NCBI RefSeq assembly: GCF_000282475.1
Contig: NZ_AKJF01000056.1
Span: 124,001 to 188,000, forward strand
From: Pseudomonas sp. GM78
GTDB lineage: Bacteria; Pseudomonadota; Gammaproteobacteria; Pseudomonadales; Pseudomonadaceae
DNA length: 64,000 nucleotides
Reading direction: 5' to 3'
Under the pieces are notes generated by a model, which did no database searches, had not been told where the DNA came from, and saw nothing but the letters and a program-made list of their open reading frames with translations. Of the stretch, positions 1-64,000 are shown piece by piece; position 1 is the stretch's first letter; each line of letters begins with the position of its first letter. The position numbers were made by a program, and so were the translations under genes.

Positions 1-532
1 ACCTGGCTTCGGGCCGTCGGCGGTCAGTGCCGTTGGCGTGGAAGCTGTCCAGTTGAACGGCCGTGAGCTCAGCCACGTGCGACAACTGTCGGCCATCAAT
101 GGTGCCTGGTCGCGCAGTCAGTTCGCCCGGGTCGGCAATCCGCATTGCGTGACGCTGGTGGACAGTGTTGAGGCTTTGCCAAGCAATGAGCAGATGCGGC
201 AATCGCCATTGGCCGAGGATCTGACGCGGATCGCCTATGCGATGCCTGCAGGTGCAGGTAAACCCTGTCCGGCAGGAATTAATCTGCAATGGGCGATGCG
301 TGAGTCCGAAGGTCATGTCATCGCGCGGGTGTTCGAACGCGGCGAAGGTCCGACGGCGTCCTCGGGGACGAGTGCGTCGGCGGTGGCGTGTGCGGCGTGG
401 CGGGTAGGTTGGGTGAGTGCCGGCGAGGTGAAGGTGACGATGCCCGGTGGCACGGCGCCGATTTTGCTGGAAGAAGAACAAGGGGAACTGAGCCGGGTCA
501 GCCTGTTCGGTACGGCTCGGTCGATGGGTTGA
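1..532 (+). CDS. DapF/PrpF-fold epimerase-like protein, 3' part only
   Basis: The reading frame is open from the first base of the window (it can be read from base 2), so the N-terminal half and the start lie outside. The visible part has the hallmarks of the second half of the diaminopimelate epimerase fold: GNPHCV followed by a hydrophobic strand, then ERGEGPTASSGTSASAVA. In true DapF the equivalent loop is T-x-A-C-G-T-G and its Cys is one of the two acid/base catalysts; here that position is Ser (TASSGTS). This makes a classical two-Cys epimerase unlikely and suggests a PrpF- or PhzF-like isomerase or an unassigned paralogue. It is followed by a REPIN and a convergent codA. The family call is good; the substrate is unknown. 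Confidence 0.8.
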   Translation, partial: PGFGPSAVSAVGVEAVQLNGRELSHVRQLSAINGAWSRSQFARVGNPHCVTLVDSVEALPSNEQMRQSPLAEDLTRIAYAMPAGAGKPCPAGINLQWAMRESEGHVIARVFERGEGPTASSGTSASAVACAAWRVGWVSAGEVKVTMPGGTAPILLEEEQGELSRVSLFGTARSMG

Positions 533-545
533 TTGTTGAATCGCT

Positions 546-636
546 ATCGCGGGCAAGCCCGCTCCCACAGTGATCGGCGATGTTTACAAAACTTTTGTAC
601 ACATCCGAACCTGTGGGAGCGGGCTTGCCCGCGATG
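546..636. repeat. REPIN: inverted pair of REP palindromes
   Basis: Two copies of a REP sequence face each other: cgcgggcaagcccgctccca around 548-567 and its complement at 612-635, separated by about 40 bases. Each copy contains the small GCGGGC/GCCCGC palindrome. The element lies between the convergent DapF-like gene and codA, where it may also act as a hairpin terminator. The same family recurs at 22388-22478 and 54661-54738. Confidence 0.9.
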
Positions 637-660
637 GGGCCGACCCAGTCAATGCAAAAC

Positions 661-1905
661 TCAGCTCAGATCAGCGAACTCCACCACCGGCATCGTCCGC
701 TTCATCAACACCTTCCCACCGCGTACCGAATACAGCGGCAAGCCCTGGCTGCGGATCACCTCGTAATCGTTTTCCGCCGAGAGGATCAACAGGTTCGCCG
801 GCCGTCCGGGTTCAAGCCCGTAGCGCTCACCCAATGCCAGGGCCTTGGCGCTGTTGACGGTGACCAGGTCGAGTGCGTTTTGCAGGTTGCGATAACCGAG
901 CATGTGGCAGATATGCAGGCCAGCTTCGAGTACCCGCAGAATGTTGCCGTTGCCCAGCGGGTACCAGGGGTCGACGATCGAGTCCTGGCCGAAACACACG
1001 TTCATGCCGGCTTCCAGTAGTTCGTTGACCCGGGTCACGCCCCGTCGTTTCGGAAAGTTGTCGAAGCGCCCTTGCAGGTGAATGCTTTCGGTGGGGCAGG
1101 AGACAAAGCTGATCCCGGCGTGCCCGAGCAGGCGAAATAGCTTGGCGCAGTAGGCGTTGTCGTACGAGCCCATGGCCGTGGTATGGCTGGCGGTAACGCG
1201 CGAGCCCATGTCGCGGCTACGGGCTTCTTCGGCCAACACCTCCAGGAAGCGTGATTGCGGGTCGTCGGTTTCATCGCAATGTACGTCTACCAGGCAACCG
1301 GTGCGTTCGGCCAGGTCCATGAGGTATTTCACCGAGCTGACGCCCTGGTCGCGGGTGTACTCGAAATGCGGAATGCCACCCACCACATCGGCCCCCATAC
1401 GGATCGCTTCCTCCATCAGCTCGCGGCCATTGCGGTAGGACTCGATGCCTTCCTGGGGGAATGCGACGATCTGCATGTCGACCAGATGCCGGCTTTCTTC
1501 GCGCACCTCGAGCATGGCCTTGAGCGCGGTGAGCTGCGGGTCGGTGACGTCGACATGGGTGCGCACGTGCTGGATGCCATGGGCGGCGAGGGCCCGCAGG
1601 GTTTTCCTGGCGCGCACCCTGGTGTCTTCTTCGGTGATGGTGACCTTGCGCTCACCCCAGCATTCGATGCCTTCGAACAGCGTGCCGCTCATGTTCCAGC
1701 GCGGCTCGCCAGCGGTCAGGGTGGCATCGAGGTGGATGTGCGGCTCGACGAAGGGCGGCACCACCAGGTTGCCACCGGCGTCCAGATCGTCGGGGCCCAG
1801 GGTCGGCGCTTCGGTCTGCCGGGCGATGTTGCTGATCAGGCCGTTTTCAAGGTGCAGCTCATGCAGGCCTTCCTGGTTGCGCAGCCGGGCGTTGATGATG
1901 TGCAT
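661..1905 (-). CDS. codA: Cytosine deaminase-type amidohydrolase
   Basis: The 414-residue product belongs to the amidohydrolase superfamily and resembles E. coli CodA, which hydrolyses cytosine to uracil and ammonia in pyrimidine salvage. Metal-binding residues are visible: HIHLD at 56-60, the VDVHCDETDD segment, SHTTAMG with a third His, and CFGQDSIVDPW with the catalytic Asp. The stretch GTLFEGIECWGERK is typical of CodA. The ATG at 1905 is preceded by an AAGGA Shine-Dalgarno sequence. No codB permease gene is adjacent; a NCS2 permease lies 14 kb away. Members of this family also deaminate isoguanine and related bases, so the exact substrate is inferred. Confidence 0.87.
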   Translation of the reverse strand: MHIINARLRNQEGLHELHLENGLISNIARQTEAPTLGPDDLDAGGNLVVPPFVEPHIHLDATLTAGEPRWNMSGTLFEGIECWGERKVTITEEDTRVRARKTLRALAAHGIQHVRTHVDVTDPQLTALKAMLEVREESRHLVDMQIVAFPQEGIESYRNGRELMEEAIRMGADVVGGIPHFEYTRDQGVSSVKYLMDLAERTGCLVDVHCDETDDPQSRFLEVLAEEARSRDMGSRVTASHTTAMGSYDNAYCAKLFRLLGHAGISFVSCPTESIHLQGRFDNFPKRRGVTRVNELLEAGMNVCFGQDSIVDPWYPLGNGNILRVLEAGLHICHMLGYRNLQNALDLVTVNSAKALALGERYGLEPGRPANLLILSAENDYEVIRSQGLPLYSVRGGKVLMKRTMPVVEFADLS

Positions 1906-2016
1906 CAGGAGAGTCCTTCAAGATTCTTGTGGGCATTGCCTTTACGTTAGCTCGGCAGTGGCAATCCCCGCCAGCGGAGTTGATCGCCACAGGCGAAAAT
2001 GCAGGATTGGATTTCG

Positions 2017-2847
2017 TCAGGAAGACGGGTGCTGCTGCAAAAAGCGCATCAGCGCAGCGACGATGGCTTCGGGAGCATCCTCCTGCACCAGGTGCCCGGC
2101 GTTGGCGACGGGGAGAAACTGCGCCCCTGGAATCATCTGCTGCAAGGCCCGCCCACGTTCGATGGGAATCCACTGGTCGTCCTCTCCCCAGAGAATCTGC
2201 ACCGGGCAGCGAATCGTCGGGTACAGCCCCTCGGCTTCGCGGGTGTAGCGCTCGTCCATTTGTGCGATCTGCCGATAGAACGCCGCTTGCCCAGGATCGC
2301 CCAGCCACGGTTGCACGTACGGTGCGAGTTCGTCGTCCGGGATGTCCCGCTTGATCGCCCCGCGAATATAAGCTGCCACGACGGCCTGCTGGATGTAATC
2401 CGGCAGACCGCTGAACGCGGCTTCGTGCTGACGTACATGCTGCACGAACGGCGAACCCCAGGGCGTCAGCGCCACCGGATCGATCAGTGTCAGGCTGCGG
2501 TAATCCTTGCCGTTGAGCAAATGGCTGCGCAGGGCGGTCGCCCCGCCAAAGTCGTGGGCCACTACATCCGGGCGATCCAGGCCCCAGTGTTCCAGCAATT
2601 GGGCCAACAGCTGGTTTTGCACGCCCAGGGAGACGTCGCCATCGACCTTTTCCGATTGCCCGTAGCCCAGCAAGTCGAAATAGTGCACCCGGTGCGTGGT
2701 GATGAAGTGCGGCGCAATCCTGTGCCAGACAAAGGAAGAGAAGGGCGTGCCATGCACAAATACCAGCGGCGGTCCATCGCCGCGCACGGCGTAGCGAATG
2801 CTATGCCCATTGAAGCGATAGCTTTGAGCCAGCGGCCAGTCAGTCAT
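2017..2847 (-). CDS. Alpha/beta hydrolase, haloalkane dehalogenase-like (Asp nucleophile)
   Basis: The 276-residue protein has an alpha/beta-hydrolase core. HGTPFSSFVW forms the oxyanion region, VAHDFGGATAL is the nucleophile elbow with Asp instead of Ser, LWGEDDQWIP supplies an acidic residue and GNAGHLVQED the catalytic His. An Asp nucleophile is the mark of haloalkane dehalogenases and epoxide hydrolases, so C-halogen or epoxide cleavage is more likely than ester cleavage. The open frame extends upstream to 2901, but the ATG at 2847 (MTDWPLAQ) has an AGAGGAC ribosome site and the upstream part crosses the queD terminator. It lies 111 bp before codA on the same strand; a functional link to codA is not evident. 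Confidence 0.82.
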   Translation of the reverse strand: MTDWPLAQSYRFNGHSIRYAVRGDGPPLVFVHGTPFSSFVWHRIAPHFITTHRVHYFDLLGYGQSEKVDGDVSLGVQNQLLAQLLEHWGLDRPDVVAHDFGGATALRSHLLNGKDYRSLTLIDPVALTPWGSPFVQHVRQHEAAFSGLPDYIQQAVVAAYIRGAIKRDIPDDELAPYVQPWLGDPGQAAFYRQIAQMDERYTREAEGLYPTIRCPVQILWGEDDQWIPIERGRALQQMIPGAQFLPVANAGHLVQEDAPEAIVAALMRFLQQHPSS

Positions 2848-2890
2848 TTGCGTGTCCTCTTGGCGGATGCGAGGGCAAAAGCATAGGCAT

Positions 2891-2920
2891 AAAAAAACCA
2901 CCGGTCTCGGTGGTTTTTTT
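2891..2920 (-). terminator. Rho-independent terminator of queD
   Basis: The sequence is aaaaaaaccaccggtctcgg followed by tggttttttt. It forms an ACCACCG/CGGTGGT stem with a short loop and T-runs on both strands. It lies 12 bases past the queD stop, so it ends queD; being symmetrical, it could work in both directions. Confidence 0.9.
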
Positions 2921-2931
2921 GATCGATTGGC

Positions 2932-3288
2932 TCACTCGCCGCGATAGATGCACCCGCTGGTGCAGGTCTCGTGAATGCGGATGGCGCTCAGTTCCGGCAG
3001 CAGCGGCTTGAGTTCAGCCCAGATGAATTTGGCCAGCACTTCACTGGTCGGATTCTCCAGGCCAGGAATATCGTTCAGGTAGTTGTGGTCCAGGCGCTCA
3101 TACAGCGGCTTGAAGATCGCCTTGATTTCCGAGAAGTCACGAATCCAGCCCGTATGCGGATCGAGGTCGCCACTGAGGTGAATCGCCACTTTGAACGAGT
3201 GACCGTGCAGGCGGCCGCACTTGTGGCCGTCCGGGACGTGGGGCAGGCGGTGGGCGGATTCGAAGGTAAATTCTTTGAAGATTTCCAC
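2932..3288 (-). CDS. queD: 6-carboxy-5,6,7,8-tetrahydropterin synthase
   Basis: The 118-residue protein belongs to the 6-pyruvoyl-tetrahydropterin synthase fold and converts dihydroneopterin triphosphate to carboxytetrahydropterin in queuosine (preQ0) synthesis. The zinc ligands are the His in ESAHRLP and the two in LHGHSF; the catalytic Cys lies in [10 protein letters not shown] and the His/Asp pair in RLDHNYLND. Length matches bacterial QueD of about 120 residues. It is monocistronic with its own terminator. No preQ1 riboswitch was recognised in the short upstream gap (3289-3363). Confidence 0.93.
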
Positions 3289-3363
3289 AGTGGTTTCAGC
3301 TCTGTTCAGGTGGCGATCGCCGCAGCGATGTGGGCAGGAGGCGAGTTTAACAGCTTGTCCTGA

Positions 3364-4443
3364 CTAAAGGGTCAGCAAGCGTTCGGCAAGACGACCGTTG
3401 GCCGTCAGTTCGAGAAACTCGTCGCCCAGGCGGCGGCTTTCATCCATCGTCGTGCGCCAGTATTTCTGGCGGCTCGGGGCGTCGCCCATGAAGCGCTTGA
3501 AGTCATTCCGATCTGGCAATTTGCCATAGGGCAGGCGCGCCAGGTACTCCTTCGATGGTGCCAGCAGCACGACATCCTGCAAGCGCGCAGGGCAGGCGCG
3601 GCGCCACGGCAGGGTCTTGTCGAACCAGCCGGGAATCACCCGGTCGGTGAAGTGCGGATACAGCACGATGTCGTTGCCGCTGTAGGGCAGGTCCAAGTGA
3701 TAGTCCAGCAGGCCGCCATCGCGGAACGTGCCCGCGCCAGCGCCGGGCAGGTCGTGCACGCCTTCCATCACCATCGGGATCGAGCCCGAGGCCAGCAGGG
3801 CCTGGCGTAGATTGGATGAGTCCAGCGCGACGAAGCGCGACGGGAAGTCGGTCAGCGCGTTGACCGGCGGTGCCAGGCGCGGGTCGTGGATGATCAATCG
3901 CTCGAAGTGCCGGGACAGGCGAGCACGCCCGCGCAGGTTGTCAGCGATCACCGCCGACAAGCCCAATCCCAGGCGGCCCCGATGGTCTTGCGCGAGCAAA
4001 CCGTGGCTTTTGACCACCATGATGTTCAAACGGTAGTGGGGGTTGTCGAGCAGGGCCGCGTCATGGCCATCGAGCAAATCATCAAGCATGCGCCGCGAGC
4101 TTTGGCTGATCTGCGCCATGGTCACGCCTTTGGCGAAGTTCTGTTCGGTATAGAGGTGGCCGAGGCGTCGCAGACCTTCGGCGGCATCCGGCAGGCAGGC
4201 GCTGGCAAAACGCCAGGAGCCCACCGAGGCGCCGATCAACGAGCGTTCGCGCGGCGCCGCTGGCAGCCATTCGCCGAATAGTGCCAGGTCCAACCCCTGA
4301 ATTCCCAAGGCTTTGGGGCCGCCAGCGGCACCGGGTAGCGTGCCGACATCGGCGGCGCTCAAGCCACGCTCGCGAATGCGTGCCAGCGCGCGGGCGCCGG
4401 CCTTGAGGGTCAGGGAGGGGAACTTGACATGGATAGCGGTCAT
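3364..4443 (-). CDS. Patatin-like phospholipase
   Basis: The 359-residue protein has the patatin Ser-Asp dyad. The nucleophile elbow is G-A-S-V-G in LIGASVGSWRFA, a glycine-rich oxyanion segment AAGGPKALG lies before it, and the DGG motif with the catalytic Asp is in GTFRDGGLLDYH. These enzymes hydrolyse acyl chains from phospholipids or related esters. No signal peptide is seen, so it is probably cytoplasmic or injected or secreted by a non-Sec route. The start ATG at 4443 follows a GAGATCGGT ribosome site. The substrate and physiological role are not known. Confidence 0.88.
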   Translation of the reverse strand: MTAIHVKFPSLTLKAGARALARIRERGLSAADVGTLPGAAGGPKALGIQGLDLALFGEWLPAAPRERSLIGASVGSWRFASACLPDAAEGLRRLGHLYTEQNFAKGVTMAQISQSSRRMLDDLLDGHDAALLDNPHYRLNIMVVKSHGLLAQDHRGRLGLGLSAVIADNLRGRARLSRHFERLIIHDPRLAPPVNALTDFPSRFVALDSSNLRQALLASGSIPMVMEGVHDLPGAGAGTFRDGGLLDYHLDLPYSGNDIVLYPHFTDRVIPGWFDKTLPWRRACPARLQDVVLLAPSKEYLARLPYGKLPDRNDFKRFMGDAPSRQKYWRTTMDESRRLGDEFLELTANGRLAERLLTL

Positions 4444-4547
4444 ACCGATCTCGAATGCGGGCGAACGGACGGATTATAAGCGTGTGGGTGACGCAATTTC
4501 CGTGATGCCGTGCCCGCCTTTGGTTGATGACCGCTTTAATAGACGGT

Positions 4548-5249
4548 TTATTGGCGTGAAGTGACCTTGTCCGACGAGGCCACCGTACCGCTGCCGCAAT
4601 TGATATACGAAGAGGATTTCAGCCAGCGTTGGTCCGGATAGTAGGAAAACAGCAGCTGCCCATCCTTCATCGAGTCAATCAGGCGGTGGGCGATGGCCGG
4701 CCTGACCGCCGGGCAGCCGAGGCTCCTGCCGATCCGGCCGTTGGCGCGCGCCAGCACCGGGCTGACATAGGGCGCGCCGTGTATGACAATGGCTCGGTCG
4801 AAGGCGTTATCGTTGAAACCAGGTTCCAGGCCTTCCATGCGCAAGGAATAGCCGTTCTGGCCGACATAACTCTGTTGGGTACGGTACAGGCCCAGGCTGG
4901 TGGCGAAGCTTTCATTCTGGTTGGAAAACTGGGTCGCCATGTTTTCGCCGCTGTTGCGGCCATGGGCGACCAGTTCGTGGAACAGCAGCTTGCGTTTTTT
5001 CAGGTCGAATACCCACAGGCGCTGTTCGGTCGAAGGCAGGGAATAATCGATCACTGCTAGTCTCTGTGCCGGAGCCGCGCCTTGGGTACGGGTACACTGT
5101 GTGGCGCGAACCGCCAGGGCAATGACCTTGGCATTGGCGTTTGGGGCCGCTTTGGCCAGCGCGACTTCGAGCGAATCGGCGTAGGCTGATGGAAGGAAAG
5201 CCGACGTCAGCAACAGGGCTGTCAGTGAGCCAAAGCGAAGTAGCGCCAT
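4548..5249 (-). CDS. Murein L,D-transpeptidase catalytic domain family protein (YkuD_2 type)
   Basis: The 233-residue protein starts with a Sec signal peptide (hydrophobic LTALLLTSAFLPSAYA) and carries the YkuD-like catalytic signature: IVIHGAPYV with the His and IGRSLGCPAV with the nucleophilic Cys. This variant family (often annotated from PF13645) is thought to act on periplasmic peptidoglycan, but its reaction is less well established than that of classical L,D-transpeptidases. It is divergent from a second L,D-transpeptidase gene 82 bp away, so both may share a control region (5250-5331). Confidence 0.85.
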   Translation of the reverse strand: MALLRFGSLTALLLTSAFLPSAYADSLEVALAKAAPNANAKVIALAVRATQCTRTQGAAPAQRLAVIDYSLPSTEQRLWVFDLKKRKLLFHELVAHGRNSGENMATQFSNQNESFATSLGLYRTQQSYVGQNGYSLRMEGLEPGFNDNAFDRAIVIHGAPYVSPVLARANGRIGRSLGCPAVRPAIAHRLIDSMKDGQLLFSYYPDQRWLKSSSYINCGSGTVASSDKVTSRQ

Positions 5250-5331
5250 AAAAATGTCTCATCAGGAATATGTCGAGTCTAGCAGCGAGTTGAACGCTAG
5301 CCCTTTGATTACAGGCGATTAAGGATTATCC

Positions 5332-7086
5332 ATGGGTCAATTAACAAGGTTATTCGTCATAAGCCGTGCATTTTTTATGGTCTTTCTGATCAGCGGCACT
5401 GCTATGGGTGAAACTTCGCCGATCGTGCCGGTATCTCCGGCGCCAGTGAGTGTGCTCGGTGCCGCACCCGATGACGAAATTGGCCAGGCGATCGAGGCGC
5501 AGCTCGAACCCTTGCAATCGGCATTCCCTCCGCTGCTGACCTCGCGTAAACATCAACGGGTGGATGTCACCCGGGTGGTTCTGGATTTCTATTCACACCG
5601 TAATTTCCGCGCCGCCTGGACCAACGGGCGCGATGTCGGCCAATTGCTCAAGGGCCTGGATGGCACCCAGGCCGATGGCCTGGTGCCTGAGGATTACCGG
5701 GCTGGCGAACTGGCCCAGGCGCAACTGGCGTTGCAGGCAACGGCGCCGACTCCGGCGCAATGGGCGGCTTTCGATCTCGCGGCCACGCGCACGTACATCA
5801 CGGCGCTGCTGCAGTTGCGGCGCGGCAAGGTTGATCCGGCACGCCTGGATTTTCATTGGAACTTCGAACCCGAGGGCGTCGATCCCCGCGAGGACGTGAA
5901 TAGCTTCTTTACCGCCCTGGATGATCACGACGTCGATCGGGCTTTCGCCCAGGCGCCGCCCCAGGAGGCGGTTTATCGCAGCCTGCGTGAGAGCCTTGCG
6001 CAATTGCGCAAGGTGCGCGATGCCGGCGGCTGGCCGAAAGTCGCCGAGGGACAGTCCCTCAAGCCCGGCATGGACAATGCCGCGGTCAGGCAATTACGCG
6101 CGCGCCTGGTGGCGGCCGGGTACCTGGACCCCCACAAGTCCAAGCGTACCGATTACGACGACAGTGTCATTGCCGCGGTGAAGAAGTATCAGCTCGAACA
6201 ATACCTCGGCGCCGATGGCGTGGCGGGCGCTGGGACACTGGCGGCATTGAACGTGCCTGTCGAGGCGCGAATCGACCAGGTGCGAGTGAACATGGAGCGG
6301 GCGCGCTGGTTGCTTTATAAGCTGCAAGGCACGTTTGTGATCGTCGATATCGCTGGCTACAAGGTCGCCCTGTACCGCGACGGCCAGCCGATCTGGCGTT
6401 CCCGGGTGCAGGTCGGCAAGCCGTTTCGCAGCACGCCGGTGTTCCAGTCCGAAATCACCTATGTCACGTTCAACCCCACCTGGACTGTGCCGCCGACGAT
6501 TCTCGTCAAGGATATGCTGCCCAAGATCCAGCAGAATCCGGGCTACCTCGCGGCCAACCGGATTCGCGCTCTGGATCGGGAAGGCAACACGCTGGATCCG
6601 TCGACCGTCGACTGGTCCAATGCGCGCGGCATCACGTTGCGCCAGGACGCCGGCCCGGAAAACTCGCTCGGGCAGGTGGTCATCCGGTTCCCCAACGACT
6701 ATGCGATCTACCTCCACGACACCCCGCATCGCGAGCTGTTCGCCAAATCCATGCGTGCCACCAGTTCCGGCTGCATCCGGGTGGAGAACCCGTTGCAGCT
6801 TGTGGAACTGCTGTTCAACGACCCTGTGCGCTGGAACGCGGCGGGTATTCAAAAGCAGCTGGCCAATGGCAAGACCCAAAACATCAAGCTGCCGGTCAAG
6901 GTGCCTGTGCTGCTGGCCTATTGGACCGTAGACCTGAATAATGACGGACGGGTAACGTTCAAACCGGACGTTTACGGTTACGATTCCCCGGTGCTGCGAC
7001 TCTTGAACCAGCCTTCCAAGTTGCCCGCGTTGGAGTTGCAACGTGCAGAGTCATCACTGGTCGTGACAGGTCAAGACAAGTTGTAG
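5332..7086 (+). CDS. L,D-transpeptidase, YcbB/LdtD type
   Basis: The 584-residue protein begins with a signal sequence (FFMVFLISGTAMG), followed by the SCIFF-type N-terminal region, a peptidoglycan-binding domain around residues 240-300 (LKPGMDNAAVRQLRARL) and a YkuD catalytic domain around 330-510. The active site is in HDTPHRELF and SSGCIRVENP, with His and Cys as in LdtD, which makes 3-3 crosslinks in peptidoglycan. The length matches YcbB (about 600 residues). The ATG at 5332 follows AAGGAT. Role in cell-wall stress is inferred from the family. Confidence 0.9.
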   Translation: MGQLTRLFVISRAFFMVFLISGTAMGETSPIVPVSPAPVSVLGAAPDDEIGQAIEAQLEPLQSAFPPLLTSRKHQRVDVTRVVLDFYSHRNFRAAWTNGRDVGQLLKGLDGTQADGLVPEDYRAGELAQAQLALQATAPTPAQWAAFDLAATRTYITALLQLRRGKVDPARLDFHWNFEPEGVDPREDVNSFFTALDDHDVDRAFAQAPPQEAVYRSLRESLAQLRKVRDAGGWPKVAEGQSLKPGMDNAAVRQLRARLVAAGYLDPHKSKRTDYDDSVIAAVKKYQLEQYLGADGVAGAGTLAALNVPVEARIDQVRVNMERARWLLYKLQGTFVIVDIAGYKVALYRDGQPIWRSRVQVGKPFRSTPVFQSEITYVTFNPTWTVPPTILVKDMLPKIQQNPGYLAANRIRALDREGNTLDPSTVDWSNARGITLRQDAGPENSLGQVVIRFPNDYAIYLHDTPHRELFAKSMRATSSGCIRVENPLQLVELLFNDPVRWNAAGIQKQLANGKTQNIKLPVKVPVLLAYWTVDLNNDGRVTFKPDVYGYDSPVLRLLNQPSKLPALELQRAESSLVVTGQDKL

Positions 7087-7186
7087 TCATGGCGCCTTAT
7101 CGGCAAGCCAGGTCGAGGGAATGCATTGAAACCATGGACATGAAAGCGGGTCGCAGTTGATCAAATTAACAGGGATAGGGACATTG

Positions 7187-7978
7187 ATGATGGATGTTGC
7201 CGACAAAAAAACGACACTCATTACGGGGGCGCTTCGGGTGCACGACCTGGATGAGTGTCGCAACATTCAAAAGGGGCCAGTGTTTATCGTGGCCTCGGGT
7301 GCATCGGCCAAAGACTTCCCGTTGCACAAGTATGTCGACGTTCCAATGATCACCATGAACGGCGCCATTTCGAAATTCACCGGGACGGGCATCAAGCCGT
7401 ACTTTTATGTCTGCACCGACCAGGGTTTTTCCGAACAGCAGCCGCAGCTGTTCACCGAGGCCATGCGCATCAGCGAGCGGGTTGCGCTGTTGGAAAACCA
7501 TGTCTGGCACACCTCGCTGAAGCCTGAGGGCAAGCTGTACTTGTTGAGCCGGGCACCCAGGTTGTTGTGGAGTGATTTTTTCAGGACCGACAAAGACCTT
7601 GTCAGGGTCCGCAAGCTGGGCAGTAGCCGGAATAAGACCCTGGGTTTCAGCAAGAACCTCAAGCGTGGTTTTTTTGACGCTCGTACCGTCGCCTACCTGG
7701 CTTTGCAGCTTGCCTACCACCTGGGGTTCAACCGGGTGTTCCTGGTGGGCGTGGACCTGAACCCGACAGCCGGGCGCTTCTATGAAGGACCAGGCGGGTT
7801 CGTTTCTCCCTGCGCGCTCGATGATCATTTTGAGACGAGGATCCTGCCGTCGTTCGAGATCCTGTCCAAGCAAGTCGTGAACGAGGATTTTCAGGTCTAC
7901 AACCTGTCCGACGTCTCGAAAATTCCAGCGCGACTGATTCCCCGCATAACCCTGGCAGAACTCGACAGGTTGCTCTGA
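7187..7978 (+). CDS. Unassigned protein, possible DUF115/sialyltransferase-fold surface glycan enzyme
   Basis: The product of about 263 residues opens with a Rossmann-like segment, GPVFIVASGASAKDFPL, followed by PMITMNGAISKF, a pattern found in DUF115-type proteins and GT42-like sialyltransferases. LVGVDLNPTAGRFYE lies further on. Similar pseudomonad genes are sometimes labelled lipopolysaccharide core biosynthesis, but I cannot confirm that. An upstream TTG at 7157 is in frame; the ATG at 7187 (or 7190) is preferred because AGGGATAGGG lies 6 to 9 bases before it. It follows the L,D-transpeptidase gene by 100 bases and could be co-transcribed. Confidence 0.6.
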   Translation: MMDVADKKTTLITGALRVHDLDECRNIQKGPVFIVASGASAKDFPLHKYVDVPMITMNGAISKFTGTGIKPYFYVCTDQGFSEQQPQLFTEAMRISERVALLENHVWHTSLKPEGKLYLLSRAPRLLWSDFFRTDKDLVRVRKLGSSRNKTLGFSKNLKRGFFDARTVAYLALQLAYHLGFNRVFLVGVDLNPTAGRFYEGPGGFVSPCALDDHFETRILPSFEILSKQVVNEDFQVYNLSDVSKIPARLIPRITLAELDRLL

Positions 7979-8124
7979 ATCGTTCGTTTGCACGGCATTA
8001 ATCATTTCGAATCACTCTCGTGGTGCGAAAGCGTCCGTGGCTGTGCCAAAGTACCGGCTTTTTTCGACCGGCCCATCGTCGCTCGATGAAATTGGCGGTC
8101 AAGCCCGCCCGCAGGAGCGTGCCG

Positions 8125-8784
8125 ATGAACAGACTTAACGCCGTGGTCGCGCTGATCGTGCTGACGTTCGCCAACGTCGGCCCGAGCAGCGCCCGGGATT
8201 CAGGAAGCACCAGGCCGCAATCCGTGGCGGGGGTGTTCGACTACTACCTGTTGGCGCTGTCCTGGTCGCCCACCTACTGCCTGACCCATCGTGACGATGC
8301 ACAATGTTCCGGCAAAGGCTATGGCTTTGTGCTTCACGGACTCTGGCCACAATACGCCCAGGGTGGTTGGCCAAAGTCCTGCGCGCCGAGGGTAAAACTC
8401 TCGCCGCAGGAGCGGGCGAAGGGCTTGATGCTGTTCCCGTCGCAGAAGCTGCTCGAGCACGAATGGGCCAAGCACGGCACTTGCAGCGGCCTCGGCGCCA
8501 TCGGTTATCTGGAGGCTTCCGACAAGGCCTTGGGCGCGGTCAGGATTCCCGAGCAACTGCAACCGTTGAGCAGCACGCATTATTTTTCAGCCCGGGATAT
8601 TACGCAGATGTTCCGCCAGAGCAATCCGGGGATGGCGGATGATGGCATTGTGGTGATCTGCAACGGGCCGCAGCTGTCCGAGGTTCGGGTCTGCATGGAC
8701 AAGAACCTGGCGTTTGCCTCCTGCGGCAAAGGCGTGAAGACACAATGCCGTGCCGGGGAAATCCGGGTTCCGCCTTTGCGGTGA
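8125..8784 (+). CDS. Secreted ribonuclease T2
   Basis: The 219-residue protein has a signal peptide (MNRLNAVVALIVLTFANV) and both conserved active-site segments of the RNase T2 family: CAS1 LHGLWPQY (His near 71) and CAS2 EHEWAKHGTC (His near 112 and 117). It should be a periplasmic or secreted endoribonuclease like E. coli RNase I. The open frame starts earlier at 8020, but the ATG at 8125 has GCAGGAG seven bases upstream and puts the signal peptide at the N-terminus. Its stop codon abuts the stop of the convergent gene with no base between them. Confidence 0.93.
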   Translation: MNRLNAVVALIVLTFANVGPSSARDSGSTRPQSVAGVFDYYLLALSWSPTYCLTHRDDAQCSGKGYGFVLHGLWPQYAQGGWPKSCAPRVKLSPQERAKGLMLFPSQKLLEHEWAKHGTCSGLGAIGYLEASDKALGAVRIPEQLQPLSSTHYFSARDITQMFRQSNPGMADDGIVVICNGPQLSEVRVCMDKNLAFASCGKGVKTQCRAGEIRVPPLR

Positions 8785-9258
8785 TCAACCGAGCGCCAAT
8801 CCTGCCTGTACTACCGACAGCAGATTGTTTTCAGTCAGCGCCACCGCATCCGGTCGCGGTGCGGCTTGCTCGATCGCTTGTAGCCACCAATGTGTTGCGC
8901 CGTGTTCGTCCACGGTGCGCAGCAGGGCCAGTTCATTGTCACTGGAGTGAATTTCGACACGTCCCTCGCCATCCGCCGTGAAGCGTTCAACGGGGTCGAA
9001 CGTGATGCTGTGGTGATTGCCGGTGATCACCAGTTGGTCGATGGCATAGTCGAAGGTGTCACCCTGCGGGTGGCTCTCGAACACGTGAGTGGGGTTGCGC
9101 CGCAGGACCAGGCCAGCCCCGGTCAATGGCTGCAACCAGGCCTCGATCCGGTGATACAGCTCGTTGACCTGGTCCGGCCAGCTGTCGATCGCCTGATCAA
9201 TAAGGCTGGTAGACCGGGTCTGTTTCAGTTTTGCGGCCAGATCGTCTGCCTTGCTCAT
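8785..9258 (-). CDS. Hypothetical protein conserved in Pseudomonas
   Basis: This 157-residue soluble protein starts MSKADDLAAKLKQ. The middle has a strand-rich part (HVFESHPQGDTFDYAIDQLVIT) that suggests a small beta-sheet domain. No catalytic motif, signal peptide or membrane segment is visible. A ribosome site (AGGGAAATGAA) precedes the ATG. I do not recognise the family. It is transcribed towards the RNase T2 gene and divergently from the diguanylate cyclase gene. Confidence 0.7.
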   Translation of the reverse strand: MSKADDLAAKLKQTRSTSLIDQAIDSWPDQVNELYHRIEAWLQPLTGAGLVLRRNPTHVFESHPQGDTFDYAIDQLVITGNHHSITFDPVERFTADGEGRVEIHSSDNELALLRTVDEHGATHWWLQAIEQAAPRPDAVALTENNLLSVVQAGLALG

Positions 9259-9432
9259 TTCATTTCCCTGTCATGGTGTAACACTTATCGTAGCTTCTTG
9301 AGGGTGATGTGGCTGTTGTCCTGCGTCATGGCGCTGACGATTCCCCCGGGTGCGGGGCAATCATTTGGCATCTGTTGCGCTTTTTACGTGGGTAACACCG
9401 TAAACTTGGCGCCCAAAACCAGGGGGCATGAG

Positions 9433-11040
9433 GTGTCGCTCGTGCCTTGTCCTTTCAGGGAGCGCTTTTTGCCAACACGCCTTGATGACCTGTACCACGC
9501 CCAGGGCGTTGCCTTGAAACGCATACCGCTGCGCAAGGCCGCGGTGTTGTTTATCGGCACGGTGTGCCTGTGCCTGTGCGCCTTGCTTTGCTTGCAACTG
9601 GAACAATCCCGGCGCCATGACTTGAGCCAGGCCCAGGTCGCTTCGTCGAACCTGACGCGGGCCATGGCACAACAGGCACAAGACACCTTCATGCAAGCCG
9701 ATCTGGTGCTGACCAGTCTGGTGGACTGGATTCAGGCCGACGGATCCGGCTCGGCCCAGCGTCCGCGCTTGCAGAAAACCTTCGCCCGGCGGGTGCAGGT
9801 GCTGGGGCAATTGCACGGCATCCTGTTGTTCGACCAGAAGGGCCAGTGGGTCGTCACCTCGTTTGAAGCACTGCCTCGCGGGAACGGCGTGGCGGATCGC
9901 GAATACTTCAAGTTTCACCAGCAGAACGTCTCAACCGTTGCGCACATCGGCCCGGCCATCCGCAGTCGGGAAAATGGCGAATGGATCATTCCGATCTCCA
10001 GGCGGGTCAATGACAGGAATGGCCAGTTCCAGGGGGTGTTGCTGGCCGGGATCAAGATGTCGTACTTCGAGCAGTTCTTCAAAAGCTTCAGCATCGACGA
10101 CAACGGCGCGATGTTCCTGGCATTGACCGATGGCACGTTGCTGGCCCGTCGGCCCTATGTGCAGGCGCAGATCGGTACGTCATTGGCCAAGGGGGAAATC
10201 TTTCAGAACCTGCTGCCCCGGGCGACTTCCGGCAACGCGATGTTCGCCTCCGAGATGGACTCGATTGTCCGCCTGCATGGCTATCGGCAGTTGGAGGCCT
10301 ACCCGCTGGTGGTCTCGGCGGCATCGTCCCGGGACTCGATCCTGGCGGACTGGTACGACACGGCGTTTCGCTCCAGCGCCATCGTCGTGCTGGTCATGCT
10401 GGGTATCGGGCTGATCGGCTGGGTGTTCATCCGTCAGGTGCGTGTGGGTGAACAGGTCGAGGCGGATTTGCGCCAGGCTCAGCAAGCGCTGGAGCTGATT
10501 GCCACCCACGACAGCCTGACCGGCCTGGCCAATCGCCGGTTGTTCGAGCGGGCCCTCGATATCGAATTCGGGCGCGGCGCCCGGCAGCACAGCCCGCTGA
10601 GCCTGATCATGCTCGATATCGATTTTTTCAAGCGTTACAACGACACCTACGGTCACGTGGTGGGTGATCACTGTCTGGCCGAGGTGGCACGCGCCATCAA
10701 AAGTTGTTGCCATCGCAAGGCCGATCTGGCGGTGCGATACGGTGGCGAAGAGTTTGCAGTGTTGCTACCTGACACCGATATCCAGGGCGCCATGAACCTT
10801 GCCGAACAGATTCGCCGCGCCGTCATGGGCAAGAACATCAGCCATACGGGTTCGCCCAGCGGATACGTGACTGTCAGCCTCGGTTGCTATTCGTTCGTGC
10901 CGACGGGGCGCGACAGCATGGAAGTGTTCATCCAGCGCGCGGATGCGGCGCTGTATCAGGCCAAGCATTCGGGCAGGAACCGTTCGGCGACATTGTCGAT
11001 GGAAGGCGTGGCCGAGGCACTGATGCGATCGGATCGTTGA
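9433..11040 (+). CDS. Membrane sensor diguanylate cyclase (dCACHE-like + GGDEF)
   Basis: The product of about 535 residues has one membrane segment near the N-terminus (AAVLFIGTVCLCLCALLCLQ), a periplasmic region of about 250 residues resembling a double-CACHE sensor (ILLFDQKGQWVVTSF, ADREYFKFHQ), a second membrane segment (IVVLVMLGIGLIGWVF) and a GGDEF domain. The catalytic signature is RYGGEEFAVLLPDT (GGEEF, active form), so it should make cyclic di-GMP in response to a small external ligand. There is no ATG at the start of this domain layout: GTG at 9433 follows AGGGGG, and TTG at 9469 follows AGGGAG. The start is uncertain between these two. Confidence 0.87.
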   Translation: MSLVPCPFRERFLPTRLDDLYHAQGVALKRIPLRKAAVLFIGTVCLCLCALLCLQLEQSRRHDLSQAQVASSNLTRAMAQQAQDTFMQADLVLTSLVDWIQADGSGSAQRPRLQKTFARRVQVLGQLHGILLFDQKGQWVVTSFEALPRGNGVADREYFKFHQQNVSTVAHIGPAIRSRENGEWIIPISRRVNDRNGQFQGVLLAGIKMSYFEQFFKSFSIDDNGAMFLALTDGTLLARRPYVQAQIGTSLAKGEIFQNLLPRATSGNAMFASEMDSIVRLHGYRQLEAYPLVVSAASSRDSILADWYDTAFRSSAIVVLVMLGIGLIGWVFIRQVRVGEQVEADLRQAQQALELIATHDSLTGLANRRLFERALDIEFGRGARQHSPLSLIMLDIDFFKRYNDTYGHVVGDHCLAEVARAIKSCCHRKADLAVRYGGEEFAVLLPDTDIQGAMNLAEQIRRAVMGKNISHTGSPSGYVTVSLGCYSFVPTGRDSMEVFIQRADAALYQAKHSGRNRSATLSMEGVAEALMRSDR

Positions 11041-11163
11041 CGCCGCGGTGCGACTGCCGATAGCCGATTGTCTGCCTGTCAGAACTTGTCCAATTGATCG
11101 TCTAGAGTTCCGATAGCTCTGCCGGTCCCGGCAGATCTCCCCATCGCACGGACGGTCGCCACT

Positions 11164-12570
11164 ATGTCGATAACCCAAGCTTTGACCTCCATTGCCCTTA
11201 TCGTTGTGTCCAGCGCGGTGTTTCCGCTGGTCAGTCAGGCGCAATCGAAAATAACCGCCCAAGAAGCGCATGCCATTGGCGTGGATGCCTACGTTTACTT
11301 TTACCCGCTGTTGACCATGGACATCACCCGCAAGCAATTTACCAACATCGAGCCGGGCAAGGAGTTCGGCAAAGGCCCGATGAACATGTTCGTGAGTGTG
11401 CCTGAGTACCCGCCTGCGAGTTTCAAAGGCGTGGTGCGGTCCAATTTTGACACGTTGTATTCCATCGCCTGGCTCGACCTGACCAAGGAACCGCTGGTCA
11501 TCGCCGCGCCGGACACCGCCGGGCGCTTCTACTTGCTGCCGATGCTCGACATGTGGAGTGACGTGTTCGCATCGCTGGGCTGGCGCACCACGGGAACCGG
11601 CGCCGCGCAGTTCCTGGTGACGCCACCGGGCTGGACCGGCACCGTGCCCGCGGGACTGAACCATCTGCCGGCGCCGACGCCCTTTGTCTGGGTGATCGGG
11701 CGAACCAAGACCGATGGCTCGGCGGACTACGCGGCGGTGCACAAGATCCAGGCCGGCTATACCGTGACGCCGTTGTCCCGGCTGGGCAAGGGCGCCGAGC
11801 CGGTCGCTGTCAAGATCGACCCGGCCGTGGACATGACGACCCCACCGAAAATCCAGGTCGACACGATGTCGGCGGCCGACTACTTCGCCTATGCCGCCGA
11901 ACTGCTCAAGGTGCATCCGGCCCACAGCACCGATCAGCCGCTGCTGGCGCAGATCAAGCGCATCGGCATCGAGCCGGGCAAGTCGTTCAGCATGGATGCC
12001 CTTGACCCTGAAGTAAGGGCAGCCCTGGAGACTGCGCCCAAGGACGCGCAAGCACTGATGACGTGGAAGGTGCCGACCCTTGCACGCGTGGTCAACGGCT
12101 GGTCGATGAACACCGACACCATGGGCGTCTACGGCAACTACTACCTCAAGCGCGCGATCGTGGCGCAGGTGGGGCTCGGCGCCAACTTGCCCGAAGACGC
12201 GATTTATCCGTTGAATATCGGCGATGCAGACGGCAAGCCCCTCGATGGTGCGCACAAGTACGTGCTGCATTTCCCCAAGGATGAGGCGCCTCCGGTGAAC
12301 GCCTTCTGGTCGATCACGCTGTACGACCCCGAAGGTTTCCAGGTGGGCAACGGGCTCAACCGTTTCGCGGTCAGCAGCTGGATGCCGTTCAAGAGCAACG
12401 CCGACGGTTCGCTGGACATCTACTTCCAGAATGAAAGCCCCGGCAAGGAGCTGGAAGCCAATTGGCTACCGGCGCCCAAAGGACCGTTCAACCTGACCAT
12501 GCGCTTGTACGGTCCGAAGGCCGAGGCATTGAACGGCAAGTGGAATCCGCCGGCGGTCAAGCAGATGTAG
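11164..12570 (+). CDS. DUF1254/DUF1214 exported protein
   Basis: The 468-residue protein has an N-terminal signal peptide (ALTSIALIVVSSAVFPLVSQA), an N-terminal DUF1254 region (AYVYFYPLLTMDITRKQF, RSNFDTLYSIAWLDL) and a C-terminal DUF1214 region (FPKDEAPPVNAFWSITLYD, NRFAVSSWMPF). Proteins of this pair of domains are widespread in proteobacteria and periplasmic by prediction; no biochemical role is established to my knowledge. The family call is firm, the function unknown. It is followed by a stem-loop at 12586-12614. Confidence 0.88.
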   Translation: MSITQALTSIALIVVSSAVFPLVSQAQSKITAQEAHAIGVDAYVYFYPLLTMDITRKQFTNIEPGKEFGKGPMNMFVSVPEYPPASFKGVVRSNFDTLYSIAWLDLTKEPLVIAAPDTAGRFYLLPMLDMWSDVFASLGWRTTGTGAAQFLVTPPGWTGTVPAGLNHLPAPTPFVWVIGRTKTDGSADYAAVHKIQAGYTVTPLSRLGKGAEPVAVKIDPAVDMTTPPKIQVDTMSAADYFAYAAELLKVHPAHSTDQPLLAQIKRIGIEPGKSFSMDALDPEVRAALETAPKDAQALMTWKVPTLARVVNGWSMNTDTMGVYGNYYLKRAIVAQVGLGANLPEDAIYPLNIGDADGKPLDGAHKYVLHFPKDEAPPVNAFWSITLYDPEGFQVGNGLNRFAVSSWMPFKSNADGSLDIYFQNESPGKELEANWLPAPKGPFNLTMRLYGPKAEALNGKWNPPAVKQM

Positions 12571-12585
12571 GTGCGGGCAATCGAG

Positions 12586-12614
12586 GCAGCCGACGATTGG
12601 ACGTCATCGGCTGC
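12586..12614. repeat. Stem-loop copy 1 flanking the DUF3892-like gene
   Basis: GCAGCCGA and TCGGCTGC form a perfect 8-bp stem around a 13-base loop. It lies 16 bases past the DUF1254 stop and has no T-run, so it is a weak terminator at best. A second copy with the same stem and spacing is at 13091-13119. Confidence 0.75.
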
Positions 12615-12777
12615 ATTGCCGGCAGGGTTCACCTGGTTACAGGTAACCTTTCCCAATACATGCGTTCGAGCGTATGGAAGCGCTGCATTTTATGATCTGC
12701 GGTTCACATGGATCGTTTGTTGCGGGTGTGATTCTGATGCGCGTGACAGGGATATTTTATTTAAAGGATTAAGCAGT

Positions 12778-13068
12778 ATGAGTCGTATGCAGTTTTACAT
12801 AGCCAAGACAAAGACAGATCGCAACAGCGGAAATATTCTCGCTGTTTTTGCCTGTGGGAGAGACGAAGCCCAATGGTGTTGGGTGCCCGTGGAGTTTGTG
12901 GTGCAGTTGATCAATCAGGGGGTGCCGTTCAATACACTGTTGAAGAGAAGTGACAATGATTATGTGAAGGGGGCCAGGATCGAAGTACATGACGAGTTTT
13001 TTTTACGAACAGTCGTCAATAATACCCCCGGAGATAGCCTGGAAAGTCTGCCGACAATCGTCGAATGA
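12778..13068 (+). CDS. DUF3892-like small protein
   Basis: The 96-residue protein starts MSRMQFYIAKTKTDRNSG. It has an AVFACGRDEAQWCWVPVEFV segment, an INQGVPFNTLL turn, and ends LRTVVNNTPGDSLESLP. This pattern (a basic beta-rich N-terminus, then LRT plus a D/N-x-L-x-S-L-P tail) is that of DUF3892 proteins, which have no established function. The open frame extends upstream to 12571, but the ATG at 12778 has AAAGGA before it. Local GC content is lower than in its neighbours, and the gene is flanked by two similar stem-loops. Confidence 0.68.
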   Translation: MSRMQFYIAKTKTDRNSGNILAVFACGRDEAQWCWVPVEFVVQLINQGVPFNTLLKRSDNDYVKGARIEVHDEFFLRTVVNNTPGDSLESLPTIVE

Positions 13069-13090
13069 GTCTAATGCACTGATGTTGCAA

Positions 13091-13119
13091 GCAGCCGACG
13101 GTGGATCATCATCGGCTGC
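13091..13119. repeat. Stem-loop copy 2 flanking the DUF3892-like gene
   Basis: GCAGCCGA at 13091-13098 pairs with TCGGCTGC at 13112-13119. The stem and spacing equal copy 1. It lies between two convergent genes and may serve as a shared terminator, though only a short T-run follows. Confidence 0.75.
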
Positions 13120-13129
13120 CTTTACGCGT

Positions 13130-13432
13130 TCAGCTGCCTGTCCCGCCGCCAGCCCCGCCGGTCCCACCGCCGGCTGCCCCGGTGCCGCCTCCGGCACCAG
13201 AGCCGCTGTTGCTGCCCGCACTTCCACTTGAAGAACCGGTTGCACCGCCGTCACCGGCGTTGCCGCCCGAGGGCGAGCTCGGCGTGTTGTCCGGTGGCAT
13301 GACTGGGCCGCTGGTTGCACCGGATTTAGTGCCTGCCTCATCAGCATCATCGCCGGAGGCGGCGAAGGTGGTCAGGGAGGCCGAGCACAGCAATCCAGCG
13401 AGAAGCAGCGAAATGATTCTGGTGTTCATCAT
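13130..13432 (-). CDS. Gly/Ser-rich exported peptide
   Basis: The 100-residue product has a signal peptide (ISLLLAGLLCSASLTTFA) and a mature part that is low-complexity: after an acidic patch (SGDDADEAG) it is mostly Gly, Ser, Ala and Thr with GGGTG repeats near the end. The ATG at 13432 has GGAG seven bases upstream, and a clear signal sequence supports a real gene. No domain is recognised. It may be a disordered periplasmic or cell-surface peptide. Confidence 0.6.
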   Translation of the reverse strand: MMNTRIISLLLAGLLCSASLTTFAASGDDADEAGTKSGATSGPVMPPDNTPSSPSGGNAGDGGATGSSSGSAGSNSGSGAGGGTGAAGGGTGGAGGGTGS

Positions 13433-13587
13433 GGTCCGTCTCCAAAAGATGAGTCGTTACCTGAAATTGGTGTGAAGGGCAGGGCGGTTGGTGCCAGCTG
13501 GATGACGAGTGGCAGGCTACAGTGGAGCGAACACCTGGCAGGCGGCGCGGTCACACCCAAGAGGCTCAGCCAGGCGGGACGGTAGTC

Positions 13588-14382
13588 ATGAAAAAGCTGC
13601 GAATCGCGACGTTCAACGTCAACGGCATGCGCGCCCGCCTGCCAAATCTGTTGGACTGGCTTGAACGTGAGCAACCGGACATCGCCTGCCTTCAGGAGCT
13701 CAAGTCGGTCGACAGTGCGTTTCCCGCCGCGCAGCTTGAGGCCGTCGGCTATGGGGCGATCTGGCAGGGGCAAGCGTCGTGGAACGGGGTGGCGATCCTG
13801 GCGCGGGATGCGCAGCCGCTGGAAAGCCGCCGAGGCCTGCCGGGCGATGCCGACGATAGTCACAGCCGGTACCTGGAAGCGGCCGTGCACGGGATTGTGG
13901 TGGGTTGCCTGTACTTGCCCAACGGCAACCCGCAACCGGGGCCGAAGTTCGATTACAAACTGGCCTGGTTCGAGCGCCTGATACGCTACGCGCAGGCGTT
14001 GCAGGGCAGTGAACATCCGGTGGTGCTGGCGGGTGACTACAACGTGGTTCCCACCGACCTCGACATCTATAACCCGCGCTCCTGGCTCAAGGATGCCTTG
14101 CTGCAACCCGAGAGCCGCGAGTGTTACCAGCGTCTGCTGGATCAGGGCTGGACCGATGCCGTGCGTCATTTGTATCCGCACGAGCGGGTCTACACCTTCT
14201 GGGACTACTTTCGCCAGCACTGGCAGAAGAACTCCGGGTTACGCATCGATCACCTGTTGATCAACCCGACCTTGAGTCCTTACCTGGAGGAGGCCGGTGT
14301 CGATGCCTGGGTGCGCAACGAACCCCATGCCAGCGATCATGCGCCCACCTGGATTCAATTGGGCTCGCGCAAGCGCCGTTGA
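13588..14382 (+). CDS. xth: Exodeoxyribonuclease III-type AP endonuclease
   Basis: The 264-residue protein belongs to the exonuclease III/APE1 family of the endonuclease-exonuclease-phosphatase fold. Conserved segments are RIATFNVNGMRARL (Asn), IACLQELKS (metal-binding Glu), LPNGNP (Tyr/Asn region), LAGDYNVVPTDLD (Asp/Asn) and NEPHASDHAPTWI (catalytic His). It should incise DNA at abasic sites during base-excision repair. The ATG at 13588 (MKKLRIATFN) is chosen because family members begin right at this strand; the frame opens earlier at 13522. Confidence 0.9.
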   Translation: MKKLRIATFNVNGMRARLPNLLDWLEREQPDIACLQELKSVDSAFPAAQLEAVGYGAIWQGQASWNGVAILARDAQPLESRRGLPGDADDSHSRYLEAAVHGIVVGCLYLPNGNPQPGPKFDYKLAWFERLIRYAQALQGSEHPVVLAGDYNVVPTDLDIYNPRSWLKDALLQPESRECYQRLLDQGWTDAVRHLYPHERVYTFWDYFRQHWQKNSGLRIDHLLINPTLSPYLEEAGVDAWVRNEPHASDHAPTWIQLGSRKRR

Positions 14383-14478
14383 TTGTTCTTGCCGGTCGAT
14401 TGGCTAAATCAATTGTCGGCCGTGCCCCTTCATCCCTTATACATAGCGTCCACAGCTTGCGTGCATAAGGATCAAGCG

Positions 14479-15306
14479 ATGAGCGAGCCACGTCTGACAA
14501 ACCCTGCTTCCTACCTGCAACGCCTGGGATTCGAAGCGCCCCCGGCGCCGACGCTTGAAACCTTGCGCCTGCTTCAATTGCGTCACACCGGTGCCTTTGC
14601 GTTTGAAAACCTCACCACCTTGGCGGGCGAGCCGGTGCACATCGACTTGGCGTCGATCGAGCAAAAGGTCCTGCGGGATGGGCGCGGCGGTTACTGCTAC
14701 GAACTCAACTATCTGTTTCTGACCTTGCTCCAGGCGCTCGGCTTCGACGCGCGGGGCATCAGCGGGCGCGTGGTCATGGGCCAGCCGGAGGGCGCCTGGA
14801 CCGCGCGTACGCACCGCTTGAGCCTGGTGACGCTCGATGGTGTGCGCTACATCACTGACGTCGGCTTTGGCGGCATGGTGCCCACCACACCGCTGTTGCT
14901 CGACAGCCTTGATGAGCAATTGACTCCGCATGAGCCGTATCGTATCGAGCAGCATGCCGACGGCTACACCCTTCGCGCCAAGGTCGCGAAAGAATGGCGC
15001 CCAATGTACATCTTCGACCTGCAGCGCCAGGAGGACATCGATTACACCGTCGGCAACTGGTATGTCTCAACCCACCCCGAATCATCGTTCGTTAAACAAC
15101 TGATGGTGGCCCGAACCGGGGAAGGGTGGCGACGTACCCTTAATAACGGCAGTTTTGCGGTACATCACATGGGGCAGGACAGTGAACGCCGGCAAGTGGC
15201 GGATGTAGAGGAGTTGATCGGCGTACTGGAGAGCGAGTTCGATATTCGCGTGCCCATGCATCCGACGTTGATGCGCACACTTGAACGATTGATAGCGCTG
15301 CAATAG
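14479..15306 (+). CDS. nat: Arylamine N-acetyltransferase
   Basis: The 275-residue protein has the Cys-His-Asp triad of this family: RGGYCYELN (Cys), TARTHRLSLV (His) and YITDVGFGG (Asp). It transfers acetyl from acetyl-CoA to arylamines, hydrazines or related xenobiotics in the cytoplasm. Length matches bacterial NATs (about 275-280). The ATG at 14479 follows AAGGAT; the frame opens upstream at 14383. It stands alone downstream of xth. Confidence 0.93.
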   Translation: MSEPRLTNPASYLQRLGFEAPPAPTLETLRLLQLRHTGAFAFENLTTLAGEPVHIDLASIEQKVLRDGRGGYCYELNYLFLTLLQALGFDARGISGRVVMGQPEGAWTARTHRLSLVTLDGVRYITDVGFGGMVPTTPLLLDSLDEQLTPHEPYRIEQHADGYTLRAKVAKEWRPMYIFDLQRQEDIDYTVGNWYVSTHPESSFVKQLMVARTGEGWRRTLNNGSFAVHHMGQDSERRQVADVEELIGVLESEFDIRVPMHPTLMRTLERLIALQ

Positions 15307-15369
15307 GCGGTTCATCGTGCACACAATAACGGTGCGGATTGGATCGGCCTGCCCCTTTTCCGTGCCTGA

Positions 15370-15693
15370 TCACGGCCGGGCTTCGGGCTCCATCACCCGC
15401 TGAATTTCGCTGAGGGCTTGCGCGAGCTTTTTTTCCAGGCTTTTCAACTCAGAGGCGGTGATCCCCTTTTTCAGGTGCCTGGCCGTACTGCTCTCTGCTT
15501 TGTCATGCCCGGTCAGCAACGCCCGACGCAGGGTGTTGTTGATCGCGGTCTGGTAACCGTAGCCCTCACTCTCTGCGAGCGCGCGTGCCGCCTCAATGAC
15601 GACGTCATCGAGCATGATGGTGATGCGTGTCTTGCCTTTGCCGGGGGCGATTGCCCCGCGCCTGGCATGGCTGAAGTCGTACTCGTCTTTCAT
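15370..15693 (-). CDS. brnA: BrnA-type antitoxin
   Basis: The 107-residue protein begins MKDEYDFSHARRG, has a ribbon-helix-helix-like core (TRITIMLDDVVIEAARA) and the GYGYQTAINNTLRRAL segment typical of BrnA. An extended C-terminal helix follows (SELKSLEKKLAQALSEIQRV). It should bind and neutralise BrnT and repress the operon. It starts 3 bases after the brnT stop, in the usual toxin-first order. Confidence 0.87.
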   Translation of the reverse strand: MKDEYDFSHARRGAIAPGKGKTRITIMLDDVVIEAARALAESEGYGYQTAINNTLRRALLTGHDKAESSTARHLKKGITASELKSLEKKLAQALSEIQRVMEPEARP

Positions 15694-15696
15694 TGG

Positions 15697-15978
15697 TCAA
15701 ACCTCCAGATACTGACGGCGCTCGTTCTTGCTGGCGAGGCGCGCGGAAATGATTCGAACGAAATTCGGGTCACGGTAGGTGTACGCCACGACCAGCAAAC
15801 GACCTTTGCCGTCCAGCCCCATGATGATCCAGCGTTGTTCATCATGGTGATCATCCTCAAGGGTCAGTGCCCGTTCATCATGGAACACTGGCTCCGTCTC
15901 AGCGAGGCTGATGCCCAGATGCTTGAGTTTGTTGGCTGCGTTCTTGGCCTTGTGGTATTGAATTTCGAATGGCTTCAT
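15697..15978 (-). CDS. brnT: BrnT-type ribonuclease toxin
   Basis: The 93-residue protein starts MKPFEIQYHKAKNAANKLKH and matches the BrnT pattern: HLGISLAE, VFHDERALTLED, RWIIMGLDGKGRLLVVAYTYRD, VRIISARLASKNERRQY. BrnT is a RelE-fold RNase that inhibits translation. The frame opens from a GTG at 16029, but family members start at the equivalent of 15978. The region just upstream is AT-rich and contains a short inverted repeat. Confidence 0.87.
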   Translation of the reverse strand: MKPFEIQYHKAKNAANKLKHLGISLAETEPVFHDERALTLEDDHHDEQRWIIMGLDGKGRLLVVAYTYRDPNFVRIISARLASKNERRQYLEV

Positions 15979-15983
15979 TATGC

Positions 15984-15998
15984 ATACTTTATATGTAT
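15984..15998. promoter_or_regulatory. Candidate brnTA promoter/operator
   Basis: Immediately upstream of brnT lies an AT-rich stretch, atactttatatgtat, with inverted ends ATAC and GTAT. On the minus strand it also offers a TATAAA-like -10. Autoregulation by the BrnT-BrnA complex is known for the family; assignment of this repeat as the operator is inference. Confidence 0.4.
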
Positions 15999-16124
15999 AT
16001 GGAAGACGGCGATCACTACCGGTGGTCACCAGGAATTCAAAAGACTAGTGGGCGCGGGAGAATGGGGCGGGCGGATGTATTGCAGGGTTTTTTTCAAGGT
16101 TGAGCGCGGTGGCACACAGTCTGC

Positions 16125-16140
16125 ATGAACGACCGTTCAT
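16125..16140. promoter_or_regulatory. Perfect palindrome, candidate TetR-type operator
   Basis: ATGAACG and CGTTCAT form a perfect 7-bp inverted repeat with a 2-base spacer. Size and sequence are like operators of TetR-family repressors. It lies 94 bases before the permease start. Confidence 0.5.
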
Positions 16141-16153
16141 AATTTGACTGGCA

Positions 16154-16167
16154 AGTTGTATACAACT
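16154..16167. promoter_or_regulatory. Perfect palindrome, candidate GntR/FadR-type operator
   Basis: AGTTGTATACAACT is a perfect 14-bp palindrome. The core TTGTATACAA resembles binding sites of FadR-subfamily GntR regulators, some of which control purine catabolism. It lies 67 bases upstream of the permease ATG, near where a promoter would be. Confidence 0.55.
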
Positions 16168-16233
16168 CTATAGACATTTGTCCTAGATCTTGAATACAGT
16201 GTGCGCATAACAAAAACCAGGGAACCCCCTAAC

Positions 16234-17751
16234 ATGAAAACGCCCCATGTTTCACACCAACGGCCTGAAGATGAAAATCTCGGGATCGGCGCGAATATGG
16301 CTTACGGCCTGCAACATGTTCTGACCATGTACGGTGGCATCGTCGCGGTGCCTTTGATCATTGGTCAGGCCGCCGGGCTGTCGCCGGCGGACATCGGTTT
16401 GTTGATTGCTGCTTCATTGTTTGCGGGGGGGCTGGCCACGTTGCTGCAAACCCTGGGTCTACCGTTTTTCGGTTGTCAGTTGCCGCTGGTACAGGGCGTG
16501 TCGTTTTCCGGCGTCGCAACCATGGTGGCGATTGTCAGCAGCGGTGGTGAGGGCGGGTTCCAGTCGATCCTGGGGGCGGTGATAGCCGCATCCCTGATCG
16601 GGTTGCTGATCACGCCGGTGTTCTCGCGAATCACCAAGTTCTTCCCGCCGCTGGTCACGGGCATCGTGATCACCACCATCGGCCTGACGCTGATGCCGGT
16701 GGCGGCACGCTGGGCCATGGGGGGCAACAGTCACGCCCCTGACTTTGGCAGTATGGCCAACATCGGCCTGGCAGCGGTGACGCTGGTGCTGGTGCTGTTG
16801 TTGAGCAAGATCGGCAGTGCCACCATCTCCCGGTTGTCGATCCTGTTGGCGATGGTCATCGGTACGCTGATCGCGGTGTTCCTCGGCATGGCGGATTTCT
16901 CGTCCGTCGGCCAGGGGCCGATGTTCGGTTTCCCGACACCTTTCCACTTTGGCATGCCGACCTTCCACTTCGCGGCGATCCTGTCGATGTGCATCGTGGT
17001 CATGGTGACCCTGGTGGAGACTTCGGCCGATATCCTGGCCGTGGGTGAAATCATCGACACCAAGGTCGACTCCAAGCGCCTGGGCAATGGTCTGCGCGCG
17101 GACATGCTGTCGAGCATGATCGCACCGATCTTCGGGTCCTTCACCCAAAGTGCCTTCGCCCAGAACGTCGGGCTGGTGGCGGTGACCGGCATCAAGAGCC
17201 GTTATGTAGTGGCCACCGGCGGCCTGTTCCTGGTGATCCTCGGCCTGCTGCCGTTCATGGGGCGTGTGATCGCCGCCGTACCGACCTCCGTCCTCGGCGG
17301 CGCCGGTATCGTGCTGTTCGGCACTGTCGCCGCCAGCGGCATTCGCACGCTGTCCAAGGTCGACTACCGCAACAACGTCAACCTGATCATCGTCGCGACC
17401 TCCATCGGTTTCGGCATGATCCCGATTGCCGCGCCGAACTTCTACGACCACTTCCCAAGCTGGTTCGCCACGATCTTCCATTCGGGCATCAGCTCCTCGG
17501 CAATCATGGCCATCGTGCTCAACCTGACCTTCAACCACCTCACCGCCGGTAACTCCGACCAGCAGTCGGTGTTTGCAGCGGGTACCGAGCGGGTACTGCG
17601 CTATCAGGACCTGGCGGCGTTGCGCGAAGGGGATTACTTCAGCGACGGCAAGTTGCACGACTGTGATGGCAAGGAGATCCCGGTGGTGGAGTCGGCGCAC
17701 GGGACGGTCGACCCGCGGCCGGTGCTGGCTAAAAGCAGCGAGCATGTCTGA
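16234..17751 (+). CDS. NCS2 nucleobase permease (xanthine/uric acid/uracil type)
   Basis: The 505-residue protein is a nucleobase:cation symporter-2 with many membrane segments. Family features visible are NMAYGLQHVLTMYGGIVAVP at the N-terminus, PLVQGVSFSGVATM, the VETSADILAVGEI motif in the substrate site, and GSFTQSAFAQNVGLVAVTG. The QNVG segment favours the xanthine/urate branch. The ATG at 16234 is used since MKTPHV precedes the conserved part. Two palindromes upstream suggest regulated expression. Possible partner of the CodA pathway, but not adjacent. Confidence 0.88.
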   Translation: MKTPHVSHQRPEDENLGIGANMAYGLQHVLTMYGGIVAVPLIIGQAAGLSPADIGLLIAASLFAGGLATLLQTLGLPFFGCQLPLVQGVSFSGVATMVAIVSSGGEGGFQSILGAVIAASLIGLLITPVFSRITKFFPPLVTGIVITTIGLTLMPVAARWAMGGNSHAPDFGSMANIGLAAVTLVLVLLLSKIGSATISRLSILLAMVIGTLIAVFLGMADFSSVGQGPMFGFPTPFHFGMPTFHFAAILSMCIVVMVTLVETSADILAVGEIIDTKVDSKRLGNGLRADMLSSMIAPIFGSFTQSAFAQNVGLVAVTGIKSRYVVATGGLFLVILGLLPFMGRVIAAVPTSVLGGAGIVLFGTVAASGIRTLSKVDYRNNVNLIIVATSIGFGMIPIAAPNFYDHFPSWFATIFHSGISSSAIMAIVLNLTFNHLTAGNSDQQSVFAAGTERVLRYQDLAALREGDYFSDGKLHDCDGKEIPVVESAHGTVDPRPVLAKSSEHV

Positions 17752-17771
17752 CCTGCATCGCGGATGAAAAA

Positions 17772-17806
17772 AAGCCGATCTGTTGAATAGACAGATCGGC
17801 TTTTTC
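17772..17806 (+). terminator. Rho-independent terminator of the permease gene
   Basis: AAGCCGATCTGT pairs with ACAGATCGGCTT around a short loop and is followed by TTTTTC. It lies 20 bases past the permease stop. Confidence 0.92.
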
Positions 17807-17845
17807 TTTGCGGATAAAAAGATTGCAGCCTTTTGTATCGAGCAC

Positions 17846-17881
17846 AAAAAAGCCCCTGAATCTTTCGATTCAGGGGCTTTT
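17846..17881 (-). terminator. Rho-independent terminator after tRNA-Asn
   Basis: AAAAGCCCCTGAATC pairs with GATTCAGGGGCTTTT. Read on the minus strand it lies 13 bases past the tRNA CCA and ends in a T-run. Confidence 0.92.
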
Positions 17882-17894
17882 CGATATTGCTGTC

Positions 17895-17970
<76 letters not shown>

Positions 17971-18200
17971 ATGGCGCCTATGTTACTGATTCAAAAAGAG
18001 AAGTCAAGTGTTTTAGAGTAAAATGAGGGTTTCATCGGGACGGACGGCGGTTTATCGCTGATTGGCGGTTACCGGAATCGCTGGCGGGGGCTAACATGGC
18101 TGCCCGGAAGTGGTTTCACGCGCTGCCGGCCATTCGCCGATAAGGTACGTGCCATGACTTGCTTGACCGCCACAAAACCTCGATACAACGGGGTATTCCC

Positions 18201-18431
18201 ATGAGCATCGCGCAAATCAGCCTGCCCAAGGGCGTCGGCCCGCACGCCGAAAAACTGTTCGATGCAATCACCCAGGCCAGCAACGCCGATGAGTTGAACC
18301 GTGCAGGGGGTAAGGCCGAGGGTTTTGTCCTGGGCCTGGAAAGCACCAAGGCGATCAAGAGCCAGGTCGCTGAATCGCTGTATGTCGCCTATGACGATGC
18401 CGCCAGCCAGCGCGCGGCCGAACTGGCTTAA
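18201..18431 (+). CDS. Small hypothetical protein
   Basis: This 76-residue soluble protein (MSIAQISLPKGVGPHAEKL) has two predicted helices rich in Ala, Glu and Lys and no Cys. A GGGG ribosome site precedes the ATG. I do not recognise a family; its codon usage fits the genome. Its stop codon overlaps the stop of the convergent membrane-protein gene by four bases (18428-18431). Confidence 0.65.
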   Translation: MSIAQISLPKGVGPHAEKLFDAITQASNADELNRAGGKAEGFVLGLESTKAIKSQVAESLYVAYDDAASQRAAELA

Positions 18432-18640
18432 CCGCCGAAGGTAATGGTGCCAAGCATCAGCTTGGCGTAGAGCGCCGTGGCACCCAGTTGTACCAGCCAC
18501 AGGGCCAGGCCGCCGAGAAACACGCCGGCAGCGACTTGCATCACCAGGTTGTTGCCGCCTCGTTTGGCCGGGGCGCGGGGGATGAAATCATCCAGGTCGT
18601 CGCGATCATCGCGGTCAGCGCGTAGGTCATCGATTTTCAT
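18428..18640 (-). CDS. Small single-pass membrane protein, hypothetical
   Basis: The 70-residue product has a charged N-terminus (MKIDDLRADRDDRDDLDDF), a basic linker (RAPAKRGG) and one hydrophobic segment (VAAGVFLGGLALWLV) followed by a second partly hydrophobic tail. The ATG at 18640 has GAGAA upstream; the open frame runs further to 18763 across a REP palindrome, which is not likely coding. Function unknown. Confidence 0.68.
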   Translation of the reverse strand: MKIDDLRADRDDRDDLDDFIPRAPAKRGGNNLVMQVAAGVFLGGLALWLVQLGATALYAKLMLGTITFGG

Positions 18641-18678
18641 ATCAGTTCTCGCAGTGGTTCTCGGGTGCACACAAAACC

Positions 18679-18705
18679 TGTGGGAGCGGCGCCGCCGCTC
18701 CCACA
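18679..18705. repeat. Single compact REP-like palindrome
   Basis: TGTGGGAGCGGC and GCCGCTCCCACA surround three bases. It uses the same GTGGGAGCGG head as the REPINs elsewhere but is one hairpin rather than a spaced pair. Confidence 0.8.
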
Positions 18706-18769
18706 TTTGAATTGTGTGAAGTTTAGAGGTGTGAGGCTCTGCTTTGAAAATTATCTGCGACAAATAAAA

Positions 18770-18798
18770 AACGGGAAGCCCGATGGCTTCCCGTTTTT
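18770..18798 (-). terminator. Rho-independent terminator of the aminotransferase gene
   Basis: AACGGGAAGCC pairs with GGCTTCCCGTT. On the minus strand it is followed by a long T-run, 17 bases past the stop. Confidence 0.92.
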
Positions 18799-18814
18799 CA
18801 TGTCAGCAGACGGT

Positions 18815-20011
18815 TCAGATCACCTGAACAATCGCATCCGTCACAACCTTGATGTTGCTCTGGTTCAGCGCAGCCACGCAGATACGACCGGTGTCCAGGG
18901 CGTAGATGCCGAACTCGTTGCGCAGGCGATGCACTTGTTCAACGCTCAGGCCGGAGTACGAGAACATGCCGCACTGACGACCGACGAAGCTGAAATCGCG
19001 CTGAGGCGCTTTTTGTGCCAGCAGGTCGACCATCTGGGTGCGCATGCCACGAATGCGCAGGCGCATTTCGGCCAGTTCGGCTTCCCACTGGGCGCGCAGT
19101 TCCGGGCTGTTCAGCACTGCAGCGACAACGCTGGCACCGTGAGTCGGCGGGTTGGAGTAGTTGGTGCGGATTACGCGTTTGACTTGCGACAGTACGCGCG
19201 CGCTTTCTTCTTTCGATTCGCTGACGATCGACAGGGCGCCAACGCGCTCGCCGTACAGCGAGAACGACTTGGAGAACGAGCTGGAAGCGAAGAAAGTCAG
19301 GCCCGACTCAGCAAACAGGCGTACGGCAGCGGCGTCTTCGTCGATGCCATCGCCGAAGCCCTGGTAGGCCATGTCGAGGAACGGTACGTGGCCTTTGGCT
19401 TTAACGACTTCCAGGACGTTTTTCCAGTCAGCCGGGCTCAGGTCCACGCCGGTCGGGTTGTGGCAGCAGGCGTGCAGCACAATGATCGAGCCGTTTGGCA
19501 GCGCGTTCAGGTCTTCCAGCATGCCGGTACGGTTCACGTCGTGGGTCGCGGCGTCGTAGTAACGGTAGTTCTGCACCGGGAAACCGGCGGTTTCGAACAG
19601 TGCGCGGTGGTTTTCCCAGCTCGGGTCGCTGATTGCCACGACGGCGTTCGGCAGCAGTTGCTTGAGGAAGTCGGCACCGATTTTCAGTGCGCCGGTACCG
19701 CCGACAGCCTGGGTTGTAACGACGCGGCCGGCAGCGATCAGCGGCGAATCATTGCCGAACAGCAGTTTTTGCACAGCCTGATCGTAGGCGGCGATGCCGT
19801 CGATTGGCAGGTAGCCACGGGAAACGTGTTGAGCGGCGCGAATGGTTTCGGCTTCGACAACGGCGCGCAGGAGTGGAATTTTCCCCTCCTCGTTGCAATA
19901 AACACCGACTCCCAGGTTGACCTTGTTGGTACGGGTATCGGCGTTGAATGCTTCGTTGAGGCCCAGGATTGGATCGCGTGGTGCCATTTCGACAGCGGAG
20001 AACAGGCTCAT
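18815..20011 (-). CDS. Aromatic/aspartate amino acid aminotransferase
   Basis: The 398-residue PLP enzyme is a class I aminotransferase of the TyrB/AspC/PhhC kind. The PLP-binding lysine is K248 in SSSFSKSFSLYGERVG; HNPTG at 184-188 and FLDMAYQGF at 211-219 hold the cofactor. It interconverts aromatic amino acids or aspartate and their 2-oxo acids. The order aminotransferase then divergent uvrB matches what I recall for PAO1 (PA3139-PA3138). Choice between tyrB and aspC names is left open. Confidence 0.92.
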   Translation of the reverse strand: MSLFSAVEMAPRDPILGLNEAFNADTRTNKVNLGVGVYCNEEGKIPLLRAVVEAETIRAAQHVSRGYLPIDGIAAYDQAVQKLLFGNDSPLIAAGRVVTTQAVGGTGALKIGADFLKQLLPNAVVAISDPSWENHRALFETAGFPVQNYRYYDAATHDVNRTGMLEDLNALPNGSIIVLHACCHNPTGVDLSPADWKNVLEVVKAKGHVPFLDMAYQGFGDGIDEDAAAVRLFAESGLTFFASSSFSKSFSLYGERVGALSIVSESKEESARVLSQVKRVIRTNYSNPPTHGASVVAAVLNSPELRAQWEAELAEMRLRIRGMRTQMVDLLAQKAPQRDFSFVGRQCGMFSYSGLSVEQVHRLRNEFGIYALDTGRICVAALNQSNIKVVTDAIVQVI

Positions 20012-20347
20012 TTTTGCGGCGGCTCTGAATGGAGAATGGAGGGACGTGTCGCGCTCCAGCCGAATGCACTAGAGCGGTGCACAAACGGGGAGCTAGTATA
20101 GAGGCCATCCGCGAGTGATGGCGACAGACGAATCGGCTTTTAAGGTAAGTTTTTTCCATTATTTTTCGACCGTTAGTCGATTGGCGCCGTCAAAGACTTT
20201 ACCCGTTGTAGGACGTTTGCCTTGAAAGCGCTGGCAATCGGCTCCACATTGAGCGCAATCCAGTTTTTTCCTCGGGCGACATCGGTCGTTTGCGGTCTTT
20301 CTCGTTCGTGTCGGTTTTACCGGCAAGAGTGATCCCAGAGGTTTTAC
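20012..20347. other. Intergenic control region between aminotransferase and uvrB
   Basis: These 336 bases hold no gene I can support. On the minus strand TATACT (around 20094-20099) is a plausible -10 for the aminotransferase. No LexA-type CTGT-N8-ACAG box was found near uvrB. An AGAGG ribosome site lies just before the uvrB ATG. Confidence 0.5.
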
Positions 20348-22363
20348 ATGTCGGAATTCCAGCTAGTCACCCGCTTCGAGCCCGCCGGCGATCAACCGGA
20401 AGCCATCCGCCTGATGGTCGAGGGCATCGAGGCCGGGCTGGCGCACCAGACGTTGCTCGGTGTGACCGGTTCAGGCAAGACCTTCAGCATCGCCAACGTG
20501 ATCGCCCAGGTACAGCGCCCGACTTTGGTGCTGGCGCCCAACAAGACCCTCGCCGCGCAGTTGTACGGTGAGTTCAAGGCGTTCTTCCCGAACAATGCCG
20601 TCGAGTACTTCGTTTCCTACTACGACTACTACCAGCCTGAAGCCTACGTGCCGTCTTCGGACACTTTCATCGAGAAAGACGCCTCGATCAACGACCATAT
20701 CGAGCAGATGCGGCTGTCCGCGACCAAGGCTTTGCTGGAGCGCAAGGACGCGATCATCGTCACCACGGTGTCGTGCATCTACGGCCTGGGCAGCCCGGAA
20801 ACCTATCTGAAGATGGTTTTGCACGTGGATCGCGGCGACAAGCTCGACCAGCGTGAATTGCTGCGACGCCTGGCCGACCTGCAATACACCCGCAACGACA
20901 TGGAATTCGCCCGCGCGACGTTCCGTGTGCGCGGCGATGTCATTGATATCCACCCGGCGGAGTCTGATTTTGAAGCGATCCGCATCGAACTCTTCGACGA
21001 TGAAGTGGAAAGCCTGTCGGCATTCGATCCGCTGACCGGTGAAGTCATTCGCAAGCTGCCGCGCTTCACCTTCTATCCAAAAAGCCACTACGTAACGCCC
21101 CGGGAAACACTGATGGGCGCCGTCGAAGGGATCAAGGTCGAGTTGCAGGAACGCCTGGAATACCTGCGCTCCAACAACAAACTGGTAGAGGCCCAGCGTC
21201 TGGAGCAGCGCACCCGGTTTGACCTGGAGATGATTCTCGAGCTGGGTTATTGCAACGGCATCGAGAACTATTCGCGCTACCTGTCCGGTCGCGAAGCGGG
21301 GGCAGCGCCACCGACCCTCTACGATTACCTGCCGGCCGACGCCTTGCTGGTAATCGACGAATCCCACGTCAGCGTGCCGCAAGTGGGCGCCATGTACAAA
21401 GGCGACCGGTCGCGTAAAGAGACGCTGGTGGAATATGGCTTCCGCCTGCCGTCGGCGCTGGACAACCGGCCGATGCGTTTCGACGAGTGGGAAAGCATCA
21501 GCCCGCAGACGATTTTTGTCTCGGCGACGCCGGGCAACTACGAGGCCGAACACGCCGGGCGCGTGATTGACATGGTGGTGCGTCCGACCGGGCTGGTAGA
21601 CCCGCAAATCGAGATCCGCCCGGCACTGACCCAGGTTGACGACTTGCTGTCAGAAATCAGCAAGCGTGTCGCGCTGGAAGAGCGAGTGCTGGTCACCACG
21701 CTGACCAAGCGCATGGCCGAGGACTTGACCGACTACCTGGCCGATCACGGCGTGCGCGTACGCTATCTGCACTCGGACATCGACACCGTGGAGCGGGTGG
21801 AAATCATCCGCGACTTGCGCCTTGGCACCTTCGATGTGCTGGTGGGGATCAACCTGCTGCGCGAGGGCCTGGACATGCCGGAAGTGTCGCTGGTGGCGAT
21901 CCTCGATGCCGACAAGGAAGGCTTCCTGCGTTCCGAGCGCTCGCTGATTCAGACCATCGGCCGGGCGGCGCGTAACCTCAATGGCCGGGCGATTCTGTAT
22001 GCTGACCGGATCACTGGCTCCATGGAGCGCGCGATTGGTGAAACCGAGCGCCGCCGCGACAAGCAGATCGCCTTCAACCTGGCCAACGGCATCACGCCCA
22101 AGGGCGTATTCAAGGACGTTGCCGATATCATGGAAGGCGCCACCGTGCCGGGTTCGCGCAGCAAGAAGCGCAAGGGCATGGCCAAGGCCGCCGAGGAAAG
22201 CGCCCGCTACGAAGCCGAGCTGCGCTCGCCGGGTGAGATCGCCAAGCGCATCAAGGCGCTGGAAGAGAAAATGTACCAGTTGGCGCGTGACCTGGAATTC
22301 GAGGCGGCGGCGCAGATGCGCGACGAGATTGCCAAGTTGCGGGAGCGGTTGATTACCGTCTGA
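20348..22363 (+). CDS. uvrB: Excinuclease ABC subunit B
   Basis: The 671-residue protein is the damage-verifying helicase-like subunit of nucleotide excision repair. Walker A GVTGSGKT is at 38-45, the beta-hairpin region follows ([18 protein letters not shown]), the DESH box is in [10 protein letters not shown], helicase motif VI in QTIGRAARN, and a C-terminal UVR helical pair ([19 protein letters not shown]) binds UvrA and UvrC. The length equals the family standard of about 670. It is single-gene and followed by a REPIN. Confidence 0.98.
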
Positions 22364-22387
22364 TTTGCGGTGCCTGAACTGGCCTCA

Positions 22388-22478
22388 TCGCGGGCAAGCC
22401 CGCTCCCACAGGGTCTGTGTTGATCACAAAATGTGAGAACACCCTTAGCCCCCTGTGGGAGCGAGCTTGCTCGCGATG
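22388..22478. repeat. REPIN between uvrB and the efflux genes
   Basis: Forward unit tcgcgggcaagcccgctccc at 22388-22407 faces a complement variant gtgggagcgagcttgctcgc at 22455-22474. The two arms differ in the inner palindrome (GCGGGC versus GCGAGC), so this is a mixed pair. It lies between two convergent genes. Confidence 0.88.
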
Positions 22479-22492
22479 GGGGCGCTGCGGTC

Positions 22493-24043
22493 TCAATGCG
22501 CTTCCCCAGCCTTCAACCCCGCCGGCAATGTCCTGGTCAACAACACCGCCAGCATGCTGATCCCCAGCGCAATCCCGACAAAATGAAACGCATCGTTATA
22601 GGCCATGATCGACGCCTGCTGGTGGGCGATCTCGCTGAGCTTGCCCAGCGCCGCCGTTTCGTTGCCCAGGGTGTTGGTCAGCGAGGCCAGGCGCTCGGCC
22701 ACCTGCGGGTTGCTCGGCACGATCGCCTCGCGCAGGTAATCGAAGTAGGTCTTGGTCCGCGCATCCAGCAGGGTGGCGAGGAGGGCGATGCCGATGGCGC
22801 CGCCGAGGTTGCGCAGGATGTTGAACAGGCTCGACGCCGAGCCCGCATCCTGGGGCAGGATGTACGCCGTGGCGATCAGCGAAATGGTGACCATGATCAG
22901 CGGCTGGCCCAAGGCGCGAACGATCTGGATCTGGTTGAACTGTGGCCCGGCAAAGTCCGGGTTGAGCACACCGGAGGAAAAACTCGCCAGGCCGAACAGG
23001 CCGAAGCCAATCGTGCACAGCCATTTCGGCGAGACCACCTTCATCAACTTGGGCACCAGCGGGATCAGGAACAGCTGCGGCACGCCCATCCACATGATCA
23101 CTTCGCCGATCTGCAGGGCGTTGTAGTTCTGGATCTGCGCCAGATACAACGGCAACAGGTAGATCGATCCGTACAGCCCGACCCCCATCCCGATGCTGGA
23201 AATGCTCGATAGACCGAAGTTGCGGTTGCCCAGGATGCCGAGGTTGATCAGCGGATTGGGCTTGGAAAACTGCACGATCACGAAGGTGATCAGACTGATC
23301 AGCGCGATACTGCCCAGGGCCACGATCAGGTCGGATTCGAGCCAGTCCTTGCGATGGCCTTCCTCCAGGAACACCTGCAGGCAGCCCAGGCCGACGCCCA
23401 GGGTGACAATCCCGGCGTAGTCGGTGCTTTTCAGCAGTTCCCAGTGGGCTGCTTTCTTTTCCAGGCCGTACATCAGCCCGGCGATCATGAGCAGGCCAGG
23501 CGGTATGTTGATGTAGAAAATGTATTCCCAGCCCCAGTTTTCCGTCAGCCAGCCACCGAGCGTCGGGCCGATCGAAGGAGCGAAGGTGGCGGTCATGGCG
23601 AACATGGCCATGCCTTTGGCGCGGTGATGCTCGGGGAGTTTGATCAGCGTAAGGGTGAACGCCAACGGAATCAGCGCGCCACCGGTAAATCCCTGAAACG
23701 CACGAAAGACGATCATGCTCTCCAGGCTCCAGGCCATGGAGCACAGCAGCGAGGCAACGAGAAAGCCGAGGGACACCCACACCGCCAGGCGTCGCGCCGA
23801 CAACAGCTGAACCAGCCACGCGGTCAGCGGGATCATGATGATTTCCGCCACCAGGTACGAGGTGGAAATCCACGACCCTTCTTCCAGGGTTGCCGACAGC
23901 GCGCCCTGAATGTCCTTGAGCGAGGAGTTGGTGATCTGGATATCGAGCACTGCCATGAAGGCGCCGAGCATCACGCTCATCACCGCGATCCAGTCCCGCC
24001 GTGTCGGTTCCCCGACTGGGCGGATCAGCTGATCACCGGCCAT
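22493..24043 (-). CDS. EmrB/QacA-type drug:H+ antiporter (DHA2 family)
   Basis: The 516-residue protein has about 14 membrane segments. An acidic residue lies in the first segment (AVLDIQITN, D34), the antiporter motif C is in SIGPTLGGWLTENWGWEYIF (158-177), and YINIPPG follows, all typical of EmrB. It exports hydrophobic compounds together with the membrane-fusion protein encoded just upstream, whose 3' end overlaps this start by 11 bases. An outer-membrane TolC-like partner is not encoded here. Confidence 0.92.
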   Translation of the reverse strand: MAGDQLIRPVGEPTRRDWIAVMSVMLGAFMAVLDIQITNSSLKDIQGALSATLEEGSWISTSYLVAEIIMIPLTAWLVQLLSARRLAVWVSLGFLVASLLCSMAWSLESMIVFRAFQGFTGGALIPLAFTLTLIKLPEHHRAKGMAMFAMTATFAPSIGPTLGGWLTENWGWEYIFYINIPPGLLMIAGLMYGLEKKAAHWELLKSTDYAGIVTLGVGLGCLQVFLEEGHRKDWLESDLIVALGSIALISLITFVIVQFSKPNPLINLGILGNRNFGLSSISSIGMGVGLYGSIYLLPLYLAQIQNYNALQIGEVIMWMGVPQLFLIPLVPKLMKVVSPKWLCTIGFGLFGLASFSSGVLNPDFAGPQFNQIQIVRALGQPLIMVTISLIATAYILPQDAGSASSLFNILRNLGGAIGIALLATLLDARTKTYFDYLREAIVPSNPQVAERLASLTNTLGNETAALGKLSEIAHQQASIMAYNDAFHFVGIALGISMLAVLLTRTLPAGLKAGEAH

Positions 24044-25121
24044 CGTCAGGGGTGTCTTTGCTGCTCACTGTGCTGGTGAGATCTTCAGGCGCGTCCTTGA
24101 TGTTGACCTTGGCGGTCACCGACATGCCCGGGCGGATCTTGCCGCGCAGCGGATTGTCGGCGGCGAAAGTCAGTTTCACCGGGATCCGTTGCACGACTTT
24201 GGTGAAGTTGCCCGTGGCGTTGTCCGGCGGCAACAGGCTGAACTGCGCGCCCGAGGCGGCGAACAGGCTGTCGACCCGGGCTTCGATCGGCGTGTCGCCG
24301 TAGGCGTCGAAGGTCAGTTCGGCTTTCTGTCCGGGTTGCATGTGGCCAATCTGGGTTTCCTTGAAGTTGGCCTGAATCCAGATGTCTTCATCGGGCACCA
24401 CCGACAACAGATAGGCGCCGGCCTGCACATATTGGCCATTGCGCGCGGCACGCTGGCCGATCAGGCCGCTGATCGGCGCATGGATTTCACTGCGGGTGAG
24501 GTTCAGCTCGGCCTGGGCCAGGTCGGCCCTGGCATTGGCGATCTGTGCGTCGAGGCGTTTGATTTCGGCATTCAGCGCGTTGATTTGCTGACGCTGGCCC
24601 TGGGCGTCCGCCTGGGCCTTGAGCAACTGTGAACGGGCAATGTGGTTGTCGGCGGAGAGCGTGGTCACGCGTTCTTCCGAGACATAACCGGGCTTGCGCA
24701 AGGTCTCGGCGCGGGTCAGGTCTATCTGTGAACGGCCCAGGCTCGCCTGACTGGACGCCACCTGCGCGTCGCTGGCGGCAATCAGGCTGGCCTGCTGGGT
24801 CAGTTTGCTCTGGGCTTGCAGGCGTTCGGCCTGGCGGGTGGCGAGCGTCGCGTTGGCGCGCTCGACCGCGAGGCGGAAGTCATCGCCTTCGAGCCGGATC
24901 AGCAACTGGCCTTTCTCGACGTGCTGGTTGTCCTGCACCAGCACCTCATCGATGCGCGCGCCCAACTGGCTCGACACCCGGGTGATCTCGCCCTGGACAT
25001 AGGCGTTGTCAGTGCTTTCATAAAACCGTCCGTTGAAAAACCAATGGGCGAAAAAGCCCCCGGCGATCAGCAGGACAATCAACAGGAAGATGGACAGGCG
25101 ACGCTTGAGTTGGGCAGGCAT
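24033..25121 (-). CDS. EmrA/HlyD-family membrane fusion protein
   Basis: The product of 362 residues has one N-terminal membrane anchor (LSIFLLIVLLIAGGFFAHWF), a lipoyl-type strand (DNQHVEKGQLLIRLEGDDF), a long coiled-coil hairpin (roughly 90-200) and a second lipoyl/barrel part (EIHAPISGLIGQRAARNG). It bridges the inner-membrane EmrB-like pump to an outer-membrane channel. The frame opens at 25178; MPAQLKRR at 25121 is chosen because the anchor follows directly, though neither start has a good ribosome site. Confidence 0.9.
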   Translation of the reverse strand: MPAQLKRRLSIFLLIVLLIAGGFFAHWFFNGRFYESTDNAYVQGEITRVSSQLGARIDEVLVQDNQHVEKGQLLIRLEGDDFRLAVERANATLATRQAERLQAQSKLTQQASLIAASDAQVASSQASLGRSQIDLTRAETLRKPGYVSEERVTTLSADNHIARSQLLKAQADAQGQRQQINALNAEIKRLDAQIANARADLAQAELNLTRSEIHAPISGLIGQRAARNGQYVQAGAYLLSVVPDEDIWIQANFKETQIGHMQPGQKAELTFDAYGDTPIEARVDSLFAASGAQFSLLPPDNATGNFTKVVQRIPVKLTFAADNPLRGKIRPGMSVTAKVNIKDAPEDLTSTVSSKDTPDDGR

Positions 25122-25341
25122 GGGGCAAACTGTAGTCGAGAATATGTAAGGAAAGTTATCAGCAGGTGAATCTGGCATACAGCCGATAAACGGTAAATGC
25201 CATCGGCTGATATTCGGCCATTCACCACGGCATACAGGCGTTGTAGGCGCAAACTTGGCTTAAATGCCCTGTTCACTGGAGCGGGGCGGGTGTCGCCTGT
25301 TACCATTCGCCCTTTGTTTGATCTTCTTTTCGAGACTTGCC

Positions 25342-26823
25342 ATGACCACCGTCCGCACGCGCATCGCGCCATCGCCTACCGGGGACCCCCACGTAGGTAC
25401 CGCTTACATCGCACTGTTCAACTACTGCTTTGCCAAGCAGCACGGCGGTGAGTTCATCCTGCGGATCGAAGACACCGACCAGCTGCGTTCGACCCGCGAG
25501 TCCGAACAGCAGATCTTCGACGCCCTGCGCTGGCTGGGTATCGACTGGAGCGAAGGCCCGGACGTTGGTGGCCCGCACGGTCCATACCGTCAGAGCGAGC
25601 GCGGCGAGATCTATCAGAAGTACTGCCAGCAGCTGGTCGACCTGGGTCACGCCTTCCCGTGCTTCTGCACCGCCGAAGAGCTGGACCAGATGCGCGCCGA
25701 GCAAATGGCCCGTGGCGAAACCCCACGTTACGACGGCCGTGCGCTGTTGCTGTCCAAGGAAGAAGTGGCGCGCCGCCTTGCCGCTGGCGAACCGCACGTG
25801 ATCCGCATGAAGGTGCCGAGCGAAGGCGTCTGCGTGGTGCCGGACATGCTGCGTGGCGACGTGGAAATCCCTTGGGACCGCATGGACATGCAAGTCCTGA
25901 TGAAGACCGACGGCCTGCCGACGTACTTCCTGGCCAACGTGGTCGATGACCACCTGATGGGCATCACCCACGTGTTGCGTGGTGAAGAGTGGCTGCCATC
26001 GGCGCCAAAACTGATCCTCTTGTACGAATACTTCGGCTGGGAACAACCGGAGCTGTGCTACATGCCGCTGCTGCGTAACCCGGACAAGAGCAAGCTGTCC
26101 AAGCGCAAGAACCCGACCTCGGTGACCTTCTACGAGCGCATGGGCTTCATGCCCGAAGCCATGCTCAACTACCTGGGCCGCATGGGCTGGTCGATGCCGG
26201 ACGAGCGCGAGAAGTTCTCGCTGCAGGAAATGGTCGACAACTTCGACCTCAAGCGCGTCTCCCTCGGCGGGCCGATTTTCGACATCGAGAAGCTGTCGTG
26301 GCTCAACGGCCAGTGGCTGCGTGACCTGCCGGTGGAAGAGTTCGCCGCACGCGTGCAGAAGTGGGCGTTCAACGCTGAATACATGATGAAGATCGCGCCG
26401 CACGTACAGGGCCGCGTCGAGACCTTCAGCCAGGTCGCACCGCTGGCCGGGTTCTTCTTTGCCGGTGGGGTGAATCCGGACGCCAAGCTGTTCGAATCGA
26501 AGAAGCTCTCGGGCGATCAGGTTCGCCAGTTGATGCAGTTGATCCTGTGGAAGCTCGAAAGCCTGCGCCAGTGGGAGAAGGACAGCATCACCGCGACCAT
26601 TCAGGCGGTGGTCGAATCCCTGGAGTTGAAGCTGCGTGATGCCATGCCGCTGATGTTCGCCGCGATCACCGGCCAGGCCAGCTCGGTGTCGGTGCTCGAT
26701 GCGATGGAAATCCTCGGGCCGGACCTGACCCGATTCCGTCTGCGCCAGGCGATCGACCTGCTGGGCGGCGTGTCGAAGAAAGAAAACAAAGAGTGGGAAA
26801 AGCTGTTGGGCGCTATCGCCTGA
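25342..26823 (+). CDS. gltX: Glutamyl-tRNA synthetase
   Basis: The 493-residue class I aminoacyl-tRNA synthetase starts [14 protein letters not shown]. The HIGH-type motif is DPHVGTA, the KMSKS-type motif is KLSKRKNP, and a long helical anticodon-binding domain follows. It charges tRNA-Glu; two tRNA-Glu genes lie just downstream. The ATG at 25342 is the family start; the frame opens earlier at 25264. A zinc site of the four-Cys type is partly present (PCFC near 108-111). Confidence 0.97.
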
Positions 26824-26964
26824 CACGCTTGATGACGGACTGATGGCCATTGCGCACGCCTGTCGTTGGGCGCGCAGTGGTCCTCAGACTCCCGATTTTT
26901 CGGGGGGAGGGCGGTAAGTGATTGTTATGTCGGCAAAAAATTTTAAATTTTTTGAAAAATAAGT

Positions 26965-26993
26965 TTGACAGACCTTCGATACGCCCTTAAGAT
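26965..26993 (+). promoter_or_regulatory. Sigma-70 promoter of the tRNA cluster
   Basis: TTGACA (26965-26970) and TAAGAT (26988-26993) are separated by exactly 17 bases. An A/T-rich stretch just upstream looks like an UP element, and a GC-rich discriminator (TCGCCCC) follows, as is usual for stringently controlled stable-RNA promoters. Confidence 0.85.
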
Positions 26994-27038
26994 TCGCCCC
27001 GTCCTCAGCGATGAAGCCAACGGCAACATCAACGATGA

Positions 27039-27114
<76 letters not shown>

Positions 27115-27193
27115 ATTTACAGTTCAAGGTCTGGCCACACCGACCTTGAATCGATCAGTACTCAGCACTGATCAGTTGTATAGAAGGGTTTGC

Positions 27194-27269
27194 GTCCCCT
27201 TCGTCTAGTGGCCTAGGACACCGCCCTTTCACGGCGGTAACAGGGGTTCGAGTCCCCTAGGGGACGCCA
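27194..27269 (+). tRNA. tRNA-Glu (TTC), copy 1
   Basis: GTCCCCTTCGTCTAGTGG opens the gene; the anticodon loop is CTTTCAC (anticodon TTC); T-loop GGTTCGAGTCC and encoded CCA follow. Length is 76 bases. Confidence 0.97.
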
Positions 27270-27322
27270 GTTTTACAGAAGCGATGTTGCAAGATGTCGC
27301 TCCGCCGCGAGGCGAAAAATCC

Positions 27323-27398
27323 GGGGCTATAGCTCAGCTGGGAGAGCGCCTGCATGGCATGCAGGAGGTCAGCGGTTCGATCCCGCTTAGCTCCACCA
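27323..27398 (+). tRNA. tRNA-Ala (GGC), copy 2
   Basis: It has the same anticodon GGC as copy 1 and a few compensated differences: the anticodon stem is CCTGC/GCAGG instead of CTTGC/GCAAG, and the T-stem differs. CCA is encoded; length 76 bases. Confidence 0.97.
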
Positions 27399-27477
27399 AT
27401 TTTACAGTTCAAGGTCTGGCCACACCGGCCTTGAATCGATCAGTTCTCAGCGCTGATCAGTGTATAGAAGGGTTTGC

Positions 27478-27553
27478 GTCCCCTTCGTCTAGTGGCCTAG
27501 GACACCGCCCTTTCACGGCGGTAACAGGGGTTCGAGTCCCCTAGGGGACGCCA
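27478..27553 (+). tRNA. tRNA-Glu (TTC), copy 2
   Basis: The sequence appears identical to copy 1 at 27194-27269 and has anticodon TTC. The spacer that separates it from tRNA-Ala copy 2 is nearly the same as the spacer between the first Ala and Glu genes. Confidence 0.97.
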
Positions 27554-27580
27554 CGATTACCCGCTCTGCGGGATTTTATA

Positions 27581-27612
27581 AGGGTCATTCAATTATTGAA
27601 TGGCCCTTTTGT
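27581..27612 (+). terminator. Terminator of the tRNA cluster
   Basis: AGGGTCATTCAAT pairs with GAATGGCCCTT around TATT, followed by TTTG. It lies 28 bases past the last tRNA. Confidence 0.8.
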
Positions 27613-27701
27613 TTGTCTGGCGTTTGGCCAAATCTCCCCCTTTCTCCCAAACTGTTCTTCAGACCAGCGGTCACATCCACGACTTGCAGAAAATTATTAT
27701 G

Positions 27702-27714
27702 AGAATAATATTCT
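27702..27714. promoter_or_regulatory. Candidate autoregulatory operator of the TetR gene
   Basis: AGAATA and TATTCT flank one base, 24 bases upstream of the regulator start and overlapping a likely -10 region. TetR-family genes are often self-repressed through such sites; the assignment is inference. Confidence 0.5.
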
Positions 27715-27737
27715 AGTCGTAATATTCGGAGGCAACG

Positions 27738-28277
27738 ATGAACGATAAAAAAGCTCAAACCCGCGAACGCATCCTCAAGGCTGCCAGCGCCGCGCTGATC
27801 CAGCGCGGTCCGGCCGAGCCAAGCGTTGGCGAAGTGATGGGCGCAGCCGGCCTGACCGTCGGCGGCTTTTATGCGCACTTCGAAAGCAAGGACGCCATGA
27901 TGCTCGAAGCGTTCAAGCAGTTGCTGGGTCACCGCCGTGACCTGATTGCCGACATGGATGCCCAATTGACCGGTGAAGAGCGTCGCGCGTTGGTCGCTGC
28001 GTTTTATCTGTCACGCAAACACCGTGATTCCAGCGAATCTGCGTGCCCGATCCCGGCCTCGATCGGTGAACTCGGACGCCTGCCTGAGGCGTTTCGAATC
28101 GCCCTGAATGAGCACATGGAACTGATGGTCGCGCAGTTGGCGGCCAGTCCTGAAGACACCGACAAAGCCCTGGCCGATCTGGCCTTGATGGTGGGCGGCC
28201 TGGCGCTGGCACGGGCGCTGGGCCCCGGTGATTTATCCGATCGTTTGCTGCGCGCGGCCAAGTCGGCGGTGCGTTGA
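27738..28277 (+). CDS. TetR/AcrR-family transcriptional regulator
   Basis: The 179-residue protein has an N-terminal TetR helix-turn-helix (residues about 8-55), with TVGGFYAHFESKDAMMLEAF as the recognition and connector segment, and a C-terminal ligand-binding domain with a conserved ACPIPAS segment as in NemR/AcrR-like repressors. A GGAGG ribosome site precedes the ATG. The hydrolase and thioesterase genes downstream, 30 and 50 bases apart, are likely co-transcribed targets. Confidence 0.9.
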   Translation: MNDKKAQTRERILKAASAALIQRGPAEPSVGEVMGAAGLTVGGFYAHFESKDAMMLEAFKQLLGHRRDLIADMDAQLTGEERRALVAAFYLSRKHRDSSESACPIPASIGELGRLPEAFRIALNEHMELMVAQLAASPEDTDKALADLALMVGGLALARALGPGDLSDRLLRAAKSAVR

Positions 28278-28306
28278 CCTGAAGGCTGCGGCCTGGGGAG
28301 AATGCG

Positions 28307-29140
28307 ATGAGCACGTTGAAGTGGGTTCGTGGCGTTAATGGCACCTTGGGCTGGTTCGCCCCCAAGCTGGTGGCGAGCAAAATGCGGCTGGCGTTCATGA
28401 CTCCGCGCGATTTTCCACCGCGTGATTGGGAATTGCCGCTGCTGGCCAAATCCGAACGAATCACTTTGCGTTTCGGCCTCTCGGCCTTGCGCTGGGGGCA
28501 AGGCCCGGCAGTGTTGCTGATGCACGGCTGGGAAGGCCGGCCCACGCAGTTTGCCAGCCTGATCACGGCGCTGGTCGATGCCGGTTATTCGGTTGTCGCC
28601 CTGGACGGCCCGGCGCACGGTCGCTCGCCCGGGCGTGAGGCGAATGTCGTGCTGTTCGCCCGTGCCATGCTTGAAGCCGCCGCCGAGTTACCGCCGCTGC
28701 AAGCGGTCATCGGCCACTCCATGGGCGGCGCCAGTGCCATGCTTGCCGTGCAGTTGGGTTTGCGTACCGAAACCCTGGTCAGCATCGCCGCCCCGGCGCG
28801 GATTCTCGGGGTATTGCGCGGTTTCGCGCGCTATGTAGGGTTGCCCCCGAAAGCCCGCTCGGCGTTCATCCGCCAGGTCGAGACTGACGTCGGCATGCGC
28901 GCGGCGATGCTGGATGTCGCGCACTACCAACTCGACATGCCTGGCCTGATCGTGCATGCCGAAGATGACACCCATGTCCCGGTCAAGGAATCGCAGCTGA
29001 TCCACGAAGCCTGGTTCGACAGTCGCCTGTTGCGTCTGCAGGAAGGCGGTCATCAGCGGGTGCTGGCCGACCCGCGGGTGATTGATGGCGTGTTATCACT
29101 GCTGGCTGGTCGCAGCCTGCAATCGCGCCAATCGGCCTGA
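28307..29140 (+). CDS. Alpha/beta hydrolase (serine type)
   Basis: The 277-residue protein has HGWEGRPTQF as oxyanion region, the nucleophile elbow GHSMGGA (Ser), an Asp in VHAEDDTHVPV and the His in EGGHQRVL. No signal peptide is obvious. Substrate unknown; it lies between a TetR regulator and a thioesterase, which suggests acyl or ester metabolism. The ATG at 28307 follows GGGGAGAATGCG. Confidence 0.87.
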   Translation: MSTLKWVRGVNGTLGWFAPKLVASKMRLAFMTPRDFPPRDWELPLLAKSERITLRFGLSALRWGQGPAVLLMHGWEGRPTQFASLITALVDAGYSVVALDGPAHGRSPGREANVVLFARAMLEAAAELPPLQAVIGHSMGGASAMLAVQLGLRTETLVSIAAPARILGVLRGFARYVGLPPKARSAFIRQVETDVGMRAAMLDVAHYQLDMPGLIVHAEDDTHVPVKESQLIHEAWFDSRLLRLQEGGHQRVLADPRVIDGVLSLLAGRSLQSRQSA

Positions 29141-29189
29141 GCATCCGTTACACTGCCCCGGTCGAATCAAACTGACCGGGGAGTGAGGC

Positions 29190-29627
29190 ATGGGCTGGGA
29201 TCGGGCAACGCCGTTTATCATTGATCTGCAAGTGGGCGCCGAAGACATCGACGGGCTGGGGCACGCCAATAACGCGGTGTACGTGACCTGGCTCGAACGC
29301 TGTGCCTGGCGTCACTCCCAGCGCCTGGGCCTGGATCTGGTCGAATACCGTCGGCTGGACCGGGCGATGGCGGTGGTGCGGCACGAGATCGATTACCTGG
29401 CGGCCGCCTATGAAGGCGACGAGTTGCAATTGGCAACCTGGATCGTCGATTGGGACCAGCGCTTGAAAATGACCCGGCATTTCCAGCTGAAGCGCCCCAG
29501 CGACAACTCGACCTTGCTGCGCGCGCAAACCACGTTCGTTTGCATCGAGCTGTCCACGGGCAAGCCCAAGCGCATGCCTGCCGAGTTCATCGAAGGCTAT
29601 GGCCCGGCGCTGCAAGCCCCCGCCTGA
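29190..29627 (+). CDS. Hot-dog acyl-CoA thioesterase
   Basis: The 145-residue protein is a 4-hydroxybenzoyl-CoA/YbgC-type thioesterase. The active-site helix DIDGLGHANNAVYVTWLE carries the Asp, His and Asn expected in this fold, and RHEIDYLAAAYEGDEL follows. It should hydrolyse an acyl-CoA in the cytoplasm; the chain is not predictable. It ends just before a long inverted repeat. Confidence 0.88.
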   Translation: MGWDRATPFIIDLQVGAEDIDGLGHANNAVYVTWLERCAWRHSQRLGLDLVEYRRLDRAMAVVRHEIDYLAAAYEGDELQLATWIVDWDQRLKMTRHFQLKRPSDNSTLLRAQTTFVCIELSTGKPKRMPAEFIEGYGPALQAPA

Positions 29628-29637
29628 CACGATCCCC

Positions 29638-29714
29638 GTAGGAGCTGCCGCAGGCTGCGATCTTTTGATCTTGATTTTTAAAGACAAAAGATCGCAGCCT
29701 GCGGCAGCTCCTAC
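29638..29714. repeat. Long inverted repeat (REPIN-like, GTAGGAGCTGCCGCAGGC type)
   Basis: The arms gtaggagctgccgcaggctg... at 29638-29667 and their complement at 29685-29714 are about 30 bases and nearly perfect. The loop is about 17 bases. It differs in sequence from the GGGAGCGGGC family elsewhere in the window and can terminate the upstream operon. Confidence 0.88.
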
Positions 29715-29781
29715 ACAGGGTTACCTTTTCATCAATCAAAACCAGTAAACTGCCGCACGTTTTTCGTTGAGTGTGTTTTTC

Positions 29782-30741
29782 ATGCAAATTGCCTTGGCGC
29801 CCATGGAGGGGTTGGTCGACGATATCCTGCGCGACGTGCTGACCCGGGTGGGCGGTATCGATTGGTGCGTGACCGAATTCATTCGGGTCAACGACCAACT
29901 GCTCACGCCTGCCTATTTCCATAAATTCGGCCCGGAGCTGCTCAACGGTGCCCGGACTGCTTCCGGTGTGCCACTGCGCGTACAGCTGCTGGGTTCCGAT
30001 CCGGTGTGCCTGGCGGAAAACGCCGCGCTGGCGTGCGAGCTGGGCTCTGAGGTGATCGACCTCAATTTCGGCTGCCCGGCCAAGACGGTCAACAAGTCCC
30101 GGGGCGGAGCTGTGCTGCTCAAGGAGCCTGAGCTGCTCAACCAGATCGTCGAGCATGTCCGTCGCGCCGTTCCGGCGCACATCCCGGTAACGGCCAAGAT
30201 GCGCCTGGGTTTTGATAGCCCCGATGGTTCGCTGGTCTGCGCCACGGCCCTGGCTGAGGGCGGCGCCGAGCATATCGTGGTCCACGCACGGACCAAGACC
30301 GACGGCTACAAGCCACCTGCCCATTGGGAGTGGATCCCGCGCGTACAGGACGTGGTCAAGGTGCCAGTGTTTGCCAACGGCGATATCTGGAGCGTCGAAG
30401 ACTGGCGCCGATGCCGCGAAATCAGCGGCGTGGAAGACATCATGCTCGGTCGCGGCCTGGTTTCGCGCCCGGATCTCGCCCGGCAAATCGCGGCGGCGAA
30501 GGCCGGTGAAGAAGTCGTCGAGATGACCTGGGCCGAACTGCTGCCGCTGATCCAGGACTTCTGGCTGCAAGCCAAGGCGCAGATGACAGCACGCCAATCG
30601 CCGGGTCGATTGAAGCAGTGGCTGGCGATGCTGACTCGCAATTATCCTGAGGCGGTAGAGCTGTTCACCGTCCTGCGTCGTGAGACCGAACTGGATCAGG
30701 TCTCGCGTTTGTTGGGTCTGCAGGTGGCTGAAGCGGCCTGA
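29782..30741 (+). CDS. dusC: tRNA-dihydrouridine synthase C
   Basis: The 319-residue FMN enzyme reduces a uridine in tRNA (U16 in E. coli DusC). [14 protein letters not shown] at the N-terminus, the catalytic Cys98 in [19 protein letters not shown], and HARTKTDGY are Dus landmarks; the C-terminal helical region fits the DusC subgroup. The ATG at 29782 is used; TTG at 29767 is an in-frame alternative. It ends 121 bases before ibpA. Confidence 0.93.
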
Positions 30742-30761
30742 AAAAATCTGCGGAAAATCTC

Positions 30762-30787
30762 TTGAAAACCAATCAGCGGTCCCTATC
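30762..30787 (+). promoter_or_regulatory. Sigma-32 (heat-shock) promoter of ibpA
   Basis: CTTGAAA (from 30761) and CCCTATCT (30781-30788) are separated by 13 bases, close to the sigma-32 consensus CTTGAAA-N11-16-CCCCATNT. Confidence 0.85.
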
Positions 30788-30795
30788 TAAGGGTT

Positions 30796-30852
30796 ACGCG
30801 ATGCCGAATTCGGGTCGCGGAGACAAAAAACCTTGCTGATTGTTTTCAGGAG
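30796..30852 (+). promoter_or_regulatory. ROSE-type RNA thermometer in the ibpA leader
   Basis: A first hairpin GCGATGCCG/CGGGTCGC lies at 30798-30818. The second pairs CCTTGCTGA (30831-30839) with TCAGGAG (30846-30852), hiding the Shine-Dalgarno sequence. The TTGCT element opposite AGGAG with an unpaired or mismatched G is the ROSE hallmark. Heat should open it and allow translation of ibpA. Confidence 0.8.
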
Positions 30853-30861
30853 ATTTGAACC

Positions 30862-31308
30862 ATGAGTACTGCATTTTCCCTGGCCCCACTGTTCCGTTCC
30901 TCGGTAGGCTTCGACCGTTTCAACGATCTGTTCGAAACCGCCCTGCGCAACGAGCCAGGCAGCACCTACCCACCCTACAACGTGGAAAAACACGGTGACG
31001 ATCAATACCGCATCGTCGTAGCGGCCGCCGGTTTCCAGGAAGAAGACCTGGACCTCCAGGTCGAGAAGGGCGTGCTGACCATCAGTGGCAGCAAACGCGA
31101 CGCCAATGAAGGCGTGACCTTCCTGCACCAGGGCATCGCCCAGCGTGCGTTCAAACTGTCGTTCCGCCTGGCCGACCACATCGAAATCAAGGCCGCGGAC
31201 CTGCGCAACGGTCTGTTGATCATCGACCTGTTGCGGGTTGTTCCGGAAGAGGCGAAAGCCAAGCGAATCCCGATTAATGGGACGCAGAAACCGGCTCTGC
31301 AACACTAA
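30862..31308 (+). CDS. ibpA: Small heat-shock protein IbpA/Hsp20
   Basis: The 148-residue protein has an alpha-crystallin domain (roughly 35-130): PYNVEKHGDDQYRIVVAAAG, the GVLTISGSKR strand and AFKLSFRLADHIE are typical of IbpA. It holds unfolding proteins for DnaK/ClpB. A sigma-32 promoter and a ROSE thermometer give double heat control, and a terminator follows at once. Confidence 0.95.
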   Translation: MSTAFSLAPLFRSSVGFDRFNDLFETALRNEPGSTYPPYNVEKHGDDQYRIVVAAAGFQEEDLDLQVEKGVLTISGSKRDANEGVTFLHQGIAQRAFKLSFRLADHIEIKAADLRNGLLIIDLLRVVPEEAKAKRIPINGTQKPALQH

Positions 31309-31323
31309 GTCAGAGCAGGAAGA

Positions 31324-31348
31324 GGGCGCCATAAGGCGCCCTTTTTTT
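31324..31348 (+). terminator. Rho-independent terminator of ibpA
   Basis: GGGCGCC ATAA GGCGCCC followed by seven T. Confidence 0.93.
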
Positions 31349-31408
31349 GTGAATAAAATAAATCGGTCCCTTTTACTGCCTTTACATTCTTTGTACCCTT
31401 TACCTGTT

Positions 31409-32464
31409 TTATTTGCGCTCTGGTTGTCGCAGATTTTTCGAAGCCCTTGTAGGTGAGGCTCGAGGGATAGTAGGGATAGTAGGGAATAGACTATTATTAT
31501 AGCTTGAGGCGGTCTCTTGAATATACGCGTTTGCCCTCTGTTTTAGTTTTTCGATAGCACTATTCAAGCCCGCAAGATGATTGTCCATTTGGTTTATACT
31601 ATCGTTAGGTAGGTTAGCCCTCCCTAATGTCAGGTCATGTATTATTGTTCTTCTTTTTATGAATTTGGCTTGGTGCTGGAGGACTGTTGGCATAAAACCC
31701 GCAGCGTGTTCCGCTGCTGTTTTTTCAATGTTTTCAATAAGCGTATCGTCGTAATGTTTGTTTATACTATTGTTGAACAGAGTATGAATGACGCTCTCCG
31801 AATCGGAAGTCCCGTCGAGTCTGGTACGGTGCGGTACTGTTGCGTTTAATTCTTCTATGGTGTCAGGAGACATTCTAAAGCCGGTTTTTTTAAGAATTTT
31901 CTTGTTCATTACTTCAATAACCTTGTCAAGGCCATGACCCGTTGGGTCAGTATTGAGGATCGGATTGCCAAGGCAGTAAGTATAAGCATTTAAACCGCCT
32001 TTCCCGAACGGACTCAAACTGTCCGGGGAGTTAAATCTCATCAAAATCGGATTAAACTGCCGATATCCATTACCTAAATGATAATGCCCTGTTACCGGAT
32101 CGGGCCGTTCGCCGTTAAACCCTAGCAAACTAAGTAAGCCGTTGTAGTGTCGGCGATGGCCGTAGGGCGTGTAAGCGATGGGTTGAGCTCGGCCCGCGTT
32201 AAGCGCGTTTAGAACTGTCATTTGAAGGTCAGTTGCCAACAGCGTGATGTCTACCTGATCATCCATGTGCTGTTGTTGCGCCAACACGTGGTCGTCATGC
32301 TGAATAATACTGTGCTTGACCGAGCCCTGGATTTCAGTGGCCAAGTGGTCGTTACAGTGAAAACGCTGAATGCCGGCTTGTCCAATAGGCGCCCAATTAA
32401 TCGATCGATCCAGCGCATCGTAGCGATAACGGCACAGCAGGTTCTGGCGAGGTGATATGGGCAT
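31409..32464 (-). CDS. Orphan RHS-core protein with variable C-terminus
   Basis: The 351-residue protein has no long YD-repeat shell but contains the RHS-associated core: a short YD-like start (CRYRYDALDR), then YNGLLSLLGFNGERPDPVTG, YRQFNPILMRFNSPD and GGLNAYTYCLGNPI, ending NTDPTGH. The following 160 residues are of a different, AT-rich composition, with a helical, Asn/Lys-rich sequence without a motif I recognise. In RHS systems this junction separates the conserved cage part from a variable toxin. The ATG at 32464 has GGAG eight bases upstream. No immunity gene is apparent downstream (31309-31408). Toxin function is inference. Confidence 0.8.
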   Translation of the reverse strand: MPISPRQNLLCRYRYDALDRSINWAPIGQAGIQRFHCNDHLATEIQGSVKHSIIQHDDHVLAQQQHMDDQVDITLLATDLQMTVLNALNAGRAQPIAYTPYGHRRHYNGLLSLLGFNGERPDPVTGHYHLGNGYRQFNPILMRFNSPDSLSPFGKGGLNAYTYCLGNPILNTDPTGHGLDKVIEVMNKKILKKTGFRMSPDTIEELNATVPHRTRLDGTSDSESVIHTLFNNSINKHYDDTLIENIEKTAAEHAAGFMPTVLQHQAKFIKRRTIIHDLTLGRANLPNDSINQMDNHLAGLNSAIEKLKQRANAYIQETASSYNNSLFPTIPTIPRASPTRASKNLRQPERK

Positions 32465-32576
32465 TGGCTGAGCTCCGATCAAGGTCCGAAAGGCTGGACT
32501 TAAAGCATCGGCGCAATTTCAGTTTCTGCCCACTATCAGAACTGCTAGTCCGCTCATGTGGCTGGGGGCAATGCAA

Positions 32577-33509
32577 TCAAGTCCACCCATACCTAACCAG
32601 ATGAAAGAAAATCGGCGCCGCAAAGCACACCGAATCCAGTCGGTCGAGCATGCCACCATGGCCTTCGATCATATGTCCCCAATCCTTCACCCCACGGTCG
32701 CGCTTGATCGCCGACATCACAATGCCGCCGGCGAAGCCCAGCAGGTTGATCAGCAGGGCGATGAGCAGCGACTGCCAGGCGGTGAACGGCGTGATCCACC
32801 ACAAGGCGCAGCCGATCAGGGAGGCCAGCAGGATGCCGCCGACAAAACCTTCCACGGTCTTGGACGGCGACAGGTTCGGGGCGATCTTGCGTTTGCCGAA
32901 CAATTTGCCGCACACGTACTGCAGCACATCCGACATCTGCACCACGATCACCAGGTAGGCGATCAATAGCAGGTTTCGCCCCTCATAACCGGCGATGTCC
33001 AGAGTCAGCAGGGCGGGGACATGGGATACGCAGAACACTGCGATCATCAGGCCCCACTGGACTTTCGAGGCACGTTCGAGGAAGTGCGTGCTGTCGCCGC
33101 CCAGGGACGCCAGGATCGGCAGGAGCAGGAACACGTAGACCGGAATGAAGATCGAGAACAGCCCGTACCAGTCGTAGTAAATCAGCAGGTACTGCAGCGG
33201 CAGCGCCAGGTAGAAGGCCGCGACCAAAGCCGGGTAGTCACTGCGGCGGGTGGGCGTGAGGGTCATGAATTCGCGCAGGGCGTAGAAGGACACGGTGTAG
33301 AACAGCAGGATCACCGCAGTGGTGCCGAGCCAGAAGGCGATCCCGATCACCAGGACCATCACCCACCAGGCGTTGATCCGCGCGTTGAGGTTGTCGATCA
33401 CCGGGTTGGGGCTGCCTTGGCTGCGGCGCTTGAGCACCCAACCAATCGCCGAGGCCAGCAGCAGAAACGCGCCAATCCCGCCGAACAACATCAAGGTTTG
33501 TCTATCCAT
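32577..33509 (-). CDS. CdsA-type phosphatidate cytidylyltransferase (YnbB-like)
   Basis: The product of 310 residues has about eight membrane segments and the CdsA signature near the C-terminus: SAIKRDRGVKDWGHMIEGHG followed by GMLDRLDS. It makes CDP-diacylglycerol from phosphatidate and CTP. ATG at 33518 is also in frame but its AGG lies only a base away; 33509 has GGGGAG at 10 bases. It overlaps the plsC-like gene when the earlier start is used. A housekeeping cdsA normally sits elsewhere next to dxr, so this is a second copy dedicated to the operon. Confidence 0.9.
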   Translation of the reverse strand: MDRQTLMLFGGIGAFLLLASAIGWVLKRRSQGSPNPVIDNLNARINAWWVMVLVIGIAFWLGTTAVILLFYTVSFYALREFMTLTPTRRSDYPALVAAFYLALPLQYLLIYYDWYGLFSIFIPVYVFLLLPILASLGGDSTHFLERASKVQWGLMIAVFCVSHVPALLTLDIAGYEGRNLLLIAYLVIVVQMSDVLQYVCGKLFGKRKIAPNLSPSKTVEGFVGGILLASLIGCALWWITPFTAWQSLLIALLINLLGFAGGIVMSAIKRDRGVKDWGHMIEGHGGMLDRLDSVCFAAPIFFHLVRYGWT

Positions 33510-33510
33510 G

Positions 33511-34131
33511 TCAGGCATGCTCCCCGGCCAGGCTCAGCAGCGCGTCGCGACTGCGTTCGAGAAAGTGCGTCTTGCTTTCGTCTTCGCTCAGGGTCAGCGC
33601 AGCGCCAAAGCTGAGGGTGCATAACAACGGCAGCGGCAGGACCCGCCCCTTGGGCATGACGCGGTTGAGGTTGGCGATCCACACCGGGATCAACTGCGCC
33701 TGGGGATACTGCCTTGCCAGGTGGTACAGCCCGCTCTTGAACGGCAGCAAACCCTCATCGGGGTTGCGCGTGCCTTCGGGGAAGATGATCAGCGAGTCAC
33801 CGTTTTCCAGGGCGTCGAGCATTGGCTGCAAGGGATTATCGGCGGGGTCCTTGCGTTCACGGTCAACCAGCACGCCATTGAACACCTGGTTGATGATGTA
33901 GCGCCGCAGCGGGCTTTTCAGCCAGTAGTCGGAGCCTGCCACGGGCCGGGTGATGGTGCGCAGGGTTGGCGGCAGCGAGGCCCACAGCAGGACGAAATCG
34001 CCATGGCTGCTGTGGTTGGCAAAGTAGATACGTTGTACCGGTTCCGGCGCACAACCGAGCCACAAACTGCGCGCGCCGGTCAGGATGCGCGCGGCCGAAG
34101 TGATGAGGGTGGCAACCACGGGTTCGAGCAT
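33511..34131 (-). CDS. PlsC-type 1-acylglycerol-3-phosphate acyltransferase
   Basis: The 206-residue protein has the acyltransferase motifs NHSSHGD (catalytic H-x4-D), FPEGTRNP (block III) and an IPVWIANLNRV segment. It should esterify the sn-2 position of lysophosphatidate at the membrane, giving phosphatidate for the CdsA-like enzyme encoded next. GGAGTTCCC ahead of the ATG is the ribosome site. Part of the lipid operon, 9 bases past the small membrane-protein gene. Confidence 0.9.
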   Translation of the reverse strand: MLEPVVATLITSAARILTGARSLWLGCAPEPVQRIYFANHSSHGDFVLLWASLPPTLRTITRPVAGSDYWLKSPLRRYIINQVFNGVLVDRERKDPADNPLQPMLDALENGDSLIIFPEGTRNPDEGLLPFKSGLYHLARQYPQAQLIPVWIANLNRVMPKGRVLPLPLLCTLSFGAALTLSEDESKTHFLERSRDALLSLAGEHA

Positions 34132-34140
34132 GGGAACTCC

Positions 34141-34596
34141 TTATCCAGCAAAGGTCAGCCAGGGGCCGGCCAGGATGAAAACCAGCGTCAATAACAGTTG
34201 TGCCGCCACCAGCAGCGCCTGGCGGCGTAACAGTTTCACGGCGCCGGCGATGCGATCGTTCCAGGGGCGGCCGCCGCGGTCGGCGGGTTGCAGGCCCAGG
34301 GCCGCCAGTGCCTGGTCCAGGGCTTGGGTGCGCTGAGGGAGGTCTTCGGCAGGGTTGGCAAGGTGCTGGAACAGCTCGGCGTCGAAGGCAACCCGCAGTG
34401 CCCAGTACTTTTGCCACAGACCGAGCACCAGCAGCCCACTGCTGCAGACCAGGCCCCACCACCCCGGTCCGGGAGTTATGTATTGGCTCAGGCCGAGCAG
34501 GGCGCCCAGCAGGGTGAGGCCGCAGGAGAGTCGATCCAGTGAGTAGCCGCGACGCAACAGGCTGGCGGTCGTCTGCAACTGCATATCAATGGACAC
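34141..34596 (-). CDS. Small membrane protein of the lipid operon
   Basis: The 151-residue protein has three to four hydrophobic segments (CGLTLLGALLGLSQYI, WGLVCSSGLLVLGLW, LLVAAQLLLTLVFILAGPWL) with a soluble loop of about 55 residues before the last. GTG at 34596 follows GGAG and overlaps the phosphatase gene by 11 bases; ATG at 34584 is an alternative. No family recognised. The tight linkage implies a role with the lipid enzymes. It has no counterpart in the E. coli operon that I know of. Confidence 0.75.
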   Translation of the reverse strand: MSIDMQLQTTASLLRRGYSLDRLSCGLTLLGALLGLSQYITPGPGWWGLVCSSGLLVLGLWQKYWALRVAFDAELFQHLANPAEDLPQRTQALDQALAALGLQPADRGGRPWNDRIAGAVKLLRRQALLVAAQLLLTLVFILAGPWLTFAG

Positions 34597-35929
34597 TGTG
34601 CATCTCCATAGGGGTCGCCAGCGGTTCCAGCGCCTCTCGGTGACGCGGCCCCAGGACAATTCCCGGGCGTGCGCGCTGGATCAACAAAAAGGCTTCGGCG
34701 ACACTGCTGGCCCGCCCGGTATGCAACAGCCAGGCGGCTACGGCGGTGGCGCTGCGCGAATAGCCCAGGGCGCAGCAGACCAGTAGCGGCCCGTGCTGGC
34801 GCAGGCTTTCGATGGCCAATGCGGCTTCCTGGCATTGCGCGGTGGTGGGGGCGGTCAGGTCCAGGACAGGCAGTGTGCGGTAGACGACGGCGCCAGGATC
34901 GAGGGACAGTTCGGCACACAGGTCGAACACCGCGGTGAAGGCGCTGCCCTTGAGTTCCCCGCGAGTCGGTATGCGCCCGAGCCAGACGTCATCGAGCACT
35001 TGGTCTGGCAGCGGATTGTTGCGGGTCCACAGGCGCGAATTGAGCCAGGCGGCCGCCAGGTAGGGCGCCAGCAACCAGCGCGCGGCGTGGGACAGTCGCC
35101 CGTCGGCGCGCTTCTGAAACCCTCCTGCGTCCAGGACGGCGTAATTGAGCGCCACCAGCAGCAAGGCGGATGCCGGCCAGGTCAGCCACAGCCAAGCCCC
35201 GCCGAAGTAAAAGGTCGGGACGGCGAAAGCAGCAGCCCCCAACAGGTAACACAACGCCAGTTGCCAGCGTTTTTTCTCGGTTGCCAGTCGGGCGCCGTGC
35301 AGAGGCCCCGGCCCCTCCAGCGGCCATAGCCAGACACACAGCCAGCCAAGCAGAGCACCGGTAGGCAGGTCAATGAAGTGGTGTTGGTAAGTGGTCAGCA
35401 CCGAGAGCCCGATCAGGGTAAACCAGGCATGCATCAATCCGCGCCAGAAGCCCTGCAGGTGCCGGTGATAGCAGGTCCACAGGATGACCAACAGCGCAAT
35501 GTGCAGCGATGGCGCCTGATTGAACGGCTTGTCGAAGCCTGCCAGGACGTCGAACAGCCAACCGAATACGCCATCCAGTTCCGGCCGGGCGAAGGTGAAG
35601 CGCAACGGCCAGATCAGAAAACAACTGACCGCAATGAGTTGCGCGGTCAGCAGGCGCAAGGCGTGGCGCTTGAGTTCCTCGCGACTGTTGGGCAACAACA
35701 GGGACAGCCCGTACAGCAAATCGATGGACCAGTACGGGACGATGCTCCAGGCCCAGAACGGCATGTGGGTTTCCCAGCCGAACACCAGGCTGCCGACATC
35801 GTCGCGCTGGGTGGTGACCCAGGTGGCGAAGCCGTAGGTGCCGAAAAACAATGGCGCCAGGAGCAGCAGCCAGAGCACTGCGGGCTTGAGCAAGCCGGGT
35901 TCGCGTGCGGTTGTCGCGGTGTATGGCAT
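34586..35929 (-). CDS. PAP2 phosphatase fused to dual-specificity phosphatase (YnbD-like)
   Basis: The 447-residue protein joins two phosphatase modules. The N-terminal part is a membrane PAP2 domain (NQAPSLHIALLV and HHFIDLPTGALLG carry the conserved His and Asp). After further membrane segments a soluble Cys-x5-Arg phosphatase follows (VCCALGYSRSATAVAAWLL, Cys-x5-Arg = C-A-L-G-Y-S-R). Such enzymes can remove phosphate from lipid phosphates, for example phosphatidylglycerophosphate or phosphatidate. ATG at 35929 overlaps the preceding stop (TGATG). Similar in architecture to E. coli YnbD. Confidence 0.88.
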   Translation of the reverse strand: MPYTATTAREPGLLKPAVLWLLLLAPLFFGTYGFATWVTTQRDDVGSLVFGWETHMPFWAWSIVPYWSIDLLYGLSLLLPNSREELKRHALRLLTAQLIAVSCFLIWPLRFTFARPELDGVFGWLFDVLAGFDKPFNQAPSLHIALLVILWTCYHRHLQGFWRGLMHAWFTLIGLSVLTTYQHHFIDLPTGALLGWLCVWLWPLEGPGPLHGARLATEKKRWQLALCYLLGAAAFAVPTFYFGGAWLWLTWPASALLLVALNYAVLDAGGFQKRADGRLSHAARWLLAPYLAAAWLNSRLWTRNNPLPDQVLDDVWLGRIPTRGELKGSAFTAVFDLCAELSLDPGAVVYRTLPVLDLTAPTTAQCQEAALAIESLRQHGPLLVCCALGYSRSATAVAAWLLHTGRASSVAEAFLLIQRARPGIVLGPRHREALEPLATPMEMHSVH

Positions 35930-37683
35930 CACGACACCCGTTGCGCGAGAGCCACGCTGAAAATCCCCCACTCGTCGACGCGCATGCCGACTTTGCGAAA
36001 GCCGGCGGCCTCAACCAGCTGGTCCATTTCCGCCTGGGTGCGCCGGCGCATGACCCAGGCCTGGCCTTCACGGTGGCTGGTCAAGGCGCGGGCGATCAGT
36101 TCCAGCTGCGGGTGCCAGGGTTGGCCGGTGTAGACCAGGTATCCGCCAGGTTCCACGGCTTCGGCCAGGCCGGCCAGGGAAGCGCCGACCATCTGGTTGT
36201 CGGCGAACAGTTCGTACAGCCCGGAGACCACCGCCAGGGTCGGTTTGGGCTCCAGCGCGGCCAGATCGGCACGGTCGAAGGCATCGCCCTTGACGAATCG
36301 TGCGATGTCTTCCAAGCCTTTTTCCCGGATCAGTGCGCTGCCGTCACGTACGTTGATATCGCTGTAGTCGCGCAACAGAATCGATTCGGGTAACGGGCTG
36401 ATGCCCTGCAAGGCTTCGAGAATGTAGCGTCCGTGTCCGGCGGCGATGTCGACGATGCGCACTTCGCGGCCCTGGTCGCGTAATTGCTGCATTGCCAGGC
36501 GCAGCAGTTCTTCGACGTGCAGCTTGCGTTGACGAATGCCGCGCCAGCCGATGGAGTCGAGGTAATTGCGGTCGATCAGGCGGCCGACACCCGAGGTGCC
36601 CGTGGGCGTATTGCGATAGACATAGTCCAGGGTGCTTCCGGAGTCGAATCCTGTGTCGAAGCCTAGCTTGATCCCGGACGACAGTTGGCTGCCCAGGCGC
36701 ATGCTGGCGCGGGTCATGCGCCAATACAGATCGCGCAGCGAGTTGCGCGGCAGCGGCGCGGCCAGTGATTCGGATTCGGCGCAGGTCAGGCCCAGGCGAT
36801 CGGCGGCCAGCAGGGCAGGGCGTTCGGTGGGCTGTGCGAAGTTCTGCAGGATGAAACGACGTGCGCTGGCGACGGCGTGTCCACGGTTCTTTTCACCCAG
36901 GGTGTCGTGGAAGAATCCCGGCAGGACATGTTTTTCCTTGTGCAGAGTGCCCAGGCGCTCGAAGAACTGTTCCTGGGGTTGGCGGTGTACGACGAAGTCG
37001 GCACCGGAGATCAACATCTGAGTGGGTATCGCGATGGCCTGGGCATCGGCCACCACTCGGTCGGCGGCCTCATAGAGACCGAGCAGGACATTGACTGAAA
37101 TTGCCTTGGTGATCAGCGGGTCGCTGTCGTAGCTGGCGACGCGCTGCGGGTCATGGCTGAGAAAGCGCGCCTTGACGTAGCTGTTGACGAAAAAGTTGCC
37201 GCGCCACCGGCGCATCAGCGCCAACCCCTGACGGGCGAAGGGCACATAGAGCTTGACCTTGAACGCCGGTGACGCCAGCACCAGCGCACGTATGCGCGGC
37301 GCGTAGTCGTGGGCCCAGGTGGCGACGATCACCGCGCCGACGCTCTGGGCGATCACCGCCATATTTTCTTCATCGATACCGTAAACCGCGCTCAGGTGCT
37401 CGCAGAAGGTCTGCACGTCCCGCACGCTGGTGGCAAAGCTGGGGCTGTCGCCCCGGGCGCCCGGCGAGAGGCCATGGCCCCGGGCATCCCAGGCGAAGAA
37501 GTCAAAGCCGGGCAGCTCCAGTTCATCCACCAGATGGGCAATGCGCCCGGAGTGTTCATGGCCACGGTGAAACAACAGTACGGCCTGGCGTGGCGTTCCC
37601 GGTTCAGGGCTGCCGGGCCAGTGGCGGTAGAACAACTGCACGCCGTCGTGGGTGGTGAATGTCTGTTGCTGTGCTTCGCGCAT
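35929..37683 (-). CDS. Alpha/beta hydrolase-methyltransferase fusion (YnbC-like)
   Basis: The 584-residue protein has an N-terminal alpha/beta hydrolase (residues 1-310: LLFHRGHEHSGR, FAWDARGHGLS, the nucleophile in IAQSVGAVIV with Ser114, a His in PGFFHDTLGE) and a C-terminal SAM methyltransferase (motif I VRIVDIAAGHGRY, later VVSGLYELF). E. coli YnbC has the same layout and about the same length. ATG at 37683 has AAGGA seven bases upstream. In the operon it may modify the headgroup or acyl chain of the lipid made; the real reaction is unknown. Confidence 0.87.
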   Translation of the reverse strand: MREAQQQTFTTHDGVQLFYRHWPGSPEPGTPRQAVLLFHRGHEHSGRIAHLVDELELPGFDFFAWDARGHGLSPGARGDSPSFATSVRDVQTFCEHLSAVYGIDEENMAVIAQSVGAVIVATWAHDYAPRIRALVLASPAFKVKLYVPFARQGLALMRRWRGNFFVNSYVKARFLSHDPQRVASYDSDPLITKAISVNVLLGLYEAADRVVADAQAIAIPTQMLISGADFVVHRQPQEQFFERLGTLHKEKHVLPGFFHDTLGEKNRGHAVASARRFILQNFAQPTERPALLAADRLGLTCAESESLAAPLPRNSLRDLYWRMTRASMRLGSQLSSGIKLGFDTGFDSGSTLDYVYRNTPTGTSGVGRLIDRNYLDSIGWRGIRQRKLHVEELLRLAMQQLRDQGREVRIVDIAAGHGRYILEALQGISPLPESILLRDYSDINVRDGSALIREKGLEDIARFVKGDAFDRADLAALEPKPTLAVVSGLYELFADNQMVGASLAGLAEAVEPGGYLVYTGQPWHPQLELIARALTSHREGQAWVMRRRTQAEMDQLVEAAGFRKVGMRVDEWGIFSVALAQRVS

Positions 37684-37693
37684 TGCCATTTCC

Positions 37694-38317
37694 TTAGGCT
37701 GAAGAGCTGTCGATGTGTACTTCCCTGAGGCCCTGGCGGACCCGATTGACCATGGTGTAAACCAGCAGCATCGCGATGATCGCGAACACCGTGTTGATCC
37801 AGAACGGGCTGAGCCAGCCCGGTACGATGCCGGCGGCCACGACCCCCAGCACGAAAGCCCGGTCACTTTTGCCCATGGGTCCGTCATAGCGCCGCGAAGC
37901 CCCGACCATCGGCCCCAACACGCCGCTGTACTCGCTGAACAAGGCGAGCAGGGTCACCAGCAGCACCAGCCACAGGCTGACACCGGGCAGCAGGGCAAAG
38001 GGTAGGATCAAGGCGCAGTCGGCGGTGATGTCGCACAACTCGTTGAGATAGGCCCCCAGGCGCGACTGCTGGTCGAATTCGCGAGCCAGCATGCCGTCGA
38101 TGGCGTTGAGCGCCATGCGCACCAGCATCCAGATCGGTACCAGCACAAAGACCCAGGGGTGATGCACGAAACCGGCGATCACCAAGCCCACCAGGATTGA
38201 GCCGATGCCGGCTATCAGGGTGATCTGGTTGGCGGTGGTGCCGTTGTCGAACAAGCGCCGGACCAGGGGGCGCAGGAGGTTTTGGAATGCGGGTTTGATT
38301 TGGTAGATGCTGGGCAC
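37694..38317 (-). CDS. CDP-alcohol phosphatidyltransferase with atypical motif (YnbA-like)
   Basis: The 207-residue protein has six hydrophobic segments and the CDP-alcohol phosphatidyltransferase motif at 71-100, in the form N71-x2-D74-G-x2-A-R-x8-G88-x3-N92-x3-D96. Classical enzymes (PgsA, PssA) have Asp at 71 and 92, which bind metal. E. coli YnbA, as I recall it, shares the NAIDGMLAR start. It should transfer a phosphatidyl group from CDP-diacylglycerol to an unknown alcohol. GTG start at 38317, no clear ribosome site. It opens the six-gene operon. Confidence 0.87.
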   Translation of the reverse strand: MPSIYQIKPAFQNLLRPLVRRLFDNGTTANQITLIAGIGSILVGLVIAGFVHHPWVFVLVPIWMLVRMALNAIDGMLAREFDQQSRLGAYLNELCDITADCALILPFALLPGVSLWLVLLVTLLALFSEYSGVLGPMVGASRRYDGPMGKSDRAFVLGVVAAGIVPGWLSPFWINTVFAIIAMLLVYTMVNRVRQGLREVHIDSSSA

Positions 38318-38422
38318 GTTGATGAGGTCTCGGGGGAGGCGATATGGTTACTGAGTGTAGATGGCATCCTGAGATGGATTTGGGGACGGCGCCTGGTGTG
38401 TGGGTTTAATGCTCAAAGCGTG

Positions 38423-39037
38423 TCAGGGATTCGTCCATGGCTTGGCCAGTGACAGCTTGATGAGGTAGCGCTCCTCGGTGGGGTGCCTGTAATCCTTGAA
38501 GCGATTGACCACCAGCATCACTTGATACTGGGTGCCTGCATGCCAGTAGGAGGTGCCGCCCTTGTTCACATCCCGCAATTGGGCTCGCCATTGCGGGGTG
38601 TCGGCGAACGGTGGGTCTTCTTCGACGCGGATAGGTGTCCAGCCAGCTCTGCGCCATTGCTCTTGCAGATCCAGCACGACCTTGACGGTGTCGTCGAGCA
38701 ATAGCGGCTCGATTTGTGGGGACATGCGGACACCGTGGATGTGTTCATCATCAAACATCACCGTGAAAAAACGGGCCAGAGGGGTTACAAAACCGTACTT
38801 GGGATCAATGAAGCGCAGGCGTGCATCTGATTTCGGAACACTGAACCATGAGCGCCCCGGAATGGCTGGGCCAATGCTAGCGCTGGAGCGCTGGCGCATA
38901 GACTCGTAGGGCTCGCCAATCAACAGGGCGATTTCCGGCTCATCCGATAGGGTCTCGATCACGGCCAGTGTCAGAAGGGCCGCGACTGCCAGTACTGACA
39001 TGCCGCGTCGCCAGCCCATGCGTTGCATCAGGTTCAC
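38423..39037 (-). CDS. Membrane-anchored protein, candidate immunity or accessory partner
   Basis: The 204-residue protein has one N-terminal hydrophobic segment (MSVLAVAALLTLAVIETL) and a soluble, presumably periplasmic domain with DARLRFIDPKYGFVTPLARF and SYWHAGTQYQVMLVV. No family recognised. Its GTG start overlaps the stop of the PAAR gene (GTGA) with GGAGG six bases upstream, so the two are translationally coupled. This arrangement is typical of type VI effector-immunity pairs where immunity sits in the periplasm. The role is inferred from position. Confidence 0.72.
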   Translation of the reverse strand: MNLMQRMGWRRGMSVLAVAALLTLAVIETLSDEPEIALLIGEPYESMRQRSSASIGPAIPGRSWFSVPKSDARLRFIDPKYGFVTPLARFFTVMFDDEHIHGVRMSPQIEPLLLDDTVKVVLDLQEQWRRAGWTPIRVEEDPPFADTPQWRAQLRDVNKGGTSYWHAGTQYQVMLVVNRFKDYRHPTEERYLIKLSLAKPWTNP

Positions 39038-40497
39038 CGCACGCCTCCACCCCAGGCGATATCCCGAATCGATTGCTCAATCTGGTCGCGCTGGTCGCTG
39101 TGCAGTAAATCGTTAAACTGCGCCGCGGCTTTGAGCACAAAGGTCATGCGCCGTTCGATGTCAGCCGGGTTGGCAAAGGGATTGCTGCCAAAACCAATGG
39201 TGCGTCCGTCCTCGATTGGATGGCACTGGCTGGCAAGCGTCAGCTCGATGGCCTGAGCTGCACCGGAGGGGATGTTAGTGACGTAGGAGGCATGGTTACC
39301 GCGCAATAACCATTTCAGACCGCTGTCGTTGTACATAGCTGGTTGCAGAATATTGACCTGTTCGTGCTTGGCTAGATACTCAACACTCTTGGCAATATTG
39401 CCCGCCTCGATCGCCTCAAAGGCTTGGAGGATTTCCTCTTGGCTAGTCCCGAATTCCAGAGTTTCCTGCCCCACTGGCCACAGCACCGGATGCTGACCAG
39501 TGCCATAGATGTTTTTTCGTGAAGCGAGGCAGTCCTTCAGCGCCTCCAACCCCCGTTCCTTGTAGAACACATGCAGCGGATACACATCTAGGAACAGCGT
39601 GGTATTGCCCATGGCCAGCATCTCGTACACAAACCGGTACATCCGTTGCGAGAGCGACAAGGGAAGGTCGGCACCCCAGTGGGTGAAGCCCCACACCGGG
39701 TTATCCCGGTTGGCCTCTTCGTACTCGCGCTGGCGCTGCTCAAACGCCCGAATGGTCGCGCGCTTTTCCCGCTCACTGGGACTGAGCAAGCCTCTCAGTC
39801 CTTGTCTGGCATTGTCCCTCAATTGCTGTATCGCCTCTTCTTCCGCCCGAATTTTCTCGACCGAATCAGCCGCGTGCAGCAGACCACAGCCCACCTGTTT
39901 CGAAGCGAACGCCGCAAGACCAGCCCACTGGAAACGCGGGTCATGGCGCCACAGCTGGGCGTAGGCGGCATTGATCGCCTTGTTGCGCGCCTTCGGGTCG
40001 GCAATCAGCTTGCCGCCCGGCGCCACGACGTTTTCGACCCGCTGCTGGTAGCCGCGCCAATGGTTTTCGCAGACCGTCCCTGGCCGTTCGCTGAGCGTCG
40101 GCGAGGGCGCCCGCGCTGAAGTGAAACTGGATTGTCGTGGCGTCACCGGATTGCTGGGCGAAACGGGCGCGGCCGCCTGTTGAGGGGCACTCCTCACGGC
40201 TTGCGGCGCTGAACCCTGGGTGGACTCATAGCTGACGTTGGTAAACGACGGGAGGAGCCCGGCCTTGCAGGGACAGCTGCTGCGGCTATCCAGCGAGCCA
40301 GCTGCCAGCCTGCCGTGACTGTCAAAGAAAGAGATTCCACCGACGATTTCATAGGTTTCGTCGTTCTTGCCACAGGAAACGGGATCCCCGACGCGAGCGT
40401 GAGCGAAGCCATACATCATGATGCGGGTATCGGTGTCCAGCACCTCGCCACCACAAGTGGTCTTGTCACCCTTGCGAATGAAATATCCCTTTGTCAT
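39034..40497 (-). CDS. PAAR-domain protein with DUF2515-like C-terminus, candidate T6SS effector
   Basis: The 487-residue protein starts with a PAAR domain (residues about 1-85: YFIRKGDKTTCGGEVL, VGDPVSCGKN, SSCPCKAG), the cone that caps VgrG in type VI secretion. A Pro/Ser-rich linker (100-150) is followed by a helical domain (NKAINAAYAQLWRHDPRFQW, FASKQVGCGLLHA, MLAMGNTTLFLDVYPLHVFY) resembling DUF2515. The C-terminal 330 residues are the candidate toxic part. ATG at 40497 follows AAGGAG. No vgrG or T6SS cluster lies in the window. Confidence 0.82.
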   Translation of the reverse strand: MTKGYFIRKGDKTTCGGEVLDTDTRIMMYGFAHARVGDPVSCGKNDETYEIVGGISFFDSHGRLAAGSLDSRSSCPCKAGLLPSFTNVSYESTQGSAPQAVRSAPQQAAAPVSPSNPVTPRQSSFTSARAPSPTLSERPGTVCENHWRGYQQRVENVVAPGGKLIADPKARNKAINAAYAQLWRHDPRFQWAGLAAFASKQVGCGLLHAADSVEKIRAEEEAIQQLRDNARQGLRGLLSPSEREKRATIRAFEQRQREYEEANRDNPVWGFTHWGADLPLSLSQRMYRFVYEMLAMGNTTLFLDVYPLHVFYKERGLEALKDCLASRKNIYGTGQHPVLWPVGQETLEFGTSQEEILQAFEAIEAGNIAKSVEYLAKHEQVNILQPAMYNDSGLKWLLRGNHASYVTNIPSGAAQAIELTLASQCHPIEDGRTIGFGSNPFANPADIERRMTFVLKAAAQFNDLLHSDQRDQIEQSIRDIAWGGGVR

Positions 40498-40620
40498 TGC
40501 TTCAACTCCTTGTCTGTTGGCGATCTGCAGCACAAGGGTTCAATACGAAGGTGTCAGGCGTAAATCAGACGTTTCCGGAATGCGTGTAGGAAAGGGGGAT
40601 TGAATCGAAGGTGGGGATTT

Positions 40621-40718
40621 GTAGGAGCGAGCATGCTCGCGATGAACCTGAGAGTGTCGCGGGGTGTCAGTCTCCCCGCGTTATCGTTGACGACCATCGC
40701 GAGCATGCTCGCTCCTAC
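40621..40718. repeat. REPIN, GCGAGCATGCTCGC type
   Basis: gtaggagcgagcatgctcgc at 40621-40640 and its complement at 40699-40718 face each other about 58 bases apart. It lies between the PAAR gene's start and the GGDEF-EAL gene's 3' end. Confidence 0.88.
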
Positions 40719-40721
40719 GTC

Positions 40722-43700
40722 CTACAGGAGGAGCTTTTGCAGCTCCTCCACCGGCAGCGGCCGGCTATGCAGGTACCCCTGATAGAGATGGCAGCCCAGG
40801 CCCTGCAGGAACTCAAGCTGTTCCGAGTTCTCCACCCCTTCGGCAATGATCTCCAGCCCCAAGCTGCGGGCCATGGCGACGATGGCGCGGATGATCTCGG
40901 CGTCGTTGGGGTCGGTGGTGGCGTCGCGAATGAACGACTGGTCGATTTTCAGGGTGTCGACCGGCAGGCGCTTGAGGTAGGTCAGCGAGGAGTAGCCGGT
41001 GCCGAAGTCGTCCATGGCAAAGCTCACGCCGAGTTTTTTCAGGCGCAGCATCTTGTTGATGGTGTCTTCCAGGTTCTGGATGACGATGCCTTCGGTGATT
41101 TCCAGTTTCAGCAGCGAGCTGGGCAGGCCGTAGGTGGCGAGGCTGTTTTCGATGCGCTCGACGAAGTCGTTCTGGCGGAACTGGCGCGGGCTGATGTTGA
41201 CGCACAGGCTGAATTGCAGCGGGTCCACCCGGCCATCGGCGATCAGTTGCCTGAAGGCCTGGCAGGCTTCGTCGACGATCCAGGTGCCGACCTCCAGGAT
41301 CAACCCGCTGTCTTCCAGTACCTTGATGAACTCGGTGGGCGACTGCGCGCCGAGTTCCGGGTGGTTCCAGCGCACCAGCGCCTCGGCACCGACAATGCGG
41401 TTATCCCGGGCGTCCACCTGGGGTTGGTAATGCACGCGAAACTCACCGCGTGAAAGCGCCAGGCGCAGGTCGGTTTCCATGCGCAGGCGTTCGCTCGCGG
41501 CCTTCTGCATGGTGTTGTGGTACATCTGCGCGGTATTTCGCCCCGAATCCTTGGCGCGATAAAGGGCGATATCGGCACGCTTGAGCAGGTCGGTCGGCGT
41601 GGCGCCGTGGTCGGGAATCAAGGCAATGCCGATGCTTGGCGTCACTTGCAGGCGCTGCCCGTCGAGGAACATCGGTTCCGATAGCAGCTCACGAATGGTA
41701 TCGGCCAGCTCGCAGACCTGGTCGCTGACCTCGTTGCGCGAACCTTCGAGGCCGCTGAGCAGTACCACGAATTCATCCCCACCCAGGCGCGCGACGGTGT
41801 CTTCCATGCGCACGCTGGCTTCCAGGCGCGCGGTGATGATTTTCAGCACCGTATCGCCCACCGGGTGGCCGAGGGAATCGTTGATGTGCTTGAAGTGGTC
41901 AAGGTCGAGGAACATCAATGCGCCGCGCAGGTTGTGGCGCTTGAGCAGGGCGATCTGCTGGCTCAGGCGATCCATCAGCAGTGCGCGGTTGGGCAGGTTG
42001 GTCAGCGGGTCGTGGTAGGCCAGGTGGCGGATCTGCGCCTCGGCGTTTTTCAGCAGGCTGACGTCCCGCGCGGTCAAGAGCAGGCACGCGGTTTCGTTGA
42101 GGGTGATCGGTTCCACCGACACCTCCACCGTCAGCAACTCGCCGCGCTTGTTGCGCCCGAGCATTTCCTGGTGGTGTACCCGGCCCTTGATCTGCAGTTC
42201 GGCCAGCAACGCCGAGCGTTGCTTCTCTTCGGCCCAGATCCCCACCTGGTACACGGTACGGCCGATCACTTCGTCGGCGCGGTAGCCGGTGAGGCGGCAG
42301 AAACCGTCGTTGACCTCCAGGTAGCGTCCGGTATCGCGTTCAGTGATGGTGATGGCGTCGGGGCTGGAGTGGAAGGCCTTGGCGAACTTCTCTTCGCTGG
42401 CCTTGAGCGCCGCTTCCGAGCGTTGCTGTTGGGTAATGTCGCGCAAGGTGGTGACGATGCACGACTGTTCGCTGACGCTGATCTGGCGACTGGAAATCAC
42501 GCAGGTCAGCGACTGCCCATCCTTGTGCTGGACGAGGATCGCCACATTGTTCAGGCCTTGCTCGCGGATCACCTGTTCGATCCGCTGCAGGCTCTTTGCC
42601 GAAGCGTCCCACAGGCCGATTTCGTCGGCGCTGCGCCCGATCACGTCGGCGGCGCTCCAGCCAAAGGTCTGGGTGAAGCTGGAGTTGATCTCGATGAACT
42701 GCCCGGTGTCCTGGCGCGTCACGCAGATCGGATCCGGGCTGACCTGGAACAGGGTGGCGAATTTCTCTTCGGAGGCCACCAGGCGTTGTTCGCGCTCGAC
42801 CTGATCGGTGATGTCGAGCAGGGTGCCGGCCATGCGCAGGGGCACGCCGTTTTCATCGCGGTAGAGGCGGGCGCGGCTTTCCAGGTAGCGTGAGCTGCCG
42901 TCCGGCATTTGCACCCGATAGGTCAGCTGATAGTTGCCGGCCGGGCCTTCGCGCAGGCTGCGGTAGGCATCACGCATGGTGTCGCGCTCTTCGCCGGGCA
43001 CGCCTTCGAAAAAATCGTCGAACGATTCATGGAAAGGGATGGGATCCATGCCGTGCAACTGGGCGGCGCGGGCCGAGCCATACAGCATGCCGCTGGGAAT
43101 GTGCCAGTCCCAGGTGCCCAGTTGCGCCGAGTCCAGGGCCAGGTCGAGGCGCTCCTGGCTGTCCTTGAGGGCGTGTTCGGCGGCTTTGCGTTCGGTGGTG
43201 TCAAGGAAGGTGCTCAGCAGGTACGGCTGGCCTTCGAGTTCGACCTTTTGTGCGCTGAGGATGCCATCGTGGATCTGCCCGTTGCTGGCGCGAAACTGCA
43301 CCTCCATGCTGGTCAGTTCGCCCTTGGCCTTGGTGGCCTTGACCAGTTGTGCGCGTTGCTCGGGGTGCACCCAAAGGCCCAGTTCCAGCGTGGTACGGCC
43401 GATCGCGTCCTGCACCGGCCAGCCGAACAGGCTTTCGAAATACTGGTTGGCTTCGGTGATCAGGCCGTCATCCTGGCGCGTCAGCAGGACCATGTTCGGG
43501 CACAGGTGAAACAGCGTCGCGAAGCGTTTCTCCGAGCTGCTCAGCGCCTGTTCGCGCAGGCGTTGGTGGGTGATTTCGCGGATCACGCCAATCATGCGTG
43601 GACGGCCGTGTTTGTCTGGCAGCAGGCTGCCGCTGATCTCCAGCCAATGCAAGCTGCCGTCGGGCCAGCGAACGCGATGGTGCATCGCTTGCTCCAGCGG

Positions 43701-44000
43701 CGCGCCAGCGATCACGGCATGGAAGGCGCGAAGGGTCTTGGCCCGATCTTCGACAGGCAACAGGTCGAGGTATTCCAGGTCGGCCGGCAACGGTTGCCGG
43801 GGATCGAAGCCAAACAGCGCCTGCGTGCCCCGGGACCAGCTGATCTGCCCACGCTCGATATCCCAATACCACGCGCCCAGGCGCGCGCCGTTGAGCGCGG
43901 CCAGCAATTGCGAGGCACTTTCCCAGCTTTGTTCGGAGCTTTTCGGGTCAAGCGCCTGGATGCGCGGCATCGGCGGAATACGGTCAACAGATTTCGGCAT
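40722..44000 (-). CDS. PAS-rich GGDEF-EAL protein
   Basis: The 1092-residue cytoplasmic protein has four to five PAS domains in a row (about 25-640), each with a sensory strand pattern ending in an RYLE/ITH-type linker, then GGDEF (RLGGDEFVVLL, about 640-810) and EAL (GAEALVRWNHPE, DDFGTGYSSL, AEGVEN, about 825-1085). Both catalytic signatures look intact, so it could make or break cyclic di-GMP, or use GGDEF as a regulator of EAL. No membrane segment is seen. ATG at 44000 follows AAGG; TTG at 44006 is less likely. Confidence 0.92.
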   Translation of the reverse strand: MPKSVDRIPPMPRIQALDPKSSEQSWESASQLLAALNGARLGAWYWDIERGQISWSRGTQALFGFDPRQPLPADLEYLDLLPVEDRAKTLRAFHAVIAGAPLEQAMHHRVRWPDGSLHWLEISGSLLPDKHGRPRMIGVIREITHQRLREQALSSSEKRFATLFHLCPNMVLLTRQDDGLITEANQYFESLFGWPVQDAIGRTTLELGLWVHPEQRAQLVKATKAKGELTSMEVQFRASNGQIHDGILSAQKVELEGQPYLLSTFLDTTERKAAEHALKDSQERLDLALDSAQLGTWDWHIPSGMLYGSARAAQLHGMDPIPFHESFDDFFEGVPGEERDTMRDAYRSLREGPAGNYQLTYRVQMPDGSSRYLESRARLYRDENGVPLRMAGTLLDITDQVEREQRLVASEEKFATLFQVSPDPICVTRQDTGQFIEINSSFTQTFGWSAADVIGRSADEIGLWDASAKSLQRIEQVIREQGLNNVAILVQHKDGQSLTCVISSRQISVSEQSCIVTTLRDITQQQRSEAALKASEEKFAKAFHSSPDAITITERDTGRYLEVNDGFCRLTGYRADEVIGRTVYQVGIWAEEKQRSALLAELQIKGRVHHQEMLGRNKRGELLTVEVSVEPITLNETACLLLTARDVSLLKNAEAQIRHLAYHDPLTNLPNRALLMDRLSQQIALLKRHNLRGALMFLDLDHFKHINDSLGHPVGDTVLKIITARLEASVRMEDTVARLGGDEFVVLLSGLEGSRNEVSDQVCELADTIRELLSEPMFLDGQRLQVTPSIGIALIPDHGATPTDLLKRADIALYRAKDSGRNTAQMYHNTMQKAASERLRMETDLRLALSRGEFRVHYQPQVDARDNRIVGAEALVRWNHPELGAQSPTEFIKVLEDSGLILEVGTWIVDEACQAFRQLIADGRVDPLQFSLCVNISPRQFRQNDFVERIENSLATYGLPSSLLKLEITEGIVIQNLEDTINKMLRLKKLGVSFAMDDFGTGYSSLTYLKRLPVDTLKIDQSFIRDATTDPNDAEIIRAIVAMARSLGLEIIAEGVENSEQLEFLQGLGCHLYQGYLHSRPLPVEELQKLLL

Positions 44001-44065
44001 TGGCAAGCCTTGAGCTGAATTGGGTATCGGGTACAGAAATTCGGGCTCTATAGGAGTAGCACAAG

Positions 44066-44956
44066 TCAGCCTTGAGTCCCTGGCAGATCGATTTGAGCAT
44101 CCAGCAAGGCCATGAAGGCCCGCGCTGCATTCGATAGCGTCCTTTCTGTGTGCAGGATATAGCCTAGCTGGCGAGTCAGTTGTATGCCCGGTAAAGGTAT
44201 TCGCGCAACCTGGTCATCGAGCATGGTGCGTGGCAAGACGCTCCAGGCCAGGCCGATCGACACCATCATCTTGATGGTTTCCAGGTAATTGGTGCTCATG
44301 GCGATGTTCGGCGTCAGGCCCTGGGCTTCGAACAGGCGCTGGACGATGTGGTGGGTAAAGGTGTTGCCGCCGGGGAACACCGCCGGGTGCCGGGCGATGT
44401 CCGCGAGGCTGACCTTGCCGTTGTTGAGCAACGAATGCTCCGGGGCCACCACGAAGTCCAGCGGGTCGTCCCACACCGGTGTTGCCTTGACCAGGGCGTG
44501 GGGTTCCGGCGCCAGGGTGATGACCGCCAGTTCCGCCCGACCATGGAGGATTTCCTCGTAGGCCACCTCGGAGTCGAGAAACTGGATGTCCAACGCGACC
44601 TCGGGATAACGTCGGGTGAACTCCCTTAATAAAGGTGGCAAGCGGTGCAGGCCGATGTGGTGACTGGTGGCCAGGGTCAGACGACCGGTCACCTCCCCGG
44701 TGAGGTTGGTCAGGGCGCGGCGCGTATCATCGAGGACGTTCAGAATCTGGTAGGCCCGGGGCAGGAGGGCGCGGCCAGCCTCGGTCAGGCCGACTTCGCG
44801 GCCCAGCCGATCGAACAGCCGCACCTTCAATTGCTGCTCCAGCCCGGCGATGCGCTTGCTGATCGCTGGCTGCGTCAGGTGCAAGCGTTCGCCCGCACCG
44901 GAGAAGCTTCCGGTCTCGGCGATGGCGATAAAGGCATTGAGGTTGGCCAGGTCCAT
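44066..44956 (-). CDS. LysR-family regulator divergent from leuC
   Basis: The 296-residue protein starts MDLANLNAF and has the LysR helix-turn-helix (SFSGAGERLHLTQPAISKRI) and an effector-binding domain (about 90-290). It is divergent from leuC with 148 bases between them, a typical place for a regulator of the neighbour operon; I recall the same arrangement in PAO1. Regulation of leuCDB by this protein is likely but inferred. GGAA eight bases before ATG supports the start at 44956. Confidence 0.9.
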   Translation of the reverse strand: MDLANLNAFIAIAETGSFSGAGERLHLTQPAISKRIAGLEQQLKVRLFDRLGREVGLTEAGRALLPRAYQILNVLDDTRRALTNLTGEVTGRLTLATSHHIGLHRLPPLLREFTRRYPEVALDIQFLDSEVAYEEILHGRAELAVITLAPEPHALVKATPVWDDPLDFVVAPEHSLLNNGKVSLADIARHPAVFPGGNTFTHHIVQRLFEAQGLTPNIAMSTNYLETIKMMVSIGLAWSVLPRTMLDDQVARIPLPGIQLTRQLGYILHTERTLSNAARAFMALLDAQIDLPGTQG

Positions 44957-45104
44957 ATCAGTATTCCAGCTGGTTATCCAAAGCATAAAAAATATGAATT
45001 TGAGTTATTTAATGTAACCCCATAGGATCAGCCTCACAAGCCAAAGGGTTATTGAATCACTCAAGACCCAGGGCATAGAAACAAGCTGATGAGGAAACCG
45101 TCTG

Positions 45105-46523
45105 ATGGCCGGCAAAACGCTCTACGACAAGCTCTGGGATTCGCATTTGGTCAAGCAGCGCGACGATGGTTCGGCGCTGATCTACATCGATCGTCACATC
45201 ATCCACGAAGTGACCTCGCCGCAAGCTTTCGAAGGCCTGCGTCTGGCCGGGCGCAAGCCATGGCGTATCGATGCCAACATCGCGACCCCGGACCACAACG
45301 TACCGACCACCCCTGAGCGCAAGGGCGGCATCGCAGCCATTGCCGACCAGGTCTCGCGTTTGCAGGTCCAGACCCTCGACGATAACTGCGACGAATACGG
45401 CATCGTCGAATTCAAGATGAATGACGTCCGCCAAGGCATCGTCCACGTCATCGGTCCGGAGCAGGGTGCAACCTTGCCGGGCATGACCGTGGTCTGCGGC
45501 GACTCCCATACCTCGACCCACGGCGCTTTTGGTGCCCTGGCTCACGGTATCGGCACTTCCGAGGTCGAGCACGTGCTCGCCACCCAGTGCCTGGTCGCCA
45601 AGAAAATGAAGAACATGCAGGTAACGGTCGAAGGCCAATTGCCGTTCGGCGTGACCGCCAAGGACATCGTTCTCGCCGTGATCGGCAAGATCGGTACCGC
45701 CGGTGGTAATGGTCACGCCATCGAGTTCGCCGGCAGCGCGATTCGCGACCTGTCCGTCGAAGGCCGCATGACGATCTGCAACATGGCCATCGAGGCCGGC
45801 GCCCGTGTTGGCCTGGTAGCAGCGGATGAAAAAACCGTGGCTTACGTGAAGGGCCGTCCGTTTGCCCCGAAAGGCGCGGAGTGGGATTTGGCCGTCGAAG
45901 CCTGGAAAGACCTGGTGTCCGACGCCGATGCGAAGTTCGACACCATCGTTGAGCTCGACGCGACCCAGATCAAGCCGCAAGTCAGCTGGGGCACTTCGCC
46001 CGAGATGGTTTTGGCTGTGGATCAGAACGTTCCGGATCCTGCGAAGGAAATGGACCTGGTCAAGCGCGGTTCCATCGAACGCGCCCTGAAATACATGGGT
46101 TTGACCGCCAATCAGGCGATCACCGACATTCAGCTGGACCGCGTGTTCATCGGCTCCTGCACCAACTCGCGGATCGAAGACCTGCGCGCAGCGGCAGTGA
46201 TCGCCAAGGGCCGCAAAGTGGCCTCGACCATCAAGCAGGCCATCGTGGTGCCGGGTTCGGGCCTGGTGAAGGCCCAGGCTGAATCGGAAGGCCTGGACAA
46301 GATTTTCCTCGAAGCCGGTTTCGAATGGCGCGAGCCGGGTTGCTCGATGTGCCTGGCGATGAACCCGGACCGTTTGGAGTCTGGCGAGCATTGCGCTTCC
46401 ACTTCGAACCGCAACTTCGAAGGCCGTCAGGGCGCCGGTGGTCGTACCCACCTCGTTAGCCCGGCCATGGCCGCCGCCGCCGCTGTGAACGGTCGTTTCG
46501 TCGACGTCCGTGAATTGATCTAA
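45105..46523 (+). CDS. leuC: 3-isopropylmalate dehydratase large subunit
   Basis: The 472-residue aconitase-fold protein carries the [4Fe-4S] ligands: one Cys in [13 protein letters not shown] and two in [25 protein letters not shown] is typical of LeuC. With LeuD it isomerises 2-isopropylmalate to 3-isopropylmalate in leucine synthesis. A GAGGAAA ribosome site precedes ATG. leuD follows after 11 bases. Confidence 0.98.
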
Positions 46524-46534
46524 AGGAGCGCAGC

Positions 46535-47179
46535 ATGAAAGCTTTCACCCAGCACACTGGACTTGTCGCGCCTCTGGATCGTGCCAACGTCGACACCGAC
46601 CAGATCATCCCGAAACAATTCTTGAAGTCGATCAAGCGCACCGGTTTCGGCCCGAACCTGTTCGACGAATGGCGTTACCTGGACGTGGGTCAGCCGTATC
46701 AGGACAACTCCAAGCGCCCATTGAACAAGGACTTCGTGCTCAACGCCGAGCGTTACCAAGGCGCCAGCGTGTTGCTGGCCCGCGAGAACTTCGGTTGCGG
46801 CTCCAGCCGTGAGCACGCGCCATGGGCCCTGGAAGAGTACGGTTTCCGCAGCATCATCGCGCCGAGCTATGCCGACATCTTCTTCAACAACAGCTTCAAG
46901 AACGGCTTGCTGCCGATCATCCTGAGCGACGCTGAAGTCGACGAGCTGTTCCAGCAGGTCGAGGCCAATCCGGGCTACCAGTTGCAGATCGATCTGCAGG
47001 CCCAGACCGTGACCCGTCCGGACGGCAAGGTCTTGAGCTTTGAGATCGATGCGTTCCGCAAGCATTGCCTGCTCAATGGCCTGGACGATATCGGCCTGAC
47101 CTTGCAGGACGGTGATGCGATTGCGGCGTTCGAGGCCAAACACCGTGCGAGCCAGCCTTGGTTGTTTCGCGACGCGTGA
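46535..47179 (+). CDS. leuD: 3-isopropylmalate dehydratase small subunit
   Basis: The 214-residue swivel domain partner of LeuC has [17 protein letters not shown] and the substrate loop [16 protein letters not shown]. It is translated from its own AAAGGAG site 11 bases after leuC and followed by a REPIN. Confidence 0.98.
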
Positions 47180-47212
47180 TTGATCCGGCATTGATGTAGG
47201 CAGGACCGGCCC

Positions 47213-47286
47213 CATCGCTGGCAAGCCAGCTCCCACAGGTTTTGTGTACACCGCAAAACACTGTGGGAGCTGGCTTGCCAGCGATG
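47213..47286. repeat. REPIN, GCTGGCAAGCCAGC type, between leuD and methyltransferase
   Basis: atcgctggcaagccagctcc at 47214-47233 faces its complement at 47265-47285 with about 30 bases between. The same type recurs at 50513-50604. Confidence 0.9.
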
Positions 47287-47333
47287 AGGCCCGAACAAAC
47301 ACCACAAGACTCACCCCCAAAAGGAAGTCCCCC

Positions 47334-48101
47334 ATGACCAGCACCGCCCAGCACAGCCAGGTAGTCCAGAAGCAATTCGGTGAACAGGCCGCGGCCTACC
47401 TGAGCAGTGCCGTACACGCTCAAGGCACCGAATTCGCGCTGCTGCAGGCCGAACTGGCGGGGCAGGGCGAGGCCCGTGTCCTGGACCTGGGCTGCGGCGC
47501 CGGTCACGTGAGTTTTCAGGTGGCTTCGCTGGTCAAGGAAGTGGTGGCCTACGACCTGTCGCAGCAGATGCTCGACGTGGTCGCCGCCGCAGCCGTTGAT
47601 CGGGGCCTGGGCAATATTGCCACGGTCAACGGCGCCGCCGAGCGCCTGCCGTTCGCCGATGGCGAGTTCGACTTCGTGTTCAGCCGCTATTCGGCGCACC
47701 ATTGGAGCGATCTCGGCCTGGCCCTGCGGGAAGTGCGTCGGGTGCTGAAACCGGGTGGCGTGGCGGTATTCATCGACGTGTTGTCACCGGGCAGCCCGTT
47801 GTTCGACACTTACCTGCAGAGCGTCGAAGTGCTGCGCGACACCAGCCATGTGCGCGACTATAGCGCCGGTGAGTGGCTGCGCCAGGTCAGTGAGGCAGGG
47901 CTGCATACCCGCAGCACCAATCGCCAACGGCTGCGTCTGGAGTACAACTCCTGGGTCGAGCGCATGCGCACGCCACAGGTGATGCGCGCCGCGATCCGCG
48001 AGTTGCAGCAGTCGATGGGCAACGAAGTGCGCGAATATTTCGAGATTGAGGCCGATGGTTCGTTCAGTACCGATGTACTGGTACTGATGGCTGAAAGATA
48101 A
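47334..48101 (+). CDS. Class I SAM-dependent methyltransferase (UbiE/Methyltransf_11 type)
   Basis: The 255-residue protein has SAM motif I VLDLGCGAGHVSFQV, motif II-like GAAERLPFADGEFDFVFSRY and motif III LKPGGVAVFIDV. It lies between leuD and leuB, as in PAO1 (PA3119 by recollection). The substrate is unknown. Upstream AAGGAAGTCCCCC gives the ATG at 47334; the frame opens earlier inside a REPIN. Confidence 0.88.
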   Translation: MTSTAQHSQVVQKQFGEQAAAYLSSAVHAQGTEFALLQAELAGQGEARVLDLGCGAGHVSFQVASLVKEVVAYDLSQQMLDVVAAAAVDRGLGNIATVNGAAERLPFADGEFDFVFSRYSAHHWSDLGLALREVRRVLKPGGVAVFIDVLSPGSPLFDTYLQSVEVLRDTSHVRDYSAGEWLRQVSEAGLHTRSTNRQRLRLEYNSWVERMRTPQVMRAAIRELQQSMGNEVREYFEIEADGSFSTDVLVLMAER

Positions 48102-48162
48102 GCGACTAACAGACTTTTTCCGGGAGCGCCCCAGGCGCACCGACTGATGACATGAGGAACGC

Positions 48163-49245
<1,083 letters not shown>

Positions 49246-49313
49246 TCTCTCGGGCCCGCTGCCACTTTTACCCCCAAAGGCAGCGGCCCACTTTTCAAGA
49301 AGGTGTAGTTGCG

Positions 49314-50426
49314 ATGAAACGTGTAGGTCTGATCGGTTGGCGCGGTATGGTCGGTTCCGTGCTCATGCAGCGGATGCTGGAAGAGCAGGATTTCGATCTT
49401 ATCGAGCCGGTGTTTTTCACCACTTCCAATGTCGGTGGCCAAGGCCCGTCCGTGGGCAAGGACATTGCTCCGCTCAAGGACGCTTACAGCATTGAAGAGC
49501 TGAAGACCCTCGACGTGATCCTGACCTGCCAGGGTGGCGACTACACCAGCGAAGTCTTCCCGAAACTGCGCGAAGCCGGCTGGCAGGGTTACTGGATCGA
49601 TGCCGCCTCGAGCCTGCGCATGCAGGATGACGCGGTCATCGTGCTGGACCCGGTCAACCGCAAGGTCATCGACCAGCAGCTGGATGCCGGCACCAAGAAC
49701 TACATCGGCGGCAACTGCACCGTCAGCCTGATGCTGATGGGCCTGGGTGGCCTGTTCGAGGCTGGCCTGGTGGAGTGGATGAGCGCCATGACTTATCAGG
49801 CGGCATCGGGTGGCGGCGCGCAGCACATGCGTGAGCTGATCAAGCAGATGGGCGTAACCCACGGCGCTGTTGCCGATCAACTGGCCGATCCGGCCAGCGC
49901 GATCCTCGACATCGACCGTCGTGTGGCCGAAGCCATGCGCAGCGACGCTTACCCGACCGAAAACTTCGGCGTACCGCTGGCCGGCAGTCTGATCCCGTGG
50001 ATCGACAAGGAGCTGCCGAACGGTCAAAGCCGTGAAGAGTGGAAGGCCCAGGCCGAAACCAACAAGATCCTCGGTCGCTTCAAGAGCCCGATCCCGGTGG
50101 ATGGCATCTGCGTGCGTATCGGCGCCATGCGCTGCCACAGCCAGGCGCTGACCATCAAGCTGAACAAAGACGTGCCGATCGCCGATATCGAAGGGCTGAT
50201 CAGCCAGCACAACCCTTGGGTCAAGCTGGTGCCGAACAACCGTGACATCAGCATGCAGGAGCTGAGCCCGACCAAGGTCACCGGCACCCTGAACATCCCG
50301 GTTGGCCGTCTGCGCAAGCTGAACATGGGCTCGCAGTTCGTCGGCGCGTTCACCGTCGGCGACCAACTGCTGTGGGGCGCGGCCGAACCGCTGCGTCGCA
50401 TGCTGCGGATCCTGCTTGAGCGTTGA
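49314..50426 (+). CDS. asd: Aspartate-semialdehyde dehydrogenase
   Basis: The 370-residue enzyme has [14 protein letters not shown] for NADP binding, the catalytic Cys in [14 protein letters not shown] and the acid/base His in [16 protein letters not shown]. It makes aspartate semialdehyde for lysine, threonine and methionine and for diaminopimelate. A terminator follows. The next gene is a paralogue with no catalytic Cys. Confidence 0.97.
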
Positions 50427-50445
50427 TCGACTGAAGCTATGAAAG

Positions 50446-50477
50446 AACCCGCGCCTTGCGAGAGGCGCGGGTTTTTT
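50446..50477 (+). terminator. Rho-independent terminator of asd
   Basis: AACCCGCGCCT pairs with AGGCGCGGGTT around a short loop, followed by a T-run. Confidence 0.93.
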
Positions 50478-50512
50478 TATGCCTGGGGTTTCTCGGTTGT
50501 CTGGTCTGGCCT

Positions 50513-50604
50513 CATCGCTGGCAAGCCAGCTCCCACAGGTTACAGTGGTACACACAAAATAAGGTTCGACAACGATCTCTGTGGGAGCTGGCTTGCCAGC
50601 GATG
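50513..50604. repeat. REPIN, GCTGGCAAGCCAGC type, between asd and its paralogue
   Basis: catcgctggcaagccagctc at 50513-50532 faces the complement gagctggcttgccagcgatg at 50585-50604. Confidence 0.9.
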
Positions 50605-50688
50605 AGGCCAGCGTGGGTGCCACAGAATTGCCTGCATGCCCCCCACCCGGTAAAGTGCCGCTCCCCCCGTTTCGCCAGAGGTAAAACC

Positions 50689-51699
50689 ATGAGCCAGACC
50701 ATAGATATTGCCGTGATCGGCGCCACCGGTACTGTCGGCGAAACGCTGGTGCAGATCCTCGAAGAGCGTGATTTTCCGATCGGCAGCCTGCACCTGCTGG
50801 CCAGTAGTGAATCCGCTGGCAGTTCGGTGCCGTACCGCGGCAAGAACGTGCGTGTGCGCGAAGCCGATGAGTTCGATTTCAGCAAGGTCCAGCTGGTGTT
50901 CTTCGCCGCGGGCCCGGCAGCGACCTTGAGTTTCGCCGCGCGCGCCACGGCGGCCGGTTGCTCGATCATCGACCTGTCCGGCGCCTTGCCGGCCGATCAG
51001 GCGCCGCAGGTGGTCCCGGAAGCGAATGCGTCAGTGCTGTCCGGCCAGAAAAAGCCATTCCAGGTCAGCAGCCCAAGCCCGGCGGCCACCACCCTGGCGG
51101 TGCTGCTCGCACCTCTGCTGGGGCTGCTCGATTTGCAACGCATCAACCTGACCGCCAGCCTGGCGGTGTCTGCCCAGGGCCGCGAAGCCGTGACCGAGCT
51201 GGCCCGGCAAACCGCCGAGCTGCTGAATGTGCGTCCACTGGAGCCGACCTTCTTTGATCGGCAGATGGCCTTCAACCTGCTGGCCCAGGTCGGCAAGCCG
51301 GATGAGCAGGGCCATACCTTGCTGGAAAAGCGCCTGGTGCGCGAACTGCGCCAAGTCATGGCGTTGCCTTCTTTGAAGATTTCCGTCACTTGCATTCAAG
51401 CCCCGGTGTTTTTTGGCGATAGCTATAGCGTGACCCTGCAGTGCGGGAGCGACATCGACCTGGCAAAGGTCAACGCCGCGCTCGAGGACGCGCCCGGCAT
51501 CGAGCTGGTGGAAGCCGGCGATTACCCGACAGCGGTCGGTGATGCGGTAGGGCAGGATGTGGTCTACGTTGGTCGGGTGCGCCTGGGGATCGACGAACCG
51601 TCGGAACTTAATGTGTGGCTGACGTCAGATAACGTACGCAAAGGCGCGGCGCTCAATGCTGTGCAGGTGGCCGAATTGTTGATAAAAGACCTGCTGTAA
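50689..51699 (+). CDS. Aspartate-semialdehyde dehydrogenase-like paralogue lacking catalytic Cys (Usg-like)
   Basis: The 336-residue protein has an NADP fold (VIGATGTVGETLVQILEERD) and the ASADH dimerisation domain. Where true enzymes have N-x-C-(S/T), this has SSPSPAATTLAV, so the nucleophilic Cys is missing. E. coli Usg is a comparable member. The protein is unlikely to be an active dehydrogenase; a structural or regulatory role is possible. The ATG at 50689 follows AGAGGT. It sits between asd and fimV as in PAO1. Confidence 0.87.
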   Translation: MSQTIDIAVIGATGTVGETLVQILEERDFPIGSLHLLASSESAGSSVPYRGKNVRVREADEFDFSKVQLVFFAAGPAATLSFAARATAAGCSIIDLSGALPADQAPQVVPEANASVLSGQKKPFQVSSPSPAATTLAVLLAPLLGLLDLQRINLTASLAVSAQGREAVTELARQTAELLNVRPLEPTFFDRQMAFNLLAQVGKPDEQGHTLLEKRLVRELRQVMALPSLKISVTCIQAPVFFGDSYSVTLQCGSDIDLAKVNAALEDAPGIELVEAGDYPTAVGDAVGQDVVYVGRVRLGIDEPSELNVWLTSDNVRKGAALNAVQVAELLIKDLL

Positions 51700-51876
51700 A
51701 AGATACTTCCAAACGAGCGTCATGCTTGGCCGTAATGTCGAAGGCGAGCCACCCTGAAGGGCTTTGCAGGGCATGCATGAAACGATCGCGCGCGGCGACC
51801 TTCGCCCGCGCGCAATGCCTTACGGCAGCGGCTATCTGCCTCGCTGGCCGAGGAATGTGAAAACTAAGGATAAGCT

Positions 51877-54576
51877 ATGGTTCAAGTTCGCAAACTGGTG
51901 TTAGCAATAGCGGCCGCCTCGGCGCTGTCCTCCGGTATGGCGCATGCCCTCGGGCTCGGGGAACTGACCCTGAAGTCGACGCTGAACCAGCCGCTGGTGG
52001 CGGAAATCGAGTTGCTCGACGTCAAGGAACTCACCGCTGCCGAAGTGGTGCCCAGCCTGGCTTCTCCTGAAGATTTCGCCAAGGCCGGTGTCGACCGCCA
52101 GGCGTTTCTCAACGACCTGACCTTTACCCCGGTGCTCAATGCCAGCGGTAAAAGCATCCTGCGCGTGACCTCCAGCAAACCCCTGACCGAACCAATGGTG
52201 AAATTCCTGGTTCAGGTGATGTGGCCCAACGGTCGACTGCTGCGCGATTACAGCGTGCTGCTCGATCCGTCCAAATTCTCGCCGCAGACCGCTGAGGCGG
52301 CCGCGCAATCTGCACCTGTTCAAACCGGTACTACGCCTGTCACCGGTGCGACCAAACCGTCCGAATACACCACCACGCGGCGCGATACCTTGTGGGAAAT
52401 CGCCGCGAAGGCGCGTAATGGCGGTTCGATTCAACAAACCATGCTGGCCATCCAGGCGCTGAACCCGGATGCCTTCATCGATGGCAATATCAACCGGCTC
52501 AAAACCGGTCAGGTGTTGCGTCTGCCGGATCAGGCCCAAAGTACGAGCTTGCCGCAATCGAAGGCCATCGCCGAGGTGGCTGCACAAAACACCGCCTGGC
52601 GTCAGGGGCGTCGTTATGTCGCCAAGCCGGGTACAGGCCAGCAGCAGCTCGATGCGACCAATCGCGGTCGCGGCGACACCGTTTCCGCGCAAGCTGGCCA
52701 GGACAAGCTGAGCCTGGTTTCCGCCGAATCCGGAAAGGCCAAGGGCAAGGGCGCCGCAGGCGATGCCAAGGCCTTGAACAACCAGCTGGCGGTAACCCAG
52801 GAAAGCCTCGATACCAAGCGCCGTGACAGCGCTGAACTGAAAAGCCGCATGACCGATCTGCAAAGTCAGATGGACAAGCTGCAACGTCTCATTGAGCTGA
52901 AGAACAACCAACTGGCCAAATTGCAGGCCGAAGGTGCGGCGGGGACGTCTGCGACAACCGAAACCGCTGCAGCTATCCCTGCTGAGCTGCCCGCCGATCC
53001 TGCGACAACGCCTGCCGAAGCGCCGGCGCCAGCCCCGGTCGAAGCAACGGCGCCCGCGCCTGCCCCGGCTGAAGCGGCGCCTGAAGCGACTCCTGCTCCG
53101 GTCCCGGCAGAAACGCCGGTCGAACCGACGCCTGCAGCCTCGGACGAGCATAAATTCAATGAATTGCTGACCAATCCGTGGCTACTGGGCCTGGCGGGCG
53201 GCGGGGCAGTGGTGGTGCTGCTGTTGCTGTTGTTGCTGGCCCGTCGCCGCAAGGCCCAGCAGGAAGCCGAAAAACATCTGCGCATGGCCCGCGCCCTGGC
53301 CGAAGAGCAGGAGTTTTCCTCCGAGCTTGACCTGTCTAAAGGCATCTTCGATGACCTGGAAGAGGTTGCGCCGCCGAGCCCAAAACTTGCCACTGCACCG
53401 GCTCCAGAACCGACGCCAGCACCAGCACCAGCACCAGCACCCGCTCCGGTGATTGCCCCGGTCGTGGTCACCCCGCCGATTGCCGCGCCGCTGGTGTCGC
53501 CCGCCGGCGAGCATTCCGACGATGTGCTGGACCGCGCGCAGTTGCACATCGACGGTGGTCGCCTGAATCAGGCTGTCACGCTGCTGGAGGCAGGCGTCAA
53601 GCAAGAGCCGCAACGCAGCGATTTACGCCTCAAGCTGATGGAAGTCTACGGTTTGCAGGGCGATCGCGACGCGTTCGTGGTCCAGGAGCGCCAGTTGGTG
53701 GCCAATGGCGACAACTATGCCCAGGTCGAAAAGCTCAAGAGCCGTTTCCCGGCCATGGCGCTCGTCGCCGCGGGCGGTATTGCCGCTGCGGCCGCCGCTG
53801 CCGAGCTGGACGCACAGTACGTCAAGGACCTGTTGCTCGACGAGCCGCAAGTGCCCGCTGCGGTTGATGACGACTTTGACAGCGCGTTCGACCTGAGCCT
53901 GGATGACCTGGAAAACGTCACGCCGGTAACGGTTACGCCGGAGCCAGCACCAGAACCGGCGCCGGAGCCTGAAACAACCCTGGCCGATCTGGAAGATTTC
54001 CCGCTGGACGATGACCTGAGCTTCGAGTCGGTCCTGCAGCAACAGACTGAAATCAAGGAAAACCTTGATGACCTGTCGGAGTTCGACCTGGACATGGACC
54101 TTGGTGGCGAGCCAACGCCAGCGATCCTGGCCGAGGACGATTTCCTGCTGAGCCTGGATGAAGACGTCAAGGACCAGCCGGCCGCGCCAGCCCCGGACGT
54201 GCCACAAGTAACCCTGGACGATTTGGACCTGCCGGCCGATTTCGATTTGTCCCTGGCCGATGAAATGGACGTTCCGGCGCCTGCGCAGGCGGTTACCCCT
54301 GAGCTGGATGATCTCAGCGCCGAGCTGGAAAGCCTGTCCCAAAGCATCAGCGAGCCAAGTTTCACGGTCGATGACGCCCTGGCAACCGTGGATGACGAGC
54401 CGGAATTCGATTTCCTGTCCGGTACCGACGAAGTCGCCACCAAGCTCGATCTGGCTCAGGCCTACATCGACATGGGCGACAACGATGGTGCCCGCGACAT
54501 CCTCAACGAGGTGGTGACCGAAGGCGACGACGGCCAGAAGAGCGAAGCCAAGGAAATGCTCGCGCGCCTGGCTTGA
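51877..54576 (+). CDS. fimV: FimV-type peptidoglycan-binding polar hub protein
   Basis: The 899-residue protein has a signal sequence, an N-terminal domain with LGLGELTLKSTLNQPLVAEI, a LysM-type peptidoglycan-binding segment (TRRDTLWEIAAKARNGGS), a coiled coil (about 310-350), Pro/Ala-rich linkers, one membrane segment (LLGLAGGGAVVVLLLLLLLA, about 436-458) and an acidic cytoplasmic part ending in the FimV C-terminal TPR-like unit (ATKLDLAQAYIDMGDNDG). It organises type IV pili and polar complexes and links to cyclic AMP signalling in P. aeruginosa. Confidence 0.95.
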   Translation: MVQVRKLVLAIAAASALSSGMAHALGLGELTLKSTLNQPLVAEIELLDVKELTAAEVVPSLASPEDFAKAGVDRQAFLNDLTFTPVLNASGKSILRVTSSKPLTEPMVKFLVQVMWPNGRLLRDYSVLLDPSKFSPQTAEAAAQSAPVQTGTTPVTGATKPSEYTTTRRDTLWEIAAKARNGGSIQQTMLAIQALNPDAFIDGNINRLKTGQVLRLPDQAQSTSLPQSKAIAEVAAQNTAWRQGRRYVAKPGTGQQQLDATNRGRGDTVSAQAGQDKLSLVSAESGKAKGKGAAGDAKALNNQLAVTQESLDTKRRDSAELKSRMTDLQSQMDKLQRLIELKNNQLAKLQAEGAAGTSATTETAAAIPAELPADPATTPAEAPAPAPVEATAPAPAPAEAAPEATPAPVPAETPVEPTPAASDEHKFNELLTNPWLLGLAGGGAVVVLLLLLLLARRRKAQQEAEKHLRMARALAEEQEFSSELDLSKGIFDDLEEVAPPSPKLATAPAPEPTPAPAPAPAPAPVIAPVVVTPPIAAPLVSPAGEHSDDVLDRAQLHIDGGRLNQAVTLLEAGVKQEPQRSDLRLKLMEVYGLQGDRDAFVVQERQLVANGDNYAQVEKLKSRFPAMALVAAGGIAAAAAAAELDAQYVKDLLLDEPQVPAAVDDDFDSAFDLSLDDLENVTPVTVTPEPAPEPAPEPETTLADLEDFPLDDDLSFESVLQQQTEIKENLDDLSEFDLDMDLGGEPTPAILAEDDFLLSLDEDVKDQPAAPAPDVPQVTLDDLDLPADFDLSLADEMDVPAPAQAVTPELDDLSAELESLSQSISEPSFTVDDALATVDDEPEFDFLSGTDEVATKLDLAQAYIDMGDNDGARDILNEVVTEGDDGQKSEAKEMLARLA

Positions 54577-54596
54577 GTGATTGACCGGTTGTAATA

Positions 54597-54626
54597 AAAC
54601 GGCAGCCCATTGAGGCTGCCGTTTTT
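54597..54626 (+). terminator. Rho-independent terminator of fimV
   Basis: AAACGGCAGCC pairs with GGCTGCCGTTT, followed by TTTG. Confidence 0.9.
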
Positions 54627-54660
54627 GTTTGCGGGGGATGTGATGGTGACTATCAGGGCC

Positions 54661-54738
54661 TCATCGCGGGCAAGCCCGCTCCCACAGGGATATTCGCCGC
54701 TCACAATACCTGTGGGAGCGGGCTTGCCCGCGATGAGG
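54661..54738. repeat. REPIN between fimV and truA
   Basis: tcatcgcgggcaagcccgct at 54661-54680 faces the complement agcgggcttgcccgcgatga at 54717-54736. Same family as 546-636. Confidence 0.9.
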
Positions 54739-54826
54739 CCGGTACGGTCAAAGGAGATCCCTCTGGTATCCCCGCTGGACAGCCTTATAATGCCCCCCTT
54801 TGCGTACATCAGCAGGCTGTCCCTCC

Positions 54827-55681
54827 TTGGCAAACATAGATAACCCGGCCGCCGAAATGGCGGCCGACGGCTTTTTCCGGATCGCGTTGGGCGTTGAATA
54901 CAAGGGCTCGCGTTACCGTGGCTGGCAGCGCCAGGTCTCTGGCGTGCTCACGGTGCAGGAAACCCTCGAAAACGCCTTGTCCAAGGTAGCCGACTCTCCC
55001 GTTTCGCTGTTGTGCGCCGGGCGTACCGATGCCGGCGTGCACGCGTGTGGCCAGGTGGTGCACTTCGACACGCAAGTCGAGCGTTCGATGAAGGCCTGGG
55101 TCATGGGCGCCAATATCAATTTGCCGCACGATGTCAGCGTCAGTTGGGCCAAGGTCATGCCGGCGCATTTTCATGCCCGGTTCAAGGCCATTGCCCGGCG
55201 CTATCGCTACGTGATCTACAACGACCAGATCCGTCCGGCGCACCTGAACGAAGAAATCACCTGGAACCACCGTCCGCTGGACGTCGAGCGCATGGCCGAA
55301 GCGGCCCGGTACCTGGTGGGTACCCATGATTTCAGCGCTTTCCGTGCCGGCCAGTGCCAGGCCAAGTCGCCGATCAAGGAACTGCATCACCTGCGTGTCA
55401 CGCGCCACGGCAAGATGATCGTGCTGGATATCCGCGCCAGCGCCTTCCTCCACCACATGGTGCGCAACATTGCCGGCGTGCTGATGACCATCGGTGCCGG
55501 CGAGCGTCCGGTGGAGTGGATGAAGGAAGTCCTGGAGAGCCGAATTCGCCGTTCCGGCGGGGTGACCGCGCATCCGTTCGGCCTGTATCTGGTGCAGGTC
55601 GAGTACCGCGACGAGTTCCAGTTGCCCGAGCGTTACATTGGCCCACATTTCCTTACCGGTTTCAGCGAACTTGACGGCTGA
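54827..55681 (+). CDS. truA: tRNA pseudouridine(38-40) synthase
   Basis: The protein of about 284 residues has the catalytic Asp in CAGRTDAGVHACGQVV and family segments FRIALGVEYKGSRYRGWQ and FLHHMVRNIAGVLMTIGAG. It modifies U38-40 in the anticodon stem of many tRNAs. The start is not certain: TTG at 54827 is taken; ATG at 54857 (MAADGFFRIAL) lacks a ribosome site; the frame opens at a TTG at 54800. trpF follows after 63 bases. Confidence 0.92.
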   Translation: MANIDNPAAEMAADGFFRIALGVEYKGSRYRGWQRQVSGVLTVQETLENALSKVADSPVSLLCAGRTDAGVHACGQVVHFDTQVERSMKAWVMGANINLPHDVSVSWAKVMPAHFHARFKAIARRYRYVIYNDQIRPAHLNEEITWNHRPLDVERMAEAARYLVGTHDFSAFRAGQCQAKSPIKELHHLRVTRHGKMIVLDIRASAFLHHMVRNIAGVLMTIGAGERPVEWMKEVLESRIRRSGGVTAHPFGLYLVQVEYRDEFQLPERYIGPHFLTGFSELDG

Positions 55682-55704
55682 CGCCTTCGAACGCTTTTGT
55701 TACC

Positions 55705-55723
55705 ATCCGGGACTTTCCCGGAT
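55705..55723 (+). terminator. Weak hairpin between truA and trpF
   Basis: ATCCGGGA pairs perfectly with TCCCGGAT around three bases. Only two T follow, so it may attenuate rather than terminate. Confidence 0.4.
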
Positions 55724-55744
55724 TTACCGTGAGGATTTCTCGAC

Positions 55745-56383
55745 ATGGCAGCCGTTCGCAGCAAGATTTGCGGGATTACCCGCATGGAAGATGCGTTGGC
55801 GGCGGTCGAGGCCGGGGCCGATGCCATCGGCTTCGTGTTCTACGCCAAGAGCCCGCGGGGCGTGACGTTCCAGCAGGCGCGCGCGATCATCAAGGCGTTG
55901 CCGCCGTTCGTCACCACCGTGGGCTTGTTCGTCAATGCCAGCCGCTGCGAGCTGGGAGAAATCCTCGACGCCGTGCCGCTGGACCTGCTGCAGTTCCATG
56001 GCGATGAAACCGCAGAGGACTGCGAAGGCTGGCATCGTCCGTACATCAAGGCCCTGCGGGTCAAGGCGGGGGATGATATCGCGGCGGCTTGCGACGCTTA
56101 TCCCGGTGCCAGCGGTATTTTGCTCGACGCCTATGTCGAAGGCGTTCCCGGTGGAACCGGCCAGGCATTCGACTGGTCATTGATACCGCAAGGCTTGAGC
56201 AAGCCGATTATCCTGGCGGGCGGCCTGACCCCGGAAAACGTCGCCGAGGCGGTGACCCGGGTTCGACCTTATGCCGTGGATGTCAGCGGCGGGGTAGAGG
56301 CGAGCAAGGGCATCAAGGATCACGCAAAGATTCAGGCGTTCATCGACGCGGTACGTAGAAGCTCACAGGAGCTCCCACGTTGA
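55745..56383 (+). CDS. trpF: Phosphoribosylanthranilate isomerase
   Basis: The 212-residue TIM-barrel enzyme has [15 protein letters not shown] with the catalytic Cys, LLQFHGDE and [15 protein letters not shown] with the catalytic Asp. It converts N-(5-phosphoribosyl)anthranilate to CdRP in tryptophan synthesis. As in other pseudomonads it is detached from trpBA and lies beside truA and accD. Confidence 0.97.
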
Positions 56384-56573
56384 TGTGACGGCTGGCAGAC
56401 TGCCGCCGTCCACTGCACTGTACAAAACGGCTGAGGATTGATGGGGTGTACGCAGGTCACGCTGCAATGACCCGGCACCCATCGAAGATCGCCGCACACA
56501 TGAATTTAGCTCAAGGGCATACGCGGGGCTGCGAACCAGAGCGTTCGGGCCGCCGGTACTGGAGAAAGAAAGC

Positions 56574-57494
56574 ATGAGCAACTGGTTAGTAGACAAACTG
56601 ATCCCTTCGATCATGCGTTCCGAGGTCAAGAAGAGCTCGGTGCCTGAAGGTCTTTGGCACAAATGCCCGTCTTGCGAGGCTGTGCTGTATCGTCCGGAGC
56701 TGGAAAAGACCCTGGACGTTTGCCCCAAGTGCAATCACCACATGCGTATCGGCGCGCGCGCGCGTATCGACATTTTCCTCGATGTCGAAGGCCGTACCGA
56801 ACTGGGCGCTGACCTGGAGCCGGTTGACCGCCTGAAATTCCGCGATGGCAAGAAGTACAAGGATCGCCTGACCGCGGCGCAGAAGCAGACCGGCGAGAAA
56901 GACGCTCTGATCTCGATGAGCGGTACCCTGCTGGGCATGCCTGTGGTGGTTTCGGCGTTCGAATTCTCCTTCATGGGCGGTTCGATGGGCGCCATCGTCG
57001 GTGAGCGCTTCGTGCGCGCCGCCAACTACGCGCTGGAAAAACGCTGCCCGATGATCTGCTTCTCCGCCTCCGGTGGCGCGCGGATGCAGGAAGCCCTGAT
57101 CTCGCTGATGCAAATGGCCAAGACCTCCGCGGTGCTGGCGCGTCTGCGTGAAGAAGGCATTCCGTTCATCTCCGTGCTGACCGACCCGGTCTACGGCGGT
57201 GTTTCCGCCAGCCTGGCGATGCTGGGCGACGTGATCGTCGGCGAGCCGAAGGCCCTGATCGGCTTTGCCGGTCCACGCGTAATCGAACAAACCGTTCGTG
57301 AAAAACTGCCTGAAGGCTTCCAGCGCAGTGAGTTCCTGCTGGAGCACGGCGCGATCGACATGATCATCCACCGTCAGGAACTGCGCCCGCGCCTGGGTAA
57401 CCTGCTGGCGCAAATGATGGGCCTGCCGACGCCGAAATTCGTCGCTGCGCCAATCGAGCCAGTCGTGGTTCCACCGGTGCCTGCAAACATATGA
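56574..57494 (+). CDS. accD: Acetyl-CoA carboxylase carboxyltransferase subunit beta
   Basis: The 306-residue subunit has the four-Cys zinc ribbon (CPSCEAVL and CPKCNHHM) and the crotonase-fold [17 protein letters not shown] oxyanion region. It pairs with AccA (not in the window) to make malonyl-CoA for fatty acid synthesis. Its stop overlaps the folC start (ATGA). Confidence 0.97.
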
Positions 57495-58798
57495 CCCAAC
57501 GCACCCTTGGCGAGTGGCTCGCCTACCTTGAGCAGTTGCACCCTTCGGCCATCGACATGGGCCTTGAGCGCTCGCAGCAGGTAGCGTCCCGCATGGGACT
57601 GGGCAAGCCGGCGCCTCGGGTGATCACGGTCACCGGCACCAATGGCAAAGGCTCTACCTGTGCATTCGTGGCTTCATTGCTGCGAGCGCAGGGCCTGCGC
57701 GTCGGTGTCTACAGTTCTCCGCACCTGCTGCGTTACAACGAGCGGGTGCAAGTCAATGGCGTCGAAGCCACTGACGCCGAGCTTTGCCAGGCTTTCGCCG
57801 CGGTCGAAGCCGGTCGCGGCGACACTTCCCTGACCTATTTCGAGATGGGCACCCTGGCGGCGTTCTGGCTGTTTCAACAGTCGGGGCTCGACGCCGTGGT
57901 CCTGGAAGTGGGGCTGGGCGGGCGCCTGGACACGGTCAACGTGGTGGACGCCGACATGGCGCTGGTCACCAGCATTGGCGTGGATCATGCGGATTACCTG
58001 GGTGATACCCGCGATTCCGTGGCCTTCGAGAAGGCCGGCATCTTCCGCCAGGGCGCGCCTGCGCTCTGCGGCGACCTGAATCCCCCGCAGCCCCTGCTGG
58101 ACAAGGCGCGCGAGCTCAATTGCCCGTTTTTCCTGCGTGGGCGCGATTTTGACTTGGGTGTGACCGATCAGCATTGGCAATGGCGCGGCGTTGATGCCAA
58201 GGGGCAAGTGATCGAATTGCACGATCTGCCGCTGCTCGACCTGCCGATGGAAAACGCCGCCCTGGCGCTGCAGGCCTACCTGTTGCTCGGTTTGCCTTGG
58301 GTGAGTGCGCAGATTGTCCAGGCGCTGCAAGCGACGCGAATCGTCGGTCGACTCGATCGCCGGCAGGTCGACTGGCAGGGCAAGCGCCTCAACCTGTTGC
58401 TGGATGTGGGGCACAACCCCCACGCCGCCGAGTATCTGGCCCGTCGCCTGGCCAGCCGTCCACCGGTCGGCAAGCGTCTGGCGGTATTCGGATTGCTGGC
58501 AGACAAGGATCTGGATGGTGTCATTGGCGAATTGAGTGCTAGTGTCGAGCACTGGGCTGTCGCACCGTTGGACTCGCCCCGGGCGCGACCGGTGGCCGAC
58601 TTGCGCGAAGCGCTGGACAAGCGCGGCGCGTCGGTGACGTCCTACGACAGCGTGGCCGCCGCCCTGGAAGGGCAGTGTGCGCAGGCGACGAGCGACGACG
58701 AGATTCTGTTGTTCGGATCATTCTATTGTGTTGCCGAGGCCCTTGAGTGGCTGGCCCGGCGCTCCACGGAGGTAGCGGCAAATGGCATTGCTGGATAA
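57491..58798 (+). CDS. folC: Folylpolyglutamate/dihydrofolate synthase
   Basis: The 435-residue Mur-ligase-fold enzyme has the ATP loop [28 protein letters not shown], and [14 protein letters not shown]. It adds glutamates to folate and makes dihydrofolate. It overlaps accD by four bases and dedD by 17 bases, so the three genes form one tight operon. Confidence 0.96.
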
Positions 58799-59450
58799 GG
58801 CTTACAAGCAGCGCATGGTCGGTGCCCTGGTCCTGGTGGCGCTGGCGGTGATATTCCTGCCGATGCTGTTTTCCCGCCAGGATGAGCAGCGTCAGGTGAC
58901 GGTCCAGGCCCCGGCCGCGCCGCAAGCACCGGCGATGCCGCAAGTGCAGGTGGAGCCCGTGGTGGTGCCTGAGCCACAAGCCCTGCCGCAGGAGCCTGTG
59001 CCGAGCGACGAAGAAATCGCCCAGCAGGAAGCCCCGGTTGCACCGGTTGCGCCTGTCGCGCCGGCGCCCGCCGCCAAGCCGGTCACGCCGCCCCCTGCAC
59101 CGGCCCCTGTCCCGGCGCTGGCGGCCAAGCCCGCCACGCCGCCGTCCCAACCGATCACCGCCGCATCGGGCAAGCCCGATACCAGCCAAAGCCGCGTCGA
59201 TGCCAATGGCCTGTCGGTCAGTTGGTCGGTGCAACTGGCCAGCCTGGCCAATCGCGAAAGTGCGGAAAAGCTGCAAAAAAACCTGCGCAGCCAGGGTTAC
59301 AATGCCTACATCCGTACGGCCGATGGCAAGAATCGCGTGTTTGTCGGGCCGCTCATCGAGCGTGCAGAAGCCGATCGCCTGCGTGACCTGTTGAACCGCC
59401 AACAGAACCTCAAGGGGTTTGTCGTGCGCTTTCAGCCAGAGCGTGGCTAA
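58782..59450 (+). CDS. dedD: SPOR-domain protein DedD
   Basis: The 222-residue protein has one membrane anchor (MVGALVLVALAVIFLPMLF), a long Pro/Ala/Val-rich linker (about 38-140) and a C-terminal SPOR domain (about 145-222: SWSVQLASLANRESAEKLQ, RVFVGPLIERAEADRL). SPOR binds denuded glycan at the division septum. The order folC-dedD-cvpA is the usual gammaproteobacterial one. Confidence 0.93.
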   Translation: MALLDKAYKQRMVGALVLVALAVIFLPMLFSRQDEQRQVTVQAPAAPQAPAMPQVQVEPVVVPEPQALPQEPVPSDEEIAQQEAPVAPVAPVAPAPAAKPVTPPPAPAPVPALAAKPATPPSQPITAASGKPDTSQSRVDANGLSVSWSVQLASLANRESAEKLQKNLRSQGYNAYIRTADGKNRVFVGPLIERAEADRLRDLLNRQQNLKGFVVRFQPERG

Positions 59451-59548
59451 ATCTATCGCCACGATTTGAAATGCACTGACAATCGCAGCTTACCGATAAG
59501 CATGGGCTCTGCTAAAATGCGCCGCCTTATCCGTCTGTAGGCTGCACT

Positions 59549-60109
59549 GTGCCATTTACCTGGGTTGACTGGGCGATCGTTGCAATCGTCGCCATCTCCG
59601 CTTTGATCAGTCTGAGCCGCGGCTTCGTTAAAGAAGCACTGTCGCTGGTGACCTGGATCATCGCAGGAGCCGTTGCCTGGATGTTCGGTGGTTCATTGTC
59701 CGAGTACCTCGCCGGATACATCCAGACCCCATCGGCTCGTGTGATCACGGGCTGTGCCATCATGTTCGTCGCCACGCTGATCGTGGGCGCAATGATCAAT
59801 TATCTTATCAGCGAGTTGGTTCGCGTCACCGGGTTGTCCGGGACCGATCGATTCCTCGGCATGGCGTTCGGTGCAGCGCGTGGCGTGTTGCTGGTGGTCG
59901 TGGCGGTCGGGCTATTGAGCCTGGGGCCGGTACAACAGGACGGGTGGTGGAAAGAGTCCCAACTCGTGCCAAAATTTTTATTGGTCGCCGACTGGTCCAA
60001 AAACCTGATTCTCGGGTGGAGCAGTCAGTGGCTTGCCAGCGGTATCAGCGTACCCGCTGATATTCCGTTCAAGGAGCAGCTCTTGCCGATGGCCAAAACG
60101 CCTCAGTGA
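59549..60109 (+). CDS. cvpA: CvpA family protein
   Basis: The 186-residue protein has four to five membrane segments (FTWVDWAIVAIVAISALISL, LSLVTWIIAGAVAWMFGG, VITGCAIMFVATLIVGAM, GVLLVVVAVGLLSLG). The motif LSRGFVKEALSL is characteristic. It is required for colicin V production in E. coli and is often co-transcribed with purF; its molecular role is unclear. GTG start at 59549. Confidence 0.93.
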   Translation: MPFTWVDWAIVAIVAISALISLSRGFVKEALSLVTWIIAGAVAWMFGGSLSEYLAGYIQTPSARVITGCAIMFVATLIVGAMINYLISELVRVTGLSGTDRFLGMAFGAARGVLLVVVAVGLLSLGPVQQDGWWKESQLVPKFLLVADWSKNLILGWSSQWLASGISVPADIPFKEQLLPMAKTPQ

Positions 60110-60150
60110 GTGTTGTTCAGTTCAGATCCATTAAGTAGGGGTTGCGTCGC

Positions 60151-61656
<1,506 letters not shown>

Positions 61657-61662
61657 GTAACT

Positions 61663-61686
61663 ACCGGCCCTGAGGGGCCGGTTTTG
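61663..61686 (+). terminator. Rho-independent terminator of purF
   Basis: ACCGGCCC TGAG GGGCCGGT followed by TTTG, eight bases past the stop. Confidence 0.9.
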
Positions 61687-61729
61687 TATCTGGCTTTTAA
61701 TTTTCGAGATTAGGGAAAGGAGTGACAGC

Positions 61730-62941
61730 ATGAGTCAGGATTGGGATGCCGGTCGGTTGGACAGCGACCTCGAAGGCGTAGCGTTCGATACCCTGGCCGT
61801 ACGTGCCGGTCAGCACCGTACGCCGGAAGGCGAACACGGTGATCCGATGTTCTTCACTTCCAGCTACGTATTCCGCACCGCCGCCGATGCGGCCGCGCGT
61901 TTTGCCGGGGAAGTGCCGGGTAACGTCTACTCGCGCTACACCAACCCCACCGTGCGCGCCTTCGAAGAGCGCATTGCCGCCCTGGAAAGCGCCGAGCAAG
62001 CCGTGGCCACCGCCACCGGCATGGCCGCGATCATGGCGGTGGTCATGAGCCTGTGCAGTGCCGGCGATCACGTGCTGGTGTCGCGTAGCGTATTCGGCTC
62101 GACCATCAGCCTGTTCGAGAAGTACTTCAAGCGTTTCGGCGTCGAAGTCGACTACGTGCCCCTGGCGGACCTGTCCGGCTGGGATGCGGCGATCAAGGCC
62201 AACACCAAATTGCTGTTCGTCGAATCGCCGTCCAACCCGCTGGCCGAACTGGTGGACATCGCCGAGCTGGCGAAAATCGCTCACGCCAAGGGCGCGATGC
62301 TGGTGGTCGACAACTGCTTCTGCACCCCGGCGCTGCAACAGCCGCTGAAACTGGGTGCGGACATCGTCGTGCACTCGGCAACCAAGTTCATCGATGGTCA
62401 GGGCCGTTGCATGGGCGGTGTCGTGGCCGGGCGCAGCGAGCAAATGAAAGAAGTGGTCGGCTTCCTGCGTACCGCTGGGCCGACCTTGAGCCCGTTCAAC
62501 GCCTGGATCTTCCTCAAGGGCCTGGAAACCCTCAACCTGCGGATGAAGGCCCATTGCGCCAACGCCCAGCAACTGGCCGAATGGCTGGAGCAGCAGGACG
62601 GCATCGAGAAAGTCCATTACGCCGGCCTCAAGAGCCATCCACAGCACGAGCTGGCCCTGCGTCAGCAGAAGGGCTTCGGTGCGGTCGTGAGTTTCGAGGT
62701 CAAGGGCGGCAAAGAGGGCGCCTGGCGCTTCATCGATGCGACCCGCCTGATTTCGATCACCGCCAACCTGGGCGACAGCAAGACCACCATCACCCACCCG
62801 AGCACCACCTCCCACGGCCGCCTGGCACCGCAGGAACGTGAGGCTGCGGGCATTCGTGACAGCCTGATCCGCATTGCGGTCGGCCTGGAAGACGTGGCAG
62901 ACCTGCAAGCCGACCTGGCGCGCGGGTTGGCGGCCTTGTGA
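61730..62941 (+). CDS. metZ: O-succinylhomoserine sulfhydrylase
   Basis: The 403-residue PLP enzyme of the Cys/Met family has [34 protein letters not shown] (PLP lysine) and [15 protein letters not shown]. It makes homocysteine directly from O-succinylhomoserine and sulfide, the pseudomonad route. A GAAAGGAG site precedes the ATG. The SDR gene overlaps its stop (GTGA). Confidence 0.96.
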
Positions 62942-63711
62942 TCGAGTTGTCCACGCCACCGGGCTCCAATGGTCGCGTTGCACTGGTGACCGGTGCGGCG
63001 CGGGGCATTGGCCTGGGTATTGCGGCCTGGTTGATCAGCGAAGGCTGGCAAGTGGTGCTGACGGACCTGGACCGGACGCGCGGTTCGAAGGTGGCGAAAG
63101 TGCTGGGCGACAATGCCTGGTTCATCGCCATGGACGTTTCGAACGAAGGGCAGGTGGCGCTGGGTGTTGCCGAGGTGCTGGGGCAGTTCGGGCGCCTGGA
63201 TGCGCTGGTGTGCAATGCGGCGGTTGCCGATCCGCACAACATCACCCTGGAAAGCCTCGACCTGGCCTACTGGAACCGGGTACTGGCGGTGAACCTCAGT
63301 GGGCCGATGCTGTTGGCCAAGCACTGTGCGCCGTACCTGCGGGCGCATAGCGGGGCGATCGTCAACCTGGCCTCGACCCGCGCCGGTCAGTCGGAACCCG
63401 ACACCGAGGCCTATGCCGCGAGCAAGGGCGGCCTGCTGGCCTTGACTCACGCACTGGCTATCAGCCTTGGCCCGGAGATTCGGGTCAATGCGGTCAGCCC
63501 TGGCTGGATCGATGCACGGGACCCTTCCGTGCGTCGCGCCGAGCCGCTGACCGATGCCGACCATGCCCAGCATCCGGCGGGCAGGGTAGGGACGGTCGAG
63601 GACGTGGCGGCGATGGTGGCCTGGCTGCTGTCGAAGAACGCCGGCTTTGTCACGGGGCAGGAGTTCGTGGTCGATGGTGGCATGACCAAGAAGATGATTT
63701 ACGAGCAGTGA
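62938..63711 (+). CDS. Short-chain dehydrogenase/reductase
   Basis: The 257-residue protein has the cofactor motif [19 protein letters not shown], and the catalytic Tyr-Lys in [17 protein letters not shown] and a C-terminal [11 protein letters not shown] follow. It begins with GTG overlapping the metZ stop and is co-transcribed with it. An acidic residue after the second strand (DLDRTR) suggests NAD preference. Substrate unknown. Confidence 0.92.
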
Positions 63712-63715
63712 GGGG

Positions 63716-63815
63716 CAGCTTCAAGCTTCAAGCTGCAAGTTAAAGCAGACTGTGTCATGCCTGCTAACGCAATACCGCTCTTCTCTTGCAGCTTGTAGCT
63801 TGCCGCTTGAAGCTG
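63716..63815. repeat. Inverted repeat after the SDR gene (AGCTTCAAGCTTC type)
   Basis: cagcttcaagcttcaagctg at 63716-63735 faces cttgcagcttgtagcttgcc...gaagctg at 63785-63815. It is imperfect, with internal AGCTT repeats, and is followed by a T-rich stretch. It may end the metZ-SDR operon; it differs from the REP types above. Confidence 0.7.
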
Positions 63816-63893
63816 TTTTTGAAAAAAACTTCAATCCTGCTATTGACTTAGGTTCGCTACCTGCGTAAATTTCGCGGCCTCGGAGATGCAAAC

Positions 63894-63969
63894 GGGTGAT
63901 TAGCTCAGCTGGGAGAGCGTCTGCCTTACAAGCAGAATGTCGGCGGTTCGATCCCGTCATCACCCACCA
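63894..63969 (+). tRNA. tRNA-Val (TAC)
   Basis: GGGTGATTAGCTCAGCTGG opens the gene; the anticodon loop CTTACAA gives TAC; the T-loop is GGTTCGATCCC, the acceptor stem GGGTGAT/ATCACCC pairs fully and CCA is encoded. Confidence 0.97.
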
Positions 63970-64000
63970 CTTCCGAGAAACTTGCGAAAGCAAGAGGTAG

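Follow-up and report, generated by a model that had tools for sequence, protein, structure and literature searches.

A six-gene operon of Pseudomonas sp. GM78, almost certainly the arc1 antagonism-resistance cluster, encodes a CDP-alcohol phosphotransferase-fold protein with a variant site

The operon at positions 32577-38317 of the window (the whole 64,000-nucleotide stretch of Pseudomonas sp. GM78 DNA analysed here) is almost certainly the arc1 cluster of this Pseudomonas, orthologous to PA2541-PA2536 of P. aeruginosa. Judged by sequence, its transferase Arc1A has the CDP-alcohol phosphotransferase (CDP-AP) fold but a variant site, and so falls outside the canonical CDP-APs. This Asn/Asn transferase site is what is new here; arc1 itself was already known as a defence cluster, and the idea, taken from an earlier note on this DNA, that the operon is unexplored is not supported (PMC8926400, PMC12663445). 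The six open reading frames of the operon all lie on the minus strand; neighbouring genes overlap by up to 11 bases or are separated by up to 10. Throughout, the genes are referred to by letter (A, C, D, s, P and B for arc1A to arc1F):

37694..38317, minus strand: gene A, arc1A (ynbA ortholog), CDP-alcohol phosphotransferase fold; 207 aa, GTG start
35929..37683, minus strand: gene C, arc1B (ynbC ortholog), fusion of a monoglyceride-lipase-fold hydrolase and Methyltransf_20; 584 aa
34586..35929, minus strand: gene D, arc1C (ynbD ortholog), PAP2-like membrane domain and dual-specificity phosphatase (DSP) domain; 447 aa
34141..34596, minus strand: gene s, arc1D, small membrane protein without a known family; 151 aa, GTG start
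33511..34131, minus strand: gene P, arc1E, PlsC-like acyltransferase; 206 aa, NHSSHGD and FPEGTR motifs
32577..33518, minus strand: gene B, arc1F (ynbB ortholog), CdsA-like CDP-diacylglycerol synthase; 313 aa, KRDRGVKDWGHMIEGHGGMLDRLD signature

The earlier note had described six overlapping or abutting minus-strand genes, and this was borne out: the reading frames are present, and Pfam agrees for five of the six proteins, with CDP-OH_P_transf in A, Hydrolase_4 and Methyltransf_20 in C, DSPc in D, Acyltransferase in P and CTP_transf_1 in B (248 bits). The PAP2 match of Arc1C falls slightly below the Pfam cut-off (25.8 versus 27.2 bits), and Arc1E scores 53.5 bits against TIGR00530, under the cut-off of 102.95. 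Arc1D, whose hydrophobic stretches were judged by eye only, gave no match in Pfam or NCBIfam; its place between genes D and P is conserved across loci. Alignments were made for a subset of loci (A2 40 rows, A3 36, A4 32), with L142, in which gene A is cut, left out for A and L026, in which gene C is split by an in-frame stop, left out for C. The Arc1B triad (Ser114/Asp229/His259) and SAM-site residues are invariant, as are H143, H183, D187, C386 and R392 of Arc1C in all 32 aligned rows. As far as their sequences tell, the four enzyme proteins besides Arc1A keep intact catalytic motifs. In a fold search with a predicted model, the hydrolase half of Arc1B came out as a close monoglyceride-lipase fold; that half filled the fold list, leaving no structural relatives for the methyltransferase half, which matched 9sls weakly by sequence (7.2e-4). 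The DSP half of Arc1C resembles solved DSPs, including PTPMT1.

To identify the operon we mapped the published PA2541 deletion primers on PA7, where they flank gene A of the locus (L096) with 0-1 mismatches; since they fall around this gene, orthology with arc1 is fixed. The PA7 copy and the window share the order A-C-D-s-P-B but differ in their flanking genes and in their leaders, the PA7 leader containing ACARGGA, which we take to be the RsmA/CsrA core motif, and the window leader lacking it. The earlier note had held the stretch to be absent at this place in PAO1. Absence of the operon from that strain is rejected, as it corresponds there to PA2541-PA2536 (PMC8926400, in the part available); what stands of the claim is that the operon sits elsewhere on the PAO1 chromosome.

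According to the available portions of PMC8926400, PA2541-PA2536 were named arc1A-F (antagonism resistance cluster 1) in 2022, having been found in a transposon screen for surviving the T6SS attack of Burkholderia thailandensis. Deletion of PA2541 cost fitness against the T6SS attacker but not against its T6SS-null form, and adding a PA2536 deletion brought no further loss. Mutant survival of heat, peroxide, salt and detergent was unchanged, and no single effector tested explained the phenotype. Basal expression was very low and was raised via Gac/Rsm, post-transcriptionally. Five of the six genes seemed phospholipid-related, and four of the six products were called homologous to phosphatidylglycerol (PG) synthesis enzymes. 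In 2025 arc1A was reported to guard against TseL of V. cholerae and Tle1 of A. baylyi, both lipase effectors; against V. cholerae, arc3A was the stronger factor and arc1A was called auxiliary (PMC12663445, available portions). A product lipid of arc1 is named in neither paper as far as their available text goes. Protection against T6SS attack was shown by others in P. aeruginosa and may extend to the window strain.

A synteny check bore on the earlier note's own counter-case, that the genes might be independently scattered and their arrangement unique to this strain. The order A-C-D-s-P-B recurs in 77 of 80 Pseudomonas loci found with family profiles made from the window, these being the best 80 of 554 relatives, all Pseudomonas and hence a biased set; the idea of a strain-specific operon was accordingly rejected. 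The other three loci (L043, L049, L081) are cut at contig ends, and the 77 include L026 with its split gene C. All nine further loci from the same genus or family have this order as well. Among the strains that carry the cluster are those of P. protegens at L036 and L094. Among 22 loci from other genera, ten are A-C-D-s-P-B, three A-C-D-s-B-P and two A-B-C-D (one of them E. coli K-12), and in seven the cluster is reduced, split or rearranged. Outside Pseudomonas the distribution of the cluster is patchy: in samples of 398 genomes from the phylum and 274 from the class, Methyltransf_20, the mark of gene C, exceeds its cut-off in only 27 and 7, respectively. In a set of 95 relatives, a strong gene A match (E 4.5e-71 or better) is present in 30 and a strong gene C (at least 63% identity, full length) in 27, all 27 of which have gene A. 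In G091 genes A and C lie ~0.49 Mb apart. In three Pseudomonas genomes (G008, G012, G054) gene A is accompanied by P and B and, upstream, by a further PlsC-like gene; a strong gene C is absent genome-wide, and gene D is absent from the 17-kb stretch. In L132 the stretch contains A and C alone. Because of these partial sets, the six genes are not always one unit. An in-frame stop breaks up gene C in P. violetae (L026:8935-10752) and in another Pseudomonas (L002; G038 C9:27451-29199), and in one distant genome a WG-repeat protein gene stands between C and D (L134:9208-11361).

We then compared Arc1A with the CDP-AP signature, DxxDGxxAR...GxxxDxxxD, whose eight residues are described as absolutely conserved (PMC4634129). 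Arc1A has a PF01066 match over cut-off and the CDP-AP fold, and it departs from the signature at two Asp positions: Asn replaces D1 (N71) in 113 of 113 and D3 (N92) in 114 of 114 rows of the Arc1A family, one row being too short at D1. Glu93, adjoining N92, is invariant, and so, where readable, are D2, D4, both Gly, the signature Ala-Arg and the Arg pair that would hold the acceptor phosphate. In the three other PF01066 proteins of the same genome the signature Asp is kept. Because the Asn/Asn pair breaks a signature of absolutely conserved residues, activity of Arc1A is not assured. The fold search with the predicted model placed Arc1A nearest the phosphatidylinositol-phosphate (PIP) synthases, not PGP synthase, and together with a TIGR00560 score of 17.8 bits (cut-off 109.1) this led us to reject Arc1A as a canonical PgsA. 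RsPIPS and MtPgsA1, the closest solved folds, share the phosphate-binding Arg pair with Arc1A, but in Arc1A D1 and D3 are Asn, A90 is Glu and the equivalents of R94 and K135 are lost. (The MtPIPS alignment is one residue off at R153 relative to the RsPIPS alignment, and the latter was used.) Arg at MtPIPS R94 is needed for inositol phosphate (PMC6506517), and its place is taken in the Arc1A family by V (76), I (35), M (2) or A (1 of 114). Inositol phosphate as the acceptor was therefore rejected, the Arg being lost in 114/114. The Asn/Asn site names residues to test and argues against a plain PG or PI product.

The earlier note's statement that E. coli ynbABCD has four of the six genes was confirmed: E. 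coli K-12 carries orthologs of A, B, C and D as ynbA, ynbB, ynbC and ynbD in one operon. Identity to the window is 43% for A, 56% for the hydrolase-methyltransferase C and 40% for the PAP2-DSP protein D, and ynbABCD is found at at least 80% coverage in 4242 of 5426 complete E. coli genomes. The transferase has the same Asn/Asn motif; the gene order, A-B-C-D, is unlike the A-C-D-s-P-B of the window, and no PlsC-like gene or small membrane protein is found in the ynb operon. What has been reported on these proteins, in the available text of the papers, is as follows. Overproduction of YnbB increases the amount of the glycolipid MPIase, but YnbB is no substitute for CdsA (PMC6362211), with like evidence on MPIase in PMC7018664 and PMC10881803, and deletion of ynbB leaves MPIase unchanged and growth normal (PMC6362211). 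YnbB makes CDP-DAG in vitro according to a review (PMC7018664), the sole activity reported for the E. coli orthologs in the texts available. YnbD failed to rescue mutants in PGP-phosphatase or C55-PP-phosphatase, and E. coli lacking all four PAP2 genes, ynbD included, is viable (PMC7413402). YnbA was once a cholinephosphotransferase in EcoCyc, a reaction later withdrawn (PMC3781023). The string 'ynb' is absent from the main texts of PMC8926400 and PMC12663445, and among the matches listed in our literature search no paper linked the MPIase/ynb side with the arc1 side; to the extent covered by these searches, the two literatures have yet to be connected. Joining them makes the arc1 product testable in E. 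coli K-12, and the variant transferase combined with the ynb link offers a direct way to find that product.

A related transferase occurs apart from the full cluster. A middling gene A match (A', E 1e-16 to 1e-21) was found in 11 of the 95 relatives, and six of these loci were looked at. All six A' transferases share Asn at D1 and D3 with Arc1A but differ from it in that the signature Arg is replaced by Ile/Val and an Arg is present at the R94 place. Five of the six, from other Pseudomonas and relatives, show the order A'-P-B (L163, L164, L166-L168; L165 lies at a contig end), the PlsC-like and CdsA-like neighbours matching the arc1 profiles. No hydrolase-methyltransferase or PAP2-DSP gene was found in these stretches, and ACARGGA precedes A' in none of six leaders. 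Across 59 Pseudomonas genomes, arc1A is present in 29, A' in 9 and both in none (0.0011 if genomes are independent, kinship being ignored). The five trios (L163:8218-10446, L164:5861-8051, L166, L167 and L168) are in genomes without a strong arc1A match, and the one at L163 has a T6SS gene of ImpA/VasJ type as its neighbour.

The leader of the operon was compared across 86 Pseudomonas loci:

38318..38352, minus strand: 35-base leader before arc1A, without ACARGGA and without any GGA; GAGAC near the start

ACARGGA lies no more than 35 bases from arc1A in 46 of the 86 loci, PA7 among them, and in 0.2% of 613 other genes from the same loci. With any fourth base allowed the count rises to 51/86, and some GGA is present in 60/86. 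The motif is absent from the window leader and from those of 39 other loci, and the window is one of 26 loci whose leader has no GGA at all. Its nearest relatives have the same GTG start and GAGAC or GAGAT at the same leader place. Gac/Rsm control may have been lost or moved in the window's operon. In E. coli, CAAGGAT, close to what we take to be the CsrA core, stands right before the ynbA start (L013:3610-3616).

What might the operon do? The host genome, operon included, has 4 PF01066, 2 PF01148 and 10 PF01553 matches. Of the self-contained second lipid pathway that the earlier note had proposed, one part stands: the operon carries a second PlsC/CdsA/CDP-alcohol-transferase-like set beside the housekeeping kinds, and the second-pathway reading is plausible. 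Its claim that these genes suffice for a headgroup lipid is uncertain, because Arc1A has Asn at two of the four signature Asp positions. The new or rare phospholipid that it had in mind, perhaps methylated, may be the product. Our best account, to which we give an even chance, is that arc1 is a dedicated lipid pathway giving a non-housekeeping lipid or an altered lipid balance that protects against injected phospholipases. The genes, their order, conservation and motifs were determined here, the folds of Arc1A and half of Arc1B are those of predicted models, and the defence phenotype is that reported by others in P. aeruginosa; every reaction, acceptor, product and mode of protection is one that we infer. 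In P. aeruginosa the pathway would stay silent until an attack is sensed. Arc1E would acylate lysophosphatidate to phosphatidate, Arc1F would convert this to CDP-diacylglycerol, and Arc1A would transfer the phosphatidyl moiety to a small acceptor that bears a phosphate and is not inositol phosphate. One or both phosphatase domains of Arc1C might then trim the product, while Arc1B might hydrolyse an acyl ester, methylate the product or a by-product, or do both. With this lipid, or the shifted lipid balance, the membrane would be less vulnerable to injected phospholipases. Several observations speak against this account: the failed complementation by YnbD (PMC7413402), the normal growth of the ynbB deletion and the viability of the E. 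coli strain without four PAP2 genes, all as given in the available text, as well as Asn at D1 and D3 of Arc1A (signature, PMC4634129), the lack of an RsmA-like site in the window leader and 39 others of 86, and the incomplete gene sets of G008, G012, G054 and L132.

Alternatively, the operon could serve salvage, the Arc1B hydrolase and Arc1C phosphatases breaking down lysolipids and the PlsC-CdsA-CDP-transferase trio rebuilding ordinary phospholipid from lysophosphatidate. This would fit the importance of arc1A against lipase effectors (PMC12663445) and the predicted monoglyceride-lipase fold of Arc1B with its intact triad, and arc3 and aas, which have the same phenotype, handle lysophospholipids (PMC8926400, PMC12663445; available portions of both). 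We nevertheless consider it unlikely: for V. cholerae the arc1A effect is only auxiliary to that of arc3A (PMC12663445), the lysolipid measurements concern arc3 and not arc1 (PMC8926400), both by the same partial texts, and remaking ordinary lipids needs no diverged transferase. A second route to plain phosphatidylglycerol, suggested from homology in the available text of PMC8926400, where four of six products are called PG-synthesis homologs, is in keeping with the resemblance of the Arc1C DSP half to PTPMT1 among other DSPs; we regard it as improbable.

It is about equally doubtful that the operon feeds an MPIase-like, pyrophosphate-linked glycolipid (GlcNAc-PP-diacylglycerol or a relative). 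Overproduced YnbB does raise MPIase without replacing CdsA for bulk phospholipid (PMC6362211, PMC7018664, PMC10881803), but MPIase is unchanged in the ynbB deletion alone (PMC6362211), this literature, in the portions available, concerns E. coli only, and no glycosyltransferase family appears in the Pfam matches of the six proteins. Asn at two signature Asp in every readable member could also mean that Arc1A is no longer a transferase and binds CDP-DAG or phosphatidate to regulate or scaffold the others. A dead enzyme, however, need not keep D2, D4, the Gly pair, Ala-Arg and the phosphate Arg pair invariant, and we hold this to be very improbable. Finally, Arc1A and YnbA could form an Asn/Asn CDP-AP branch with a rebuilt metal site (N71, D74, N92, E93, D96) and a phosphate nucleophile, turning CDP-diacylglycerol into X-PP-diacylglycerol: with two carboxylates gone the approach of an anionic phosphate would be eased, the conserved Arg pair then holding it in place. 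The product would be akin to the GlcNAc-PP-diacylglycerol credited to YnbB. We offer this as a long shot; if true, arc1, ynbABCD and A'-P-B would be one defence-lipid family, and MPIase would be tied to interbacterial toxin resistance.

Within flank reach, the window's flanking genes recur only around six of the 86 Pseudomonas loci (L023-L027 and L029). Just upstream, on the minus strand, lie a gene for a protein with a PAAR motif and DUF2515 (39034-40533) and a small unnamed partner (38423-39037), which together look like a T6SS-linked effector pair. The PAAR-DUF2515 gene is near 3 of the 86 loci only (L023, L025, L026), again within flank reach, and a conserved T6SS-effector neighbourhood was rejected on this count. 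An anti-phage system was likewise rejected, PADLOC giving a weak mad2 match (8.1e-6) of the methyltransferase half only. Directly after the operon is a low-GC (~51%) reading frame (31409-32482, minus strand) that looks Rhs-like by eye and has no Pfam match, and at 27039-27553 on the plus strand a tRNA-Ala/tRNA-Glu pair occurs twice in tandem.
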